In this document: piece after piece, positions 1-64,000 of the stretch
Layout of the letters: every line of letters begins with the position of its first letter
How positions within the stretch are numbered: the first letter of the stretch is position 1
Translations under genes and position numbers: made by a program
Source: Ectothiorhodospira lacustris
Lineage (GTDB): Bacteria; Pseudomonadota; Gammaproteobacteria; Ectothiorhodospirales; Ectothiorhodospiraceae
Assembly: GCF_022227845.1 (NCBI RefSeq)
Contig: NZ_JAJNQN010000014.1
Span: 1 to 64,000, forward strand
Direction of reading: 5' to 3'
Length of the DNA stretch: 64,000 nucleotides
Notes under the pieces: model-generated
Databases searched by the model: none
What the model was told of the DNA's origin: nothing
Seen by the model: only the letters and a program-made list of their open reading frames with translations

Positions 1-103
1 TCGCAATTCAGGCCACCCCGCCTCACCGGCCCCTAAGCCACACAGCCCTCGCACCCCCACCAACCCCGGGCAGGACTCCATACCGTCATTCCCGCCACCG
101 CCG

Positions 104-244
104 CGTCATTCCCGCGAAAGGGGGAATCCATCAGTCTCCCGAGCAGTGAGTCCAGTGCTGCCCTGCAGATCGTCATTCCCGCGAAGGCGGGAATCCATCG
201 GCAGACTCAACACCCTGGACTCCCGCTTGCGCGGGAGTGATGAC
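104..244. repeat. Dispersed palindromic repeats (REP-like, three copies)
   Basis: Three copies of a small palindrome of the type CGTCATTCCCGCGAA...GGGAATCC lie near 104-132, 171-198 and 216-244. The third is inverted and carries a CGC-to-GCG variant. The same family recurs at 8889-8957. Such hairpin units are common extragenic elements in proteobacteria. No convincing gene lies in 1-386; short open frames here simply read through the repeats. Confidence 0.75.
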
Positions 245-270
245 AGGGGGGCGGGCGTGACGGCGAAAGG

Positions 271-366
271 GCAGAGCGACGGCAAGAGAGCAGAGCGACG
301 GCAAGAGAGCAGAGCGACGGCAGGAGGGCACAAAGCGACGGCAAGAAGGCGGAATGACGGCAAGGG
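271..366. repeat. Tandem repeat, about 19 bp x 5
   Basis: The unit gcagagcgacggcaagaga occurs twice exactly (271-289, 290-308), once with two changes (309-327), and then as two more divergent copies (328-348 and 349-366). It lies directly downstream of the palindromic repeats and ends about 20 bases before the stop of the DUF1289 gene, so it forms the 3' flank of that gene. Confidence 0.8.
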
Positions 367-386
367 CCTCAAGATTTGGTCCTAGG

Positions 387-788
387 TTATCTTCCTAGTG
401 CCCGGCGGGCGATGGATTCATAGGCTTCCGCTCCAAGGCCACCATCCGAGATCATCTGCAGCGCTTCCACCAACGTGATGATCCGCTCACCGTACGGAAT
501 GCCATCGATCAGGACGGCCCGGGGATGGCGCCTCCAGGCCGGTCTGAAGGTGATGTCGGAACCCGCATGACCGGTGAGTGGGCCGGGCATCTGCGCTCTG
601 GACGGTTGGGCGGGTTCGGGCTTTGCCCCGGCAGACCTTGGATAGCCCTCAATGAGCAGTCGCGCCATGATCTCGCGCCGTTCCTGATCACGGAGCGCCT
701 GCCAGGCACCGATCTCTTCCAGTGTTCGTCCGCAACCGATGCAGCGGCCGTTTTCTGCCCGGCAGATATTGATGCAGGGGGTCAGCAT
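387..788 (-). CDS. DUF1289 domain protein
   Basis: A 133-residue protein whose first 45 residues fit the DUF1289 family. Four cysteines at about residues 5, 9, 16 and 19 (PCINIC...CIGC) are followed by the typical R-T-x2-E-I-x2-W signature, suggesting a small metal-binding module. The remaining ~85 residues are a proline-rich linker and a C-terminal segment I do not recognise, longer than the usual 60-80 residue family member. The ATG at 788 is preferred because the motif begins right there; a TTG at 803 would add five residues. No biochemical function is established for the family. The next gene upstream, on the same strand, encodes a HIT protein. Confidence 0.75.
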   Translation of the reverse strand: MLTPCINICRAENGRCIGCGRTLEEIGAWQALRDQERREIMARLLIEGYPRSAGAKPEPAQPSRAQMPGPLTGHAGSDITFRPAWRRHPRAVLIDGIPYGERIITLVEALQMISDGGLGAEAYESIARRALGR

Positions 789-824
789 GATGGTGGGTTC
801 CAAAGCGGGTGGATGTCTCCGCTT

Positions 825-1271
825 TCAGACCGTGGCGCTACCGGCAGGTTTCCCCGGATGACCCATGATGGACTCGATCCAGCTGGCCAGGATCTCCCGA
901 TCCGGCGCCTGTCCCGGGCGAGTTGCTCGTTGCCGGGTGCCCCAGATCGCTTCGGGAAAGTGCGCATCCTCCCGAAAGCGGGGGATCACATGCCAGTGAA
1001 GATGGGGAACCTGATTGCCAAGGCTGGCCAGGTTGATTTTCTCCGGCTTCATCAGGGCGCGCAGCGCCCGTTCCGTGGCCAGGACGACGCCCATCAGGTG
1101 CTGTTGCTCCAGCGGGACCAGATCGCTCATTTCAGCCACGTGGTCATGCCAGATCACCCGGCAGAAGCCGGGGTAGTCGGGGTCCTCCACCAGGATGACC
1201 CGGCAGCAGCTATCCTGCCAGACCAGTGTTTCATCGCGGGGGGTACAAAGTGGGCATGGAAGTAAAGTCAT
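825..1271 (-). CDS. HIT family hydrolase
   Basis: A 148-residue histidine-triad protein. The triad HLHWHVIPRF is present at about two thirds of the length and fits the HxHxHxx active site of nucleotide phosphoramidases and nucleotidyl hydrolases. An N-terminal CPLC followed by a later Cys resembles the N-terminus of HIT proteins that bind zinc. The ATG at 1271 is chosen because an AGGGAG Shine-Dalgarno lies 7 bases upstream; longer in-frame starts to 1373 lack such support. It lies on the same strand as the DUF1289 gene, with a 36-base gap. The substrate cannot be told from sequence. Confidence 0.85.
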   Translation of the reverse strand: MTLLPCPLCTPRDETLVWQDSCCRVILVEDPDYPGFCRVIWHDHVAEMSDLVPLEQQHLMGVVLATERALRALMKPEKINLASLGNQVPHLHWHVIPRFREDAHFPEAIWGTRQRATRPGQAPDREILASWIESIMGHPGKPAGSATV

Positions 1272-1386
1272 TGGGTCTCCCTCGTCGTCATGGAGAAGGA
1301 CCGACATGGCTGTGCCAAGCCCTCCCGACTTGGGTAAGTTAGCACCTTTCCCCGGCCCGCAGTCTTTGATCATGACCGACAGGCAG

Positions 1387-2826
1387 CTAGAACAGCCGCA
1401 GGATCTCCTGCAGGTTCATGACTTGTCGACCGTCCACTGAGAGCATGCCGGCGTCCAACTCCAGGGCCATGCGGATCAGGTCGTCATCCCAGTGGGTCAC
1501 GAAGGGCATCATGCGTATTAAAAAGGACCATTCCAGCCATTGCTGTTCCACCAGTCGATCCAGATGGGGGCCTTCCGCGCCCGGGAACTGCTCCAGCAGG
1601 TAGGATCGCATGAGCGCCTTGATCAGGGCGGGCTGGACCTGGACACCGGCGGAGCCGTGCAGGGCTTCCAGGCCCGCAAGGCCTCGGCTTAGATCCAGCG
1701 CAGGATTTTTCTTCAGCCCCAGGGTCAGCCGGCCTTCGAATGAGCCTGCTTCGGCGTGCTGCAGGGACAGCGTATCAACGGCGATCATGGCGCCCCGGCT
1801 GAGCAAGGCGTGCAGGCCAGCCTCCCGAGCGGCCGCGTCTTCGCTGGTTCCGCTATCCGTCATTGCTCTGAGTTCAACCAGGCCTGAAAAGCTCACGTCG
1901 GATCCCATGCTCACCTGACCGCTTTCCAGCAGCTTGGATCCGTCAAGGATGAGGGGTCCCCAGGCCAGGATCACGTCACTTTTGAGCCGGTCCGCTTCCC
2001 GCTGATTGTGCCAGTGGAGTTTCAAGTCCCGCATCTCCAGGGAGTCATGGCGGTCTTCCAGCCGCCAGCGTGTAATCCGGGTTTCGGACTGAGCTTGCGT
2101 CAGGATGCCTTCTTCAACCAGGGCATCTTCCAGCACAAACTCCAGCGATTCCAGCAGGAGCTCGAGATTTTCATCCTGCACCTTGATCCATGCCCGTGGC
2201 AGATCCAGGGACAGTCGGTCGAGGCGGCCATCCTGTCGCCAGTGGCCGACCAAGCGCCACGCCGACCAGTCGGCCTCTCCCTGTCTTTGGCCCAGGGCAT
2301 TCATGATTCTGCCCTGATAGCCTTCACCATGGATGCTGACGCGGTGCTGGTGTCGGGTATGGAATTCAATGTCGTAGTGGGCCCAGTCTTCGCCCTGATA
2401 ATCCGGCAACACCTGTCTCCAGGTATCGGATAGCAGTAGCTGTCCTTCCACATCGGCGATCTTACCCAGTAGTCCCGGCAACCCATGGGTGGTGACTTCG
2501 GCGTTACCTGATAGCTCCAGGTAAGGGAGTTCGGTTTCCTGTCGTTCGGTGAGCAGCGGGTAGAGCGGGCTATCGGGTGCGGGTATGAAGCGTAGCCGAT
2601 ATCGGATGAATCCTTGCTTGCGATCATAATCGGCCCACAGTAGGTGCAGGCCGGGCTGTGTGCTGTCGATTTGCCCGAGGTGTTCCAGGCTGGCTTCGAT
2701 TCGGTCCGCTGCCGCCTTATGCACCCACTGGTTCAGGCCGAGGAGGGAGGCGCCCAACAGCAGGGCGACCATGGCTGTCAAGACGATGACTCTGGAAGAT
2801 CCGAGACCGAGTGCTTTGGTGGGCAT
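1387..2826 (-). CDS. DUF945 (YdgA-like) membrane-anchored protein
   Basis: A protein of about 479 residues with one N-terminal membrane anchor (roughly residues 14-36) and a long periplasmic part rich in alternating hydrophobic strands. The layout and the ending, a pair of beta-rich lobes with a C-terminal 'MNLQEILRLF', fit the DUF945/YdgA family, whose function is unknown. The start at 2826 places the anchor at the usual distance from the N-terminus. Longer starts to 2916 exist and no site has a good ribosome binding sequence. The family assignment rests on architecture and weak motif similarity, so it is moderate. Confidence 0.6.
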   Translation of the reverse strand: MPTKALGLGSSRVIVLTAMVALLLGASLLGLNQWVHKAAADRIEASLEHLGQIDSTQPGLHLLWADYDRKQGFIRYRLRFIPAPDSPLYPLLTERQETELPYLELSGNAEVTTHGLPGLLGKIADVEGQLLLSDTWRQVLPDYQGEDWAHYDIEFHTRHQHRVSIHGEGYQGRIMNALGQRQGEADWSAWRLVGHWRQDGRLDRLSLDLPRAWIKVQDENLELLLESLEFVLEDALVEEGILTQAQSETRITRWRLEDRHDSLEMRDLKLHWHNQREADRLKSDVILAWGPLILDGSKLLESGQVSMGSDVSFSGLVELRAMTDSGTSEDAAAREAGLHALLSRGAMIAVDTLSLQHAEAGSFEGRLTLGLKKNPALDLSRGLAGLEALHGSAGVQVQPALIKALMRSYLLEQFPGAEGPHLDRLVEQQWLEWSFLIRMMPFVTHWDDDLIRMALELDAGMLSVDGRQVMNLQEILRLF

Positions 2827-2976
2827 GAGGGTGAAATCCAGACGGAATGAGGTGGAGACCATTCTAGAGCATGAGCATGTCCGCAGTTGCAGGATGCGAC
2901 CGGTATCTTCGGCCATGGGGGATGAAGCGGACGGGCGGGATCAGGCCTCGGGGCGTGGTAAAGAAAGACGGTCATG

Positions 2977-3007
2977 AAAAAGGGCAGCCCATAGGGGCCG
3001 CCCTTTT
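2977..3007 (-). terminator. Rho-independent terminator after tRNA-Thr
   Basis: On the minus strand a GC-rich stem (AAAAGGGCGGCCCC / GGGCTGCCCTTTTT) with a short loop ends in a T-run, 10 bases downstream of the tRNA 3' end. Confidence 0.8.
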
Positions 3008-3016
3008 CACTGCGAC

Positions 3017-3092
3017 TGGTGCCGGCAATAGGAGTCGAACCTACGACCTTCGCATTACGAATGCGCTGCTCTACCAACTGAGCTATGCCGGC
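3017..3092 (-). tRNA. tRNA-Thr (anticodon CGT)
   Basis: A 76-base cloverleaf with encoded CCA. The acceptor stem is GCCGGCA/TGCCGGC, the D-arm contains AGCTCAGTTGGTAGAGC, the anticodon loop TTCGTAA gives anticodon CGT (threonine), and the T-loop GGTTCGACTCC is standard. The discriminator base is A. It is isolated, with a terminator directly downstream. The 270 bases upstream (3093-3365) contain no gene that I can support. Confidence 0.97.
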
Positions 3093-3365
3093 GGCACTAA
3101 AAACCGGTTTGATCCTTTACATGCTGCCGAGAGAGGGCACGGCAGGCTCACGGAAAGGCTGCTAAGTTTAGTGCATGAGGAGCCAGGACTCAACCAGACC
3201 GTTGCAACCGCAGATCCATCATCATGGGGCAGTTCAATAACGGGGTCATCGGCATCACCGGTGCCCATTATCTGGTGGTCGGGGGCATGACCGCCCACTG
3301 ACGCAGGTCCTCCTGCCTTCCCGGCGCGCCATGGACGGGAGGACAGGGGGCATGCCCGCTATGGA

Positions 3366-5246
3366 TCAGTCTTCCAGGTAGGTGTATCCGGACAGACCGT
3401 TGTCCAGTTCCTTGAGGATCTGCCGCTGCATGGCCTCGTCCAGACCCGCGGCCGCCACCTTGGTGCGATAGGCGCCCGCCAGCAGCTCGGTGTCGAAGTG
3501 CACGTAGCGCAGCAGTTCCTCCACCGTGTCACCCTGTTCCGGTTCCACCACCTCGTAACCGCCGTCCCGGGTCAGTACCACATTGATGGCGTCGGTGTCG
3601 CCGAACAGGTTGTGCAGGTCTCCCAGGATCTCCTGGTAGGCCCCGACCATGAAGATCCCCAGCAGATACTGCTCTCCGGGGCGGAACTCGTGCAGGGGTA
3701 GGCTGGGGACGATGGTCTCGCCGTCCACATAGCGGTCTACGTGGCCGTCGGAGTCGCAGGTGAGGTCCTGCAGCACCCCCAGCCGGGTGGGCCGCTCATC
3801 CAGCCGGTGCAGGGGCATGATGGGAAAGATCTGGTCGATGGCCCAGACGTCCGGGATGGATTGGAACACGGAGAAGTTGCAGAAATACTTGTCCGAGAGC
3901 TTTTCCGTGAGTTCGTCGGCGATATCCCGGGGCAGGCGCTGGGCATGCCCGGTCAGCAGCCTTCGGCAGGTGGCGAAATAGATCTGCTCCGCCAGGGCCC
4001 GATGCTCCAGGTCCAGCAGGCCGTGGGTGAACATGGACTGCACTTCCCGCAACCAGTCCACCATGGTGTGAAAGACCTCGGTGGGGGCACTCTCGGCGGT
4101 GCGTTCGAACAGGCTCCACATGTCCAGCAGTACCGCCGGGGCCTCTTCATCGGGGGGCTGGATATCGGCGGCTACCGGGGCGCGTTCGGTGTCGATCACG
4201 TTGGTGATCAGTACCGCATGATGGGCGGTCATGGCGCGGCCGGATTCGGTGAAGATCTCAGGCGGCGGCAGGTCGTATTCCCGGCAGGTATTGGCCAGGA
4301 TGCGCACCAGGCTGTCGGCATAGTCCTGCAGGCTGTAGTTGATGGAACACAGGTTGCGGGAGCGGGTGCCCTCGTAGTCCACACCCAGGCCGCCGCCGGC
4401 GTCCACCACCTGGATGGGGGCGCCCAGGCGATGCAACTCGGCGAAGAAGCGGGAGGCCTCGTACATGCCCGACTGGATGTCGCGGATATTGGCGATCTGG
4501 GAGCCCATGTGGAAATGCAGCAGCTGCATGCAGTCCAGCATGTCATGGTCCCGCAGCTGATCCAGCAGCTTCAGGGCCTGGGCGGCGGAGAGCCCGAACT
4601 TGGCCTTTTCGCCGCCGGTGTTCTGCCACTTGCCCTTGCCCATGGAGGCCAGCCGTACCCGCATGCCTAGGGTGGGGCGGACCCCAAGGTCGCGGGCGGC
4701 CTCGATCACGCCGTTCAATTCCGAGGGCTTCTCAATAACGATGTAGACCCGGTGGCCCAGCAGCTGGCCGATCATGGCCAAGCGCAGGTATTCCCGGTCC
4801 TTGTAGCCGTTGCAGACGATCACACCACCGGGGCGGGCGAGGGCCAGCACCGCCATGAGTTCCGGCTTGCTGCCTGCCTCCAGGCCCACCCGTTCGCCGC
4901 CGCAGGTGAGGATGCGTTCCACCACGCTGCGCTGCTGATTCACCTTGATGGGATAGACGGCGGTGTAGCGGCCGGGGAACTCGTTGTCCTCGATGGCCTG
5001 ATCGAAGGCCTCGGTGAGTCGCTTCACGCGATCGCAGAGGATGTCCGGAAAACGCACCAGCACCGGCACGTCGATGTTCAGGCCGGACACATGGCTCACC
5101 AGTTCGAACAGGTCCACGCCTGGATGATGGGCATGGGCGGGCGGGCGGACGATCACGCGGCCTTGATCGTTGATGTGAAAATAGTCGCCGTTCCAGTGGG
5201 GGATGTTGTAGGTCTGGCGGGCGTTATCCGTCGTCCAATCTGTCAT
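3366..5246 (-). CDS. speA: Biosynthetic arginine decarboxylase
   Basis: A 626-residue fold-III PLP enzyme converting arginine to agmatine for putrescine and spermidine synthesis. The PLP lysine is K101 in AVYPIKVNQQ. The glycine-rich phosphate-binding stretch VDAGGGLGVDYEGT, the HFHMGSQI barrel motif and the C-terminal FQSIPDVWAIDQ region match SpeA. Length agrees with the 630-660 residue family norm. The ATG at 5246 gives the usual short N-terminus (MTDW...YNIPHWNGDYF). It stands alone, separated from fetB by about 140 bases with no feature I recognise. No agmatinase or ureohydrolase gene is in this window. Confidence 0.96.
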   Translation of the reverse strand: MTDWTTDNARQTYNIPHWNGDYFHINDQGRVIVRPPAHAHHPGVDLFELVSHVSGLNIDVPVLVRFPDILCDRVKRLTEAFDQAIEDNEFPGRYTAVYPIKVNQQRSVVERILTCGGERVGLEAGSKPELMAVLALARPGGVIVCNGYKDREYLRLAMIGQLLGHRVYIVIEKPSELNGVIEAARDLGVRPTLGMRVRLASMGKGKWQNTGGEKAKFGLSAAQALKLLDQLRDHDMLDCMQLLHFHMGSQIANIRDIQSGMYEASRFFAELHRLGAPIQVVDAGGGLGVDYEGTRSRNLCSINYSLQDYADSLVRILANTCREYDLPPPEIFTESGRAMTAHHAVLITNVIDTERAPVAADIQPPDEEAPAVLLDMWSLFERTAESAPTEVFHTMVDWLREVQSMFTHGLLDLEHRALAEQIYFATCRRLLTGHAQRLPRDIADELTEKLSDKYFCNFSVFQSIPDVWAIDQIFPIMPLHRLDERPTRLGVLQDLTCDSDGHVDRYVDGETIVPSLPLHEFRPGEQYLLGIFMVGAYQEILGDLHNLFGDTDAINVVLTRDGGYEVVEPEQGDTVEELLRYVHFDTELLAGAYRTKVAAAGLDEAMQRQILKELDNGLSGYTYLED

Positions 5247-5385
5247 GATGGGCCTTGTCGATCAGCGCGAATGGAGGGCCGGTGATCCTGTAACACCGGC
5301 CCCGGTAAAGCGGGCCTATGATACTCCCTATGCCGGTGCCCCGGGGAGCCTGCAGGGGCCTTCCCGACGGTTGGAGTGTCCTTCG

Positions 5386-6183
5386 TCATCCGAGCTTCAG
5401 GCGATCCAGGCGCAGGCGCTCCCGTTCATCAAATAGCCGCCGAGATCCCAGCCAGATGGCACCCAGGGTACCGAAGCCGGTGCCTGCAGTAATGAGAAAC
5501 ATCACCAGAATCTGGTATTTCACCGCCTCCATGGGCGGTGTCCCCGCCATGATCTGGCCGGTCATCATGCCGGGCAGACTCACGATGCCCGCCGCCGCCA
5601 TGGCATTGATGATGGGCATCAGGCCGCTGCGGGCCGCCTCCCGGCGAATGTCCTGGATCGCTTCCGTCCAGGTTTGCCCCAGGATCAGGCGACCTTCGAT
5701 CACCCGCCGCTGCTGCCAGGCGGATTGAGTGAGCCGATCCAGGCCCAGGGCGATCCCGGTCATGGTGTTGCCCAGCAGCATCCCCAGCAGGGGGATGGCG
5801 TACTGGGGCTCCCACCAGGGGGCCGGGCCGATGATGACGGTCAGGGCGAACACCGTGGCGGTGAAGGCGGAGACGAACATGGCCAGGGTGCCGATGCCGT
5901 AGGCCCACCAGCCGGTGAAACGTCGCCCCTGCCGGGCCACCACTTCACGCCCTGCCACCAGCAGCATGACCGCTGCCATGCCGGCCACCCAGTGCAGGGC
6001 GGCATGCTCGAACAGGGTCTTGAGCACCAGACCGATCAGCAGCAGCTGCACCACCGTACGCGTGGCCGAGACCAGTAGGCTCCTCGACAGTCCCATGCCC
6101 ACTCGGCTGGTCAGGGCCGCCAAGGCAATCACCAGCAGGGCTGCCAGACTAAGGTCCATGGGTGACAGAGCGATGACGTTCAT
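5386..6183 (-). CDS. fetB: FetB-type ABC transporter permease
   Basis: A 265-residue inner-membrane permease with about seven hydrophobic helices, matching the UPF0014/FetB family. Diagnostic segments are the PLLGMLLGNTMTGIALGLDRL block and the LPGMMTGQIMAGTPPMEAVKYQI block. In E. coli FetAB is an iron exporter that raises resistance to oxidative stress; the same role is inferred here. Its ATG overlaps the stop of fetA by four bases (ATGA), so the two are translationally coupled. Confidence 0.9.
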   Translation of the reverse strand: MNVIALSPMDLSLAALLVIALAALTSRVGMGLSRSLLVSATRTVVQLLLIGLVLKTLFEHAALHWVAGMAAVMLLVAGREVVARQGRRFTGWWAYGIGTLAMFVSAFTATVFALTVIIGPAPWWEPQYAIPLLGMLLGNTMTGIALGLDRLTQSAWQQRRVIEGRLILGQTWTEAIQDIRREAARSGLMPIINAMAAAGIVSLPGMMTGQIMAGTPPMEAVKYQILVMFLITAGTGFGTLGAIWLGSRRLFDERERLRLDRLKLG

Positions 6184-6845
6184 CCGTTTGACTCCGTCAG
6201 TCGACCGTTTTCCATCGTGAAGAGGCGGCCGCCCAGGCGGCTGCGCTGGTCCGCGTCATGACTGACCCACAGGGCGGCGGCATCGCTTTCGCGCAGATAA
6301 TCCCGGATCAGGCGTTCCATGGTCCGGGTATTGTCCGGGTCCAGGTTGGCGGTGGGCTCGTCCAGCAGCAGGACTCGAGGACGGTTCTGCAGCACACGCA
6401 CCAGCGCCAGCCGTTGCCGCTCACCGCTGGATAGCCGGTCCACGGTCCAGGTGCGCACATCCGGCGTGAAGCCCAGGGCCTCAAGCCAGTGCTCATCCCC
6501 TGACTGCAGATGTTCACCTACGGTGTCCGCCCACCAGGCCGGATCCGCGGGCAGATAGCCCACTCGCCGCCGCCAGCCGGCCCCGGAAAATGTGTGCCTG
6601 GGATGCCCTTCCAGTCGGATCTGACCTTCATTGCGGTCAAGATCGGTGATGGCCCGCAGCAGCAGGGACTTGCCGGCGCCGGAAGGCCCGGCCACCTGGA
6701 CCACTTCTCCGGCGTGCAGGCTCAGGTCCAAAGGCCCGATCTGGGGGGTGCGCAGTTGTTGGATCTCGAGCAACAAGGGCGTGTCCGGTGAATCGTCCAT
6801 GAGGACAGGGGCGGGATGGCGTTCCGGAGTGCGAAATTCGTTCAT
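6180..6845 (-). CDS. fetA: FetA-type ABC transporter ATPase
   Basis: A 221-residue ABC ATPase with Walker A GPSGAGKS, the signature LSSGERQR, Walker B VLLLDEPTANLD and the switch histidine in WVSHD. It pairs with the overlapping fetB permease. The first ATG at 6845 lies inside a perfect TATAAT, so if that is the real -10 box, either translation starts at a downstream methionine (6800, just before LLLEIQQL, where E. coli FetA homology begins) or the transcript is leaderless. Neither start has a clear Shine-Dalgarno sequence. Confidence 0.9.
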   Translation of the reverse strand: MNEFRTPERHPAPVLMDDSPDTPLLLEIQQLRTPQIGPLDLSLHAGEVVQVAGPSGAGKSLLLRAITDLDRNEGQIRLEGHPRHTFSGAGWRRRVGYLPADPAWWADTVGEHLQSGDEHWLEALGFTPDVRTWTVDRLSSGERQRLALVRVLQNRPRVLLLDEPTANLDPDNTRTMERLIRDYLRESDAAALWVSHDADQRSRLGGRLFTMENGRLTESNG

Positions 6846-6872
6846 TATAACGGCCTTGACGGCGGTCGCCAG
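6844..6872 (-). promoter_or_regulatory. Candidate fetA promoter overlapping its start codon
   Basis: On the minus strand TATAAT (6849-6844) has a weak -35 (CTGGCG, 3/6) 17 bases upstream. Transcription would begin about seven bases inside the annotated open frame. Confidence 0.35.
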
Positions 6873-6877
6873 GAGGC

Positions 6878-6906
6878 TTGCACCCGTGGCCGGGGTTCGC
6901 TAGGGT
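6878..6906 (+). promoter_or_regulatory. Candidate promoter for the HiPIP gene
   Basis: TTGCAC (6878-6883) and TAGGGT (6901-6906) are separated by 17 bases and point to the HiPIP gene 140 bases downstream. The -10 matches poorly, so this is only a suggestion. Confidence 0.25.
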
Positions 6907-7046
6907 GAATCCGGTGCCCCCAGCTTATGTAGGTTGTAAGCCTGCGCTGCCAAGGCGGGACAACAGAATATCAGGGACCGGTGCAGGGTTCGAATGCCAG
7001 GGGCATTTTGCGAGACTCACACGATGAACACACAGGAGAAGTGACG

Positions 7047-7373
7047 ATGACTGATCGCGACAATACCCTGAGTCGGCGCCGTTTTCTGAAGTTCGGCAGC
7101 TATGGCCTGCTGGCCGTGCCCATGGCCGGGCTGGGCTGGACCACGACGGCCATGGCCATGGAGCGCCTGAGCGAGGATGATCCCGCTGCTCAGGCCCTGG
7201 AGTACCGGCATGATGCCGCGGGCGTGGAGCATCCGGCCTACGAAGAAGGGCAAACCTGCATGAATTGTCTGCTGTACAGCGATGCCAGTGCCCAGGACTG
7301 GGGTCCTTGCACCGTATTCCCCGGCAAGCTGGTATCCGCCAACGGCTGGTGCACCGCCTGGGTGGCCCGCTAA
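7047..7373 (+). CDS. High-potential iron-sulfur protein (HiPIP), Tat-exported
   Basis: A 108-residue precursor. Residues 9-16 (SRRRFLKF) form a twin-arginine signal with a hydrophobic segment and cleavage near AMA-ME at 37/38. The mature part has four cysteines at 71, 74, 88 and 102 (C-x2-C-x13-C-x13-C), the HiPIP pattern for a [4Fe-4S]3+/2+ cluster. HiPIPs carry electrons in the periplasm between the bc1 complex and reaction centres or terminal oxidases in purple and sulfur bacteria. The ATG at 7047 follows AGGAGAAGTGACG. It is monocistronic, with a hairpin just downstream. Its partner oxidase or reaction centre is not in this window. Confidence 0.93.
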   Translation: MTDRDNTLSRRRFLKFGSYGLLAVPMAGLGWTTTAMAMERLSEDDPAAQALEYRHDAAGVEHPAYEEGQTCMNCLLYSDASAQDWGPCTVFPGKLVSANGWCTAWVAR

Positions 7374-7384
7374 TCGCCAACCAA

Positions 7385-7418
7385 GGAAGCCGCCCGACGC
7401 CCATGCTCGGGCGGTTCC
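7385..7418. terminator. Hairpin between convergent HiPIP and pseudopilin genes
   Basis: A GC-rich inverted repeat (CCGCCCGA at 7390-7397, TCGGGCGG at 7407-7414), extended by GGAA/TTCC outside one bulged base, lies between two converging genes. No strong T-run is present on either strand, so termination activity is inferred. Confidence 0.5.
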
Positions 7419-7434
7419 CGCATCGCCGCCCTGC

Positions 7435-7953
7435 TCAGCAGGCGGCGGCTTCCACCCTCGCCCGTCCGGTCCGGCTGATGACGATTCGTCGTCCCACCTC
7501 CCCATGGCATAGCCATACCGAACCCATTTGCAGCGCGCCGTTCAGGCGACGGGTTTGCCCGTCGTTGCGATAGGCGATGTATTCCCCCATGGTGCCGTTG
7601 GCGTGGATGGTGACTGATGCGGGCACGGAATCGAAGTGACGAATGACCGTGTCGGGTTGAATCACCGGCCCCGTGACCGGGTGTTCCACCACGCCGACGA
7701 TCCAGCCTTCGGCATAGGATGCGGATGCACACCGCAGGCCGTCCGTGGAGGGGCAGAGCAGGGCATGGTGGCCGCGCTTCACCGCCTCCCAGCGGGCCGT
7801 GTGGAGGGCGCTGATGAAAGTGTTGGTGGTGGTGATCAACCGCTGTTCCCGCGCCATCCCCGCAAAACCGGGGATGGCAACGGTGGCAAGCACCGCGGCA
7901 ACGGCAAGTGTGATGAGCAGTTCGGTGAGTGTCAGTCCGTATTCCCGGGACAT
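7435..7953 (-). CDS. GspH/FimT-family pseudopilin
   Basis: A 172-residue type IV pilin-like protein. The N-terminus MSREYGLTLTELLITLAV has the prepilin peptidase site after Gly6, glutamate at mature position 5 and a hydrophobic helix. The beta-domain contains a cysteine pair (C...C around the LLCPSTDGLRCAS segment) as in FimT/FimU minor pilins and GspH. It probably helps prime pilus assembly or bind DNA, but no other minor pilin gene is adjacent. The pilus retraction ATPases are 50 kb away. Confidence 0.8.
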   Translation of the reverse strand: MSREYGLTLTELLITLAVAAVLATVAIPGFAGMAREQRLITTTNTFISALHTARWEAVKRGHHALLCPSTDGLRCASASYAEGWIVGVVEHPVTGPVIQPDTVIRHFDSVPASVTIHANGTMGEYIAYRNDGQTRRLNGALQMGSVWLCHGEVGRRIVISRTGRARVEAAAC

Positions 7954-8024
7954 ATGCCTCTCTCCTTGAGGTTCTGACCGCCGACCGGCAGCTTAACCCG
8001 GGCGGGTGGTGTGGACAAGCGGCG

Positions 8025-8050
8025 TTGACCGGTATAGGCGCTGTTATAAT
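8025..8050 (+). promoter_or_regulatory. Candidate promoter upstream of the 8084 gene
   Basis: A perfect TATAAT (8045-8050) lies 34 bases before the chosen ATG, with TTGACC (8025-8030) upstream. The spacer is only 14 bases, shorter than the sigma-70 optimum, so the -35 assignment is doubtful while the -10 is convincing. Confidence 0.45.
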
Positions 8051-8083
8051 CTTGCCACTGAATTGTGGCTTGAGGGCCTGCGC

Positions 8084-8830
8084 ATGACCGTATTGGACGG
8101 CGCCCTGCTGGCAGGTGCGGCACTGGTGCTCCTGGGTTACCTGCTGGTGGTCCTGGCGGGTTTTCGCCGGGAATTCATCTGGGGGGTGATCAACCTCGTC
8201 CCCGTCGTCTCGCTGGCCTTTGTATTGCTGCACTGGCACCGGGCCCGAACCGGCTTTCTGGTGTCGGTGATGGGGCTGCTGGTGCTCGGCGGAGCCCTGC
8301 ACGGGGGTGCCGACCGGACCGTGGAGCAGACCCTGGAACGGTTCGGTGTGGGGGTGGACATTCAGATGCCCGTCACACGCCCCTGGGATGTGGAACTGCC
8401 CAACCAGGCCTTGGTCCGTCGGATCGAGGAGGAGACCGGGCAGCCGCTTGAGATTGTCGAGTACGATCCCTTTGCGCCGGTTCAGCCCCTGCCCCCTGCC
8501 TCCAGTTTCAGGTTGGAAGCGGATCCCGCCCCCGCGCCCCGAGCCTACCGAATGGTCCTGCCGGCTGAACTCCCCCAGCTGGAGGGTGCGCGTATGCGGC
8601 TGGTGCTGGGTGACGGGGTGGTTCGGGAGGGCAATCTGATTGCAGTCACGCCCACCAGCCTCTATCTGCAGCAGGTCATCCTGGGGGGGCATGTGGCCTT
8701 CGAGTACCGGCGCCGGGACATCCGGCGCATGGAGGTCTGGGATCGGATGGGTGCCGCGCCTCGGGTCCCGCCGTCGGCTGAAGTGCAGTCCCTGCCCGAT
8801 GAGCCCGACGTGATCTTCGAGGCGGATTGA
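8084..8830 (+). CDS. Uncharacterised inner-membrane protein
   Basis: A protein of about 248 residues that I do not recognise. The N-terminal third has two to three membrane segments (roughly residues 5-27, 33-53 and 57-75). The rest is soluble, containing a proline-rich linker and a C-terminal beta-rich segment (residues ~160-230) with the sequence LGDGVVREGNLIAVTPTSLYLQQ, reminiscent of a small SH3-like or PilZ-like barrel, though this is speculation. The ATG at 8084 follows the TATAAT box; a longer frame from 8006 would begin upstream of that promoter. Its only neighbours are a convergently oriented repeat region and ycgL. Confidence 0.6.
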   Translation: MTVLDGALLAGAALVLLGYLLVVLAGFRREFIWGVINLVPVVSLAFVLLHWHRARTGFLVSVMGLLVLGGALHGGADRTVEQTLERFGVGVDIQMPVTRPWDVELPNQALVRRIEEETGQPLEIVEYDPFAPVQPLPPASSFRLEADPAPAPRAYRMVLPAELPQLEGARMRLVLGDGVVREGNLIAVTPTSLYLQQVILGGHVAFEYRRRDIRRMEVWDRMGAAPRVPPSAEVQSLPDEPDVIFEAD

Positions 8831-8888
8831 GTCCTTGTCGACGTTTCCGCAAAATTCGCCTGTTACCGTGCCCGCGAAGGTGTTTTGT

Positions 8889-8995
8889 CGTCACTCCCGC
8901 GCAGGCGGGAGTCCAGGGCAGTCCGTCACTGGATTCCCGCCTGCGCGGGAATGACGGATGAGGCGCGGGAATGGTGGATGAGGTGCGGGAATGAC
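8889..8995. repeat. Paired palindromic repeats with a 20-bp tandem duplication
   Basis: Two REP-like palindromes face each other at 8889-8916 and 8929-8957, each with a CCCGC-GCGGG core. They belong to the family seen at 104-244. Directly after them a 20-base unit starting ggatgagg is duplicated (8956-8975 and 8976-8995) with three changes. Confidence 0.75.
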
Positions 8996-9049
8996 GGGCC
9001 GGTTGCGGGGTTTCCAACGTATTGATTCTTGAGTGAAGGAGAGGACGGT

Positions 9050-9316
9050 TTGAGTTACAACACCGAAGGCATGACGTGCTATGTCTATCGCAGCAGTCGC
9101 AAGCAGGACACCTATCTCTACCTGCCTGTAAAGGATGACTTCTCATCCTTGCCGGATGCCCTGATGAATGTGTTCGGTGCGCCGGTGTTTGCCCTGGAGT
9201 TCGAACTGACCCCGCAGCGCAGGCTGGCCCGGGAAGATGCCGCCCAGGTGATGGAAAACCTCAGGATCCGGGGGTTTCATCTGCAGATGCCGGTGGAGAA
9301 CCAGACACCGGCCTGA
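9050..9316 (+). CDS. ycgL: YcgL domain protein
   Basis: An 88-residue YcgL (DUF709) protein; the motif CYVYRSSRKQDTYLYL followed by FSSLPDALMNVFG matches the family, whose role is unknown. A TTG at 9050 is preferred as the start because AAGGAGAGG lies six bases upstream. The ATG at 9071, which would give the shorter family-typical N-terminus, has no Shine-Dalgarno at a usable distance. The stop abuts the stop of the convergent cupin gene with no spacer. Confidence 0.8.
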   Translation: MSYNTEGMTCYVYRSSRKQDTYLYLPVKDDFSSLPDALMNVFGAPVFALEFELTPQRRLAREDAAQVMENLRIRGFHLQMPVENQTPA

Positions 9317-9676
9317 TCAGTCCAGGATCTGTGTGTCCTCATGGAGATAGGGGGGGGCACAGGCACAGAGGATGCGCAGGGGTACATTACCGGTGTTGTG
9401 GACCTTGTGGGCGGTCCCCGGCGGTATCCTTACCGTATCTCCCGAATTCACCGGGAATACCTGCTCCCCCAGATGCATCATGCCCTCGCCTTGGGTGAAG
9501 TGATAATGTTCCTCGGTCTCCACATGGGCATGCAGTCGGGTACAGGCCCCGGGCCGCACCAAGGCCTCCGCCAGGCTCAGGGCGCCCTCGCCATTCAGGC
9601 GGGGATGCATGAGTTCCCGGATCTCCGATCCATCCAGCGTCTGATACGGAGCAATGTCCTGGTAGCGAGTCTTCAT
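9317..9676 (-). CDS. Small cupin-domain protein
   Basis: A 119-residue single-domain cupin. Motif 1 is [17 protein letters not shown] (metal-binding His-x-His and Glu) and motif 2 is [16 protein letters not shown]. The family includes mannose-6-phosphate isomerase-like and dioxygenase-like proteins, but nothing here fixes the substrate. The ATG at 9676 is preceded by AGGAGG at good spacing. Upstream is the divergent typA gene. Confidence 0.85.
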
Positions 9677-9797
9677 GGGAAGGCCTCCTGGTTCGCAGGG
9701 TTTGCAGGGCATCCATGATGCCCAATTTCTTCTTTGAATACCCGCTTTTAAGTGCATATTCCTCCGCCTCGCCATATCCGCGCAACTCTGCGGGCTG

Positions 9798-9803
9798 TAT
9801 AAT
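9798..9803 (+). promoter_or_regulatory. Candidate typA -10 box
   Basis: A perfect TATAAT lies 49 bases before the typA ATG. No good -35 is visible at 16-18 bases upstream. Confidence 0.4.
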
Positions 9804-9851
9804 CCTCGCCCCCTTTGCCCAACAATTCCCCGGCGGCAGGCCGTTTTTCCC

Positions 9852-11672
9852 ATGACCGACAAGCTTCGCAACATCGCCATCATCGCCCACGTGGACCATG
9901 GCAAGACCACCCTCGTGGACAAGCTGCTGCAGCAGTCGGGAACCCTGGATGCCCGGGCGCAGGTGGTGGAGCGGATGATGGACTCCAACGCCCTGGAGAA
10001 GGAGCGGGGCATCACCATCCTGGCCAAGAACACCGCCCTGGAATGGAACGGTTACCGCGTCAACGTGGTGGATACCCCCGGCCACGCCGACTTCGGCGGC
10101 GAGGTGGAGCGGGTGCTGTCCATGGTGGATTCGGTGCTGCTGCTGGTGGATGCCGTCGACGGCCCCATGCCCCAGACCCGATTCGTCACCGCCAAGGCCT
10201 TTGCCATGGGCTTTCGTCCCATCGTGGTGGTGAACAAGATCGACCGTCCCGGTGCCCGGCCCGACTGGGTGGTGGACCAGATCTTCGACCTCTTCGACCG
10301 TCTGGGCGCCAGTGAGGAACAGCTGGACTTCCCCGTGGTGTACTGCTCGGCCCTGAAGGGTTTCGCCGGCCTGGACCCCCGCGTGACCGACGGCAACATG
10401 GACCCCCTGTTCCAGACCATCATCGACAAGGTGCCGTCCCCCCGCGTGGATCCCGAAGGTCCCTTCCAGATGCAGGTGTCCTCCCTGGACTACAACACCT
10501 ATCAGGGCCTGATCGGTATCGGCCGCATCACCCGGGGCAAGGTCAGAACCAATACCGCCGTCAAGGTTATGGACCGGGAAGGCAACGTCCGTAACGGCCG
10601 TGTGCTGCAGATCCTGGGCTTCCGGGGGCTGGAAAGGGTGGAAGTACCCGAGGCCCGCGCCGGGAACATCATCGCCTTCACCGGTATGGACGAACTCTAC
10701 ATCTCCGACACCATCTGCGATCCGGCGGCGGTGGAACCCCTCAAGGCCCTGACGGTGGACGAGCCCACCGTGAGCATGACCTTCCAGGTCAACACGTCGC
10801 CCTTTGCCGGCCGTGACGGCAAGTACGTCACCTCCCGCAACCTGCGTGAACGTCTGCTGGAAGAACTCAAGCACAACGTGGCCCTGCGGGTGGAAGAAAC
10901 GGATGACCCGGACAAGTTCCGCGTCTCCGGCCGAGGCGAGTTGCACCTGTCCATCCTGATCGAGAACATGCGCCGAGAGGGCTTTGAACTGGGTGTATCC
11001 CGCCCGGAGGTCATCGTGCGCACCCGTGAAGGGGTCAAGGAAGAGCCTTATGAGATGGTGACGGTGGACGTGGAAGAGCAGCACCAGGGTGCCATCATGG
11101 AAAAGCTGGGCAGTCGTCGCGGCGAGCTGCTGGACATGATCCCCGACGGCAAGGGTCGCGTGCGTCTGGATTACCGGGTACCCTCTCGCGGCCTGATCGG
11201 TTTTCAGACCGAGTTCCTGACCGCCACCTCCGGCACCGGCATCCTGCATCATGTATTTGACAGCTATGGCGAGTTCCGCCCCGGTGCGGTGGCCCCGCGC
11301 AACAACGGGGTACTGATTGCCAACGGCACCGGCAAGGCCCTGGGCTTTGCCCTGTTCAACCTGCAGGAGCGTGGCCGCATGTTCATCGGTCCCGGCGAGG
11401 AGGTTTACGAGGGCATGGTGATCGGCATCCACACCCGGGACAACGATCTGGTGGTGAATCCCCTCAAGGCCAAGCAGCTTACCAATATCCGCGCTGCCGG
11501 TTCCGACGAGAACATCATCCTCACGCCCCCCCTGCGCCTGTCCCTGGAGCAGGCCCTGGAGTTCATCGAGGACGATGAACTGGTTGAGGTCACCCCCAAG
11601 GCGATCCGGGTGCGCAAGAAGCTGTTGCTGGAACACGAGCGCAAGCGCGCCTCCCGCTCCAGCGGCGGCTAA
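9852..11672 (+). CDS. typA: Ribosome-associated translational GTPase TypA/BipA
   Basis: A 606-residue translational GTPase of EF-G type, acting in 50S ribosome assembly and stress adaptation. The G1 motif AHVDHGKTT is near residue 12, the switch I ERGIT motif follows, G3 is [15 protein letters not shown] and G4 is NKIDR. After the G domain come domain II, the EF-G III and V-like domains and the TypA-specific C-terminal domain ([15 protein letters not shown]). Length matches the family. The gene is alone, facing yifB. Confidence 0.97.
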
Positions 11673-11738
11673 GCCGGCCGGGGCGGTCCTGTTTTAGGGG
11701 CCGTCCTGTGGTGGAGGCGCAGCCCTGATTGCGAACAG

Positions 11739-13271
11739 TCAGGCCTCGCTGGCCCGCCACCGGTCCATGGCCCGGTAGCTCAGGGCCTCCATCAGATGAG
11801 GCACCTCGATCCGGGGTGCCTCATCCATGTCCGCCAGGGTGCGGGCGACCCGCAGGATGCGGTGATAGGCCCGTGCCGAGAGTCGGAACCGGTCCATGGC
11901 CGTTTCCAGCAACTGTCGGTGGGCCGCTGCCAGCGTGCAGACTCCTTCCGTCTCCCGCCCGGACAATCCCGCATTCAGCTTCCCCTGCCGCGCCAGTTGC
12001 CGATCCCGGCAGGCGGACACCCGCGCCCTGACCACGGCGCTGGATTCCGGCGGTGGGCCAGGCTCCAGCAGCACATCCCGGGGCAGTCTGGGTACCTCAA
12101 TGGACAGGTCGATCCGGTCCAGCAACGGGGCCGAGATGCGCCCCCGGTGGCGTCGCCGCTGCTCCGGGGTGCAACGGCAGTTGGCCCCCAGGTCGCAGTC
12201 ATAGCCTTGGGGGCAGGGATTCATGGCCGCCACCAACTGGAATCTGGCCGGGAACTCCGCCTGCTGGGCGGCCCGGGAGATGGAGATTCGGCCTGTCTCC
12301 AGGGGTTCGCGCAGCACGTCCAGGGCCTTGCGGTCAAACTCCGCCAGTTCATCCAAGAACAGAATGCCGTTATGGGCCAGGGAAATCTCTCCGGGTTTGG
12401 GGCGCGAGCCTCCGCCCACCAAGGCTATCCCCGAACAGGTGTGATGGGGGGTGCGAAAGGGGCGGGCACGCCACCGGGCGGGGTCGATGCCGTGGTGACT
12501 GACGGCATGCAGGGCTGCGGTCTCCAGGGCTTCGGTCTCACTCATGGGTGGCAGTAGCCCGGGCAACCGGCTGGCCAGCATGGTCTTGCCGGTGCCGGGC
12601 GGCCCGACCATCAGCAGATGGTGACCGCCGGCGGCGGCAGCCTCCAGGGCGCGGCGGGCTTGAGGTTGGCCGCGCACGTCCGCCAGATCCGGTTGCGATA
12701 CCGGATCGCCCATGGCCGGTGGGGTGCGCACATGGGCGGAGAGCGGGGCTTCGCCGCGCAGGTGGGCGCAGACTTCCAGCAGATGGTCCGCCGCGATCAC
12801 GTTCACATCGTCTACCAGTGCCGCTTCGTCCGCATCGCCCCGGGGCAGCATCAGGGTGCGCCCCGCCCGTCCCGCGGCCATGGCTGCCGGCAGCACGCCG
12901 CGTACCGAACGCAGTTCACCGGTCAGGCCCAGCTCTCCCAGGAACTCCAGGCCGTTCAAGGCCTTGAGGGGGATCTGTCCCGAGGCCGCCAGGATCCCCA
13001 GGGCAATTCCCAGATCAAAGCGCCCGCCTTCCTTGGGCAGGTCCGCCGGTGCCAGGTTGGCGGTAATGCGGCGGGCAGGGAATTCAAAACCGCTGGTCTG
13101 GATGGCGGCCCGAACCCGATCACGGCTTTCCTTCACGGCGACTTCCGGCAGGCCCACCATGGCGAAGCTGGGCAGGCCGTTGGCCAGATGGACTTCGATG
13201 TGTACCGAGGGCGCCTGGATACCCAACTGGGCTCGGCTGCGGATGACGGCAAGGTGCATGGGTCCTTCCAT
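11739..13271 (-). CDS. yifB: YifB-type Mg-chelatase-like AAA+ ATPase (ComM-like)
   Basis: A 510-residue protein with an N-terminal Lon-like domain, a central Mg-chelatase AAA+ domain (Walker A GPPGTGKT, Walker B ILFLDELAEFDR) and a C-terminal helical segment containing RILRVARTLADMD. A four-cysteine pattern (NPCPQGYDCDLGANCRCTP) sits between the Walker motifs. Homologues named ComM are helicases that help branch migration in natural transformation, so a recombination role is plausible. The first ATG (13271) and a second at 13259 (MHLAVIRSRA) both have weak GGA-rich upstream sequence; the second matches family N-termini better. Confidence 0.93.
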   Translation of the reverse strand: MEGPMHLAVIRSRAQLGIQAPSVHIEVHLANGLPSFAMVGLPEVAVKESRDRVRAAIQTSGFEFPARRITANLAPADLPKEGGRFDLGIALGILAASGQIPLKALNGLEFLGELGLTGELRSVRGVLPAAMAAGRAGRTLMLPRGDADEAALVDDVNVIAADHLLEVCAHLRGEAPLSAHVRTPPAMGDPVSQPDLADVRGQPQARRALEAAAAGGHHLLMVGPPGTGKTMLASRLPGLLPPMSETEALETAALHAVSHHGIDPARWRARPFRTPHHTCSGIALVGGGSRPKPGEISLAHNGILFLDELAEFDRKALDVLREPLETGRISISRAAQQAEFPARFQLVAAMNPCPQGYDCDLGANCRCTPEQRRRHRGRISAPLLDRIDLSIEVPRLPRDVLLEPGPPPESSAVVRARVSACRDRQLARQGKLNAGLSGRETEGVCTLAAAHRQLLETAMDRFRLSARAYHRILRVARTLADMDEAPRIEVPHLMEALSYRAMDRWRASEA

Positions 13272-13325
13272 GGGGCTCGTCCTTGATCGCCGGACTATAA
13301 CCCAAAGTCGGCATCCCCGGCACCT

Positions 13326-14906
13326 CTATGGGGCTTCGAGTATCCGTACCAGGATCACCCCGTTGCGCGCGTGCAGCACTTCATAATGATGGTGCTCCAG
13401 GCGCGCCAGGGAGTCCTCCTTGGTGACCGCCACTTCTCCCGGCTCCGGCATGCGCCGCTCCACGCCCCGATTGGCGTAGATGCTGAAGCTGGGGTTGTTC
13501 AGGCGCCACATCACCACCGTCTCCGGCAGATCCCGGGCCGCCAGGCCGGCATCGCGGATGGGGGATTGCTGTACACCGGCCACCGCCGGCAGCAGGAGTC
13601 CCGCCACGCCCACGTTCAGGGTCAGGCCGATCAGGAACAGGCGATAGCCGCGCTGGATGCGTCGATCCAGCATGAAGAACAGACAGGCCGCCAGGGCGAT
13701 GACGAAGAAGGCATGCCAGATGGGGCCGAAATGCACATGGTGGTCCGTCAGCAGGGCGAGAATGAAGGGGTCGTCCAGATGGGGTTTGATCAGGTCCACC
13801 AGATGGGGCAGGGTCAACAGCCCTGCAAACAGCAGGGCCGGGGGCAGGAACAGCCAAAACCGGCTGCGGACCTGGTCCAGATGCAGGGCCATCAGGATGA
13901 ACAGGGGCGTGATGCCGTAGAAGATGTAATGGGGCAGCTTGGTGCCGGCCGCCGAAAACAGTACCAGCACGAACAGGAACCAGGTCAGCAGATACCCGTG
14001 AAGGTCCTCGCGGAAGCTCTCCCTCACTTCCCACAGGGTCCGGATCAGCACCGTGGTATAGGGCAGCAGGGCCACCAGCAGTACCGGCAGATAGAAATAG
14101 AAGGGACCTTCATGCCCATGCATGGGGGCCTGAAAACGACCCAGGTTGTGCTCCAGGAAAAAGCCCATCAGGAACCCCGGTCCTTCCCGCCAGGTGATGG
14201 CCAGATACCAGGGCAGCACGATGAGCAGGAACAGCATGATCCCCAGGGGATTGAAGGCCGCCCGCAGCCAGGACCGCCACTCGCCCTTGAGACCATAGAA
14301 GATCAGGCTCACCGCCAGCGGGATCACCACTGCCACCGGTCCCTTGGTCAGAAAGCCCAGCCCCATGCACAGGAACGCCAGATAGACCCAGCGAACCCCG
14401 CCTTCCTTGAAATGCAGGTAGATGGCGAACATGGCGCCGACGATGAAAAGATGCAGGGCGGCATCGGCGATGGCGGCCTTGCCGATGACGATCACCCCCA
14501 GGGACGTGGCGCCGATGATGGCGGCCGCCAGTGCGGTATGACGGTCACAGACCCGCCGCATGAAGGCGAATATCAGCAGCATCCAGCCGGTGGCGGCCAG
14601 GGCCGAGGGTAGTCGCAGGGCCAGTTCGTTGAGCCCGAAGGCGCTCACGCTCAGGGCCTGTAGCCAGTAAATCAGGATGGGCTTATCATACCGCGGCTCG
14701 CCGTAGAGATAAGTGGCGATGAAGTCCCCCCGGGCCAGCATGTCCCGGGTCGCTTCACTGAACGCCCCCTCATCCAGGTCGAACAGCGGCACGCCGTGCA
14801 GGTTGTAGAAGAAGGCTGTGAACAGGGCCGCAGTGAGGAAGGCCCAGAGGATGCGGGGCGACAGTTCCTGCAGGTCCGTCGGGTAATAGGTATGGATACG
14901 TGGCAC
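13326..14906 (-). CDS. ArnT-like (GT83/PMT) membrane glycosyltransferase
   Basis: A 526-residue membrane protein with 10-12 helices. The first periplasmic loop carries the DLDEGAFSEATRDML motif, with the acidic pair and the conserved segment YDKPILIYWLQ typical of ArnT/PMT_2 enzymes that move a sugar from a polyprenyl phosphate carrier to lipid A or protein. A soluble C-terminal domain follows at about residue 430. The start is a GTG at 14906 with no strong ribosome binding site. It diverges from the LPG-synthase-TM and GT2 genes, which could supply the lipid-linked sugar. The acceptor is unknown. Confidence 0.85.
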   Translation of the reverse strand: MPRIHTYYPTDLQELSPRILWAFLTAALFTAFFYNLHGVPLFDLDEGAFSEATRDMLARGDFIATYLYGEPRYDKPILIYWLQALSVSAFGLNELALRLPSALAATGWMLLIFAFMRRVCDRHTALAAAIIGATSLGVIVIGKAAIADAALHLFIVGAMFAIYLHFKEGGVRWVYLAFLCMGLGFLTKGPVAVVIPLAVSLIFYGLKGEWRSWLRAAFNPLGIMLFLLIVLPWYLAITWREGPGFLMGFFLEHNLGRFQAPMHGHEGPFYFYLPVLLVALLPYTTVLIRTLWEVRESFREDLHGYLLTWFLFVLVLFSAAGTKLPHYIFYGITPLFILMALHLDQVRSRFWLFLPPALLFAGLLTLPHLVDLIKPHLDDPFILALLTDHHVHFGPIWHAFFVIALAACLFFMLDRRIQRGYRLFLIGLTLNVGVAGLLLPAVAGVQQSPIRDAGLAARDLPETVVMWRLNNPSFSIYANRGVERRMPEPGEVAVTKEDSLARLEHHHYEVLHARNGVILVRILEAP

Positions 14907-15016
14907 GATGTCGGCTTGTAGGGCTTGGATGGAATGAACGCAGTTTAACCCGGTCGTGGTGTCGGCGGCAGGGTTTCGCTTTGTCGACGGGTGGCAGTGT
15001 GTTGGGATATTTCCGG

Positions 15017-15934
15017 ATGTTGAGGCCGCGCGCCAGAACCCTCGTTTCCATCATCATCTTCCTGGCCTTTGTCGGGCTGGTGGAAGGCTTCTACGGTTGG
15101 GGGGCCATCCTGGTGCCCTGGCGGGATCTGTCGCCGGCGGCCCTGCTGGCGGCCGGTCTGCTCACCCTGCTCACCTATGTCTTGCGTGCCTGGCGGGTCT
15201 ATGACTTTTACCGACCGGTGATGCGAGGCCGTTTCCCGGCCTGCCTGCGCCTGACGCTGATCCACAATCTGCTCAACAATCTGCTGCCCATGCGTACCGG
15301 CGAGTTGAGCTTCCCGGTGCTGATGGCGCGCTACTTCCAGGTGCCTGCGGTCCATTCCGTGCCGGTGCTGCTCTGGTTTCGCCTCATGGACCTGCACGTG
15401 CTCGCCGCCTTCGGTCTGGCGGCGGTCGGCACCTGGCTGGTGGGCTGGCTGCCCGCGCTGGCGGCGACGCTCCTGTGGTTGTTCACCCTGCCCCTGGTGC
15501 GTCGCGCCTCACCCCTGCTGCAGCGCCGACTGGCACCGCACGTTCAGGGGCGATGGGGTGGCTTGATCCTGCAGGCCCTGGAGGCCTTGCCGACCTCTCC
15601 CCGCGACTTCTGGCGTGCCTGGGCCTGGACGGCACTGAACTGGAGCGTCAAACTGGCCGTCTTTGTCTGGGTGCTGGCCCTGTTCCTGGAGGCCCCCGCC
15701 GCCGCCCTGTGGCTGGCGGTCATCGCCGGTGATCTGACCAGTGTCCTGCCGGTACACGGGGTCGGAGGTGCCGGTACCTATGAGGCCGGTGTGATGGCGG
15801 CTCTGCTGCCTTTCGGCGTGTCGGCGGAACAGGCTCTGGTGGGCGCCGTCAATCTGCACCTTTTCCTGCTTGGATCCACGCTTGCCGGCGGGCTGTTGTT
15901 GCCCTGGCTGCCGGCAGCCAACGAAGAGAAATAG
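15017..15934 (+). CDS. LPG-synthase-TM/UPF0104 family membrane protein
   Basis: A protein of about 305 residues with seven or eight membrane helices matching the lysylphosphatidylglycerol synthetase transmembrane (UPF0104) family; motifs include HNLLNNLLPMRTGELSFP and the glycine-rich VHGVGGAGTYEAG. Members of this family next to GT2 enzymes are often assigned as lipid-linked sugar flippases, which is an inference here. The ATG at 15017 is used because upstream in-frame starts precede no conserved sequence. Six bases separate it from the following GT2 gene. Confidence 0.8.
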   Translation: MLRPRARTLVSIIIFLAFVGLVEGFYGWGAILVPWRDLSPAALLAAGLLTLLTYVLRAWRVYDFYRPVMRGRFPACLRLTLIHNLLNNLLPMRTGELSFPVLMARYFQVPAVHSVPVLLWFRLMDLHVLAAFGLAAVGTWLVGWLPALAATLLWLFTLPLVRRASPLLQRRLAPHVQGRWGGLILQALEALPTSPRDFWRAWAWTALNWSVKLAVFVWVLALFLEAPAAALWLAVIAGDLTSVLPVHGVGGAGTYEAGVMAALLPFGVSAEQALVGAVNLHLFLLGSTLAGGLLLPWLPAANEEK

Positions 15935-15940
15935 AGAATC

Positions 15941-17014
15941 ATGTCCGTCAAACCCGAAGGCGATGCCGCGGCGGCTCAGGCCGTCACCGATGATCAGGGC
16001 TACGCCGTCTACCGCACCGAGGAGGCCCTGAGCCTGTCCCTGGTCATTCCCATGTACAACGAGGAGGATAATGTGGCCCCCTTGGTGGCCCGTATCCATG
16101 AGGCCTTGGGTGATCTGTCCATGCCCTGGGAAGTGGTGCTGGTGGATGACGGCAGTGCCGACGCCACGCCGGACCGCATGCTGGCGGCCCGGGAGCAGTA
16201 TGGACGCCATGTGCGGGTGCTGACGCTGCAGCGCAACTTCGGCCAGACTGCGGCCATGCAGGCGGGGATCGACCACGCCCGCGGCAGCGTCATCGCCACC
16301 CTGGATGGTGACCTGCAGAACGATCCGGCGGATATCCCCGTCATGGTGCGGCGACTGCTGGACGAGGACCTGGACATGGTGGCGGGCTGGCGCAAGGACC
16401 GTCATGACGATCTGTGGAAACGCAAGGTGCCGTCCCGCATCGCCAACAAGCTGATCCGCTGGACCACCAAGGTGAACCTGCACGACTACGGCTGCAGTCT
16501 CAAGGTGTTCCGGGCCCAGGTCCTCAAGGGAGTGCGTCTCTACGGCGAGATGCACCGCTTCATCCCCGCCTGGTTCGCCACCCAGACCTCGCCGCGGCGC
16601 ATCCGCGAGCATGTGGTGACCCATCATGCCCGTGCCCATGGCGACTCCAAGTACGGAATCTCCCGCACCTTCCGGGTGATCCTGGATCTTTTGTCGGTGT
16701 ATTTCTTCATGCGTTACAAGGCACGCCCCGGGCACTTTTTCGGTTCCATCGGCCTGTTCTTCGGTGCCCTGGGTGCGGTCATCCTGGGCTACCTGGCGTC
16801 GGTCAAGGTGTTGCTGCAGGCGGATATCGGCACCCGGCCGCTGCTGTTCGTGGGGGTGATGTGCGTGCTGGTCTCGGTGCAGCTGCTTACCACCGGCGTG
16901 CTGAGCGAGCTGATGGCCCGGACCTATTTCGAGTCCGGCCGGATCCGCTCCTACGTGGTGCGCGAGCGGACCCGGGAGGACGCCGCCGGCGATGACTGGT
17001 GCCGTCGCGGTTGA
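15941..17014 (+). CDS. Family 2 glycosyltransferase (polyprenyl-phosphate type)
   Basis: A 357-residue enzyme with a GT2 domain (LVIPMYNEEDN at about 34-44, VLVDDGSAD, then LDGDLQNDP as the metal-binding DxD equivalent) and two C-terminal membrane helices (about 265-325). This layout is that of ArnC, GtrB and dolichyl-phosphate mannose synthase, which charge undecaprenyl phosphate with one sugar at the cytoplasmic face. It is co-transcribed with the flippase-like gene and divergent from the ArnT-like transferase, so the three may form a charge-flip-transfer pathway. Confidence 0.9.
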   Translation: MSVKPEGDAAAAQAVTDDQGYAVYRTEEALSLSLVIPMYNEEDNVAPLVARIHEALGDLSMPWEVVLVDDGSADATPDRMLAAREQYGRHVRVLTLQRNFGQTAAMQAGIDHARGSVIATLDGDLQNDPADIPVMVRRLLDEDLDMVAGWRKDRHDDLWKRKVPSRIANKLIRWTTKVNLHDYGCSLKVFRAQVLKGVRLYGEMHRFIPAWFATQTSPRRIREHVVTHHARAHGDSKYGISRTFRVILDLLSVYFFMRYKARPGHFFGSIGLFFGALGAVILGYLASVKVLLQADIGTRPLLFVGVMCVLVSVQLLTTGVLSELMARTYFESGRIRSYVVRERTREDAAGDDWCRRG

Positions 17015-17092
17015 GACTGTCGTGATGACCCCCCGGTGTGTGCGTGTCCGGATGCGTCGGGCAGGGCGGCCTTGGCCCTTGCGTGGGCCTTT

Positions 17093-17106
17093 CTGATGAT
17101 TGTCAA
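17093..17106 (+). promoter_or_regulatory. Candidate Fnr/Anr box upstream of octahaem cytochrome
   Basis: CTGAT-GATT-GTCAA matches the Fnr consensus TTGAT-N4-ATCAA at 8 of 10 positions. It is centred about 100 bases before the octahaem cytochrome ATG. No -10 box at the standard Fnr distance is clear. A Fnr-type regulator is encoded at 44254-45021. Confidence 0.35.
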
Positions 17107-17146
17107 GGACGTAGGCGGTGAGGTTGTGACACACTCACTTTAGATT

Positions 17147-17162
17147 ATTAGTGTTTACTAAT
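17147..17162 (+). promoter_or_regulatory. AT-rich inverted repeat before octahaem cytochrome
   Basis: ATTAGT-GTTT-ACTAAT is a perfect 6-bp inverted repeat in a locally AT-rich stretch, 37 bases before the ATG. It could be a regulator site or part of the promoter; no binding protein can be named. Confidence 0.4.
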
Positions 17163-17198
17163 GGTCTCCGGTTTGCCATTCATATCCCGGAGTGACAC

Positions 17199-18818
17199 GT
17201 GTCGATACGCTCAGGTCTTCTCATTCTTTCGCTGGTGCTGTTGCCGGCTCCCTTGCCGGCCCTGGCCGGCGAGACCATCCCCCAGCCGGCGGAGACGCGC
17301 CTGTCCTCCACGGCGGATCATCGCAAGTTCGAGCAGCTGGCGGGACCGTTCCACAGCGGTCCCGAAGTCACCCGTGCCTGTCTGGAATGCCATACGGAAG
17401 CCGCGCCGCAGGTCCATCGCAGCATCCACTGGACCTGGCGCTTCGAGCAACCGGAAACCGGTCAGGTCCTGGGCAAGCGATTTGCCCTGAACAATTTGTG
17501 CCAGGGCATTGCCGGCAGTTATGAGCGCTGCAGCAGTTGCCATGTGGGTTACGGCTGGGAAGACGAACACTTCGACTTCACCGCCCAGGACCGGGTGGAC
17601 TGCCTGGTCTGTCACGACACCACCGGCACCTACGTGAAGTTCCCCACCGGCGCCGGCCACCCCCCCTACGAGGACACCCCGTTCCGGGGCAAGCTGTTCA
17701 AGGCGCCGGATCTGGCTCATGTGGCCCGCCATGTGGGCAAGTCCAGCCGGGAGACCTGTGGCACCTGTCACTTTGAAGGCGGCGGGGGCGACGCGGTCAA
17801 GCATGGGGATCTGGACAGCTCACTGCTGGGGCCGCCCCGCACCGTTGATGTGCACATGGCGCCCGACGGACTGAATTTTTCCTGTGCCACTTGCCATGAA
17901 TTCACCGGTCACATCCAGCAGGGCAGTCGTTATCAGCTCAAGGCGGCCCCGCAGGCGGGTGTCGCAGTGCCGGGGCGGGAGAGTGACCGGCCTGCCTGCG
18001 AGTCCTGCCACGGCTCGACGCCCCATGACACCGGCATCCACAACAAGCTCAATCAGCATGCTGAATTCATTGCCTGCCAGACCTGCCATGTACCGGCCAT
18101 CGCCCGGGGCGGATTGCCCACCAAGACGCTCTGGGATTGGTCCGTGGCCGGTCGGCGGGACGCACAGGGGCGCCCCGTGGTGGAAATGGAGGACGGTCTG
18201 GTGGTCTATGACGGCATGAAGGGTGCCTTCCAGTGGCGGGAAAACTATGCACCGGAGTACCGCTGGTTTGACGGCAACATGCGCTACACCCTGCTGGGTG
18301 ATCCCATCGATCCATCCGGACCGGTGGACGTGAACGTGCCGGAGGGCGGGCCGGGGCAGCCCGGGGCCCGGATCTGGCCCTTCAAGGTCATGGCCGGGCG
18401 TCAGCCCTACGATACCCGGCACAACGCCCTGCTGGTGGCCCATCTGTTCGGGCGTGACGAAAACGCCTTCTGGCGGGGCTATGACTGGGATGCCGCCCTG
18501 GCATCGGGCATGGCCACCGCCCTCCGGGTGGGTCAGACCGAGGTCGGGTTCAGTGGCGAATACGGGTTTGTCGACACCCGCATGTACTGGCCGGTCAATC
18601 ACATGGTGGCGCCCGGAGAAGACGCCCTGAGCTGTGAATCCTGCCACAGCGTGGACGGTCGGCTGGCGGAGTTGCCGGGGGTCTACATCCCCGGGCGTGA
18701 CCGTCACCCCTGGGAACCCATCGGCTGGCTGGCGGTATGGCTGACCCTGCTGTCGGTGGTGGTTCACGGCCTGGGGCGCTATCTGATCCACCGTCGCCGA
18801 ATGAGGGGGTCTGCATGA
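17199..18818 (+). CDS. Octahaem cytochrome c, tetrathionate reductase (OTR) family
   Basis: A 539-residue secreted protein with a signal peptide (cleavage near ALA-GE at 23/24) and eight CxxCH haem sites at about residues 61, 111, 135, 187, 229, 267, 293 and 479. The count and the long gap before the last haem fit the octahaem tetrathionate reductase family, whose members reduce tetrathionate, nitrite or hydroxylamine in vitro. A hydrophobic helix at about 508-530 with a positively charged tail anchors the C-terminus in the inner membrane. The last four bases overlap the next gene (ATGA), a b-type cytochrome likely to pass quinol electrons to it. The start follows a full signal sequence; physiological substrate is unknown. 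Confidence 0.9.
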   Translation: MSIRSGLLILSLVLLPAPLPALAGETIPQPAETRLSSTADHRKFEQLAGPFHSGPEVTRACLECHTEAAPQVHRSIHWTWRFEQPETGQVLGKRFALNNLCQGIAGSYERCSSCHVGYGWEDEHFDFTAQDRVDCLVCHDTTGTYVKFPTGAGHPPYEDTPFRGKLFKAPDLAHVARHVGKSSRETCGTCHFEGGGGDAVKHGDLDSSLLGPPRTVDVHMAPDGLNFSCATCHEFTGHIQQGSRYQLKAAPQAGVAVPGRESDRPACESCHGSTPHDTGIHNKLNQHAEFIACQTCHVPAIARGGLPTKTLWDWSVAGRRDAQGRPVVEMEDGLVVYDGMKGAFQWRENYAPEYRWFDGNMRYTLLGDPIDPSGPVDVNVPEGGPGQPGARIWPFKVMAGRQPYDTRHNALLVAHLFGRDENAFWRGYDWDAALASGMATALRVGQTEVGFSGEYGFVDTRMYWPVNHMVAPGEDALSCESCHSVDGRLAELPGVYIPGRDRHPWEPIGWLAVWLTLLSVVVHGLGRYLIHRRRMRGSA

Positions 18819-19417
18819 GCAAGTTACGCATCTTCACACTGTTCGAGCGTGTCTGGCACTGGGCGCAGACGGTCCTGATCTTCGGCCTGCTGTTCACCGG
18901 GCTGGCGCTGCACGGCAGTCATGGTCTGATCGCCTATGACACGGCCCTCAAGGCCCATATCGTCATGGCCCTGAGCCTGATCGGTCTGTGGGCCTTTGCC
19001 ATCTTCTGGCATGTGGTGACGGGGGAGTGGCGCCAGTACGTGCCCACCCACCGGGGATTGCCGGCGGTGATGCTGTACTACGTCTACGGGATCTTCTCCG
19101 GCGAAGCCAAGCCCTTCGTGACATCACCGTCCAGCAAGCATAATCCGCTGCAGCGACTGGCCTATTTCGGTTTCAAGGCGGCGATTGCACCGGCGTTGTG
19201 GGTATCCGGTCTGCTGCTGCTGACCTACGCCGCCTGGAAGGGGACGTTCATGGGCGACCTGTTGCCCCTGGCCTGGGTAGCCTACGCCCACGTGGCGGCC
19301 ACCTTTGCCCTGATGCTGTTCCTGATCGGCCACATCTACATGGCCTCCACCACCGGTCATCCCTGGTATGCCTATCTCAAGTCCATGGTGACGGGGTATC
19401 AGGAGGGCCACAAATGA
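18815..19417 (+). CDS. Cytochrome b561-type membrane subunit
   Basis: A 200-residue protein with four membrane helices and the HW(A)-type N-terminal motif FERVWHWAQTVLIFGLLFTG seen in Ni/Fe-hydrogenase and thiosulfate reductase b subunits. Paired histidines in helices 1, 2 and 4 (W-H, KAHI, IGHIYMASTTGHPW) are probable haem b ligands. It overlaps the octahaem cytochrome by four bases, so the two probably form a quinol-linked redox complex. The ATG at 18815 is fixed by that coupling. Confidence 0.88.
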   Translation: MSKLRIFTLFERVWHWAQTVLIFGLLFTGLALHGSHGLIAYDTALKAHIVMALSLIGLWAFAIFWHVVTGEWRQYVPTHRGLPAVMLYYVYGIFSGEAKPFVTSPSSKHNPLQRLAYFGFKAAIAPALWVSGLLLLTYAAWKGTFMGDLLPLAWVAYAHVAATFALMLFLIGHIYMASTTGHPWYAYLKSMVTGYQEGHK

Positions 19418-19441
19418 GTTGCGGGTTTCCCTCATCCCCGG

Positions 19442-19514
19442 CCCTTCTCCCCATAGGGGGGAAGGGAGGCAGTAAGCCCCTCTCCCCTTGGGGGAGAGGG
19501 GTTGGGGTGAGGGG
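19442..19514. repeat. Dispersed hairpin repeat (CCCTCTCCCC family), two units
   Basis: Two GC-rich hairpins lie after the cytochrome b gene: 19442-19466 (CCCTTCTCCCC / GGGGGGAAGGG) and 19477-19514 (CCCCTCTCCCC TTG GGGGAGAGGGG followed by TTGGGGTGAGGGG). The second unit recurs at 24589-24627. They may double as the transcript end of the cytochrome operon. Confidence 0.7.
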
Positions 19515-19526
19515 AAAACGACGCTG

Positions 19527-19811
19527 CTACACCTCGCCCAGGTTGTCGTCCCCCCGGGTGCGGGGGACCAGGAATTCCTTCTCCAGGGCCTTGACTCTGG
19601 CCTCCATGGCGGAGAGGCGCTCGCGGGTGCGCTCCAGCAGGGCGGCCTGAACCTCGAATTCTTCCCGGGTCACCAGATCCATGCGCTGGAGGGCGCCGGA
19701 CAGACCGGCCTTCAGGTTCTTCTCGATATCCGACTGAACGTGCTGCACCGACTCGGGCATCATGCCGCTCAGCTTGCGTGCCATCTCATCCAGGGTCTTG
19801 CTGTCGATCAT
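19527..19811 (-). CDS. ubiK: Ubiquinone biosynthesis accessory factor UbiK
   Basis: A 94-residue BMFP/YqiC-type protein: MIDSKTLDEMARKLSGMMP at the N-terminus, a central amphipathic helix and a C-terminal coiled coil (residues ~45-80) that trimerises. UbiK binds UbiJ and supports aerobic ubiquinone synthesis. The ATG at 19811 follows GGAGGTAACCGCC. It diverges from the porin-glnK-amtB operon. Confidence 0.9.
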   Translation of the reverse strand: MIDSKTLDEMARKLSGMMPESVQHVQSDIEKNLKAGLSGALQRMDLVTREEFEVQAALLERTRERLSAMEARVKALEKEFLVPRTRGDDNLGEV

Positions 19812-19998
19812 GGCGGTTACCTCCGTGGTCTTGCGTGTGTTGATCCCCATTCTAGTCGTCTCGGCAGGGATGGGGGAGTGGCGGGGGTTCGCCCCATTTT
19901 GGTGCGTCCATGGGGTGCATTTGCCCAAAACGGCGCGTCTGCCTGGGGCGATTATTTTCGTGTGTTTCCAATCTCTTGAAATAAAGGATAAAAAAAAC

Positions 19999-20014
19999 TG
20001 GCACGCTCCCTGCT
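19999..20014 (+). promoter_or_regulatory. Sigma-54 promoter of the porin-glnK-amtB operon
   Basis: TGGCACG-CTCC-CTGCT fits the -24/-12 consensus TGGCACG-N4-TTGCW with one mismatch and exact GG-to-GC spacing. The predicted start of transcription is near 20025, 50 bases before the porin ATG. Nitrogen-controlled glnK-amtB operons are classic sigma-54/NtrC targets. An NtrC site further upstream was not identified by eye. Confidence 0.75.
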
Positions 20015-20075
20015 ATTGCTCCGTTGAAGCACTTTTTCAACCACAGCAAAAACCATTAGCTCAGGAGATCGACAC

Positions 20076-21196
<1,121 letters not shown>

Positions 21197-21232
21197 AACC
21201 ATAAGCCGACCACTGTCGGCGGGGGACATACC

Positions 21233-22486
21233 GTGGAAAGCCAAGTCATAGAAATTGCATACGCCCTGGATACGTTCTATTTCCTCGTATCCGGCGCGCT
21301 GGTCATGTGGATGGCCGCAGGGTTCACGATGCTGGAGGCCGGCCTGGTCCGCTCCAAGAGCACCGTGGAGATTCTTACCAAGAACATCGCGCTGTATTCC
21401 ATCGCCTGCATCATGTACATGCTGATCGGCTACAACATCATGTACGGGGACGGCTTCAACTCCCTCATCCCGAGCTTCATGCCGCTGCTGAGCAGTGTGG
21501 ATAACTCCGTTGAGGAAGTGTTGCTGAGCGACGGCGAGATCTACTACTCCAACCTGTCGGACTTCTTCTTCCAGGTGGTCTTCGTCGCTACCGCCATGTC
21601 CATCGTCTCCGGTGCCGTGGCCGAGCGCATGAAGCTTTGGGCATTCCTCATCTTCGCCGTGGTCCTCACTGGTTTCATCTACCCCTTCCAGGGTTTCTGG
21701 AGCTGGGGCGGCGGCTTCCTGAGTGAGCTGGGTTACCTGGACTATGCCGGTTCCGGCATCGTGCACATGACCGGTGCGGTGGCGGCCTTGGCCGGTGTCC
21801 TGCTGCTTGGCGCACGTAAGGGCAAGTACGGTCCCAAGGGGCAGATCAACGCCCTGCCGGGTGCCAACATGCCCCTGGCCACCCTGGGTATCTTCATCCT
21901 CTGGCTGGGTTGGTTCGGCTTCAACGGCGGCTCCGAGCTGAAGATATCCGATGTAGAATCCGCCAATGCCGTGGCCCGCGTCTTCACCAACACCAACCTC
22001 TCCGCCGCCGGCGGTGTGGTAGCGGCCCTGATCACCTCCCGCCTGCTGTTCGGCAAGACCGACCTCACCATGGGGCTGAACGGCGCCCTGGCCGGCCTGG
22101 TGGCCATCACGGCGGAACCGCTGATGCCCCATCCGTTGCTGGCCACCACCATCGGCTTCATCGGTGGCGTGCTGGTGGTGTTCTCCATCGTGCTGCTGGA
22201 CAAGATCCGGATCGACGATCCGGCCGGCGCCATCTCCGCTCACGGTACGGCGGGTATCTGGGGTGTGTTCGCGGTGCTGCTGTCCAACCCGGACGCCAGC
22301 TTCGTGGCTCAGCTGGTGGGTATCCTGTCCATCTTCACCTTCGTCTTCATCATGAGCATTATCTTCTGGCTGATCCTCAAGTACACCATGGGTATCCGTG
22401 TCAGCGAAGAGGATGAACTGAAGGGCGTGGACATCGCCGAATGCGGCCTGGAGGCCTATCCGGAGTTCACCGCAGGACGCAAGTAA
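21233..22486 (+). CDS. amtB: Ammonium transporter AmtB
   Basis: A 417-residue Amt/Rh channel with about 11 membrane helices. Twin-histidine pore residues fit GIVHMTGAVAAL and HGTAGIWGV; the phenylalanine gate lies in the FQVVFVATAMSIVSGAVAER region. A GTG at 21233 is the start, with GGGGGA seven bases before; no in-frame ATG occurs before the first helix. There is no obvious cleavable signal peptide. Uptake is blocked by GlnK when nitrogen is plentiful. A strong terminator follows. Confidence 0.96.
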   Translation: MESQVIEIAYALDTFYFLVSGALVMWMAAGFTMLEAGLVRSKSTVEILTKNIALYSIACIMYMLIGYNIMYGDGFNSLIPSFMPLLSSVDNSVEEVLLSDGEIYYSNLSDFFFQVVFVATAMSIVSGAVAERMKLWAFLIFAVVLTGFIYPFQGFWSWGGGFLSELGYLDYAGSGIVHMTGAVAALAGVLLLGARKGKYGPKGQINALPGANMPLATLGIFILWLGWFGFNGGSELKISDVESANAVARVFTNTNLSAAGGVVAALITSRLLFGKTDLTMGLNGALAGLVAITAEPLMPHPLLATTIGFIGGVLVVFSIVLLDKIRIDDPAGAISAHGTAGIWGVFAVLLSNPDASFVAQLVGILSIFTFVFIMSIIFWLILKYTMGIRVSEEDELKGVDIAECGLEAYPEFTAGRK

Positions 22487-22517
22487 ACGCCTCTTTTGAA
22501 GTGTGAGTGAGATGACT

Positions 22518-22546
22518 GCGGGCGCCATCGGCGCCCGCTTTTTTTT
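22518..22546 (+). terminator. Rho-independent terminator after amtB
   Basis: GCGGGCGCC/GGCGCCCGC with a three-base loop is followed by eight T residues. Confidence 0.95.
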
Positions 22547-22618
22547 AACCGCAGAGATTTCTTCAAGGGTGTGGCAAAGCAGCCGTACAGACCGGGCCGG
22601 ATCAGGACGTGAAGGGGG

Positions 22619-23563
22619 TCAGCCTGCCTGGGTCCGCAGTTCCTTGGGCAGGGAGAAGGTCACCTTTTCCGGGCGTCCCTGGTGTTCCACGATGGTGTCC
22701 ACGCCCAGGGGCCGCAGGTGGTCCAGCACCTGTTGCACCAGCAGTTCCGGCGCTGAAGCGCCGGCGCTGACGCCGACCCGCCGGCGACCTTCCAGCCATT
22801 GGGGCCGGATGTCTTCGGCACCGTCGATCAGGTAGGCCTCCACCCCCAGCTTTTCGGCGATCTCCCGCAGCCGGTTGGAGTTGGAACTGTTGGGAGAACC
22901 CACCACCAGGATCAGGTCGCATTCGGCGGCCAGGACCTTGATGGCGTCCTGCCGGTTCTGGGTGGCGTAGCAGATGTCGTCCCGGCGCTGGCCCTGGATG
23001 TGGGGAAAGCGCGCCCGCAGGGCGTCCACGATGCCCTGGGTGTCGTCCATGGACAGGGTGGTCTGGGTCACGTAGGCCAGGGTTTCGGGGTGTTTCACGT
23101 CCAGCCGGGAGGCGGCCTCGACGTTTTCCACCAGATAGATCTCGCCGCCCTGGCTGCGGTCATACTGGCCCAGGGTGCCGTCCACCTCGGGATGACCGGC
23201 ATGGCCGATGAGTACCACTTCTTCGCCTCGGGCGGCGTGGCGGGCCACCTGCATGTGGACCTTGGTCACCAGCGGGCAGGTGGCGTCGAAGACCCGCAGG
23301 CCCCGGCGACGGGCCTCGTCGCGGACGGTGCGCGGCACGCCATGGGCGCTGAAGATGACGGTGGCCCCATCCGGGACCTGGTCCAGCTCTTCGACGAAGA
23401 TGGCACCCTTTTCCCGCAGCTCGTTGACCACGTAGCGGTTATGGACCACTTCGTGACGGACGTAGATAGGGGTGCCGAACAGATCCAGTGCCCGTTCGAC
23501 GATCTCGATGGCCCGGTCGACGCCGGCGCAGAATCCGCGAGGATTGGCGAGGAGGATGTGCAT
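22619..23563 (-). CDS. ispH: 4-hydroxy-3-methylbut-2-enyl diphosphate reductase
   Basis: A 314-residue iron-sulfur enzyme that performs the last step of the MEP pathway, giving IPP and DMAPP. Three cluster cysteines are visible: in [10 protein letters not shown] (C12), [11 protein letters not shown] (~C96) and [11 protein letters not shown] (~C197). Catalytic glutamate and histidines lie in the [11 protein letters not shown] and GHAGHPEV regions. It follows slpA and lspA on the same strand, a conserved gammaproteobacterial order. Confidence 0.97.
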
Positions 23564-23654
23564 GGTCAGGCCCGATGGCTGTGTGTTGGCGGGGGTCGAG
23601 TGTACAACAGTTGCCCATCGGCTTCGAATGACCCCATTTCCTCTGTGGGCGGGG

Positions 23655-24089
23655 CTATTTTGTGTCCACGGCCAGGATCTCCACCGTCACTGTCACGGTT
23701 TGTCCCGCCAGGGGGTGATTGAAGTCCACCGTCACGCCGTCTTCCCGCAGCTCGCGGATCAGCCCCGGGATCTGCTCCCCGGTGGGGGTATCGAAACCCA
23801 GCACCAAGCCTTCTTTGAGGGGCAGGTCCGGGGGGAAATCGTCACGGTCCAAGGTCTGCACTGCCCGAGGCGAGGCAAAGCCGTAGGCTTGTTCCGGGGG
23901 CAGGGTGACCGTGCGATGGTCACCGGCGGCAAGGCCCATGACCACGGCCTCCAGGCCCGGCAGGAGTTCACCCGTGCCCACGGTGAAGGTGACCGGCTCG
24001 CCCCCGTCCGTGCGGGTATCGTCCGCCACCGCGCCGTCTTCCAGGCACAGGCGGAAATGCATGCGGACCCGGCTGCCGGGGCGGATCAT
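23655..24089 (-). CDS. fkpB: FKBP-type peptidyl-prolyl isomerase SlpA
   Basis: A 144-residue SlpA/FkpB. It has an FKBP fold with [20 protein letters not shown] at the active site and an inserted IF domain ([21 protein letters not shown]). It catalyses proline isomerisation and chaperones folding in the cytoplasm. The ATG at 24089 shares bases with the lspA stop (TAATG), so translation is coupled. Confidence 0.93.
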
Positions 24090-24565
24090 TAGGCCTTGGG
24101 CGGGGGTTTGGCCCCCTGCAGCAGGTTGGCGGCAATCAGCCAGACGGCGCCCACGGTGATGGCGCTGTCGGCGATGTTGAACACGGGCCAGTGGTAGCCG
24201 GCATAGTGCATGTCGATGAAGTCGATCACGTGGCCATGCCAGATCCGGTCGATGACATTGCCGATGGCGCCGCCGACGATCAGCGCCAGACCCGCCGCGG
24301 TGCCGGCCTCTTCCCGTTGGAGCTTGGCCATCCACCACACCAGAATGATGCTCACGCCGATGGCGAGGAGGGTGAAGAACCAGCGCTGCCAGCCGCCGGC
24401 GTCACTGAGGAAGCTGAAGGCCGCCCCCTGATTGTAGACCAGGGTGAAGTTCAAAAACGGCAGAATCTCCATGGGGGCGAACTGCACCAGCTGGTATTCC
24501 GCGATCCGCTTGGTGATCTGGTCCAGGACGATCACGGCGAAGGAGAGCCATAGCCATTTGATCAT
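24089..24565 (-). CDS. lspA: Lipoprotein signal peptidase
   Basis: A protein of 158 residues with four membrane helices. The aspartyl protease pair lies in the GGAIGNVIDRIWHG and FNIADSAI blocks. It cleaves diacylated prolipoproteins such as those encoded at 35587-40157. The ATG giving MIKWLWLSF is used; a TTG 13 codons upstream falls inside a repeat element. Its gene lies between ileS and slpA, as in E. coli. Confidence 0.96.
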   Translation of the reverse strand: MIKWLWLSFAVIVLDQITKRIAEYQLVQFAPMEILPFLNFTLVYNQGAAFSFLSDAGGWQRWFFTLLAIGVSIILVWWMAKLQREEAGTAAGLALIVGGAIGNVIDRIWHGHVIDFIDMHYAGYHWPVFNIADSAITVGAVWLIAANLLQGAKPPPKA

Positions 24566-24588
24566 GTTTTTTTCCGTTTTCTGTTGGC

Positions 24589-24627
24589 GCCCCTCTCCCG
24601 CCAAGGGAGAGGGGATGGGGTGAGGGC
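24589..24627. repeat. Dispersed hairpin repeat, second locus
   Basis: CCCCTCTCCCGCCAAGGGAGAGGGG followed by ATGGGGTGAGGG repeats the unit at 19477-19514. It sits in the gap between ileS and lspA, within the transcription unit, and could stabilise or partly end the ileS message. Confidence 0.75.
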
Positions 24628-24637
24628 GGTGTGTCGA

Positions 24638-27460
24638 TCAGGCAAAGGCCCGTTGCTCCCCCGTGCCCGCGACATTCTCCACGCAGCGTCCGCACAGTTC
24701 GGGGTGCCCGGCATCGGCGCCCACATCCGCCCGGTGATGCCAGCAGCGGGGGCACTTGGGATGTTCGCATCGGGATACCCGGATGGCCAGGACATCGCCC
24801 TCCGGGAGGGTGGTCGTTACGGCGTCCGTCGAGGCCTGGCTGCGGCCCTGCACCCGGGCATAGGAGGTGATCAGCACGAACCGAAGTTCATCACCCAGGC
24901 GGGACAGGATCTCCCCCAGGGGACCGTCACAGTACAGGTCCACCTCGGCGTCCAGGGAGGCACCGATGCTGCCGTCGGCCCGCAGCTTTTCCAGTTCCCG
25001 GCTGACGAGCTGACGCACTTCCAGTACCCGGTGCCAGTCGGCGGCGCTCAAGGGGCCGTCCTCCGGCAGCGGGGAGAGATGTTCATACCAGGTGGTGAGC
25101 AGCACCGAGGCCGGACGCTCCCCGGGGATGTGGTGCCAGATCTCCTCGGCGGTGAAGCTCAGGATGGGTGCCAGCCAGCGGGTCATGGCTTCCACCACGT
25201 GGTACATGGCGGTCTGGGCCGAACGGCGGGCGCGACTGTCCGCCTGGGTGGTGTACTGGCGGTCCTTGATCACGTCCAGGTAGAAGCTGCCCATCTCCAC
25301 CGAGCAGAAATTGTGGACCCGCTGGTATATCTGGTGGAACTGGTAACGCTCGTAGGCCTGGGTCACATGCTGTTGCACCTTGAGGGCCTGATCCACCGCC
25401 CAACGATCCAGCGGCAGCATCTGTTCCGGGGGCAGCAGATCCTGGGCCGGATCAAAGCCGTTGAGGTTGGCCAGCAGGAAGCGGGCGGTGTTGCGCATGC
25501 GCCGGTAGGCGTCGGCGGTACGCTTGAGGATCTCGTCGGAAACCGCCATCTCGCCGCTGTAGTCGGTGGCCGCCACCCACAGGCGCAGGATGTCGGCCCC
25601 CAGGGTGTCCATCACCTTCTGCGGTGCCACCACGTTGCCCTTGGACTTGGACATCTTCTGCCCCTGGGCATCCACCGTGAAGCCATGGGTCAGCACCGCC
25701 TTGTAGGGGGCTTCGCCCCGCATGGCCACGGCGGTAAGCAGGGAGGACTGGAACCAGCCCCGGTGCTGGTCGGAGCCTTCCAGGTAGAGGTCCGCCGGCA
25801 GGCCCAGCCCGGTCCGGCGTTCGGTGACGGTGGCATGGGTGACGCCGGAGTCGAACCACACGTCCAGGGTGTCGCCCAGCTTGTCGAAGCGGTCCGCGTC
25901 ATCGCCCAGCAGTTCCTGCGGCTCCAGGCTGAACCAGGCCTCAATGCCTGCCTGTTCCACCCGTTGGGCGACGGCCTCAATGAGGGCGGGCGTATCCGGG
26001 TGCAGGGCGCCGGTTTCCTTGTTGACGAACAAGGGGATGGGCACGCCCCAGTTGCGCTGACGGGAGATGCACCAGTCGGGGCGGTTGGCCACCATGCCCT
26101 CGATGCGGGCGCGGCCCCAGTCGGGCACCCAGCGCACCTTGTCGATGGCGGTCAGTGCGGTTTCCCGCAGTTCCGCCTTGTCCATGCTGATGAACCACTG
26201 GGGGGTGGCACGGAAGATGATGGGGGTCTTGTGGCGCCAGCAATGGGGGTAGCTGTGGCGGATCTTCTCCATCTTCACCAGCATGCCCCTCTCCTCCAGT
26301 ACCTGGAGGATATGGCCGTTGGCCTCGTTCACGCTTTCCCCGGCGAACAGCTCGGTACCGGGCAGGAAACGGCCGTCACCACCCACCGGGTTGTCCACCG
26401 GCAGGTCGTAGCGGCTGCCCACCACGTAGTCGTCCTGGCCATGGCCGGGCGCGGTATGAACGGCGCCGGTCCCCGCTTCCAGAGTGACGTGTTCCCCCAG
26501 GATCACCGGTACCTGACGGTCATAGAAGGGGTGTTGCAGCAGCATGCCCTCAAACAGGGCGCCCCGGGCATGGCCCACGATGCGCCAGTCCTCGAAGCCG
26601 TAGCGCTGCATGGCCGCTTCCACCAGGTCCCGGGCCAGCAGCAGGCGTTCGCCGTCGACCGCCACCAAGGCGTATTCCAGTTCCGGGTGCAGGGCCACCG
26701 CCTGGTTGGCGGGTAAGGTCCAGGGGGTGGTGGTCCAGATCACCACCGAGACCGGGCCGGCCGCGGTGTCGTCCAGCACGTTGAGACGTCGCAGGACGTC
26801 CTCGTCGTCCAGGGTGCGGAAACGTACGTCGATGGCGGGAGAGGTCTTGTCCTCGTATTCCACTTCCGCCTCGGCCAGGGCAGAGCCGCAGTCCACACAC
26901 CAGTGCACCGGCTTGTCGCCCTTGAGCAGGTGACCGCGTTCGATGATCGTCCCCAGGGCGCGGATGATGTCCGCTTCCACCTGATAATCCATGGTCAGGT
27001 AGGGGTTGTCCCAGTCGCCCAGCACGCCCAGGCGTTTGAAGTCCTCCCGCTGGCGATCCACCTGCTCATGGGCATAGGTGCGGCAGGCCTGGCGGAAGCC
27101 GGCGGCATCGGCGCCGCGGGCGGCCTTGCCCAGCTTGCGTTCCACCTGCAGTTCGATGGGCAGGCCGTGGCAGTCCCAGCCGGGGACATAGGGGGCATCA
27201 AAGCCCGCCAGGGTGCGGCTCTTGACGATGATGTCCTTGAGGATCTTGTTGACCGCGTGGCCGATGTGGATGTCGCCGTTGGCATAGGGCGGGCCGTCTG
27301 CCAGGACAAAGCGGGGACGGCCCTCGCTGACCCGGCGGATCTGCCGGTACAGATCCTGCTGCTGCCAGTCGGCCAGCATCTTGGGTTCCCGCTGGGCCAG
27401 GTTGCCCCGCATGGGGAAGTCGGTCTGCGGCAGGTTCAGGGTATCTTTATAGTCAGCCAA
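24638..27460 (-). CDS. ileS: Isoleucyl-tRNA synthetase
   Basis: A 940-residue class I synthetase. The HIGH motif is [10 protein letters not shown], the KMSKS motif is KMSKSKGN, the CP1 editing domain lies between, and the C-terminal zinc site [13 protein letters not shown]...CGRC is present. Translation starts at a TTG at 27460, supported by GAGGTAA eight bases upstream and by homology from the second residue ([18 protein letters not shown]). It follows ribF with a 12-base gap and precedes lspA. Confidence 0.97.
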
Positions 27461-27472
27461 TGTCGTATTACC

Positions 27473-28429
27473 TCAGTCGGTCCCGCGTGGCGCCGGTGGT
27501 GTGGGGGCCGCGAAGAATTGCCGGGCCTGTGTCGCGTCCAGTGTGATCTGTTCGCGCAGGGCCTCCAGTGAAGGAAAGCGTTGTTCGTCCCGCAGGCGGT
27601 GCAGCAGGTCCACGTGAAGGTGGCGGCCGTAGAGGTCCCCGTCGAAGTCGAACAGGTGGACCTCCAGTCGGTTCTGTATCCCGCCCAGGGTGGGGCGGGT
27701 GCCCGCATTGGCCACCCCCTGCAGGGGTTCCCCCGGCAGGCCGAAGACCTCGACCGCATAGACCCCGCGCACTGCCATGGGGCTTGGTCCCAGGCGCAGG
27801 TTGGCGGTGGGAAAGCCCAGGGGTCTGCCCCGCTTGTCGCCGTGGGCCACTCGGCCGTTGATGCGGTAGGGGCGCCCCAGGAGTTTTTCCGCCTCGGTCA
27901 TGTGACCCAGGCCCAGGGCGTGGCGGATGCGCGTGCTGCTGACCCGCTCGCCGTCGATGTGGAAGGTGTGCATGTGGGCCATCTCGAAGTCATGCTGCCT
28001 GCCGGCGGCCTTCAGGGTCTGGAAATCACCTCTGCGGTCTCTGCCGAAGCGGAAATCATCTCCCACCACCAGATAGCGCACCCCCAGTTTTTCCACCAGC
28101 AGGATGCGGATGAAATCCTCCGGGGACATCTGCGCCAGGGCGGCATTAAAGCGCAGGCACAACAGGCGGTCCACGGAGAAGCGGCGCATGGCCAGGAGCT
28201 TGTCCCGAAAACGCTGCAACCGGGGTGGGGCGTTGCCCCCCATGAAGTATTCCCGGGGCAGGGGTTCAAAGCTCACCACTGTGGTGGGTAGGCCCAGTTC
28301 CGCCCCCTTCTCGGCCAGCTGCCCGAGCACGGCCTGGTGCCCTAGGTGGACACCGTCGAAATTGCCGATGGTGACCACCGAGCCCCGGTGGCGGGACCTC
28401 AGGTTGTGGGCACCGCGAATCAGTTCCAT
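27473..28429 (-). CDS. ribF: Bifunctional riboflavin kinase/FAD synthetase
   Basis: A 318-residue protein. The N-terminal FAD synthetase domain has the nucleotidyltransferase motif TIGNFDGVHLGHQ and the ISSTRIR-type signature (VSSTRIRHAL); the C-terminal flavokinase domain carries GFPTANL. It converts riboflavin to FMN and FAD. The ATG at 28429 (MELIRGAHNL) is the family start; a longer in-frame extension is a shadow of murJ. Confidence 0.95.
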   Translation of the reverse strand: MELIRGAHNLRSRHRGSVVTIGNFDGVHLGHQAVLGQLAEKGAELGLPTTVVSFEPLPREYFMGGNAPPRLQRFRDKLLAMRRFSVDRLLCLRFNAALAQMSPEDFIRILLVEKLGVRYLVVGDDFRFGRDRRGDFQTLKAAGRQHDFEMAHMHTFHIDGERVSSTRIRHALGLGHMTEAEKLLGRPYRINGRVAHGDKRGRPLGFPTANLRLGPSPMAVRGVYAVEVFGLPGEPLQGVANAGTRPTLGGIQNRLEVHLFDFDGDLYGRHLHVDLLHRLRDEQRFPSLEALREQITLDATQARQFFAAPTPPAPRGTD

Positions 28430-28494
28430 GGGAGTTGGTCGCAAAAGGGCTGAGTATACTAAGGAGCGGCCGGGCTTTGACAGGCTTGCGGGGG

Positions 28495-30048
28495 TCATTT
28501 CAGCAGGAAGGCCCTGGGTCTGACCCCCGTGGCGATCAGTGCCCCGCCATAGGCGGCCGCGCCCAGGCCGATCAGACCCAGCAAGATCAGTACCCGTTCC
28601 CGGGCGATCCAGGCACTCCACTGAGACGATTCCGGGGTGAGCATCAGTAGCAGCCCCGCCATCAGTCCCGTCGCCAGGATCAGCCGCCACCACAACCCCG
28701 ACCAGCCCGGCAGGATCTGCAGCACCCCGTCCCGGCGCAGGCCCCGATAGAGCAGGGCGGCGTTCAGGTAGGCCGACAGGGACGTGGCCAGGGCCAGGCC
28801 GGCATGGGGGCCCGGCCAATCCATGAAGACCCAGGGCACCACGATGATCAGGTTCAGAACCATGTTGGCCAACATGGCAATGATGCCCACCTTCACCGGT
28901 GTCTTCGTGTCCTGTCGGGAAAAATAGCCCGGGGCCAGGATCTTGATGAGGATGAAGGCCGGCAGGCCTGCAGCGTAGGCCATCAGGGACATGGCCGCCA
29001 TGCGGGTGTCGCTCTCCAGGAATTCCTGGTACTGGATCAGGCTGGACAGGATCGGTGCCGCCAGCAGGATCAGGCCCAGGGCACAGGGGATCGCGATGAG
29101 CAGTGACAGCCGTAGTGCCCAGTCCAGGGTGCGACTGAAGGCCATGGGGTCTTCGCCGGCATGCTCCCGGGACAGACGGGGCAGGATCACCGTGGCGATG
29201 GCGATGCCGAACAGGGCCAGGGGCAACTCCACGAACCGGTCCGAGAAGTACAGCCAGGTGATGGAGCCGGCTGCCAGGAAGGAAGCGATCAGGGTGTCCA
29301 CCAGCAGATTGATCTGCACCACCGAGGTGCCGAAGATGGCGGGGAGCATGAGCCGGCCGATACGCCGGACCCCGTCATGGGCCCGTTTCAGTCGCGGTCG
29401 GGGCAAAAGGCCCACACGCATCAGGAACGGGATCTGGAAGGCCAGTTGCACCGCCCCGGCGATGAACACCCCCCAGGCCAGTGCCACCACCGGCTCCGCG
29501 AACAGAGGCGCCCCCCAGATGGCGGCGGCGATGAGAGAGAGGTTCAGGAACACAGGGGTGAGGGCGGGCACGGCGAAGCGCCCTACACTGTTCAGGATGC
29601 CGCCGGCCATGGCGGTCAGGGAAATGAACAGCAGGTACGGGAAGGTGATGCGCAGCATCTCCGAGGCCAGGGCATGGCGCCCGTCTTCGCCGTGAAACCC
29701 CGGCGCGAACAGACTGATCAGGAGCGGGGCCGCCAGTACGCCCAGCAGGGTGACCAGGAACAGCACCAGGGTGAGGGCGCCGCTGACGTGGTTGAGCAGA
29801 TCCTTGAGTTCCGCCGTGCCGCGTTTTTCCCGGTATTCCGCGAACACCGGCACGAACGCCTGGGAAAAGGCCCCTTCCGCGAACAGGCGGCGCAGGAAAT
29901 TGGGGATGCGAAAGGCGACGAAAAAGGCGTCGGTGGCGCCGCTGGCGCCGAAGTTCACCGCCAGCACCATGTCCCGCAGGTAGCCGAACAGGCGGGAGAT
30001 CAGGGTCATGCCGCTGACCACGGCGGTGGATTTGATGAGTCGGCTCAT
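28495..30048 (-). CDS. murJ: Lipid II flippase MurJ
   Basis: A 517-residue MOP-superfamily transporter with 14 predicted membrane helices, moving lipid II to the periplasm for peptidoglycan synthesis. The N-terminus LIKSTAVVSGMTLISRLFGYLRDM and the segment AEGAFSQAFVPVFAEYRE are diagnostic, with essential arginines in helix 1 and after helix 2. It is upstream of ribF-ileS on the same strand, a common order. Confidence 0.96.
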   Translation of the reverse strand: MSRLIKSTAVVSGMTLISRLFGYLRDMVLAVNFGASGATDAFFVAFRIPNFLRRLFAEGAFSQAFVPVFAEYREKRGTAELKDLLNHVSGALTLVLFLVTLLGVLAAPLLISLFAPGFHGEDGRHALASEMLRITFPYLLFISLTAMAGGILNSVGRFAVPALTPVFLNLSLIAAAIWGAPLFAEPVVALAWGVFIAGAVQLAFQIPFLMRVGLLPRPRLKRAHDGVRRIGRLMLPAIFGTSVVQINLLVDTLIASFLAAGSITWLYFSDRFVELPLALFGIAIATVILPRLSREHAGEDPMAFSRTLDWALRLSLLIAIPCALGLILLAAPILSSLIQYQEFLESDTRMAAMSLMAYAAGLPAFILIKILAPGYFSRQDTKTPVKVGIIAMLANMVLNLIIVVPWVFMDWPGPHAGLALATSLSAYLNAALLYRGLRRDGVLQILPGWSGLWWRLILATGLMAGLLLMLTPESSQWSAWIARERVLILLGLIGLGAAAYGGALIATGVRPRAFLLK

Positions 30049-30144
30049 GGGGCGGGTGATGGGTGGGACCGGGGACGATACGATACCGGATCACGGCGCC
30101 GGTGTGTGGGATGCACCCCGCGAAGGGCGGGGTGCGTCCGTAGC

Positions 30145-30678
30145 TCATTCGATTTTGATGTAGGCAAACCCCTCCCGGTTCTGCAACTCGGCGATGCGAA
30201 CCACCCCGGAAGGCACCAAGGTGACGCCCTCGTGGAGTGCATCGCGGTCCAGATTCACCGAGCCGCGGGTGATGTCGCACAGCTCCAGCCTGACCCCGTG
30301 CACCGCCACCAGACTCCCCAGCCGTCCCTTCAGGTTCTCCCGCTGGGCGGCCAGGGCCTCATCCTCGGCAAAGGGGGTGCCGGTCATGGGGGCGTCGGTG
30401 AGAAAGCGGATGCCGTGGGCGACGAAGACGATGCGGATATCGTGATCGGTCAACTGGTTCTCATAATGCACCACCATGTTATTGATGCTGGTGAGCATGG
30501 CGCTGAAGCGGCGCGGATCGGCAAAGTCGGCGTGATAGACTACCCGGGCCTCCGGCTCGGCGGCGTGGGCCTGCCAGGCCGGCAGCGCTAAGGTGACGGC
30601 CAGCAGGCCGAGCAGCAGCCAGGCCGGGGTGGTGGCGCGCAGGCGTGCGGTGGCCGGGGATTGCGTTGGGTGCGACAT
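30145..30678 (-). CDS. Periplasmic DsrE-family protein
   Basis: A 177-residue protein with a signal peptide (residues ~15-41, cleavage after AHA) and a DsrE/YchN-like fold: VVYHADFADPRRFSAMLTSINNM, IRIVFVAHGIRFL and a single conserved cysteine in the LELCDI segment. Cytoplasmic DsrE proteins carry sulfane sulfur; exported versions occur in sulfur oxidisers without an assigned role. AGAGGAG precedes the ATG at 30678. It stands alone, divergent from rpsT, with no dsr or sox genes nearby. Confidence 0.8.
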   Translation of the reverse strand: MSHPTQSPATARLRATTPAWLLLGLLAVTLALPAWQAHAAEPEARVVYHADFADPRRFSAMLTSINNMVVHYENQLTDHDIRIVFVAHGIRFLTDAPMTGTPFAEDEALAAQRENLKGRLGSLVAVHGVRLELCDITRGSVNLDRDALHEGVTLVPSGVVRIAELQNREGFAYIKIE

Positions 30679-30825
30679 GGTGTGTGCTCCTCTGGTGGTG
30701 CTTGCCTTCTGTGGGCGTTGTTGTTCAATATTTCGGGCAATCCGGCGTGCGATCATCGGGACGGTACCCATGGCAGCCATCGTTGCGGTACCATACCCGC
30801 CGGCATCGCCCGGCATGCGCCGTGG

Positions 30826-30854
30826 TTGACATCCCCTTGCATTCCATGCAAACT
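30826..30854 (+). promoter_or_regulatory. rpsT promoter
   Basis: A perfect TTGACA at 30826-30831 is followed at 17 bases by CAAACT (3/6 match to TATAAT). Transcription would start near 30861, leaving a leader of about 38 bases. Confidence 0.5.
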
Positions 30855-30898
30855 CCCGTCCTTTTCCGGAACTGACCCGATTTTTCAGGAGATTCACC

Positions 30899-31159
30899 TT
30901 GGCTAACATCGCCTCCGCTCGCAAGCGTGCCCGCCAGGCCGAGACCAATCGCCAGCGCAACATGGCTACGCGTTCGCGCTTTCGCACCGCCGTGAAGAAG
31001 GTGCTGAAGGCCGTGCGTGCCGGCGACAAGGACGGTGCTGCATCCGCCTACCAGGCCGCCGTGCCGGTGATCGACAAGACCGTCACCAAGGGTATCATCC
31101 ACGCCAACAAGGCCGCTCGCCACAAGAGCCGTCTGAATACCCGCATCCGCCAGATGTAA
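30899..31159 (+). CDS. rpsT: 30S ribosomal protein S20
   Basis: An 86-residue basic ribosomal protein that binds the 5' domain of 16S r[32 protein letters not shown] is the family N-terminus. The start is TTG at 30899 with CAGGAG nine bases upstream. Rare UUG starts are also used by E. coli rpsT, where weak initiation allows autogenous control, so the same may hold here. A strong terminator follows. Confidence 0.97.
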
Positions 31160-31206
31160 TACCGGCGGGTCGGGTTCTACTTTCCGGCCGTGATGATTGA
31201 TGTACC

Positions 31207-31240
31207 AGGAAAGCCCGGCAATGCCGGGCTTTCCTGTTTT
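31207..31240 (+). terminator. Rho-independent terminator after rpsT
   Basis: AGGAAAGCCCGGCA and TGCCGGGCTTTCCT form a perfect 14-bp inverted repeat, followed by G and five T residues. It may also stop proB transcription from the other side. Confidence 0.92.
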
Positions 31241-31259
31241 TGCTCCCTTCTCCCCGTCG

Positions 31260-33468
<2,209 letters not shown>

Positions 33469-33495
33469 TCAGGCCGGCGGGGTAGGGTCTGGTAC

Positions 33496-33524
33496 GAAAA
33501 AAGCCCCGGAAACCGGGGCTTTTC
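33496..33524 (-). terminator. Rho-independent terminator after rpmA
   Basis: On the minus strand AAAAGCCCCGG-TTT-CCGGGGCTTTTTT forms a stem ending in a T-run, 31 bases after the rpmA stop. Confidence 0.92.
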
Positions 33525-33555
33525 GAGGGTGTGTCTCGACCCTACGGGTGGCCGA

Positions 33556-33813
33556 TCAGGCCGGCACCACGCTCACGAACTTGCGGCTCTTGGGGCCCTT
33601 GGTCTCGAACACCACCTTACCGTCCGCCTTGGCGAACAGGGTGTGGTCCTTGCCGCAACCCACGTTCACCCCGGGGTGGAACTGGGTGCCGCGCTGACGA
33701 ACCAAGATGTTGCCCGCGAGCACGATCTGACCGCCGAAGCGCTTGACGCCAAGGCGTTTGCTCTCTGAGTCGCGGCCGTTACGGGTGCTGCCGCCTGCCT
33801 TCTTATGTGCCAT
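33556..33813 (-). CDS. rpmA: 50S ribosomal protein L27
   Basis: An 85-residue protein near the peptidyl-transferase centre. [20 protein letters not shown] is diagnostic, and no N-terminal extension needing cleavage is present. GAGGTAACTTGAA precedes the ATG. It is 17 bases after rplU. Confidence 0.98.
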
Positions 33814-33830
33814 TTCAAGTTACCTCTTCA

Positions 33831-34142
33831 TCAACCGGAGATGGAAGTGATCTCCACCTCGGTGAAATGCTGGCGATGCCCCATGTGCTTGCGGGAGTGC
33901 TTGCGACGGCGGAACTTGACGATTTCCACCTTGTCGGCACGTCCATGGGACTTGACGGACGCGGTCACCTTGCCACCTTCCACGAAGGGCGCGCCAATCT
34001 TGACGTCTTCGCCGCTGCCGACCAGCAGGACGTTGTCGAATTCCACTGAGGCGCCGGATTCCGCGTCGAGCTTCTCGACCCGGATCACGTCACCTTGGGC
34101 AACCCGGTACTGCTTGCCACCGGTAGCGATAACCGCGTACAT
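33831..34142 (-). CDS. rplU: 50S ribosomal protein L21
   Basis: A 103-residue ribosomal protein binding 23S r[17 protein letters not shown] at the start and the [16 protein letters not shown] signature identify it. The ATG at 34142 is fixed by the family N-terminus; the frame continues upstream through the promoter without meaning. Confidence 0.98.
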
Positions 34143-34182
34143 CTTGTTGATCTCCAGAAAGGGTCGAATCCAAAGACGCGGA

Positions 34183-34211
34183 AGTTTACCTTGAGCGCGG
34201 GCAGTGGTCAA
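34183..34211 (-). promoter_or_regulatory. rplU-rpmA promoter
   Basis: On the minus strand TTGACC (34211-34206) and TAAACT (34188-34183) are separated by exactly 17 bases. Transcription would start near 34176, 34 bases before the rplU ATG. Confidence 0.7.
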
Positions 34212-34243
34212 ATAGTGAAAACACGAAAACCCCAGGACACGCC

Positions 34244-34272
34244 TTGACACTGAACAGCTCGCTTCCTAGCAT
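34244..34272 (+). promoter_or_regulatory. ispB promoter
   Basis: TTGACA (34244-34249), a 17-base spacer and TAGCAT (34267-34272) form a good sigma-70 promoter. Transcription would start near 34279, ruling out the two upstream candidate start codons of ispB. Confidence 0.7.
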
Positions 34273-34309
34273 GCCCGAGGTTTCCTCCCCGAGCGAACGA
34301 TTGCCACCC

Positions 34310-35278
34310 ATGGACCTTAACCAGATTCGCGACCTGATCGCCGATGACATGAAGGCGGTGGATGCCTGCATCCTGGAGTTGCTGTCCTCTCCGGTGGTGC
34401 TCATCAACCAGCTGGGCCACTACATCATCAGCGGCGGCGGCAAACGGCTGCGGCCCATGATGGTGCTGCTCTCCGCCGGTGCCTGCGGCTACCGGGGGCG
34501 TCACCATATCGAGCTGGCGGCGGTAATCGAGTTCATCCACACCGCCACGCTGCTGCACGATGACGTGGTGGATGCCTCGGAGCTGCGCCGTGGCCGCGAG
34601 ACGGCCAATGCCCTGTTCGGCAATGAGGCCAGCGTCCTGGTGGGGGATTACCTTTATTCTCGTTCCTTCGAGCGGTTGGTGGCCATCGGCAACATGCGCG
34701 CCATGCAGATCCTCTCTCATACCACCAGCACCATCGCCGAAGGGGAGGTGATGCAGCTCATCAACTGCCACGATGCAGACACCACCGAAGCGCGCTACAT
34801 GCACGTGATCCAGTACAAGACGGCCAAGCTGTTTGATGCGGCCAGTCGTCTGGGTCCGGTGCTGGCGCAGCTGCCGGATCCCGCGGAAACCGCCCTGGCG
34901 GCCTACGGCATGCATCTGGGCACCGCCTTCCAACTCATCGATGACGTGATGGACTACAGCAGCAGCAAGGAGGAGATGGGCAAGAACATGGGTGATGACC
35001 TGGCCGAGGGCAAGCCCACCCTGCCCCTGATCCACGCCATGCGGGTGGGCAGCGCCGAAGACGCCGCCGTGATCCGGGAAGCCATCGAGCAGGGCGGGCG
35101 TGATCATGCGGACCAGGTCCTGAAGGTGATCCAGTCCACCGGCTCCATCGACTACACCCGCCAGGTGGCTGAGGCCGAGGCCCAGCGGGCGGTGGAGAGC
35201 CTGTCGGTGCTGCCCCCCAGTCCCCACCGGGACGCCATGGCGTCCCTGGCCCATTTTTCCGTGGGGCGGGTGTCCTAG
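34310..35278 (+). CDS. ispB: Octaprenyl diphosphate synthase
   Basis: A 322-residue trans-prenyltransferase building the ubiquinone side chain. Both aspartate-rich motifs are present: LLHDDVVDAS (first) and QLIDDVMDYS (second), with GGGKRLRPM before them. The ATG at 34310 aligns with the E. coli IspB start (MDLNQIRDLI) and lies downstream of the predicted promoter; starts at 34244 (TTG) and 34271 fall within it. The chain length made (C40 or other) cannot be fixed by sequence alone. No clear Shine-Dalgarno is seen. Confidence 0.93.
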   Translation: MDLNQIRDLIADDMKAVDACILELLSSPVVLINQLGHYIISGGGKRLRPMMVLLSAGACGYRGRHHIELAAVIEFIHTATLLHDDVVDASELRRGRETANALFGNEASVLVGDYLYSRSFERLVAIGNMRAMQILSHTTSTIAEGEVMQLINCHDADTTEARYMHVIQYKTAKLFDAASRLGPVLAQLPDPAETALAAYGMHLGTAFQLIDDVMDYSSSKEEMGKNMGDDLAEGKPTLPLIHAMRVGSAEDAAVIREAIEQGGRDHADQVLKVIQSTGSIDYTRQVAEAEAQRAVESLSVLPPSPHRDAMASLAHFSVGRVS

Positions 35279-35295
35279 GGGCATCGCAGGAGGTA

Positions 35296-35325
35296 TTGGA
35301 CTTTTTGCGCGCCCCGTAGCAGAAT
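35296..35325 (+). promoter_or_regulatory. Candidate tRNA-Pro promoter
   Basis: TTGGAC (35296-35301), 18 bases, then CAGAAT (35320-35325) precede the tRNA by about 40 bases. The match is moderate. Confidence 0.35.
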
Positions 35326-35364
35326 ACGCAGCTTCCCGGGGCCAACGGCCCAAGAGTCAGTTTA

Positions 35365-35441
35365 CGGAGTGTAGCTCAGCCTGGTAGAGCACCGCCTTCG
35401 GGAGGCGGGGGTCGAAGGTTCGAATCCTTTCACTCCGACCA
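35365..35441 (+). tRNA. tRNA-Pro (anticodon CGG)
   Basis: A 77-base cloverleaf with encoded CCA. The acceptor stem is CGGAGTG/CACTCCG, the anticodon loop TTCGGGA gives CGG, and the T-loop is GGTTCGAATCC. A terminator lies seven bases downstream. Confidence 0.97.
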
Positions 35442-35447
35442 GTGTCG

Positions 35448-35484
35448 AAAAAGCCCTGATGCGAAAGTGTCGGGGCTTTTTTTT
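35448..35484 (+). terminator. Rho-independent terminator after tRNA-Pro
   Basis: AAAAAGCCC and GGGGCTTTTTTTT pair around a loop and end in eight T residues. Confidence 0.88.
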
Positions 35485-35586
35485 CGATCGTGAATCCATC
35501 CACGCGCAGAAAAAGGCCCGGACTGAGCCGGGCCTGGATATCGTCGCAAGGTCGGATGCTAGCTCCGCGAGCGTACGCGGAAGGTA

Positions 35587-37362
35587 TCAGTCGATGAACG
35601 GGGTGGTGTCGGAAAAGTCACCGAAAAATCCGGGGAAGCTCTCCTGGAAGCCGGCATCCAGCTGTCTGGCCTTGAGGGTGACTTCGTGGATGCAGGCACG
35701 GGCCTCGCCACTGCTGGTCTCGGCGAAGAACGTGTCCTGCAATTCGCCGGTTTCCGGATTGCGGAACTGGTTTTCATAGAAAATGTTACCCTCCAGTGTG
35801 CCGGGTATCCACTGACCACGTTCCTCGTCCCAGATGAACTGGGCATCCCAGTAAAGGTCTTCGAACGCGAAGTTGTAGCAATGGGTGGCGACGGCACCGC
35901 CGGGGGTCTGCTGCTGGGCAAATCTGGCCCGTTGCAGGGCTCGGCCAATGCGCGCCTGCTTGTCTGCCTGATGGGCCTGGCGCTGGGCGGCGGCCGTGGC
36001 CCGGGCAGGGCTCGGGGCATCCCGATCCAGGGTGGGGGGGGCGTCCCTTTCCACCCATGTTCCGTCCGTGACCCAGTCAAGGTCCTGCCATTCGACCAAG
36101 GTCACCTCAATGGTGTCACCATTGGTGATGGCCCCTGCCGGCAAGGTGGCCGGATCGAAGGGAAGATCCGACAGGTCCTGATCCACCGACTGCCAGGCGA
36201 CCCAGCGTAATTCACAGTTGAGACCGTCCGGGTCGCAGACCTGGGTCTGGTAGGTACTGGAGTACTCGTTGTCTCCATCAAGCATTTCCAGCATGGGGAG
36301 GCTCAGGGCGAACAGGCCGGCTTCCCGCCATTGCCATTCATCCTCTTGCCCGTTGTCGCGATAGGCCTCGATATACATCTCGGGCAGCACTACGAAGGCC
36401 CGGTTGCCGGATTCCGGGGCATAGTCCTGGAGCAGGGCGCCGGTACTGCCCACCTCCCACCAGATTTCGACGAACGCTTCATCTTCGAATCCGCCGTCTT
36501 CGTCCCATACTTCCCCCCAGCCCGGCGTCACCCAGCCCTGGTCGGTGTTGGTGCCCCAGACCACGCCCTGGGACAGGCCCGGCAGGAATCCCAGGCCGAA
36601 GAAGCTGTCTTCCCAGTCGTAATGGTGCTCGTCCCCGCCCTTGAACAGGATGTGCACTCCGGTGAGCTGGTTGCCCAGGCCCAGCATCGCCGCCGGGCTC
36701 TGGGTGCCGGCACGGCCCGGCGCCCAGTCAAACCCCCGGGCATTGTTCAGTTCCTGCAGGTTGAGGGTGCCGTCGATGTACCAGGTGGCACGCAGCATGT
36801 TCAACGCCACCTGATGCTCGCCCTTGTCCAGGTTCACCAGGGTCGCGCTGCCCGAGAGGGGGTCGCCCGATGTGTCGCCATCAGACCAGCTGCCGGCCAC
36901 GATCAGGTAGGTACCCGGGGTAAGGGCGATCTCGCCTCGGGGGTTGTCGGCAGTGAGGGTCGTGCTGTTGACCGGATTTTCCCAGTCTATCCAAAGCCCT
37001 TCCTGATCACCATGGTAGCCATGGTCGAAGTCGCCGAGGCGCTCCGCCAGTTCATCCCAGGAGCCGTAGGGGAAGGGGAAGGCACGGACTTCGATCAATT
37101 GGGTTGTGGTATCGATGTAGCTTGCCTGGGCATCGCCGCTGCCCGGCAGCCTGGCGCTGACCGCCACCACGGCACTGCCCGGCAGATTGGCGTTTGACTG
37201 TGCCTGGGTGTTGCCGGTGTCGGAGTTGCACCCGGTCAGGCCGATCCCGGCGGCCACCAGGGTGGCCAGCAGGGTCTTGCGGAAAGGGATCTGCGTCTGC
37301 ATGGCCCTTGTCTCCTTGTTCTGAGCTTTCAGAGTGGGCGGTGTCTGTGTATGGATGCTCAT
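35587..37362 (-). CDS. Putative lipoprotein, function unknown
   Basis: A 591-residue protein with a lipobox L-T-G-C (Cys45) after a hydrophobic segment, so it is an envelope lipoprotein. The first ATG (37362) overlaps the stop of the preceding lipoprotein gene (ATGA) and has GGAGGTGATC ten bases upstream, indicating coupled translation. A second ATG at 37302, with AAGGAG nine bases upstream, gives a more usual signal length. The mature part is tryptophan- and acid-rich, opens with a beta-rich domain (SAVVAVSARLPG) and has a central A/R/Q-rich helical stretch (about 465-500). I recognise no family. Confidence 0.75.
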   Translation of the reverse strand: MSIHTQTPPTLKAQNKETRAMQTQIPFRKTLLATLVAAGIGLTGCNSDTGNTQAQSNANLPGSAVVAVSARLPGSGDAQASYIDTTTQLIEVRAFPFPYGSWDELAERLGDFDHGYHGDQEGLWIDWENPVNSTTLTADNPRGEIALTPGTYLIVAGSWSDGDTSGDPLSGSATLVNLDKGEHQVALNMLRATWYIDGTLNLQELNNARGFDWAPGRAGTQSPAAMLGLGNQLTGVHILFKGGDEHHYDWEDSFFGLGFLPGLSQGVVWGTNTDQGWVTPGWGEVWDEDGGFEDEAFVEIWWEVGSTGALLQDYAPESGNRAFVVLPEMYIEAYRDNGQEDEWQWREAGLFALSLPMLEMLDGDNEYSSTYQTQVCDPDGLNCELRWVAWQSVDQDLSDLPFDPATLPAGAITNGDTIEVTLVEWQDLDWVTDGTWVERDAPPTLDRDAPSPARATAAAQRQAHQADKQARIGRALQRARFAQQQTPGGAVATHCYNFAFEDLYWDAQFIWDEERGQWIPGTLEGNIFYENQFRNPETGELQDTFFAETSSGEARACIHEVTLKARQLDAGFQESFPGFFGDFSDTTPFID

Positions 37363-40157
37363 TGGATGATCACCTCCACATCGGCCCGGTCGGCGGTGAC
37401 CCGCAGGCTGAGATCGCGGGTGGTTTCGGTATCGTCGCCGTCGACCGCGGTGAGTCTGACGGTGTAACGACCCGGCGCCAGTTCTCCGGTCGGGATGGTG
37501 GCTTCGGCGCCTTCACCCTGCCAGGCCACGACGTCATCCAGCATCACGTCCCAGAAGTATTCCAGGGCGTCATCCGCGGTGAAGTCATCAATGGCCCGTG
37601 CCCGCAGGTGGATGGCTTGTGCGTTGCGCTCGGGCGCCGTTTCCGTGGCGGGAACAGTGTTGGGGGTGACCGAGGCGGAGAGGATCTCCGGTGGCTGATT
37701 TTCTACTACGGTGAGGTTGATGGTGGCCGTGGCGGTAGCCTGGCCATCGTTGGCCGCCACCATGATCCGACCGCTGGCGGCATTGCTGATTGTGAAGGCA
37801 TCGCTCTGAACCGAAACCGCCATGGGCTGTTCACCCTGACTCCAGTCAAAGCTCAGGGGGTCGCCGTCGGGGTCATGGGCATAGGCGGTGTAGGTGACAT
37901 CAAGGCCTTCACGGACGCCGTTGTCCACACAACTCAGGTTGGAGCTGGTGCCGCTGCAGCGCAGGTCCGCGGTCTGTCCGTCGACGGTCCGGCTGACTCG
38001 GGTGATGCGCGGGGTGCGGTTACCCACCGGATCGATCTGGATCGTGCGGCTGAGTTCGCCGGAGCTGGCGCTTTGGCTGTCGGTGGCTTCCAGGGTCACG
38101 GTCAGTTCGCCGTCCGCACCCGGTGCAAACTGGATGGTACGGCTGAGGTAGCCGCCTTCCGCGGTCTGCGAGGTGAAATCACCGCAATTATTGCTGACGC
38201 AGGTCAGGGTGACCGCATCGCCGTCGGCGTCCCAGGCGGTCACCTGCACGCGGAGGGGCTGGTCCACGATGCCCGTGGCGGGAGCGGACATGTTCAGGGT
38301 TGGTGCTTGGTTGGGCACCTCCAGGGCCACTTCGACGGTGGTGCCGTCGTCGCTCAGCTCCGGATCGGTGAGTGTGTCGTTGACGTTGAAGTCTGCCTGG
38401 ACGTTGCCCGTGCGCACGTTCATGTCCACGCCGCAGGGCACATCAAAGTCAAAGCCCCCATCCTGACCGGAACGAGTGGATTGCCAGAAACGGCCGCCCT
38501 GGGCGGAGACGGAGCGGTTGGCGACCGGTGTGTCCCCCCGCAGGACCTGGCCTTCCAGACGGCAGGTATAGGGGTTTTCCAGGGCGATGGTCACCGCTGC
38601 GCAGTCAGTAGCCTTGATCGGCGTGATCGCCAGGGTTTCCGTCCGCAGGGCGCGGGGATTCCACAGGGTGAACTCCCAGCCACTCAGGGAGAGATTGTCG
38701 GCGGCCAGGGTGGTGAAGCGCAGCTGCCCATTGCTCACATGGGTCCACTGGCGGCCCCCATCCGGCATCGAGATGTTCACCGTGCCGCTGAAGGGTGTGG
38801 CGGCATCGCCTTGGCCAAAGCGGATGTCGGCCGCGGCGCAGTAATCGGTGACATCACCGGCTACGATGGGCCAGTCGATATTCAGCCAGCTGACCCAGCT
38901 GTTGCCGTCGTTGATCTCCAGGCGGGCGTAGAGGGTGCCATCGAAGACCACCGGATTGACGTCACCACTGTACGGGGTGCCGTCACGATTCGTCACCAGG
39001 GTGGCCGGTCCGGCATATTTCCAGCTTCCGCCGGTGTACAGGTAGATGGGGACCTGGATGCCTGCCATGTCTGCATCATGGTCCTGGGTGATGGTGTTGT
39101 AGGTGCCGGGGGGGACACGCAGCAGCACCGACGGGTTGCCCTCGGACGCGATGGCCGGGTCGTCGTTGCCGAAGTCCACCGCCAGGTTGTTGCCGTCCTG
39201 ATCCGACAGGCGCAGCTGGGTGAAGGTGGTGGAAATCAGACGATACTCTTCAGGCACTTCCTGTGCCCCGGAAGCGCTGCCGCTGCCGATGGCGTCCGGG
39301 TCCAGGGTGACGCCGTCCAGTTCGGCCCCGAAATTACCGGTGCCGACAAAGTCGCCGGGGAAGGCCTCCGCGTCTGCGGCCACGCTGGGATCGAAGTAGG
39401 CCATGGCGGCGGTCACCGCGCTGGTACCCTCACTCACTCGGGCTGCCGGAATTTCCAGCTGTACCTCGACATCATCGTCGCTGGCGGCGGCCAAGGCTCC
39501 GCCGGCCACGACGGCACGACTGCCGTCACCCCGGCGTACCACGCCGAACTGCAGGACGGCCTGTCCGCTGGCATTGAAGACCACATTGTCCACGGCCTGC
39601 ACGGCCACCTGCTCCGCCGCCAGTGCCAGATCCAGGGTGACCTGGGTGCCGGGCTCCAGGTCGCGGAAGATGCGGCTGGTCTGGATGTAGCCTTCACGAA
39701 CGACTTCCGCCAGGATCCGGTCGGCGTTGCCAAACGCCTCGGGTACGATCAGGGTGAAGCGACCGTTCTCGTCGGTGGTGCCGGTGACGGGCTCATCGTT
39801 GAGCCGATTGGCCGGGTCCCTGGTGGAACCGTCATAGAGCCAGACGCGGACGGTGGCATCTTCGATGGGCGCCGCGCGCAGATTACGCGCGCCCATCGTG
39901 GCTTGGGAGGCAATGGCGCCGGTGGCGCCGGTGGCACCGCTGCGATCATCTCCCGCGATGATCTGGCCTGATACCTGGAATGCGGTGCCGGCTGAGGGTG
40001 CCGCTGGTTCCGGAGTGGGGTCTTTTTTTGAACTTCCGCCCCCGCCGCCACAGGCAGCGAGCGTGACCATCAGCGCCAGTGAGCTGCTGATCTTGAGCGC
40101 GGTGATCGCGCCATGGGGCGTGAATCTTGCCCTGTTTCTTTGATTTGGTACGGTCAT
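37359..40157 (-). CDS. Large lipoprotein with carboxypeptidase-regulatory and cadherin/PKD-like domains
   Basis: A 932-residue lipoprotein. The signal peptide ends at LAAC (Cys36), followed by a poly-glycine linker. About residues 60-190 resemble a carboxypeptidase regulatory-like (CarboxypepD_reg) beta-sandwich (TTDENGRFTLIVPEA). From about residue 610 four repeated Ig-like modules follow, with motifs such as AWDADGDAVTLTC, AHDPDGDPLSFDW and ALEYFWDVML, typical of cadherin/PKD/He-PIG folds. Paired cysteines occur in several modules. TAAGGAG precedes the ATG. It is likely cell-surface or periplasmic and may bind proteins or glycans. It is coupled to the next lipoprotein gene. Confidence 0.8.
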   Translation of the reverse strand: MTVPNQRNRARFTPHGAITALKISSSLALMVTLAACGGGGGSSKKDPTPEPAAPSAGTAFQVSGQIIAGDDRSGATGATGAIASQATMGARNLRAAPIEDATVRVWLYDGSTRDPANRLNDEPVTGTTDENGRFTLIVPEAFGNADRILAEVVREGYIQTSRIFRDLEPGTQVTLDLALAAEQVAVQAVDNVVFNASGQAVLQFGVVRRGDGSRAVVAGGALAAASDDDVEVQLEIPAARVSEGTSAVTAAMAYFDPSVAADAEAFPGDFVGTGNFGAELDGVTLDPDAIGSGSASGAQEVPEEYRLISTTFTQLRLSDQDGNNLAVDFGNDDPAIASEGNPSVLLRVPPGTYNTITQDHDADMAGIQVPIYLYTGGSWKYAGPATLVTNRDGTPYSGDVNPVVFDGTLYARLEINDGNSWVSWLNIDWPIVAGDVTDYCAAADIRFGQGDAATPFSGTVNISMPDGGRQWTHVSNGQLRFTTLAADNLSLSGWEFTLWNPRALRTETLAITPIKATDCAAVTIALENPYTCRLEGQVLRGDTPVANRSVSAQGGRFWQSTRSGQDGGFDFDVPCGVDMNVRTGNVQADFNVNDTLTDPELSDDGTTVEVALEVPNQAPTLNMSAPATGIVDQPLRVQVTAWDADGDAVTLTCVSNNCGDFTSQTAEGGYLSRTIQFAPGADGELTVTLEATDSQSASSGELSRTIQIDPVGNRTPRITRVSRTVDGQTADLRCSGTSSNLSCVDNGVREGLDVTYTAYAHDPDGDPLSFDWSQGEQPMAVSVQSDAFTISNAASGRIMVAANDGQATATATINLTVVENQPPEILSASVTPNTVPATETAPERNAQAIHLRARAIDDFTADDALEYFWDVMLDDVVAWQGEGAEATIPTGELAPGRYTVRLTAVDGDDTETTRDLSLRVTADRADVEVIIQ

Positions 40158-40562
40158 CGGGTGTGTCTCCTTAATGGCCGAGGCATGTGCGACACCCGGT
40201 TTTGTCTGGCGAAAGCGGGTGTCTTTGAGAAAAGCGCGGGAGCGAGCGTGGAAAGGCGCCGAAAAAGCCGGGCTCTGTTAAATAGCTAGCACCGAGTTCC
40301 CCATGTCCCCATGAGTTGGAGACAAAAGGGGGGTATGTGCCGATAAGCGGCGCTTCTGTTGATGTGTGCGAGGATAAGAGGCAGTAATCCAAACCCGGCT
40401 TGGCGCGGGTTCGAATCGGTATGACACCCTTAATGGCGTGGACGAAGAGCATGGCCCACGACTATGAGCGTGGTCGGCGCATACGGACAGTCGACCGGTT
40501 GTCACCCTGATGGCTCAGGGTGTCGACTCTTTGTAAACCTCTTGAGGCATGGGTTTGAAAAG
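40158..40562. other. Structured intergenic region, no gene
   Basis: This 405-base gap lies between the protease stop and the large lipoprotein start. Two hairpins stand out: 40191-40223 (GACACCCG/CGGGTGTC), in the leader of the lipoprotein mRNA, and 40490-40527, where CACCCTGA/TCAGGGTG is bracketed by GTCGAC at both ends, just after the protease stop. The second may act as a terminator for the protease gene, though it lacks a T-run. No known riboswitch pattern is evident by eye. Confidence 0.55.
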
Positions 40563-42818
40563 TCAGGAAATTTCTCTCAATGCCAGTCCCAGGGCCATGA
40601 GCCCGCCGCTGGCCAGGCTTTCCAGGGCCGCATGTCGATCCATCCACCGGACCAGGGTCGGGCTGATGTGGTAGTACCGGGCGATGATCTGTCTTCCCCA
40701 GTCGGTTGCGGCCAGTTTTTCATCCCGGAATCTGCGAAGTTCGGCCAGTGCGGTTTCCGCCCGGGCATGCCGGCTACCTCCCAGCGCGGCGGATACCAGG
40801 CACCGCTCTCTGTCATCACTGCTGGCGTCCCTGGTCCTGCCGTCGTTGCCGGGAACGGTGGAAACGGCACGGCTGAACAGGTATTCGGAGCAGCCGGTGG
40901 CATCATGGCCGGCACAAAGTCGATAGCGTAACTGGACATTTCCCATGTCGCCCACCGGGTCCAGATAGGTATTGGCCTGGGGTGAAAGGCGTGCCAGCGC
41001 CTGATAGGCACTGTTGCCGATGCGTCGGTCCAGTTGCAGCCACTGAGCGTGTTCTGCGTGTTCTGGGTGGTTGCGCCAGCGCAGACGAATGCCCTGCCCC
41101 GTGGATTCCACCGTCAATTCGGAAGGGGGCAGGGGCGGCGTTTCAAGGCTCAGGGCGGGAGACCAGCTCGACAGTCCCGCGTTGTTTCCGGCGCGTATCC
41201 GATACTCGTAGGCGGTGGCCTCCGAGAGCGTGGCGGATGAGTCAAGGTACTGTGTCAACTGGCCGTCAGCCTGTGTCACCAGAGGCAGGAAGTCGTTGGT
41301 TTCACACCTTCCCTCGGCTGTCTGATGCCGAAGGCAACGCTGGATTTCCAGATAATCCGTCCGCGGACTATTGTTCAGCCACTCCAGTTGTACCCCCGAC
41401 GAGGTGCCGGTACCTTGCAGATGGGTGGGTTGAAACGGGGGCAGGGTGGCGGGATCGGTGTGGAGTAGTGCGGAGAGATCGAGCAGGCCGCCGGTGAGCG
41501 TGGGGTGAGGTGGTTCCGTGGGCGCGACCGTCAGTAACACCCGCTCCCGCACCCGCTTCCAGTCCGCCCGTGTCAGTGCCGGGTCATGGGCCCAGAGCAG
41601 GGCGGCCGCACCGGTGACCATGGGTGCGGCCATGGAGGTGCCGGTCTGGCGGCAGTAGCCCGCCGCCGGTGAGTTGCTGCAGTTTCTCGTCGTCGGCCAG
41701 GTGCTGAGGATGTCCTGGCCGGGCGCGGAGAGGTGAACGGTATCGGCACCGAAGTTACTTGAGCGTAGCCGAGTGCCCGTGCGTGTGCTGGCTGAGACCA
41801 CGATGATGTTGTCCAGCCGGTGGGCGGCGGGAAAGACCGGGGACTGATCCAGGTCCAGGCCGCTGTTGCCGGCCGCCGCCACCAGGATGACGCCCTGTTC
41901 GCGGGCGTAGGCAATGGCCTCATACTCCGCTTGGGAGTTACCGCGGTACTCATAACTGGCATTGATGATATGTGCCCGCCCCGCCTCGGCGGCATAGTAG
42001 ATGGCTTCGACCGCATCGGAGACGTGCCCGGTGCCGTCTGCCGCCAGGAACTTGAGCGGCAACAGGCTTGCCTGCCAGCTGATGCCGGTGATCCCCAGCG
42101 CGTTGTCGCCGCGGGCGCCGATGATGCCGGCGACATGGGTGCCGTGGCCGTTGTCATCCATCGCATCGTTGCCGGGAGGGTTGGCTGAACGGTTGCTGAC
42201 GAAGCTCCAGCCGTTGTGGTCATCCGGGTAGCATTCCAGGCCTTCGGACCGGCGCCCGGGACAGTCGGCCTCGGTCTGTGGGTTCGGGTTCTGCCAGATG
42301 CTGTCGCGCAGGTCTTCATGCCCATGGTCGATCCCCGAGTCGAGTACGCCGACCACTATCTGCGTCGCGTCCGTGGATAGGCCCCAGGCTCCCGGTGCTC
42401 GGACATGATGAGGGTTTTCAGTGTCGAACAGGGCCCATTGGTCACTGAATAGGGGGTCGTTGGGATACAGGGCGGTCAGGCGGATGCGGTAATTGGGTTC
42501 GGCATGGGCGACGCCGGGTTGCTGGCGGTACCAGAGAATCGCGGACTCCAGATCCATGCCGGGCGGTATTTGTGCGCGGCGCCATCCCCGCCGCAGGGTT
42601 CGCGGTCCCAGGGCATCCCGATGGGTGGCAATGACAAAGGCAGTCGTTTCATCCCGGAGTCGAATCAGGATATCGTCTGCTTCGACCGCCATGTCATCTC
42701 GGGTGAGAGGGATGACGGCGTCGCCCTGATGATGCTGGGACGATGCCGATTCCTGTCCAGACAGTGCGGGCGCCAGCAGGCACAGGCAAAGGATCATGTA
42801 CTCTAGGGATCTTCTCAA
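40563..42818 (-). CDS. Secreted subtilisin-like (S8) serine protease with fibronectin-like and degenerate CFI-box C-terminus
   Basis: About 751 residues. Signal peptide (MRRSLEYMILCLCLLAPALSG) is followed by a propeptide-like region, then an S8 domain with catalytic Asp160 (VLDSGIDHGHED), His228 (NGHGTHVAG), oxyanion Asn318 (AAAGNSG) and Ser395 (GTSMAAPM). Two fibronectin type III-like modules follow (~450-660). The last ~80 residues (CLVSAALGGS...LRRFRDE...GRQIIARYYHISP) resemble the CFI-box-CTERM domain with its hallmark motif degraded. A TTG start at 42818 is chosen because it gives a normal signal peptide and has AAGGGA nine bases upstream; an ATG at 42911 is possible. Confidence 0.85.
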   Translation of the reverse strand: MRRSLEYMILCLCLLAPALSGQESASSQHHQGDAVIPLTRDDMAVEADDILIRLRDETTAFVIATHRDALGPRTLRRGWRRAQIPPGMDLESAILWYRQQPGVAHAEPNYRIRLTALYPNDPLFSDQWALFDTENPHHVRAPGAWGLSTDATQIVVGVLDSGIDHGHEDLRDSIWQNPNPQTEADCPGRRSEGLECYPDDHNGWSFVSNRSANPPGNDAMDDNGHGTHVAGIIGARGDNALGITGISWQASLLPLKFLAADGTGHVSDAVEAIYYAAEAGRAHIINASYEYRGNSQAEYEAIAYAREQGVILVAAAGNSGLDLDQSPVFPAAHRLDNIIVVSASTRTGTRLRSSNFGADTVHLSAPGQDILSTWPTTRNCSNSPAAGYCRQTGTSMAAPMVTGAAALLWAHDPALTRADWKRVRERVLLTVAPTEPPHPTLTGGLLDLSALLHTDPATLPPFQPTHLQGTGTSSGVQLEWLNNSPRTDYLEIQRCLRHQTAEGRCETNDFLPLVTQADGQLTQYLDSSATLSEATAYEYRIRAGNNAGLSSWSPALSLETPPLPPSELTVESTGQGIRLRWRNHPEHAEHAQWLQLDRRIGNSAYQALARLSPQANTYLDPVGDMGNVQLRYRLCAGHDATGCSEYLFSRAVSTVPGNDGRTRDASSDDRERCLVSAALGGSRHARAETALAELRRFRDEKLAATDWGRQIIARYYHISPTLVRWMDRHAALESLASGGLMALGLALREIS

Positions 42819-42953
42819 GGCTGGATGTCCCTTGGTGTGGAGAGATCGAATGTTCGCTGTCGGACCGGATATCTTTGCATGACGTAGGGAGGAAGTCTGC
42901 TTGCCGGACATGGTAACTTCTGCAAGATGATGTTCCGACACCCATGTGACTTT

Positions 42954-43706
42954 ATGACACCACAATCCCGCTGTTTGAAATGTCTGTCGTTGACACTGCT
43001 TGTCTTGATCGTGTTGCTGTCCGGTTGTGCCTCGCTGCCTTCCGAGGCCGACCCTGACAGGGCGCATCTCGCATTGACCCGGGCATTGGCGGACCGGGAT
43101 TGCCCAGCGGCACGGGATGCGGTGGAGGGACTGGCCCGCCATGGTCAGGCCGGTGGGGTGACCGCCCAGGCCCGCCTGGAAACGGCATTCCTGTGCCTGG
43201 TGTCCGATGCGCCGGTTCCGGCCTTCGAGCAAAGTCATCGCTTCATTCAGGACTTTCCGTCCCACCCTGATCTGGACTACGGTTTTTACCTGCGAGCCAT
43301 GGCGCGGTACGGTAGCTGGAAGGCGCTGCACGCGGAGGGTGCGCCGGCGCCGGATGCTCGGCAGGATACCGCGCTGGCGCGGGAGGCCTTCATCCTGTTC
43401 CGGGAACTGGTACAGCGTTTTCCCGATTCCCGTTACCGGGATGAAGTCGCCGGTTATCTGATGGATCTGCGTGAAGGCATGGCGGCGGCCGAGGTCCGGC
43501 AGGCCCGGCTGCAGCTGGCCCAGGGGAACGCCCGTCAGGCTCTGGCGCGGGCCGAGTATGTACATGAGCATTTTGCTACCACGCAGGCCCTGGCCGATGC
43601 CCTGTCCCTGATGGTGGAAGCCCATCGGATACTGGGTCACGACGATGCGGCAGACCGTGCCCGACGCCGGCTGGAGATCCGCTTTCCCGATCGGGCGATC
43701 CCTTAG
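42954..43706 (+). CDS. BamD-like outer-membrane lipoprotein
   Basis: About 250 residues with a lipobox LLSGC (Cys25 from this start). Tetratricopeptide-like helices follow. The segments SHRFIQDFPSHPDLDYGFYLRAM, FRELVQRFPDSRYRDEV and ARAEYVHEHFATTQALADALSLMVEAHRILG parallel BamD (YfiO), the TPR lipoprotein of the BAM complex. It is probably a paralogue, since the housekeeping bamD normally stands alone elsewhere; the window cannot settle this. An ATG at 42927 is also possible. It diverges from the protease and is followed by a small membrane protein gene. Confidence 0.75.
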   Translation: MTPQSRCLKCLSLTLLVLIVLLSGCASLPSEADPDRAHLALTRALADRDCPAARDAVEGLARHGQAGGVTAQARLETAFLCLVSDAPVPAFEQSHRFIQDFPSHPDLDYGFYLRAMARYGSWKALHAEGAPAPDARQDTALAREAFILFRELVQRFPDSRYRDEVAGYLMDLREGMAAAEVRQARLQLAQGNARQALARAEYVHEHFATTQALADALSLMVEAHRILGHDDAADRARRRLEIRFPDRAIP

Positions 43707-43762
43707 CGGTGGCTCCGTTTCCCGGCAGATCGATTCTTCCTGTTCAACTCGAAGAGATGCCC

Positions 43763-44248
43763 ATGACAACGTCTTCTCGCTTTCTGCCTCACGCCGAACG
43801 CCTGGTTTGGCTCGGTTTCATGCTGTTCCTGCTCATCACCACCATGATCTATATCTATCGGGGTTTTGGTCTGGAGCGGGATGTGTCGGCCGCCAACCAG
43901 GAGGTGCTGGCGCTGCAGATGCGGCTGGCCTCCCTGACTGCCGAGCAGGTGCTGGAACCTGCCCGCCTGGGGCTGACTCAGGGGCAGATCCGGCATCTGC
44001 AGCGGCTGGGGTTGAATGACCCCCGGGTACGGCTGGTGGAAGATCTGGCCGGTCAGCCCGAGTTGATCCGTCATGCGGCCGTCCACGGGGGGCGCATGCA
44101 CTTCGTCCCGGATGAGACCCATGTACTCAGTGATCGCTGGGTGCTGGCCGTCTTTGAAGACGGCCACATTCGGGGGCGCATGCTGCTGGAGTACGAAGTG
44201 GCCTTCGGCAACATCACCTGGCAGGTGCTGGCTTCCAGCCTGGACTGA
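43763..44248 (+). CDS. Small single-pass membrane protein, unknown
   Basis: A protein of about 161 residues that I do not recognise. One membrane helix lies near residues 11-32 (LVWLGFMLFLLITTMIYIYR), then a short coiled segment and an alpha/beta domain. The ATG at 43763 has GAAGAG six bases upstream; an ATG two codons earlier is less well placed. It follows the BamD-like gene by 57 bases on the same strand and may share its transcript. It converges on fnr. Confidence 0.65.
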   Translation: MTTSSRFLPHAERLVWLGFMLFLLITTMIYIYRGFGLERDVSAANQEVLALQMRLASLTAEQVLEPARLGLTQGQIRHLQRLGLNDPRVRLVEDLAGQPELIRHAAVHGGRMHFVPDETHVLSDRWVLAVFEDGHIRGRMLLEYEVAFGNITWQVLASSLD

Positions 44249-44253
44249 GGGAG

Positions 44254-45021
44254 TCAGTGCCCCGCGGCCTGCTCCGCTTGGCGGGCGTCGTGGCCGTTGA
44301 CGCCTGCGATCTCCCGCAGGCCGTCCGCATCAAGGATGGTGATGAACTTGCGCTGCACCTGGATCAGCCCCTGTTCCTGGAAGCGGCTGAGCATGCGGCT
44401 GACGGTTTCCACCGCCAGGCCCAGGTAGTTGCCGATCTCGCAGCGGGACATGGTGAGGTTGAACTCGTGGCGGGAGAACCCCCGCATGCCGAAGCGCCGG
44501 GACAGGTTCAGCAGGAAGGCTGCCAGACGGGCATCGGAGGTACGGTGACCCAGCAGGGTCACCAGATGCTCGTCGGTCTGGATTTCCCGGCTCATGATGC
44601 GCAACAGTTGATGCTGCAGGCCGGGGGTGCGTCCGGCCAGTTCTTCCAGCCGGTCGAAGGGGATTTCGCAGACGCTGGCCGTCTCCAGGGCCAGGGCGGT
44701 GCAGGGGTGAACCCCGTCGTTGATGGCATCCAGGCCCAGCAGTTCCCCGGGTAGATGGAAGCCGGTGACCTGCTCCTCGCCGTCGTTGGTCAGGACAAAG
44801 GTCTTGACCGAGCCGGTGCGCACGGCATAGAGACAGTTCAGTGGATCCCCGGCTTGATAGATCGTGTCTCGGCGCTGCACGGGACGCTTGCGACTGATGA
44901 TCCCCTCCAGCATGGAGAGGTCCTCCACGGAGACACCCAGAGGTAGGCACAGGTCGCGCAGGCTGCAGGCCTTGCACGCCTGCTTGAGTTCCTTGATGTT
45001 CATCACGTTGGTCGAGGACAT
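44254..45021 (-). CDS. fnr: Fnr/Anr-type oxygen-sensing transcription regulator
   Basis: A 255-residue CRP/FNR protein. Cys16, Cys19, Cys25 (ACKACSLRDLC) and Cys107 are placed to hold a [4Fe-4S] cluster that senses oxygen. The cNMP-like domain is followed by a helix-turn-helix with the recognition segment ETVSRMLSRFQEQG, including the Glu-Ser-Arg contacts of FNR (E-x2-SR). It would bind TTGAT-N4-ATCAA sites and control anaerobic respiration. It stands alone; no autoregulatory box is obvious upstream. Confidence 0.95.
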   Translation of the reverse strand: MSSTNVMNIKELKQACKACSLRDLCLPLGVSVEDLSMLEGIISRKRPVQRRDTIYQAGDPLNCLYAVRTGSVKTFVLTNDGEEQVTGFHLPGELLGLDAINDGVHPCTALALETASVCEIPFDRLEELAGRTPGLQHQLLRIMSREIQTDEHLVTLLGHRTSDARLAAFLLNLSRRFGMRGFSRHEFNLTMSRCEIGNYLGLAVETVSRMLSRFQEQGLIQVQRKFITILDADGLREIAGVNGHDARQAEQAAGH

Positions 45022-45267
45022 GGATTCACCTTCGGACGGCCGCGGGATCTACAGGGATGGCCCCTGCAGTATGGGAACACGGCCCTAACATACTTGAGCG
45101 TCGCTGTCAGGTACAAGCCTTCCTGACGCCGCCGCCGCGCCCGCCGGACCAGACCTTGCCCTGTAAGGTCTGCAAGGGTACGCAGGCCGCGGGGTGGCAC
45201 ATGATAGCCTGCCGAGCGGCTCCGGTCTTGCTTCGGAGGGTGAATTTTAAGATCAAATTCGGGAGTC

Positions 45268-45284
45268 GGGGCCGTTTTGGCCCC
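45268..45284 (-). terminator. Hairpin downstream of the RimK-like operon
   Basis: GGGGCC/GGCCCC with an AAAAC loop (minus strand) sits 22 bases after the ligase stop, with a second CCCCG...CGGGG partner directly before it. There is no T-run, so termination is unproven. The rest of the fnr-ligase gap shows nothing else clear. Confidence 0.4.
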
Positions 45285-45305
45285 GTAATTTCGGGGCGGG
45301 GAGAT

Positions 45306-46289
45306 TCAGGGTGTGCGGCGGCGGGCGGCTTCGGCGCTGAAGTGGGTCTGGGCGAAGGCGGCTCTTTCCGCCGCCGGGGCGGTGGGTGTGTTGGCGCCCT
45401 CGGTTCCGGCATCGATCATGGCAATGCGATGGCCCAGACCGATGCTGTTGGCCAGCTGCACCGCCAGCCCGGGCCGGGCGTTGAGTTCCAGCATCAGCGG
45501 GCCGCGATCCCGATCCAGGACCAGGTCCACGCCCAGATAGCCCAGCCCGGTCAGTTCGTAGCACCCGGCAGCCAGTGCCAGCAGCCGGTCCCAGCCGGGG
45601 ATCTCCAGCCCGCTGATGGGGGCGCCGGTGTCCGGATGCAGATCAATGATCTGGTTATGCCAGACCCCGTGTTCGGTGCGCCCGCTACCCATGTCGATAC
45701 CGGCGCCCACGGCGCCCTGATGCAGGTTGGCCTTGCCGTCCGAGTCCCGCGTGGGCAGGCGCACCATGGCCATCACCGGGTAGCCCTTGTACACCACGGT
45801 GCGGATGTCGGGCACGCCCTGAAAGCTCACTTCCTCGAACATCGGGTGAAAGTGTACCCGATACTCGATCATGGCCTTGTCAGGCTGTCCCCCCAGGCTG
45901 TGCATGCCGCTGAGGATGTTCGAGACATGATGGGCCATGCTGGCCTGATCCACGATCTGGCCGCTGGCCTTGCGGAAATGCCCGCGCATGCGGCCGACAA
46001 TCACCATGATGCCGTTGCCGCCGGAGCCGTGGGCCGGTTTGATGACGAAATCATCATGCTTGCCGACGATTCTGGCCAGGTTGCGGATGTCGTGGTTGGT
46101 CTCGATCACCCCGTAGAGTTCGGGCACCGCGATACCCGCATCCAGTGCCAGCTTTTTGGTGATGAGCTTGTCATCCACCAGGGGGTAGTTGCGACGGGGG
46201 TTGAGCTCGGCAATGAACCAGGCGTTGCGCTGGTTCATGCCGACGACGCCCCGCCGTCGCAATTCCTTCGGGCTGATGAACCACTTCAT
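45306..46289 (-). CDS. Alpha-L-glutamate ligase-like (RimK-related) ATP-grasp protein
   Basis: A 327-residue ATP-grasp protein of the RimK-related family. The nucleotide-binding loop VIKPAHGSGGNGIMVI and the metal-binding LELNARPGL are intact, so it is probably active. RimK enzymes add glutamate to protein C-termini or small molecules; the substrate here is not known. Its ATG overlaps the upstream gene's stop (ATGA). It is the last gene of the operon retropepsin - inactive transglutaminase/7TM - ligase. Confidence 0.85.
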   Translation of the reverse strand: MKWFISPKELRRRGVVGMNQRNAWFIAELNPRRNYPLVDDKLITKKLALDAGIAVPELYGVIETNHDIRNLARIVGKHDDFVIKPAHGSGGNGIMVIVGRMRGHFRKASGQIVDQASMAHHVSNILSGMHSLGGQPDKAMIEYRVHFHPMFEEVSFQGVPDIRTVVYKGYPVMAMVRLPTRDSDGKANLHQGAVGAGIDMGSGRTEHGVWHNQIIDLHPDTGAPISGLEIPGWDRLLALAAGCYELTGLGYLGVDLVLDRDRGPLMLELNARPGLAVQLANSIGLGHRIAMIDAGTEGANTPTAPAAERAAFAQTHFSAEAARRRTP

Positions 46290-47818
46290 GGGTTCCCCCG
46301 GCCGGACAGGGCCCGAAAGCGCAGCAGCTCGGAAAGCCGGTAACCGGTGTAGCGGCCCAGCAGCAGGGTCACGGCCAGCACGATCAGCAGCAGTTCCGGG
46401 AACACGAAGAACATGTGATCGATGTAGGGGTTGATCATCAGCAGGTAGCCGGCCACCGCCACTGCCAGGCTGCCGATACCCTGGCGGATGGCGTCCGAGG
46501 GGCCGTGCTCTTCCCAGACCAGAGACATGCGTTCGATGGTCATGGCGAGGATCACCATGGGGAACAGAGCGATGGACAGGCCATGCTCGATGCCCAGTTT
46601 ATGGCTGAGGATGCTGAGGGTGAGCATGAGCATGATGACCACGATCACCACCGCCGCCAGCCGTGGTACCAGGAGCAGCTTGAGCCGCTCCAGGTAGAAG
46701 CGGATGGCCAGGCCCAGGGAGACGATGAGGGTGAACAGGATCACGCCCCCCAACAGCTGGGTCTCCCGGAAGGAGAGGGCGATGAGGATGGGCATGAAGG
46801 TGCCGAACGTCTGAACGCCGACGATGTTGCGTAGCAGGACGATGAGCATGGCGCCGACGGGGACCAGCAGCAGTACCCGGTACATGTTCTGGGTCTGAAT
46901 GGGCAGGCCGAACAGGGAAAAGTCCACCGCCCGGGAGTCCATCAGCTGGGCCCGCTGCTGGGCGACGTCGACGGCATCCTGGAAGTTCTGCGTCACCGCA
47001 AAACTGATATGGGGGTTGCGGGCCCGCTGCAGGCGTACCGGGTCCTGATCCCCATACCACCAGACCAGGAAGTTGGAGGGATAGCCCACGGCTCCGGTAT
47101 TGGGGTTGATGGCTATCCACTGTCGGGTGTTGTGAACCTCCAGCCAGACCTGGGGCTGGAGGTCGCGGGCGCGGTCGCTGAGGGGGATGCCGTGCACCAT
47201 GCGGGCGGGAATGCGGGCGCCGGCCAGCAGTTGAATGGCGGTTCGGACCTTGTCCCGATCCGTATCGGTGCGGGAGACGAACAGGGTCATGTTTTCATCC
47301 GGGGTGTTGTTCATGTCCCGGATCAGCACCGTGGCAAAGCTGGTGATGTCGGCGGAACGCTCTCGCACCCGTTGGACCACGGCATCGGCAGCGGAGCGAT
47401 AGGGCTCTTCGAGATTGGGCAGGCTGACCGGGCCGGGGTAGGGTGCCTCGGTACGGCGTTCCCGTTCCAGTTGGGATACCGTGGTGCGGTAGTAAAGGCT
47501 TTGGCGACCGCTGGGCTGGCGGGTGGTCCAGATGGCTTCCCGGTTCTCGCCGGAGAGATCCGTGGTGAGGCCGTAGCCCCGGGAGATGAAATTCTCGTCC
47601 AGCAGGGCGAAACGCCCGGGGTCGTTGGGGATGAAGACCCGCGCCGTCACGGCGCCGCCGGTGGGTTCGAAGCTCACGCGCGCTTCCACGATCCAGTTGT
47701 CGGTGGTCTGTGCCGGCAGCAGGGGGAAACCGAGGTTGTAGACCTTGTGGAAAAACATGCCCAGGCTGGCACTGCAGAGTACCAGTATCACCAGGGGGAG
47801 GTGGAAACGCTTCAACAT
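46286..47818 (-). CDS. Inactive transglutaminase-like 7TM membrane protein
   Basis: A 510-residue protein. An N-terminal membrane segment is followed by a periplasmic transglutaminase-like domain (to about residue 290) in which the Cys-His-Asp triad is absent: there is no Cys in the DKVRTAIQLLAGARIPARM helix, the His position reads Q (PQVWLEV) and the Asp position reads N (INPNTG). Seven C-terminal helices (about 305-495) follow. This is the family annotated as inactive transglutaminase fused to 7TM. The fold likely binds a peptide or D-amino-acid-containing ligand. It overlaps the ligase and lies 18 bases after the retropepsin gene. Confidence 0.85.
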   Translation of the reverse strand: MLKRFHLPLVILVLCSASLGMFFHKVYNLGFPLLPAQTTDNWIVEARVSFEPTGGAVTARVFIPNDPGRFALLDENFISRGYGLTTDLSGENREAIWTTRQPSGRQSLYYRTTVSQLERERRTEAPYPGPVSLPNLEEPYRSAADAVVQRVRERSADITSFATVLIRDMNNTPDENMTLFVSRTDTDRDKVRTAIQLLAGARIPARMVHGIPLSDRARDLQPQVWLEVHNTRQWIAINPNTGAVGYPSNFLVWWYGDQDPVRLQRARNPHISFAVTQNFQDAVDVAQQRAQLMDSRAVDFSLFGLPIQTQNMYRVLLLVPVGAMLIVLLRNIVGVQTFGTFMPILIALSFRETQLLGGVILFTLIVSLGLAIRFYLERLKLLLVPRLAAVVIVVIMLMLTLSILSHKLGIEHGLSIALFPMVILAMTIERMSLVWEEHGPSDAIRQGIGSLAVAVAGYLLMINPYIDHMFFVFPELLLIVLAVTLLLGRYTGYRLSELLRFRALSGRGNP

Positions 47819-47836
47819 GGGTGGTCCTTGTTGTGA

Positions 47837-48448
47837 TCAGCGGTCTTCAGGGTCTTCTTCGTCCTGCTCGATGTCCAGGTCCGTGGTGTCCGTATCCGGT
47901 GGCGCATCTTCCGGCGGAAGACCCTGTGGGGTACAGGCCGGTGTCTGAGTGCGGGTCCTTGACGAGTCCACCAGGATCACCTCCTTCATGTGGTTGCGTC
48001 CCACCAGGGCCTGATAGGTAAGTTGGGTGCGATCAATCAGGCTCATTTCCGCTTCACGGTAGACCTCGCCCATGCACAGGCCGATGCGGACCACGGGGCG
48101 GCGTTGATGGTTGCCGTCGTGGCGGATGATGCGCACATAGCGGGCGATTTCACGTTCGATGCGTACGGTGTTTTGTTCGTCTTCCGGATCTATGATATCG
48201 AAGGCGATCCATTCCCGGCCGTCCCGCTCAAAGATCTTCTTGTTGAGGGCGTTGAGCGAGGACGTGGTGGCGCCCGTGTCCATCTTGGCCTTGAGCTGGA
48301 TGCCTTCGGGGAGGATCTCCACGCGTTCCACCCAGCCCATGATCCGCTGTTGCTCCGGGGGCGCCTGTTCTGCGTCACCCAGAACCTGTATCGGAAACAG
48401 GAGCAGACACAGGGCAGCGACAAGCGTGGGGAGCCGAGGGTGATGCAT
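47837..48448 (-). CDS. Periplasmic retropepsin-like aspartic protease
   Basis: A 203-residue protein with a signal peptide (cleavage near VLG-DA) and a retropepsin-like core: Asp57 in KAKMDTGATTSSLNA is the catalytic DTGA motif, and LVGRNHMKEVILVDSS forms the end of the fold. The C-terminus is a long acidic tail (P/D/T/E-rich). Homologues are often annotated as ATP-dependent zinc protease, a legacy label. The ATG at 48448 has GGAGA six bases upstream. First gene of the three-gene operon. Confidence 0.85.
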   Translation of the reverse strand: MHHPRLPTLVAALCLLLFPIQVLGDAEQAPPEQQRIMGWVERVEILPEGIQLKAKMDTGATTSSLNALNKKIFERDGREWIAFDIIDPEDEQNTVRIEREIARYVRIIRHDGNHQRRPVVRIGLCMGEVYREAEMSLIDRTQLTYQALVGRNHMKEVILVDSSRTRTQTPACTPQGLPPEDAPPDTDTTDLDIEQDEEDPEDR

Positions 48449-48482
48449 GGGTATCTCCAGGAATCGGTAATAGTTCACAATT

Positions 48483-49445
48483 TTAAACGTCCTCTTCCCG
48501 TCGGGACGGTGATGAGGACCCCATTTTCGGACCGGCATGGGCGGCTTCCATCATGGTAATGAAACGTTTGGCCTGGGGTGAAAGATGCCGGCCTATGCGC
48601 TGCACGATCCCGTAGCTGCGGGCGGGGAAGAAACGATCCAGCGGCATGGCCGCCAGCTGTTCCTTGCCCGTGAGGCAGACATCGGTGACGATGGAAATGC
48701 CCAGTCCCAGTTCCACGTACTTCTTGATCACTTCCCAGCCGCCGGCCTCCAGGGAGACGTGGTAGTCCACATTATGCTGCCGGAACACCAGGTCCACGAT
48801 GCGCCAGGTGGATAGATGGCGAGGGGGCAGGATGAGGCCATAGGGGCTGATATCCTCCAGCTCGATCCTGTCACCCAGTGCGGCCAGAGGATGGTTCTTC
48901 GGGGTGATGAGCTTGGGGTGGTAAGTCACGATGGGTTGATAGGTGATGTCCTCCGGGACCTCCAGCATGGAGCCCACGGCGAAGTCCACCTCATCCCGGT
49001 GCAGCATGGCCAGACCGTCGCGACCCGTCACATTATGCAGCTTGATGCGGATGTGCGGATAGACCTCCGCGAAGCGGCGCAGGGGTTCGGGCAGCACGTA
49101 CAGGATGGTGGATTCCCCCGCCGCCACGTTCAGTTCCCCTGATTCCAGTCGGCCAAAGCTGGCGGCAAAGGTCTCTTGCAGCTTGTCGATACCTTCCACC
49201 AGGGGATCTGCGAGTTTGTAGAGGGTTTCTCCTTCCGGTGTGAGCTTGATCTGGGGACCTCGACGTTCGAAGAAGATGGTCTCGAACTCCCGCTCCAGGG
49301 CCTGAATCTGCAGGGAAACGGCGGGCTGGCTCAGAAACAGGGACTCCGCCGCCATGGAGATACTGCCCAGTCGGGCAGCCCGGCAGAAGGCTCGAAGCTG
49401 TTTGAGGCGATTCTGCTTGTAATAGAGATTCGGGACGGACCCCAT
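48483..49445 (-). CDS. LysR-family transcription regulator
   Basis: A 320-residue LTTR. The winged helix-turn-helix is at residues ~14-72 (LKQLRAFCRAARLGSISMAA, LSQPAVSLQIQALE), followed by a substrate-binding domain. It diverges from ppsA, so it may regulate ppsA or itself. It is not CysB by its DNA-binding sequence; the ligand is not predictable. The 34 bases separating it from the retropepsin gene could allow co-transcription with that operon. Confidence 0.88.
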   Translation of the reverse strand: MGSVPNLYYKQNRLKQLRAFCRAARLGSISMAAESLFLSQPAVSLQIQALEREFETIFFERRGPQIKLTPEGETLYKLADPLVEGIDKLQETFAASFGRLESGELNVAAGESTILYVLPEPLRRFAEVYPHIRIKLHNVTGRDGLAMLHRDEVDFAVGSMLEVPEDITYQPIVTYHPKLITPKNHPLAALGDRIELEDISPYGLILPPRHLSTWRIVDLVFRQHNVDYHVSLEAGGWEVIKKYVELGLGISIVTDVCLTGKEQLAAMPLDRFFPARSYGIVQRIGRHLSPQAKRFITMMEAAHAGPKMGSSSPSRREEDV

Positions 49446-49579
49446 GAATCTTCCCCGGTCGATTGTTTAGTATTAAAGGATAAAAGTCTTTTTTTGGGGC
49501 CAATAGCTTTGCTGAATACTCGTCTTGAGGCTATGGTCCCGGCTACAATTACCGTTTCACGTATGCACAGGGCAGGAGT

Positions 49580-51961
49580 ATGGATAAGTACGTTATCTGG
49601 TTTCAGGACCTGGGAATGAACGATGTCCCCCGCGTGGGTGGCAAGAATGCCTCACTGGGCGAGATGATTCATGGCCTGTCCGAAGCCGGGGTTCGCGTCC
49701 CGGGTGGTTTCGCCACCACTGCCGCCGCCTTCCGCGAGTTTCTCCAGCACGAAGGCCTGGCGGACCGCATCAACGGCCTGTTGGGTGATCTGGACGTGGA
49801 CAACATCAGCGCCTTGCGTGAAGCCGGTGCCCGGATCCGCCGCTGGGTGGTGGAAACCCCGTTCCCGCCGGCCCTGAACGAAGCCATCACCGAAGCCTGG
49901 AACAAGATGGTGGCCGAGACCGAGGGCGAGTTCACCGTGGCCGTGCGTTCCTCCGCCACCGCGGAAGACCTGCCCGATGCCTCCTTTGCGGGCCAGCAGG
50001 AAACCTTCCTCAACGTCAGTGGCCTGGACGGCGTCTTGAAGGCCATCCATGAGGTCTTTGCCTCCCTGTACAACGATCGCGCCATCTCCTATCGGGTACA
50101 CCAGGGCTTTGACCACGCTGAAGTGGCCTTGTCGGCCGGTATCCAGCGCATGGTCCGTTCCGATATCGGCGCCAGCGGCGTGATGTTTACCCTGGATACT
50201 GAATCCGGTTTCCGTGATGTGGTCTTCGTCACCGCTTCCTGGGGGCTGGGCGAGACCGTGGTGCAGGGCTCCGTCAACCCCGATGAATTCCATCTCTACA
50301 AGCCGGCCCTGGACGGTGCTCGTCCCGCCGTGCTGCGCCGTCATCTGGGCAGTAAAGCCATCAAGATGGTCTTTGGCGAGAACGGCCAGTCCACCCGGAC
50401 CGTACCGGTCGGCGAGGATGATCGCCTGCGCTTCTGCATCACCGACGAGCAGCTCGAAGAGCTGGGTCGTCAGGCCATGATCATCGAGAAGCACTACGGC
50501 CGTCCCATGGATATCGAATGGGCCCTGGACGGCGTGGATGGTCAGCTCTACATCGTGCAGGCACGTCCCGAGACTGTGGAGAGCCGGGCTGATGGCCAGG
50601 TGATCGAGCGCTATCGCATCCGTTCCCCCCGCACCGAAGTGCTGGTTCGTGGCCGTGCCATCGGCCAGAAGATCGGTGCGGGCAAGGTGCGCGTGGTCAT
50701 GCACCTGGACGAGATGGATCGGGTACAGCCCGGCGACGTGCTGGTGACCGACATGACCGATCCGGACTGGGAGCCGGTGATGAAGCGCGCTGCCGCCATC
50801 GTCACCGACCGCGGTGGCCGCACCTGTCATGCGGCCATCATCGCCCGTGAGCTGGGCATCCCGGCGGTGGTGGGCTGTGGTGATGGTTCGGCCCGCCTGA
50901 AGGAAGGCGATGCCGTGACCGTGTGCTGTGCCGAAGGCGACGAAGGCCGTATCTACAAGGGCGAGCTGGAGTTCGAGGTGCTGCGTACCCGCACCGACTC
51001 CATGCCCGAGGTACCGGTGAAGGTGATGATGAACGTGGGTAATCCCGGTCGCGCCTTCCACTTCCGCAACATCCCCAATGCCGGGGTGGGTCTGGCTCGC
51101 CTGGAGTTCATCATCAACAGCATGATCGGCGTGCACCCCAAGGCGCTGCTCAACTTCGACACCCTGCCGCCGGACTTGAAGGACGAAGTGGCTCGGCGCT
51201 TTGCCGGCTACCCGGATCCGGTCAGCTTCTACGTGGACAAGCTGGCGGAGGGCATCGCCACCCTGGCAGCCGCCTTCCATCCCGAGCCGGTGATCGTGCG
51301 CCTGTCCGATTTCAAGTCCAACGAGTACGCCAACCTGCTGGCCGGTGAGCGCTACGAGCCGGACGAGGAGAACCCCATGATCGGCTACCGGGGCACCTCC
51401 CGTTACCTGTCCGAGGATTTCCGCGACTGCTTCGAGCTGGAGTGCCGCGCCGTGCGGCGGGTGCGCGACGAGATGGGCCTGACCAACGTGGTCGTCATGG
51501 TGCCGTTCGTGCGGACCCTGGGTGAGGCCGAGGGCGTGATCAACCTGCTGGCAGAGATGGGCCTGAAGCGGGGTGAGAATGGCCTGAAGATCTACATGAT
51601 GTGCGAGATCCCCTCCAATGCGGTGATGGCCGATGAGTTCCTGCAGTTCTTCGACGGCTTTTCCATCGGTTCCAACGATCTGACCCAGCTGACCCTGGGT
51701 CTGGACCGGGATTCCGGTCTGGTGGCGGCCACCTTCGACGAGCGGGATCCGGCGGTGAAGAAGCTGCTGGCCCTGGCCATCCAGGCGGCCCGCAAGGCCG
51801 GCAAGTATGTGGGCATCTGCGGTCAGGGACCGTCCGACTACCCGGATCTGGCTGAGTGGTTGATGGCGCAGGGGATCGAGTCCATCTCCCTGAACCCGGA
51901 CACCGTGGTGGAGACCTGGCTGCGTCTGGCCGGGGATGCCAAAGGTCGTCAGGACGCCTAG
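49580..51961 (+). CDS. ppsA: Phosphoenolpyruvate synthase
   Basis: A 793-residue PEP synthase (pyruvate + ATP + water to PEP + AMP + Pi), a gluconeogenic enzyme. The N-terminal ATP-grasp domain starts [18 protein letters not shown], the phosphohistidine is His417 ([14 protein letters not shown]) and the acid/base cysteine is Cys747 ([11 protein letters not shown]). Length matches the family. GGGCAGGAG lies only one or two bases before the ATG, tighter than usual. A GCTGAA half-site of Cra type appears at about 49511 but has no good partner. ppsR follows. Confidence 0.97.
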
Positions 51962-52012
51962 GGGCGTCCCTGCGGGAATCCGCCCCCGGGCAACCGGGGG
52001 CTGCTGGTCATT

Positions 52013-52059
52013 CCGGCGTCTCCCTTGGGCCACATTGCCGGAGGGAAACGCCGGTTTTT
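52013..52059 (+). terminator. Rho-independent terminator after ppsA
   Basis: CCGGCGTCTCCC pairs with GGAGGGAAACGCCGG and is followed by five T residues. It separates ppsA from ppsR. Confidence 0.8.
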
Positions 52060-52102
52060 GTCCGTGTGGACATGATCCCGTCAAGAGGTCCCGTTTCGTT
52101 CT

Positions 52103-52918
52103 ATGACCCGTTCCGTCTTCTACGTCTCCGATGGGACCGGCATTACCGCCGAGACCCTGGGACACACCCTGCTGACCCAGTTCGAGCAGGTTCATTTCAA
52201 TACCATCAGCCTGCCTTTCATCAACTCGAAGGAGAAGATGGATGGGGCGGTGCAGCGCATCAACCGGGCCGCCCAGAGCGATGGTGAGCTGCCGCTGGTG
52301 TTCTCGACCCTGGTGGATGCCCGGCGCCGGGAAGAACTGGCCCACTGCCGGGGTCTGATCTTCGATTTCTTTGATGCCTTCACGCCGCGGCTGGAACAGG
52401 TGCTGGGGGTGGCTGCTCAGCATGTGGCGGGCCGCTCCCATGGCATGGGCAACATGCGCACCTATGCCGAGCGCATGGATGCCCTGCATTTCGCCATCCA
52501 GAACGACGATGGCGCGACAACCCGGGACTATCCCAACGCCGATGTGGTGGTGATGGGTGTCTCCCGTACCGGCAAGACCCCGACCTGCATGTATCTGGCG
52601 CTCAATTACGGCATCCGGGCGGCCAATTATCCCCTGGCGGACGATGATTTCGACCGGGGCACGCTACCGGCCTCCTTGGAGCCCTATCGCAAGAAGCTGT
52701 TCGGGCTGACTGTGGATGCGGAGCGGCTGCATCAGATCCGCACCGAGCGTCGTCCCAACAGCCAGTATGCCAGTGTGGAACAGTGCAACCGGGAACTGAA
52801 GGCGGTGGAGCGGATGCTCAAGCGGGAGGGGATTCCCTGCATGAACATCACCCAGATGTCCGTGGAGGAGATCGCCGCCCAGCTGATGCAGCAGGCGGCG
52901 CTGATGCGGCGCATCTGA
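52103..52918 (+). CDS. ppsR: PEP synthase regulatory kinase/pyrophosphorylase
   Basis: A 271-residue DUF299 protein. The P-loop GVSRTGKT (residues 152-159) and the N-terminal VFYVSDGTGITAETLGHTLL are diagnostic. It inactivates PpsA by ADP-dependent phosphorylation of the threonine next to the catalytic His and reverses this with phosphate. Its place after ppsA supports the assignment. Confidence 0.95.
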   Translation: MTRSVFYVSDGTGITAETLGHTLLTQFEQVHFNTISLPFINSKEKMDGAVQRINRAAQSDGELPLVFSTLVDARRREELAHCRGLIFDFFDAFTPRLEQVLGVAAQHVAGRSHGMGNMRTYAERMDALHFAIQNDDGATTRDYPNADVVVMGVSRTGKTPTCMYLALNYGIRAANYPLADDDFDRGTLPASLEPYRKKLFGLTVDAERLHQIRTERRPNSQYASVEQCNRELKAVERMLKREGIPCMNITQMSVEEIAAQLMQQAALMRRI

Positions 52919-52945
52919 GGCGCGGCTCCCACAGGAGCCTCCCGT

Positions 52946-53761
52946 TCATGCCGGTAGATACCCCTCCCAGCCCCGGGCCGGGTCGGCGATGACCAGGAAT
53001 TCCGGATTCAGTATCCCGTCATGGGTGTTGTAGCGCAGCGGACTCAGACTGAGGTCCGTGACCACCCCGCCGGCCTCGCAGACCACGCACTGGGCCGCGG
53101 CGGTATCCCACTCGCTGGTGGGGCCCAGCCTTGGATAGAGATCGGCCTTGCCTTCCGCCACCAGGCAGAACTTGAGCGAACTGCCCATGCTGATGAGTTC
53201 ATGCTCGCCCACCCGTTCCAGAAACTGCTGCATGCGCTCGGTGCCATGGGAGCGGCTGCCGGCGATGACCGGTTGCGTACGCCGATCCCGGTTCACCTGG
53301 ATCCGCTCTCCCGCCGCGGCGGCCGGCTCATGGCGATGGGCACCCAGACCGCGGGCGGCGCTGTAGAGGCGGTCAAGGGCCGGGGCGGCCACCACGCCCA
53401 AGACCGGCTCATGGTCATGGATCAGGGCGATGTTCACCGTGAATTCGCCGTTGCGCTTGATGAACTCCCGGGTGCCATCCAGCGGATCCACCAGCCAGTA
53501 GGTCTGCCAGCGGCTGCGCTCACTGAAGGGGATCTGGTCCGACTCCTCCGACAGGATGGGCAGGCTGGGGCTCAGATCCCGCAGACCGGCGACGATGTGT
53601 CGATGGGCGGCCATGTCCGCTGCGGTCAGGGGGCTGCGGTCGGACTTGTGCTCCACCTGAAAGCCTTCCCCGTAGATCTCCATGATGCGGTCCCCCGCTT
53701 CACGGGCGATACGGCAGGCATTGTTGAGCAGGTACTCCAGATTCAGGTCGTCCAGGGACAT
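52946..53761 (-). CDS. cysQ: 3'(2'),5'-bisphosphate nucleotidase CysQ
   Basis: A 271-residue inositol-monophosphatase-fold enzyme that removes PAP made during sulfate assimilation. Metal-binding motifs are LSEESD, DPLDGTREF and the C-terminal EWDTAAAQCV. It is three bases downstream of nudE on the same strand. Confidence 0.94.
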   Translation of the reverse strand: MSLDDLNLEYLLNNACRIAREAGDRIMEIYGEGFQVEHKSDRSPLTAADMAAHRHIVAGLRDLSPSLPILSEESDQIPFSERSRWQTYWLVDPLDGTREFIKRNGEFTVNIALIHDHEPVLGVVAAPALDRLYSAARGLGAHRHEPAAAAGERIQVNRDRRTQPVIAGSRSHGTERMQQFLERVGEHELISMGSSLKFCLVAEGKADLYPRLGPTSEWDTAAAQCVVCEAGGVVTDLSLSPLRYNTHDGILNPEFLVIADPARGWEGYLPA

Positions 53762-53764
53762 GGC

Positions 53765-54307
53765 TTATCTCTTGAGTCGGTCGCGCACCAGATACAGGGC
53801 GGCGATGGAGCGGGCTTCGGTGCAGTCTTCCCGGCTGATGAGCCTGTCCAGCTCGCTCAGACGCCAGGGGACGACCTCGATATCCTCGGGTTCATCTCCC
53901 GGTCGGCGCTCCGGATAGAGGTCCTGGGCCAGGATGATGTGGGTGGTGTGGCTCAGGTAGCCGGGGGCCACGGTGAAGGCGGTCAGGCGAGTGAGGGTGT
54001 GGGCGCCGTAGCCCACTTCCTCCATGATCTCCCGGTTGGCGGCGTCGAGCAGGTCCTCTCCGGGCTCCACCCGTCCCTTGGGCAGGGCCAGTTCATAGCA
54101 TTGGGTGCCGGCAGCATATTCCCGGATCATCAGTACCGTATCCGGATCCAGCATGGGCACGATCAGCACCGCCCCGTGACCGGAACCCACCAGGCGTTCA
54201 AAGCAGCGTCGGGCGCCATTGGCGAACAGCAATTCCATCTCTTCCACATGAAAGAGCCGGCTGCGGGCGATGGTACGGCGATTGAGGATGCTGGGCTTTT
54301 CAGGCAT
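53765..54307 (-). CDS. nudE: ADP compounds hydrolase NudE
   Basis: A 180-residue Nudix hydrolase acting on ADP-ribose, Ap3A and NADH. The Nudix box is GRVEPGEDLLDAANREIMEE. The N-terminus MPEKPSILNRRTIARSRLF fits NudE. The ATG at 54307 is used; the frame is open further upstream without support. It is divergent from yrfG, as in E. coli. Confidence 0.93.
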   Translation of the reverse strand: MPEKPSILNRRTIARSRLFHVEEMELLFANGARRCFERLVGSGHGAVLIVPMLDPDTVLMIREYAAGTQCYELALPKGRVEPGEDLLDAANREIMEEVGYGAHTLTRLTAFTVAPGYLSHTTHIILAQDLYPERRPGDEPEDIEVVPWRLSELDRLISREDCTEARSIAALYLVRDRLKR

Positions 54308-54487
54308 CGCGGCGCAACGGGCTGGGCGGACTCGAGGTCGAGACGAGTCGCGGCTGGCGGGGGTGGATCGGCATGCTGTCGCCCTCCGTCGGGAACGGGA
54401 TATCCTGGGGATTGTACTATCTAAGTCCGGCTTGGGGAGAATCACCCAAGGTCAGGTTGTTTCAAGCACGATGGACATCGAGGCATC

Positions 54488-55165
54488 ATGAGTACATTAC
54501 CATCAGCCGCCCCCCTAGCGTGGGAGTCGGTGGACAGCGTTTTCCTGGACATGGACGGGACCCTGCTGGATCTTCATTTCGACAATCATTTCTGGCTGGA
54601 GTACCTGCCCAGGCGCTATGGAGACATCCGGGGCCTGGACCCCGCCCAGGCGCGGGCACAGATGATGAAACGCTATGCCGGTGTCCGCGGCACCCTTGAC
54701 TGGTATTGTCTGGATTACTGGCAGCAGGAACTGGGCATGGACATCATCGCCCTGAAGCGGGAGATGGCTCACCTGATTGCCGTCCACGAGCATGTGCCGG
54801 ATTTTCTGGCCGCCGTCCAGCGTCTGGGCCGCCGGCTGGTGCTGGTGACCAACGCCCATCGGCGCGGGCTGGATCTGAAGTTGACCCTGACCGCCCTCGG
54901 CGGGCATTTCCACCGGGTGATCTGTGCCCATGAACTGGGGCGCCCCAAGGAAGACCTCCGTTTCTGGGATTGTCTGCAGGGACGTGAGCCCTTCGATCCC
55001 CGTCGTACCCTGTTCGTGGACGACAACCTGGACGTGCTCCGATCCGCGGACCGTTACGGGATTGCCCACCTGCGGGCAGTCCGCCGCCCGGACTCACGGG
55101 CCGCTGACGTGGACACCGGAGAATTTGCCGCCATCCGGGATTTTCGCGACCTGATGCCGGATTAG
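54488..55165 (+). CDS. yrfG: GMP/IMP nucleotidase YrfG
   Basis: A 225-residue HAD phosphatase. Motif I is DMDGTLLDLHFDNHFW, motif II is LVTNAH and motif III/IV are GRPKED and FVDDNLDVL. It hydrolyses purine nucleoside monophosphates. The gene pair nudE/yrfG is conserved in gammaproteobacteria. Confidence 0.93.
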   Translation: MSTLPSAAPLAWESVDSVFLDMDGTLLDLHFDNHFWLEYLPRRYGDIRGLDPAQARAQMMKRYAGVRGTLDWYCLDYWQQELGMDIIALKREMAHLIAVHEHVPDFLAAVQRLGRRLVLVTNAHRRGLDLKLTLTALGGHFHRVICAHELGRPKEDLRFWDCLQGREPFDPRRTLFVDDNLDVLRSADRYGIAHLRAVRRPDSRAADVDTGEFAAIRDFRDLMPD

Positions 55166-55171
55166 GGCGTC

Positions 55172-55849
55172 ATGGAACCGGGGACACTCATCGCCGCCTT
55201 CGTCATCGGCTTGCTGGGCGGGGTGCATTGCATCGGGATGTGCGGTGGCATCGTGGGCGCACTCACCCTGGGGATTCGTGGCCCGGGACCCGGGGCGCGG
55301 CTCCGGCCTGCGCCCTTTCTGCTGGCCTACAACCTGGGGCGGGTCATGAGTTACACCCTGGCCGGTGCCCTGGCCGGGGGCCTTGGGTGGTTTGCCGCTC
55401 ACCTTGCGGATGTGAATCAGGCCCAGCAGGGACTGCAGATCCTGGCGGGGCTGTTCATGATCGCCCTGGGGTTGTATCTGGCCGGCTGGTGGCGCGGGCT
55501 GGTGTATCTGGAACGGGCCGGCGGCATGCTGTGGCGACGGCTCGAACCCTTGGGTCGGCGGGTGATGCCGGTACGCTCCCCGCCCCAGGCCCTCGCGCTG
55601 GGGCTGGTCTGGGGCTGGCTGCCCTGTGGCCTGGTCTACAGCGTGCTGTTCTGGTCTCTGACCGCCGGTGGTGCCGTCCAGGGAGCGGCGCTGATGCTGG
55701 CCTTTGGCTTGGGCACTCTGCCCAATCTGTTGCTCATGGGGGTGTTTGCGGCCCGTCTGGCGACGGTGGTGCGAAAGGCTTGGGTGCGGGGGCTGGCGGG
55801 GGCCGCCGTGGCCGGTTACGGGGTCTACATGTTGTTTGCTACCTGGTAG
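55172..55849 (+). CDS. TauE/UreH-like (DsbD_2) membrane protein
   Basis: A 225-residue protein with six membrane helices. Conserved cysteines lie in GGVHCIGMCGGI (C20, C24) and WGWLPCGLVYS, as in the UreH-like/DsbD-transmembrane family that includes proteins linked to cbb3 oxidase assembly and copper or thiol transfer. No oxidase gene is nearby. It begins six bases after yrfG and probably shares its transcript. Its last 11 bases overlap the convergent yggU. Confidence 0.8.
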   Translation: MEPGTLIAAFVIGLLGGVHCIGMCGGIVGALTLGIRGPGPGARLRPAPFLLAYNLGRVMSYTLAGALAGGLGWFAAHLADVNQAQQGLQILAGLFMIALGLYLAGWWRGLVYLERAGGMLWRRLEPLGRRVMPVRSPPQALALGLVWGWLPCGLVYSVLFWSLTAGGAVQGAALMLAFGLGTLPNLLLMGVFAARLATVVRKAWVRGLAGAAVAGYGVYMLFATW

Positions 55850-56165
55850 CCGGGGGCTTGCAGACATCCAATGGCGGCAGGAGGCGAGCGGGGGCAACCA
55901 CGGCGACGGTCTTTTCCCGGTTCGTGGCCCCCGCCTCCAATGTAACCCGTGAACGGGCCACGCCGCACTGGCGGGCGACCATCTTCAGTAGCCGCTCATT
56001 GGCGGCCCCTTCCACCGGCGGCGCGGTCACATAGGCCTTCAGTCGATCTCCCAGGGGGTCCCCCAGCTTTTCCCTGGAGGCCCGGGGCTGCAGTCTCAGC
56101 CGCAGCACCAGGGTGTTGTCCCGCCACTGCCACCAGCGGCCGTCGTCCTCATCCTCAGAGTGCAT
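55839..56165 (-). CDS. yggU: YggU family protein (DUF167)
   Basis: A 108-residue DUF167 protein with RLQPRASREKLGDPLGDRLK, VTAPPVEGAANERLLKMVA and GATNREKTV. Function unknown. It overlaps yggT by 11 bases and ends the yggS-proC-yggT-yggU operon. Confidence 0.9.
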   Translation of the reverse strand: MHSEDEDDGRWWQWRDNTLVLRLRLQPRASREKLGDPLGDRLKAYVTAPPVEGAANERLLKMVARQCGVARSRVTLEAGATNREKTVAVVAPARLLPPLDVCKPPATR

Positions 56166-56706
56166 TGATGAAGATCAGCAGCACATTCAGGCCGAGGATG
56201 GCCACCAGGGGGGAAAGATCCACCATGCCGGTCTGCGGCATCACCTTGCGGATGGGATTGAGCAGGGGGCGGTTGAGGCTGTAGACAAGGCCGGCCACCG
56301 GGTTCTGGCTCGTACCGCCGGCCTGGAACCAGCTCATCACCGCCTGGATGATGATGCTGATGATGTAGATCCAGATGACCAGTCGCACGATGGCGAGGAT
56401 GCCGGCGATGAACAAGGTGAAGGGGGGGATCACGGCCCCGTAGAGGGCCGCGATGATGACCAGTTCCAGCATCTTCAGGACCAGGATCAGGACCAGGGCG
56501 GCGCTGTCCACCGGCCCGATGGGTGGGATGACCCGGCGCAGGATACGCAGCGGCGGGGTGGTGATCGTGACCAGGAACTGGGAGATGGGATTGTAGAAAT
56601 CCGCCCGCGACAGTGCCAGCAGGGTGCGCAGCATCAGGGCCAGGATGTACAGGCTGAACAGGGTGCCGATCAGGAATGCGGCAGCGTTTTGAAAGGCGTG
56701 TGACAT
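56155..56706 (-). CDS. yggT: YggT family membrane protein
   Basis: A 183-residue protein with two YggT repeats, each with membrane helices and the motif NPISQFLVTITTPPLRILRRVIPP / NRPLLNPIRKVMPQTGMVDLSP. The family has been tied to osmotic stress and membrane organisation. It lies nine bases after proC. Confidence 0.9.
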   Translation of the reverse strand: MSHAFQNAAAFLIGTLFSLYILALMLRTLLALSRADFYNPISQFLVTITTPPLRILRRVIPPIGPVDSAALVLILVLKMLELVIIAALYGAVIPPFTLFIAGILAIVRLVIWIYIISIIIQAVMSWFQAGGTSQNPVAGLVYSLNRPLLNPIRKVMPQTGMVDLSPLVAILGLNVLLIFINAL

Positions 56707-56715
56707 GGATGATCC

Positions 56716-57543
56716 TCAGTCCCGACCCAGCTGGTCGGCCAGTTCATGGGAGCGGTCCCGGGCGGCGGTGAGGGCGCGCTGCATGAGTTCACGAAATTCA
56801 CCGGCCTCCAGCACCGCCAGGGCTTGTTCGGTGGTGCCCCCCCTGGAGGTCACCCGGGTACGCAGGGTGGCGGCATCCTCATCGGATTCCAGCGCCAGCT
56901 TGGCGGCCCCGAAAGCGGTCTGCAGGGCCAGCAGGCGGGCCGTCTCCCGAGGCAGGCCCAGTGCGGCGCCGGCGTCTTCCAGGGCTTCGATGAAGAGGAA
57001 GCAATAGGCCGGACCGCTGCCGGACAGCGCGGTGACGGCGTCCAACTGGGCTTCATCATCCAGCCACACGGTCATGCCCACGGCGCGCAGGAGGGATTCC
57101 GCCAGATCCCTCTGCCGGGCATCCACCCGGGGATTGGCCGCCAGCCCGGTGGCGCCGCTGCCCACCAGGGCCGGGGTGTTGGGCATGCAACGGACCACGG
57201 CCAGGTCGCCGCCCAGCCAGCGTTCGATGTCCTCGCTGCGCACCCCGGCGGCGATGGAGACCACCAGCGGCTTGCGGGCCTGCACCTGGGGGGCGATGGC
57301 CCGGGTCACCTCGGCCATGACCTGGGGCTTGACCGCCAGCACCAGCACCTCGCAGTGGGCGATGGCCTCGGCATTGGCGGCGGTGACGTGGACGTCGGAC
57401 CAGCGCCGGCTGATGAGGGCGCGCTGATCCTCGCCGGGATCTGCGGCCCACAGGGCACTGGGCTTCCAGCCGTCCGCCACCAGTCCGCCGATCAGGCTGC
57501 GGGCCATGTTGCCGGCTCCGATAAAGGCGATGTTCTCGTTCAT
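56716..57543 (-). CDS. proC: Pyrroline-5-carboxylate reductase
   Basis: A 275-residue NAD(P)H-dependent enzyme completing proline synthesis. Rossmann motif FIGAGNMARSLIGGL starts at residue ~5, and the C-terminal signature ALSGSGPAYCFLFIEAL with VTSRGGTTEQAL is present. The ATG at 57543 is the family start. Confidence 0.96.
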   Translation of the reverse strand: MNENIAFIGAGNMARSLIGGLVADGWKPSALWAADPGEDQRALISRRWSDVHVTAANAEAIAHCEVLVLAVKPQVMAEVTRAIAPQVQARKPLVVSIAAGVRSEDIERWLGGDLAVVRCMPNTPALVGSGATGLAANPRVDARQRDLAESLLRAVGMTVWLDDEAQLDAVTALSGSGPAYCFLFIEALEDAGAALGLPRETARLLALQTAFGAAKLALESDEDAATLRTRVTSRGGTTEQALAVLEAGEFRELMQRALTAARDRSHELADQLGRD

Positions 57544-57580
57544 CTGTGTCCTTGGACTGCGGGATGGGTGTGGGGCAATG

Positions 57581-58267
57581 TTAACCCGAACGGCTGCCGA
57601 AGATCGCCGTTCCCACCCGCACCAGGGTGGCGCCTTCGGCAATGGCCGCTTCCAGATCGTCGCTCATCCCCATGGACAGGGTATCCAGTCCATGGCCGCG
57701 CCGGATCAGGTCTTCCCGGGCCTGTCGCAGACGGGCAAATGCCCGGCGCTGGGTGTCGAAGTCTTCGCTGGGGGCGGGGATGGCCATCAGGCCGCGCAGC
57801 TGCAGGTGGGGCAGGGTCGCCACCGTCTCCGCCAGGGCCGGGAGGGCCGCCGCGGTGATGCCGGACTTGCTGGCTTCGCCGCTGACGTTCACCTGAATGC
57901 AGACCTGCAGTGGCGGGAGTGATTCGGGACGCTGATCGCTGAGGCGCCGGGCGATCCGCTCCCGATCCACGGCGTGGACCCAGTGGGCGATTTCCGCGAC
58001 GGCCCGGGTCTTGTTGCCCTGGATCGGGCCGATGAAATGCCAGGTCACATCCCGGCCCTCAAGGGCATGCGCCTTTTCCGTCAGCTCCGAGGCATAGTTT
58101 TCCCCGAAGGCTTGCTGGCCGCAGGCCAGGGCCGCGGCGACGGTGGCGGCCGGGTGGGTCTTGCTCACCGCCAGCAGCCGGATGTCCTCGGGGCGCCGTC
58201 CGAACCGTTCGGCGGCTGTCTGGATACGGCCATGCATGGCCCGGATTCGTTCGCATATCTGGTTCAT
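57581..58267 (-). CDS. yggS: PLP homeostasis protein YggS
   Basis: A 228-residue PLP-binding TIM-barrel protein without known catalysis; PLP lysine lies in LLAVSKTHPA and the phosphate-binding end is LSMGMSDDLEAAIAEGATLVRVG. Heads the yggS-proC-yggT-yggU operon, divergent from pilT, the arrangement in many pseudomonads and relatives. Confidence 0.95.
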   Translation of the reverse strand: MNQICERIRAMHGRIQTAAERFGRRPEDIRLLAVSKTHPAATVAAALACGQQAFGENYASELTEKAHALEGRDVTWHFIGPIQGNKTRAVAEIAHWVHAVDRERIARRLSDQRPESLPPLQVCIQVNVSGEASKSGITAAALPALAETVATLPHLQLRGLMAIPAPSEDFDTQRRAFARLRQAREDLIRRGHGLDTLSMGMSDDLEAAIAEGATLVRVGTAIFGSRSG

Positions 58268-58399
58268 GGGGCTATGCTATATTCGCTTGAAACCTGCGTC
58301 ACCTGTTGCGCTGTGCCCGTTTGTACTCCGCGGGTCCCTGTGGCCGGATCCCCGGGGCAAGGTGCAGGACAGGACGTCGAATTCAACATAGGGGGCTGG

Positions 58400-59434
58400 A
58401 TGGATATCACCCAATTGCTGGCGTTCAGTGTCAAGAACGGTGCCTCCGACCTGCATCTGTCCGCGGGCCTGCCGCCCATGATCCGCGTGGATGGCGACGT
58501 TCGCCGGATCAATGTACCCGCCATGGAACACAAGGAAGTCCACGGCATGGTGTACGACATCATGAACGACAAGCAGCGCAAGGATTTCGAGGAGCATCTG
58601 GAAACCGACTTCTCCTTCGAGATCCCGGGGCTGGCCCGCTTTCGTGTCAACGCCTTCAATCATAACCGGGGTGCCGGCGCCGTCTTCCGTACCATTCCCA
58701 CCAAGATCCTGACCCTGGAAGAGCTGGGCTGTCCCAAGATCTTCGAGAAGATCTCCGAATATCCCCGCGGCATCGTGCTGGTGACCGGACCCACCGGATC
58801 GGGCAAGTCGACCACCCTGGCGGCCATGGTCAATCACAAGAATGAGACCGAGTACGGCCATATCCTCACGGTGGAAGACCCCATCGAATTCGTCCACGAG
58901 TCCAAGAAATGCCTGTTGAACCAGCGCGAGGTGCACCGGGATACCCTGGGGTTCAACGAGGCGCTGCGTTCCGCCCTGCGCGAAGACCCGGACACCATTC
59001 TGGTGGGGGAAATGCGTGACCTGGAAACCATCCGCCTGGCACTGACCGCAGCCGAGACCGGCCATCTGGTCTTCGGCACCTTGCATACCAGCTCCGCCGC
59101 CAAGACCATCGACCGTATCGTCGACGTCTTTCCCGCCGCGGAAAAGGATATGGTGCGGGCCATGCTTTCGGAATCCTTGCGGGCGGTCATCTCGCAGACG
59201 TTGATGAAGAAGATTGGTGGCGGCCGCTGTGCCGCCCACGAGATCATGCTGGGCACCCCGGCGGTGCGCAATCTCATCCGCGAGAACAAGATCGCGCAGA
59301 TGTATTCCGCCATCCAGACCAGCCAGGGCGTCGGCATGCAGACCCTGGACCAGAGCCTCAAGGAGCTCCTGCAGCGGGGTCTGATCAGCAAGGAAGAGGC
59401 TCGCCGAAAGGCCGCCAACCCGGACCATCTGTAG
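58400..59434 (+). CDS. pilT: Type IV pilus retraction ATPase PilT
   Basis: A 344-residue secretion ATPase. Walker A is GPTGSGKS (130-137), the Asp box and Walker B (ILVGEMRDLETI), the His box (FGTLHTSSAAKT) and the C-terminal AVRNLIRENKIAQMYS motif, the AIRNLIRE signature needed for retraction, are all present. The ATG at 58400 follows AGGGGG. A TATGCTATATT stretch near 58273-58283 could hold the -10 box. Confidence 0.97.
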   Translation: MDITQLLAFSVKNGASDLHLSAGLPPMIRVDGDVRRINVPAMEHKEVHGMVYDIMNDKQRKDFEEHLETDFSFEIPGLARFRVNAFNHNRGAGAVFRTIPTKILTLEELGCPKIFEKISEYPRGIVLVTGPTGSGKSTTLAAMVNHKNETEYGHILTVEDPIEFVHESKKCLLNQREVHRDTLGFNEALRSALREDPDTILVGEMRDLETIRLALTAAETGHLVFGTLHTSSAAKTIDRIVDVFPAAEKDMVRAMLSESLRAVISQTLMKKIGGGRCAAHEIMLGTPAVRNLIRENKIAQMYSAIQTSQGVGMQTLDQSLKELLQRGLISKEEARRKAANPDHL

Positions 59435-59473
59435 CCTGCGTCACTCGCCACCGACCGCACGAGGTGCTGTTCC

Positions 59474-60640
59474 ATGGATCGCGACAAGGCCATACGTTTC
59501 ATGCACGATCTGCTCAGGACTCTCCTGAGCAAGAAGGGGTCGGACTTGTTCATCACCGTGGGTGCGCCGCCGTCCATGAAGATTGATGGCAAGATGACGC
59601 CCATCACCAATCAGCCGCTGTCACCGGCCCATACCCAGGTGCTGGTGCGCTCCATCATGAATGATCGCCAGGCGGCGGAGTTCGAGCGCACCCAGGAGTG
59701 CAATTTCGCCATCAGCCTGCCCGGGATCTCCCGGTTCCGTGTGAATGCCTTCACCCAGCGGGGCTCTTCGGGCATGGTGCTGCGGGTGATCACCTCGGAT
59801 ATCCCCTCCCTGGATGATCTGGGTCTGCCCATACAGCTCAAGGATGTCTCCATGACCCGCCGCGGTCTGGTGATCTTCGTGGGGGGCACCGGCTCCGGCA
59901 AGTCCACCTCCCTGGCCGCCATGGTGGGTTATCGCAATCAGAACAGCTACGGGCATATCGTCACCATCGAGGATCCCATCGAGTTCGTTCACTCCCACGT
60001 TAACTGCCTGGTGACTCAGCGTGAGGTCGGGGTGGATACGGAAAACTACGAGATTGCCCTCAAGAACACCCTGCGCCAGGCCCCGGACGTGATCCTCATC
60101 GGCGAGATCCGCGACCGCGAGACCATGGACTATGCCATTGCCTTCGCCGAGACTGGTCATCTGTGTCTGACAACGCTGCATGCCAACAGCACCAACCAGG
60201 CCCTGGATCGCATCATCAACTTCTTTCCCGAGGAGCGCCGCCAGCAGTTGCTGATGGATCTGTCACTGAACCTCAAATCGGTGGTGTCCCAGCGCCTGAT
60301 TCCCCTGGCCACCGGCAAGGGACGGGTGCCGGCGGTGGAGGTCATGATCAACACCCCGCTGATGTCGGACCTGATCTTCAAGGGCGAGATCCATGAGATG
60401 AAGTCGCTCATGGCCAAGTCCACCGAAGCGGGCATGCAGACCTTCGATCAGGCCCTGTTCCAGCTTTTCGAGATCGGCAGGATCACCTACGAGGACGCCC
60501 TGCGTAACGCCGACTCCGTCAATGACCTGCGTCTGCGCATCAAGCTGGACAGTAAGCGTGCCCGTGGACAGAACCTGCTGGATGACACGGGTGGACTGGA
60601 GGTGGAGGCCACCCCGGAGGAATCCGGGCTGCTCAAATAA
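59474..60640 (+). CDS. pilU: PilT-like retraction ATPase PilU
   Basis: A 388-residue PilU. It shares SDLFITVGAPPSMKI, Walker A GGTGSGKS, IEDPIEFVH, Walker B VILIGEIRDRETM and GRITYEDALRNADSVNDLRL with pseudomonad PilU. The PilT AIRNLIRE motif is absent (it reads MSDLIFKGEIHEM), as in PilU, which needs PilT for retraction. It follows pilT by 39 bases. Confidence 0.95.
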   Translation: MDRDKAIRFMHDLLRTLLSKKGSDLFITVGAPPSMKIDGKMTPITNQPLSPAHTQVLVRSIMNDRQAAEFERTQECNFAISLPGISRFRVNAFTQRGSSGMVLRVITSDIPSLDDLGLPIQLKDVSMTRRGLVIFVGGTGSGKSTSLAAMVGYRNQNSYGHIVTIEDPIEFVHSHVNCLVTQREVGVDTENYEIALKNTLRQAPDVILIGEIRDRETMDYAIAFAETGHLCLTTLHANSTNQALDRIINFFPEERRQQLLMDLSLNLKSVVSQRLIPLATGKGRVPAVEVMINTPLMSDLIFKGEIHEMKSLMAKSTEAGMQTFDQALFQLFEIGRITYEDALRNADSVNDLRLRIKLDSKRARGQNLLDDTGGLEVEATPEESGLLK

Positions 60641-60657
60641 CCGGCGCCTGAACGACC

Positions 60658-61854
60658 ATGCTCATTGAACCCTATCTCAAGTTGATGGCCCAGAAGAACG
60701 CCTCCGACCTGTTCTTCACGACAGGGGCTTCCGCCTGCGTCAAGATTGAGGGGGATATCCGTCCCATCAGTCGGCAGCCGTTGCAGCCGGGGGCCGTCAA
60801 GGAGATGGCCTATGACATCATGGATGAGCGTCAGATCAAGACCTTCGAGCAGGACAAGGAGATGAACCTGGGGATCTCGCTGGAGGGCTTGGGGCGTTTC
60901 CGGGTGAACATCTACGTGCAACGGGGCGAGGTCTCCATGGTGATCCGCTTCATCAAAAGCGAGATCCCCACCATCGAGCAGCTCAAACTGCCGCCGGTGC
61001 TCAAGGAACTGGTCATGCATGACAACGGCCTGATCCTGGTGGTGGGGGCCACCGGATCGGGTAAGTCCACCACCCTGGCCTCGATGATCGACCATCGCAA
61101 CAGCACGACCACCGGCCATATCCTGACCATCGAAGACCCCATCGAGTACAGCTTTACTCACAAGAAGTCCATCATCGGTCAGAGAGAGGTGGGGCTGGAC
61201 ACCCTGTCCTATGACAATGCCCTGCGCGAAGCCATGCGTGAGGCGCCGGACATGATCATGATCGGCGAGGTGCGGGATCTCAATACCATGAAGGCCGCCA
61301 TCGCCTATGCGGATACCGGCCATCTGGCCCTGTCCACCCTGCACGCGGTGAACGCCAATCAGGCCCTGGACCGCATCATCAACTTCTTTCCCCCCGAGTC
61401 CAAGCAGCAGATTCTCATGGACCTGTCGCTGAACCTGCGGGGCATCGTTTCCCAGCGCCTGTTGCTGGGTAAGGAGGGCAATCGGTTGCCGGCGGTGGAA
61501 GTGATGGTGAACACCCCCTATATCTCCGAACTGATCCGCAAGGGCGAGATCAATGCCATCAAGCAAGTCATGGAAAAGGGCGGGTCAGTGGGCATGCAGA
61601 CCTTCGATCAGTCCCTGTTCGAACTCTACAAGGCCGGACTGGTGACCTTGCCGGAGGCCCTGGCCAAGGCCGACTCCCGAGGCGATCTGGAATGGCGCAT
61701 CCACTTCGGTGGCGGAGTGAAGAGCCTCAAGAAGGACGATGACGACCTGGCCATGCCTGGAGACAGCGATCCTGCCATCCGCGGCAAGAACGACGGCCGC
61801 AAGGGCTTCGACGAAACCCTGCGGCCATTGTCCGAAACCAAAATCAAGGAATAG
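60658..61854 (+). CDS. Third PilT/PilU-type ATPase (PilU-like)
   Basis: A 398-residue paralogue of the PilU type. It has SDLFFTTGASACVKIEG, Walker A GATGSGKS, IEDPIEYSFTHKK, MIMIGEVRDLNTM and HTLHAVN-like His box (LSTLHAVNANQA). The AIRNLIRE region reads ISELIRKGEINAI, so it lacks the PilT signature. The C-terminus has an extra charged tail after residue ~355 (KKDDDDLAMPGDSD...). Only 17 bases separate it from pilU, so the three ATPases form one operon. A role in tuning retraction is inferred. Confidence 0.88.
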   Translation: MLIEPYLKLMAQKNASDLFFTTGASACVKIEGDIRPISRQPLQPGAVKEMAYDIMDERQIKTFEQDKEMNLGISLEGLGRFRVNIYVQRGEVSMVIRFIKSEIPTIEQLKLPPVLKELVMHDNGLILVVGATGSGKSTTLASMIDHRNSTTTGHILTIEDPIEYSFTHKKSIIGQREVGLDTLSYDNALREAMREAPDMIMIGEVRDLNTMKAAIAYADTGHLALSTLHAVNANQALDRIINFFPPESKQQILMDLSLNLRGIVSQRLLLGKEGNRLPAVEVMVNTPYISELIRKGEINAIKQVMEKGGSVGMQTFDQSLFELYKAGLVTLPEALAKADSRGDLEWRIHFGGGVKSLKKDDDDLAMPGDSDPAIRGKNDGRKGFDETLRPLSETKIKE

Positions 61855-61875
61855 CGGAAAGCGGCTGTCTCTTGC

Positions 61876-62751
61876 TCAGCCGAACACCGACTTCGCCTCA
61901 AACACCGGCCCGTCCACGCAGACCCGCTTCATGCTGCTGCCTTGGTCCGTCTGCACCTTGACCACGCAGCCGGCACAGCCGCCCACGGCACAGGCCATGT
62001 ATTCCTCCAGGGAAACCTGGCAGGGCAGGTGGTATTCCCGGGCCAGGGCGGCACAGGCCTCCAGCATGGCATGGGGCCCGCAGGCATAGACCTGGACTTG
62101 TCGACGCTGTTCCGGTGACAGGGCGTCCAGCCAGTGGCGGGCCAGATCCGTCACATAACCTTCATGGCAACCGGGGAAGCCTGCCAGGCTGGTGAGCCGG
62201 GAGGGCACACCCCAGTCTTCCAGCAGGGGCATGGCGGCAATCACCCCCTCCGGCATGCCCGGGACCAGGATGCGGGAGGGAGACGCCTTGAAAGGAAAGG
62301 GGACTTCGGAGCCCATGATCACGAACGGCTCGCTCACCGGGTCCTTGCGCATGGCGTCGGCCAGGAACACCATGGGCGGGATACCCACACCGCCGCCCAG
62401 CAACAGGGCGCGGGGGCGATCCCCATGGGGCAGGGTGAAGGGCTTGCCGATGGGTCCCATCAGGTTGATCTTCTCACCTACCTGACGTCGGGAAAGTAGC
62501 TGTGTCCCCTGGCCTAAGGCCTTGTAGAGAAATTCCACCCAGCCCTCATGGGCATCCACCCGCATGATGGACAGCGGGCGGCGCATGGGTAACTGGGGAT
62601 CGCACTGCAGATGGGCAAAGCAGCCGGCCCGCGCATGGGCGGCACACTGGGGCGCCTTTACCCGCAGGACGTGCTGATCGCCCGCATGGGCGGTATGGGA
62701 CAGGATCGGGGCATCTTCCACGAAGATGGTCCCGCGATGGGGTTTGTTCAT
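61876..62751 (-). CDS. pyrK: Dihydroorotate dehydrogenase electron-transfer subunit-like protein (PyrK)
   Basis: A 291-residue FAD/NAD-binding reductase. FAD-binding RPLSIMRVD, NAD-binding LLGGGVGIPPMVFLA and a C-terminal [2Fe-2S] site (CAVGGCAGCVV...C) match PyrK, which passes electrons between PyrD-B and NAD. It is 26 bases after the dihydroorotase-like gene on the same strand. No pyrD gene lies in the window, so its partner is uncertain. Confidence 0.85.
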   Translation of the reverse strand: MNKPHRGTIFVEDAPILSHTAHAGDQHVLRVKAPQCAAHARAGCFAHLQCDPQLPMRRPLSIMRVDAHEGWVEFLYKALGQGTQLLSRRQVGEKINLMGPIGKPFTLPHGDRPRALLLGGGVGIPPMVFLADAMRKDPVSEPFVIMGSEVPFPFKASPSRILVPGMPEGVIAAMPLLEDWGVPSRLTSLAGFPGCHEGYVTDLARHWLDALSPEQRRQVQVYACGPHAMLEACAALAREYHLPCQVSLEEYMACAVGGCAGCVVKVQTDQGSSMKRVCVDGPVFEAKSVFG

Positions 62752-62777
62752 CAGAGAGTCTCCACAAAAGGCCCCGC

Positions 62778-64000
62778 TTATACCTGTCGGGCCTGCAATT
62801 CAAAGATCACCCGTCCCGCCACCAGGGTGTGCGTTACCCGAGGCCGGAAGTCCCAGCCGAAGAAGGCGCTGTTGCGTCCGGCGCTGAGCCAGTTGTCCGG
62901 CCCCGGCGCATGGCCCCGCTCCGGGTCGACGATGGCGATGTCCGCCCGGGCGCCCACGCCCAGGGTGCCCACCTTCAGTCCCAGGATGCGGGCCGGCCCC
63001 GCCGTGATCCGCCTTATCGCTTCGGGTAGCGGCAGCACTCCCTCTTCCGCCAGCCGCAGTGCCAGAGGCAGCAGGGTCTCCAGGGTGGACATGCCCGGCA
63101 AGGTGGCCGGGAAGGGCGCCAGCTTGGCGTCCGCCTCCTGGGGCTGGTGGTCCGAACAGATGGCTGCGATGGCGCCCTCTGCCACGGCCTTGCGCAGGCC
63201 GTCCCGGTCCCGCAGGGTGCGCAGCGGCGGTATCACGTGACACAGGCTGTTGAAATCCGCCACATCCATCTCGGTCAGGAACAGCTGATGGGCGCAGACA
63301 TCGGCGGTGACCGGCAGGCCGTCTTCGATGGCTCGGGCCACCATGGCGGCCCCGCGCGCTGTGGAGAGTCGGCAGACATGGATGCGCGCCTCGGTCTGGG
63401 CCGCCAGGGCCAGCAGCACGCCCAGGGCAGCGGTTTCCGCTGCTTCCGGGATGCCCGGCAGGCCCAGACGGGTGGCTACCGCCCCTTCATGGGCACAGCC
63501 CTGTCCCGCCAGGGACCAGTCGATGGGATGCAGGTACACGGTGATGTCATGGCTGGCGGCGTATTCCAGGGCTCGGCGCAGTAGCAGGTGACTGCCCATG
63601 GGCCGCAGGGCCTGGCTCATGCCCAGGGCACCGGCCCGTCTCAGGGCCGCCATGTCGGACAGCTGCTGCCCCTTGAGGCCCGCCGTCAGGGCACCCAGGG
63701 CATGGACCCGGACACCGCAGGCCTGGCGGGCACGGCGGTTGATCAGTTCGATCTGGGCCGGAGAATCCACCACCGGACTGGTGTCCGGCGGACACACCAG
63801 GGTCGTGATGCCCGCACTGGCCGCGGCGCGGGTTTCGGAGGCGATGGTGGCCTTTTGCTCATGTCCCGGTTCACCCAGTCGGGCGGACAGGTCCACCAGG
63901 CCGGGCAGTACCCAGCGGCCATGGGCATTGATGCGCCGGTCCGGGCTGTAATCCTCGGTCGGGGGGGCTCCCAGGGCAACGATCTCCTCTCCTTGGATGT
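62778..64000 (-). CDS. pyrC': Non-catalytic dihydroorotase-like protein (PyrC'), 5' end beyond window
   Basis: The C-terminal ~407 residues of a dihydroorotase homologue; the frame stays open to the window edge (IQGEEIVALG... at the cut). The strand that normally reads PGFVDLHVHLREPG reads PGLVDLSARLGEPG, so the HxH metal pair is lost, and IATDHAPH reads ICSDHQPQ. Such proteins form the inactive scaffold of aspartate carbamoyltransferase in pseudomonads and relatives, so pyrB is expected just beyond the edge. It precedes pyrK by 26 bases. Confidence 0.9.
   Translation of the reverse strand, partial: IQGEEIVALGAPPTEDYSPDRRINAHGRWVLPGLVDLSARLGEPGHEQKATIASETRAAASAGITTLVCPPDTSPVVDSPAQIELINRRARQACGVRVHALGALTAGLKGQQLSDMAALRRAGALGMSQALRPMGSHLLLRRALEYAASHDITVYLHPIDWSLAGQGCAHEGAVATRLGLPGIPEAAETAALGVLLALAAQTEARIHVCRLSTARGAAMVARAIEDGLPVTADVCAHQLFLTEMDVADFNSLCHVIPPLRTLRDRDGLRKAVAEGAIAAICSDHQPQEADAKLAPFPATLPGMSTLETLLPLALRLAEEGVLPLPEAIRRITAGPARILGLKVGTLGVGARADIAIVDPERGHAPGPDNWLSAGRNSAFFGWDFRPRVTHTLVAGRVIFELQARQV

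Follow-up and report, generated by a model that had tools for sequence, protein, structure and literature searches.

What three tightly linked bacterial genes for a secreted aspartic protease, a membrane protein with a catalytically dead transglutaminase domain and a cytoplasmic ATP-grasp ligase may do together is the question raised by one locus in a window of Ectothiorhodospira lacustris DNA, by which the whole analysed stretch of 64,000 nucleotides is meant. This gene set was reportedly first noted in a 2009 comparative-genomics paper on amidoligases by Iyer et al.

In Pseudomonas aeruginosa, the genes were named rloA-rloB-rloC and studied genetically in 2025, where the secreted RloA proteases were found to be redundantly required in low salt and the loss of the proteases was rescued by deleting either rloB or rloC (PMC12239564). 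That work considers free or protein-bound polyglutamate, and a word search shows that it mentions neither export nor transport nor accumulation (PMC12239564). In Shewanella vesiculosa, disruption of an inactive-transglutaminase 7TM gene leads to the overproduction of vesicles (PMC12096838). In the relatives studied, the operon influences cell shape, biofilm formation, vesicle release and antibiotic sensitivity, which gives the function of its products a wider interest.

Layout, identity and distribution of the operon

The genes follow the order rloA-rloB-rloC on a single strand (Table 1), with 18 bases between rloA and rloB and an ATGA overlap between rloB and rloC, i.e., the order and tight spacing that characterize the rlo operon, and this order is common to nearly all of the relatives' loci that were compared. 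A first-pass annotation had described three coupled genes, and its coordinates and spacing are all correct on the minus strand.

Table 1. Features of the rlo locus, with positions given in the window.
Feature	Position	Strand	Basis
rloA, secreted retropepsin-like aspartic protease with N-terminal signal peptide, 203 aa	47837..48448	minus	PF05618, NCBIfam
DTG active-site motif of RloA	48272..48280	minus	sequence
rloB, 510 aa: TM1, periplasmic beta-sandwich, dead transglutaminase and 7TM	46286..47818	minus	PF14400 + PF14402
rloC, cytoplasmic ATP-grasp RimK-like ligase, 327 aa	45306..46289	minus	TIGR02291, PF14397
LysR-type regulator gene	48483..49445	minus	PF03466/PF00126

It is nearly certain that this set is the rlo operon already described, here in an Ectothiorhodospira-type bacterium, and the operon is a known one, with a genetic description from 2025 and existing Pfam and NCBIfam models. 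RloB is 96% identical to that of Ectothiorhodospira shaposhnikovii. The scores against the narrow NCBIfam models lie below their cut-offs, at 459 against 900 for RloB (NF052267) and, among the models RloA, RloA2 and RloA3 (NF052262-NF052264), at 129 against 210 for RloA3 and 85 against 280 for RloA, so that the proteins are taken as homologues in the wider rlo family and not as the narrowly named ones, despite which the RloA- and RloB-type models are the best named matches.

The likeness to the P. aeruginosa operon (PMC12239564) extends from the gene order and the three domain types to the signal peptide, the DTG motif, the disulfide cysteines and polyE-contact residues of the protease, the dead transglutaminase and the intact ATP-grasp residues, whereas the present genome has one secreted RloA instead of three, an acidic RloA tail, a LysR gene immediately upstream and the sub-cut-off scores for RloA and RloB. 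The pairing of a retropepsin with a glutamate-ligase ATP-grasp enzyme, with shared catalytic residues, is also found in RimB/RimK (PMC11957791), but RimB is cytoplasmic, lacks the disulfide cysteines and has no accompanying membrane protein. Here, RloA carries a signal peptide, rloB is present, and the only other PF05618 gene of the genome is RimB-like and lies beside rimK at a separate locus (C46).

The first-pass annotation had proposed the co-occurrence of the families as a check on its reading, and in a sample of 185 genomes across the class RloB (PF14400) was found in 36 and RloC in 36 (32 over the TIGR02291 cut-off and four clear weaker matches), with both in 35 (Fisher 1.8e-35), i.e., each is accompanied by the other in 35 of its 36 genomes. 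Of the 36 genomes with RloB, 32 have a PF05618 retropepsin no more than 1.5 kb away from it, which argues that the clustering of the genes is not due to chance and bears out the description of the operon as conserved. RloA is missing from the neighborhood of some operon-type loci that do contain RloC (L031/L061, L060, L114 and L164), and RloC is not universal, given that eight distant RloB-like proteins (L134-L139, L141 and L143) have no adjacent RloC. At six of these eight loci (L135, L136, L138, L139, L141 and L143), a gene for a secreted RloA or for a RimB-type retropepsin is observed on the opposite strand, in some cases with rimK. In another genome of the same genus (G106; 2.0 Mb in one contig), no matches to PF14400, PF14402, TIGR02291 or PF05618 were found, and this lineage seems to have neither the operon nor RimB.

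Protease, ligase and membrane protein

RloA matches PF05618 at 7e-36 and has relatives in the PDB (9g58, E 3e-16; 9g59, E 1e-14). The ORF list holds an alternative upstream ATG at 48538, and the start was placed at 48448 because it yields a signal peptide, MHHPRLPTLVAALCLLLFPIQVLGDA, that is clear when judged by eye. Together with the motif KMDTGATTSS, both of the disulfide cysteines located by alignment and the basic polyE-contact residues, this gives the protein the features of an RloA-type enzyme, and its earlier description as a periplasmic DTGA protease stands. Among the 124 RloA proteins of the operon type, 123 keep the aspartate of the DTG motif, and the remaining one has a gap in the alignment at this place. 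Of the residues of P. aeruginosa RloA reported to contact polyglutamate (K46, R92, R114 and R137), all four positions are present in this protein, and across the operon-type set the equivalents of R114, R137 and R92 are found in 123, 122 and 110 of the 124, respectively, while the K46 position is K or R in 121. The P. aeruginosa enzyme cuts, in vitro, only substrates with at least eight consecutive glutamates (PMC12239564), so that the statement that the substrate of the system is unknown has become outdated in part.

The RloA of this window also bears an acidic C-terminal tail (DLDIEQDEEDPEDR, 47837-47925). A role of this tail as a built-in substrate mimic was considered and rejected as a general feature, since most tails are short (median length, 6.5 aa) or non-acidic, and long acidic ones occur for the most part in Ectothiorhodospira/Thioalkalivibrio, with a few further loci besides.

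RloC matches PF14397 at 7e-92 and RimK (PF08443) at 1e-9, and its score of 474 bits against TIGR02291 is above the cut-off of 314. All classes of RloC share K41, K84, D161, R163, R177, N188, H190, D255, E268 and N270 with three RimK proteins, and RimK residues beyond the ATP site are thereby retained, with N188-L189-H190, R163 and R177 kept. The view of RloC as an intact ATP-grasp enzyme of the glutamate ligase type, put forward in the first-pass annotation, agrees with both the score and the retained catalytic residues.

RloB matches PF14400 at 1e-49 and PF14402 at 9e-107, with the beta-sandwich and the dead transglutaminase domain at about residues 37-260 and the 7TM part at about residues 306-506. 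When relatives whose Cys-His-Asp triad is intact serve as the anchor of the alignment, the cysteine is seen to be replaced by Asp185, the histidine by Gln223 and the aspartate by Asn238, and the single cysteine of the protein is C15, in the first helix. RloB thus lacks the residues of a PF01841-type catalytic transglutaminase or cysteine protease, and the loss of the triad that had been read from the protein alone is not undone by the anchored alignment. The structure of RloB predicted by AlphaFold2, with a mean pLDDT of 86, matches 3isr, a transglutaminase-like putative cysteine protease, with a Z of 16.0 and an rmsd of 3.8 over 221 residues, and it matches TgpA (6g4h) with a Z of 7.4, a value which alone would not decide the fold. 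Given the match to 3isr and the D/Q/N in place of the triad, the domain is taken as both real and dead, i.e., according to the model, it keeps the transglutaminase fold with the catalytic residues gone. RloB resembles TgpA and other transglutaminase-like envelope proteins in being membrane-bound with a periplasmic domain of this fold, but it differs from them in the absence of the Cys-His-Asp triad and in carrying a different, highly conserved membrane domain.

Conservation was measured over 30 operon-type RloB proteins, in which the 7TM part has a mean majority identity of 0.70, with at least 90% at 61 of 201 positions, against a mean of 0.48 and 6 of 123 positions in the transglutaminase core. 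Charged residues make up many of the highly conserved positions of the 7TM part (R330, R373, R386, E429, R430, E437, R494, E497 and R500). The pattern of conservation in RloB, RloC and RloA suggests that the working core consists of the ligase and the 7TM part. A fold search with the 7TM part gave no significant match, the best being to Rnf/Nqr subunits with a Z of 8.0, a value too low to carry meaning for helical bundles; the likeness to these subunits (Z 7-8), and that of the full-length model to RND pumps, were set aside as lying within noise.

Two relatives of RloB, L097 and L102, lack the transglutaminase domain altogether, and in both the domain-less 7TM protein adjoins an RloC-like ligase. 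Upstream of the 7TM gene, each locus encodes a secreted protein of about 315 aa (L097, 2963-3910; L102, 3155-4099), which is barrel-like by eye and has no match in Pfam.

Catalytically dead enzyme domains often turn into binding domains, and the transglutaminase fold is kept in RloB, two points that favor the "sense-bind-modify" system of the first-pass annotation, in which the dead domain would bind a peptide ligand. Spelled out, the domain would be a periplasmic peptide receptor that governs RloC by a signal passing along the 7TM part. This proposal is poorly borne out by the distribution of conservation, given that the core domain is poorly conserved in comparison with the 7TM part, the most conserved region, and by L097 and L102, which do without the domain. 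The suppression genetics also fits production against destruction better than sensing, and the receptor appears to be the least probable of the accounts considered here.

Relatives with an intact catalytic triad

An intact Cys-His-Asp triad is found in divergent RloB-like proteins, in the form SCNGK...SHQW...PFDTIND. In a first set of 113 RloB-family proteins, the triad was intact in nine, none of which had an adjacent RloA, and it was absent from all 98 of the RloA-adjacent proteins. A held-out set was then drawn from a further sample of the class, in which new loci were scored with RloA, RloB and RloC models fixed beforehand, and some of the genomes of which belong to families also in the first set; it contributed four new intact-triad proteins, none with RloA and each having genes for an RloC-like ligase, a TPR protein and a barrel after its own, as well as 26 further RloA-adjacent proteins, all of which lack the catalytic cysteine. 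In total, the 152 RloB-family proteins comprise 13 with an intact triad, which have RloA on neither strand in any of the 13 fetched loci, 124 with a same-strand adjacent RloA, all of them without the catalytic cysteine, and 15 with neither. Of these 15, one is located at the end of a contig, the domain is missing from two, and several are distant proteins with an opposite-strand retropepsin.

The intact-triad proteins form one clade in the tree (support, 0.988), for which reason the Fisher value of 1.7e-11 for the contrast between triad and RloA overstates the association and is descriptive only; the association may represent a single evolutionary event. In the RloC tree rooted on RimK, which bears on whether the triad was lost once or twice, the canonical type forms one group with a support of only 0.76.

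The operons of these relatives (e.g., L104, L108, L094 and L056) share with the rlo operon a homologous membrane protein and an ATP-grasp enzyme in the same order, and they differ from it in the live triad, the absence of a retropepsin and the extra TPR and barrel genes. The TPR gene is present in all 13 loci and an outer-membrane barrel was identified by profile match in 11, the exceptions being L099, which ends before the barrel, and L058, which has no barrel profile match. A TPR protein with an outer-membrane barrel is what one would expect of a system that carries a polymer through the envelope, and in this way the sister operons hint at the destination of the product. In L058 (4476-6992), the live transglutaminase-7TM protein and the RloC-like ATP-grasp domain are joined in one ORF of 838 aa, which argues that the ligase and the membrane protein act directly together. 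No description of the live-triad operons was found in the literature searched, and such relatives are not mentioned in the rlo paper (PMC12239564).

Given that none of the live-triad sisters in the sample carries an adjacent protease, it is suggested that RloA took over the job of the dead domain, i.e., that the retropepsin assumed a processing role which had earlier belonged to RloB itself. The live-triad operons are of added value here, as, if the live domain and RloA share a product, one may replace the other. A broader, rather doubtful generalization would hold that there are two or more related machines of the envelope, the rlo family among them, in which an ATP-grasp ligase and a conserved 7TM protein make and move an anionic amino-acid polymer. 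In one, a live transglutaminase-fold domain would process the product and the TPR and outer-membrane barrel proteins would carry it outward, and in the other, to which the operon of this window would belong, the domain would have died and its cutting passed to a retrovirus-type aspartic protease.

Product of the operon and neighboring genes

For the rlo operon, the account to which we incline, at somewhat short of an even chance, is that RloC makes poly-alpha-glutamate or glutamylated material, RloB delivers it to the periplasm, where RloA cuts it, with failure in low salt when it is left uncut. With its RimK-type active site, RloC would join L-glutamate in the cytoplasm, into poly-alpha-glutamate or onto a small acceptor, and the conserved 7TM part of RloB would pass or present the product to the periplasm, where the dead transglutaminase domain may hold or guide the chain. 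Cutting of the chain in the periplasm would be the work of RloA, as suggested by the in vitro cleavage by the P. aeruginosa enzyme, the residues of which are conserved here. If the chain is not cut, an anionic polymer may accumulate, draw water and crowd the periplasm, which could account for the low-salt failure, and the rescue observed in P. aeruginosa may be explained by the removal of this polymer with RloB or RloC. In the literature searched, no demonstration of the product of RloC or of transport by RloB was found.

Because the loss of rloB or rloC rescues the loss of the protease, a make-versus-destroy pair fits better than a sensor, and the make-move-cut model is stronger than the sensing interpretation. 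A Vibrio cholerae strain without most of its lytic transglycosylases also fails in low salt, a defect relieved by the loss of opgH, which is needed for periplasmic glucan synthesis (PMC8820737). This is a close precedent for low-salt failure from an uncut periplasmic polymer with rescue by removal of a polymer synthase. If the model is true, the product would be a bacterial periplasmic amino-acid polymer with a role comparable to that of the osmoregulated periplasmic glucans.

The best Pfam family of RloC is named "sugar-transfer associated ATP-grasp", which allows for another substrate, i.e., RloC may add amino acids to a protein or lipid-linked envelope precursor, such as a peptidoglycan or glycan intermediate, which RloB would move or display and RloA would trim, with no free polyglutamate involved. 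The P. aeruginosa phenotypes in cell shape and with cell-wall antibiotics also point to the wall (PMC12239564), and the intact-triad relatives have an outer-membrane barrel, which in one operon weakly matches the polysaccharide-associated EpsL model. On the other hand, the run of at least eight glutamates that RloA needs in vitro (PMC12239564) is not a feature of peptidoglycan, and RloC keeps RimK residues beyond the ATP site, so that this reading is considered unlikely.

A reading of slightly lower probability still takes RloB itself, or a partner membrane protein, as the polyglutamylated substrate, which RloC would tag and from which RloA would remove the tag, thereby switching its activity. 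There is a precedent in RimK and RimB, which tag and untag the ribosomal protein RpsF (PMC11957791, PMC12239564), and the tight coupling of RloB and RloC, with one fusion, would also suit it. However, RloC is cytoplasmic and RloA periplasmic, so that the glutamate tag would have to cross the membrane, and the C-terminus of RloB is predicted to be cytoplasmic, with last residues that are not conserved.

Near the operon, no RNA elements were found above Rfam thresholds, and a scan for sigma-70-type promoters gave nothing exceeding chance. The LysR gene, which was absent from the first-pass annotation, is encoded on the strand of rloA, 34 bases upstream of it, and it is a possible regulator of the rlo genes or may possibly be co-transcribed with them. 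It was not found beside rlo in Thioalkalivibrio and the more distant loci compared, which places it outside the rlo core. In the region 48483-51961, this gene, which immediately precedes rloA, is accompanied by a phosphoenolpyruvate synthase gene (ppsA) in divergent orientation, an arrangement that is kept in five Ectothiorhodospira loci (L001-L004 and L009), while ppsA alone, without LysR, is present in two Thioalkalivibrio-type loci. A PEP synthase and an inactive transglutaminase were both recovered in the Shewanella vesicle screen (PMC12096838), a link that may be a coincidence.
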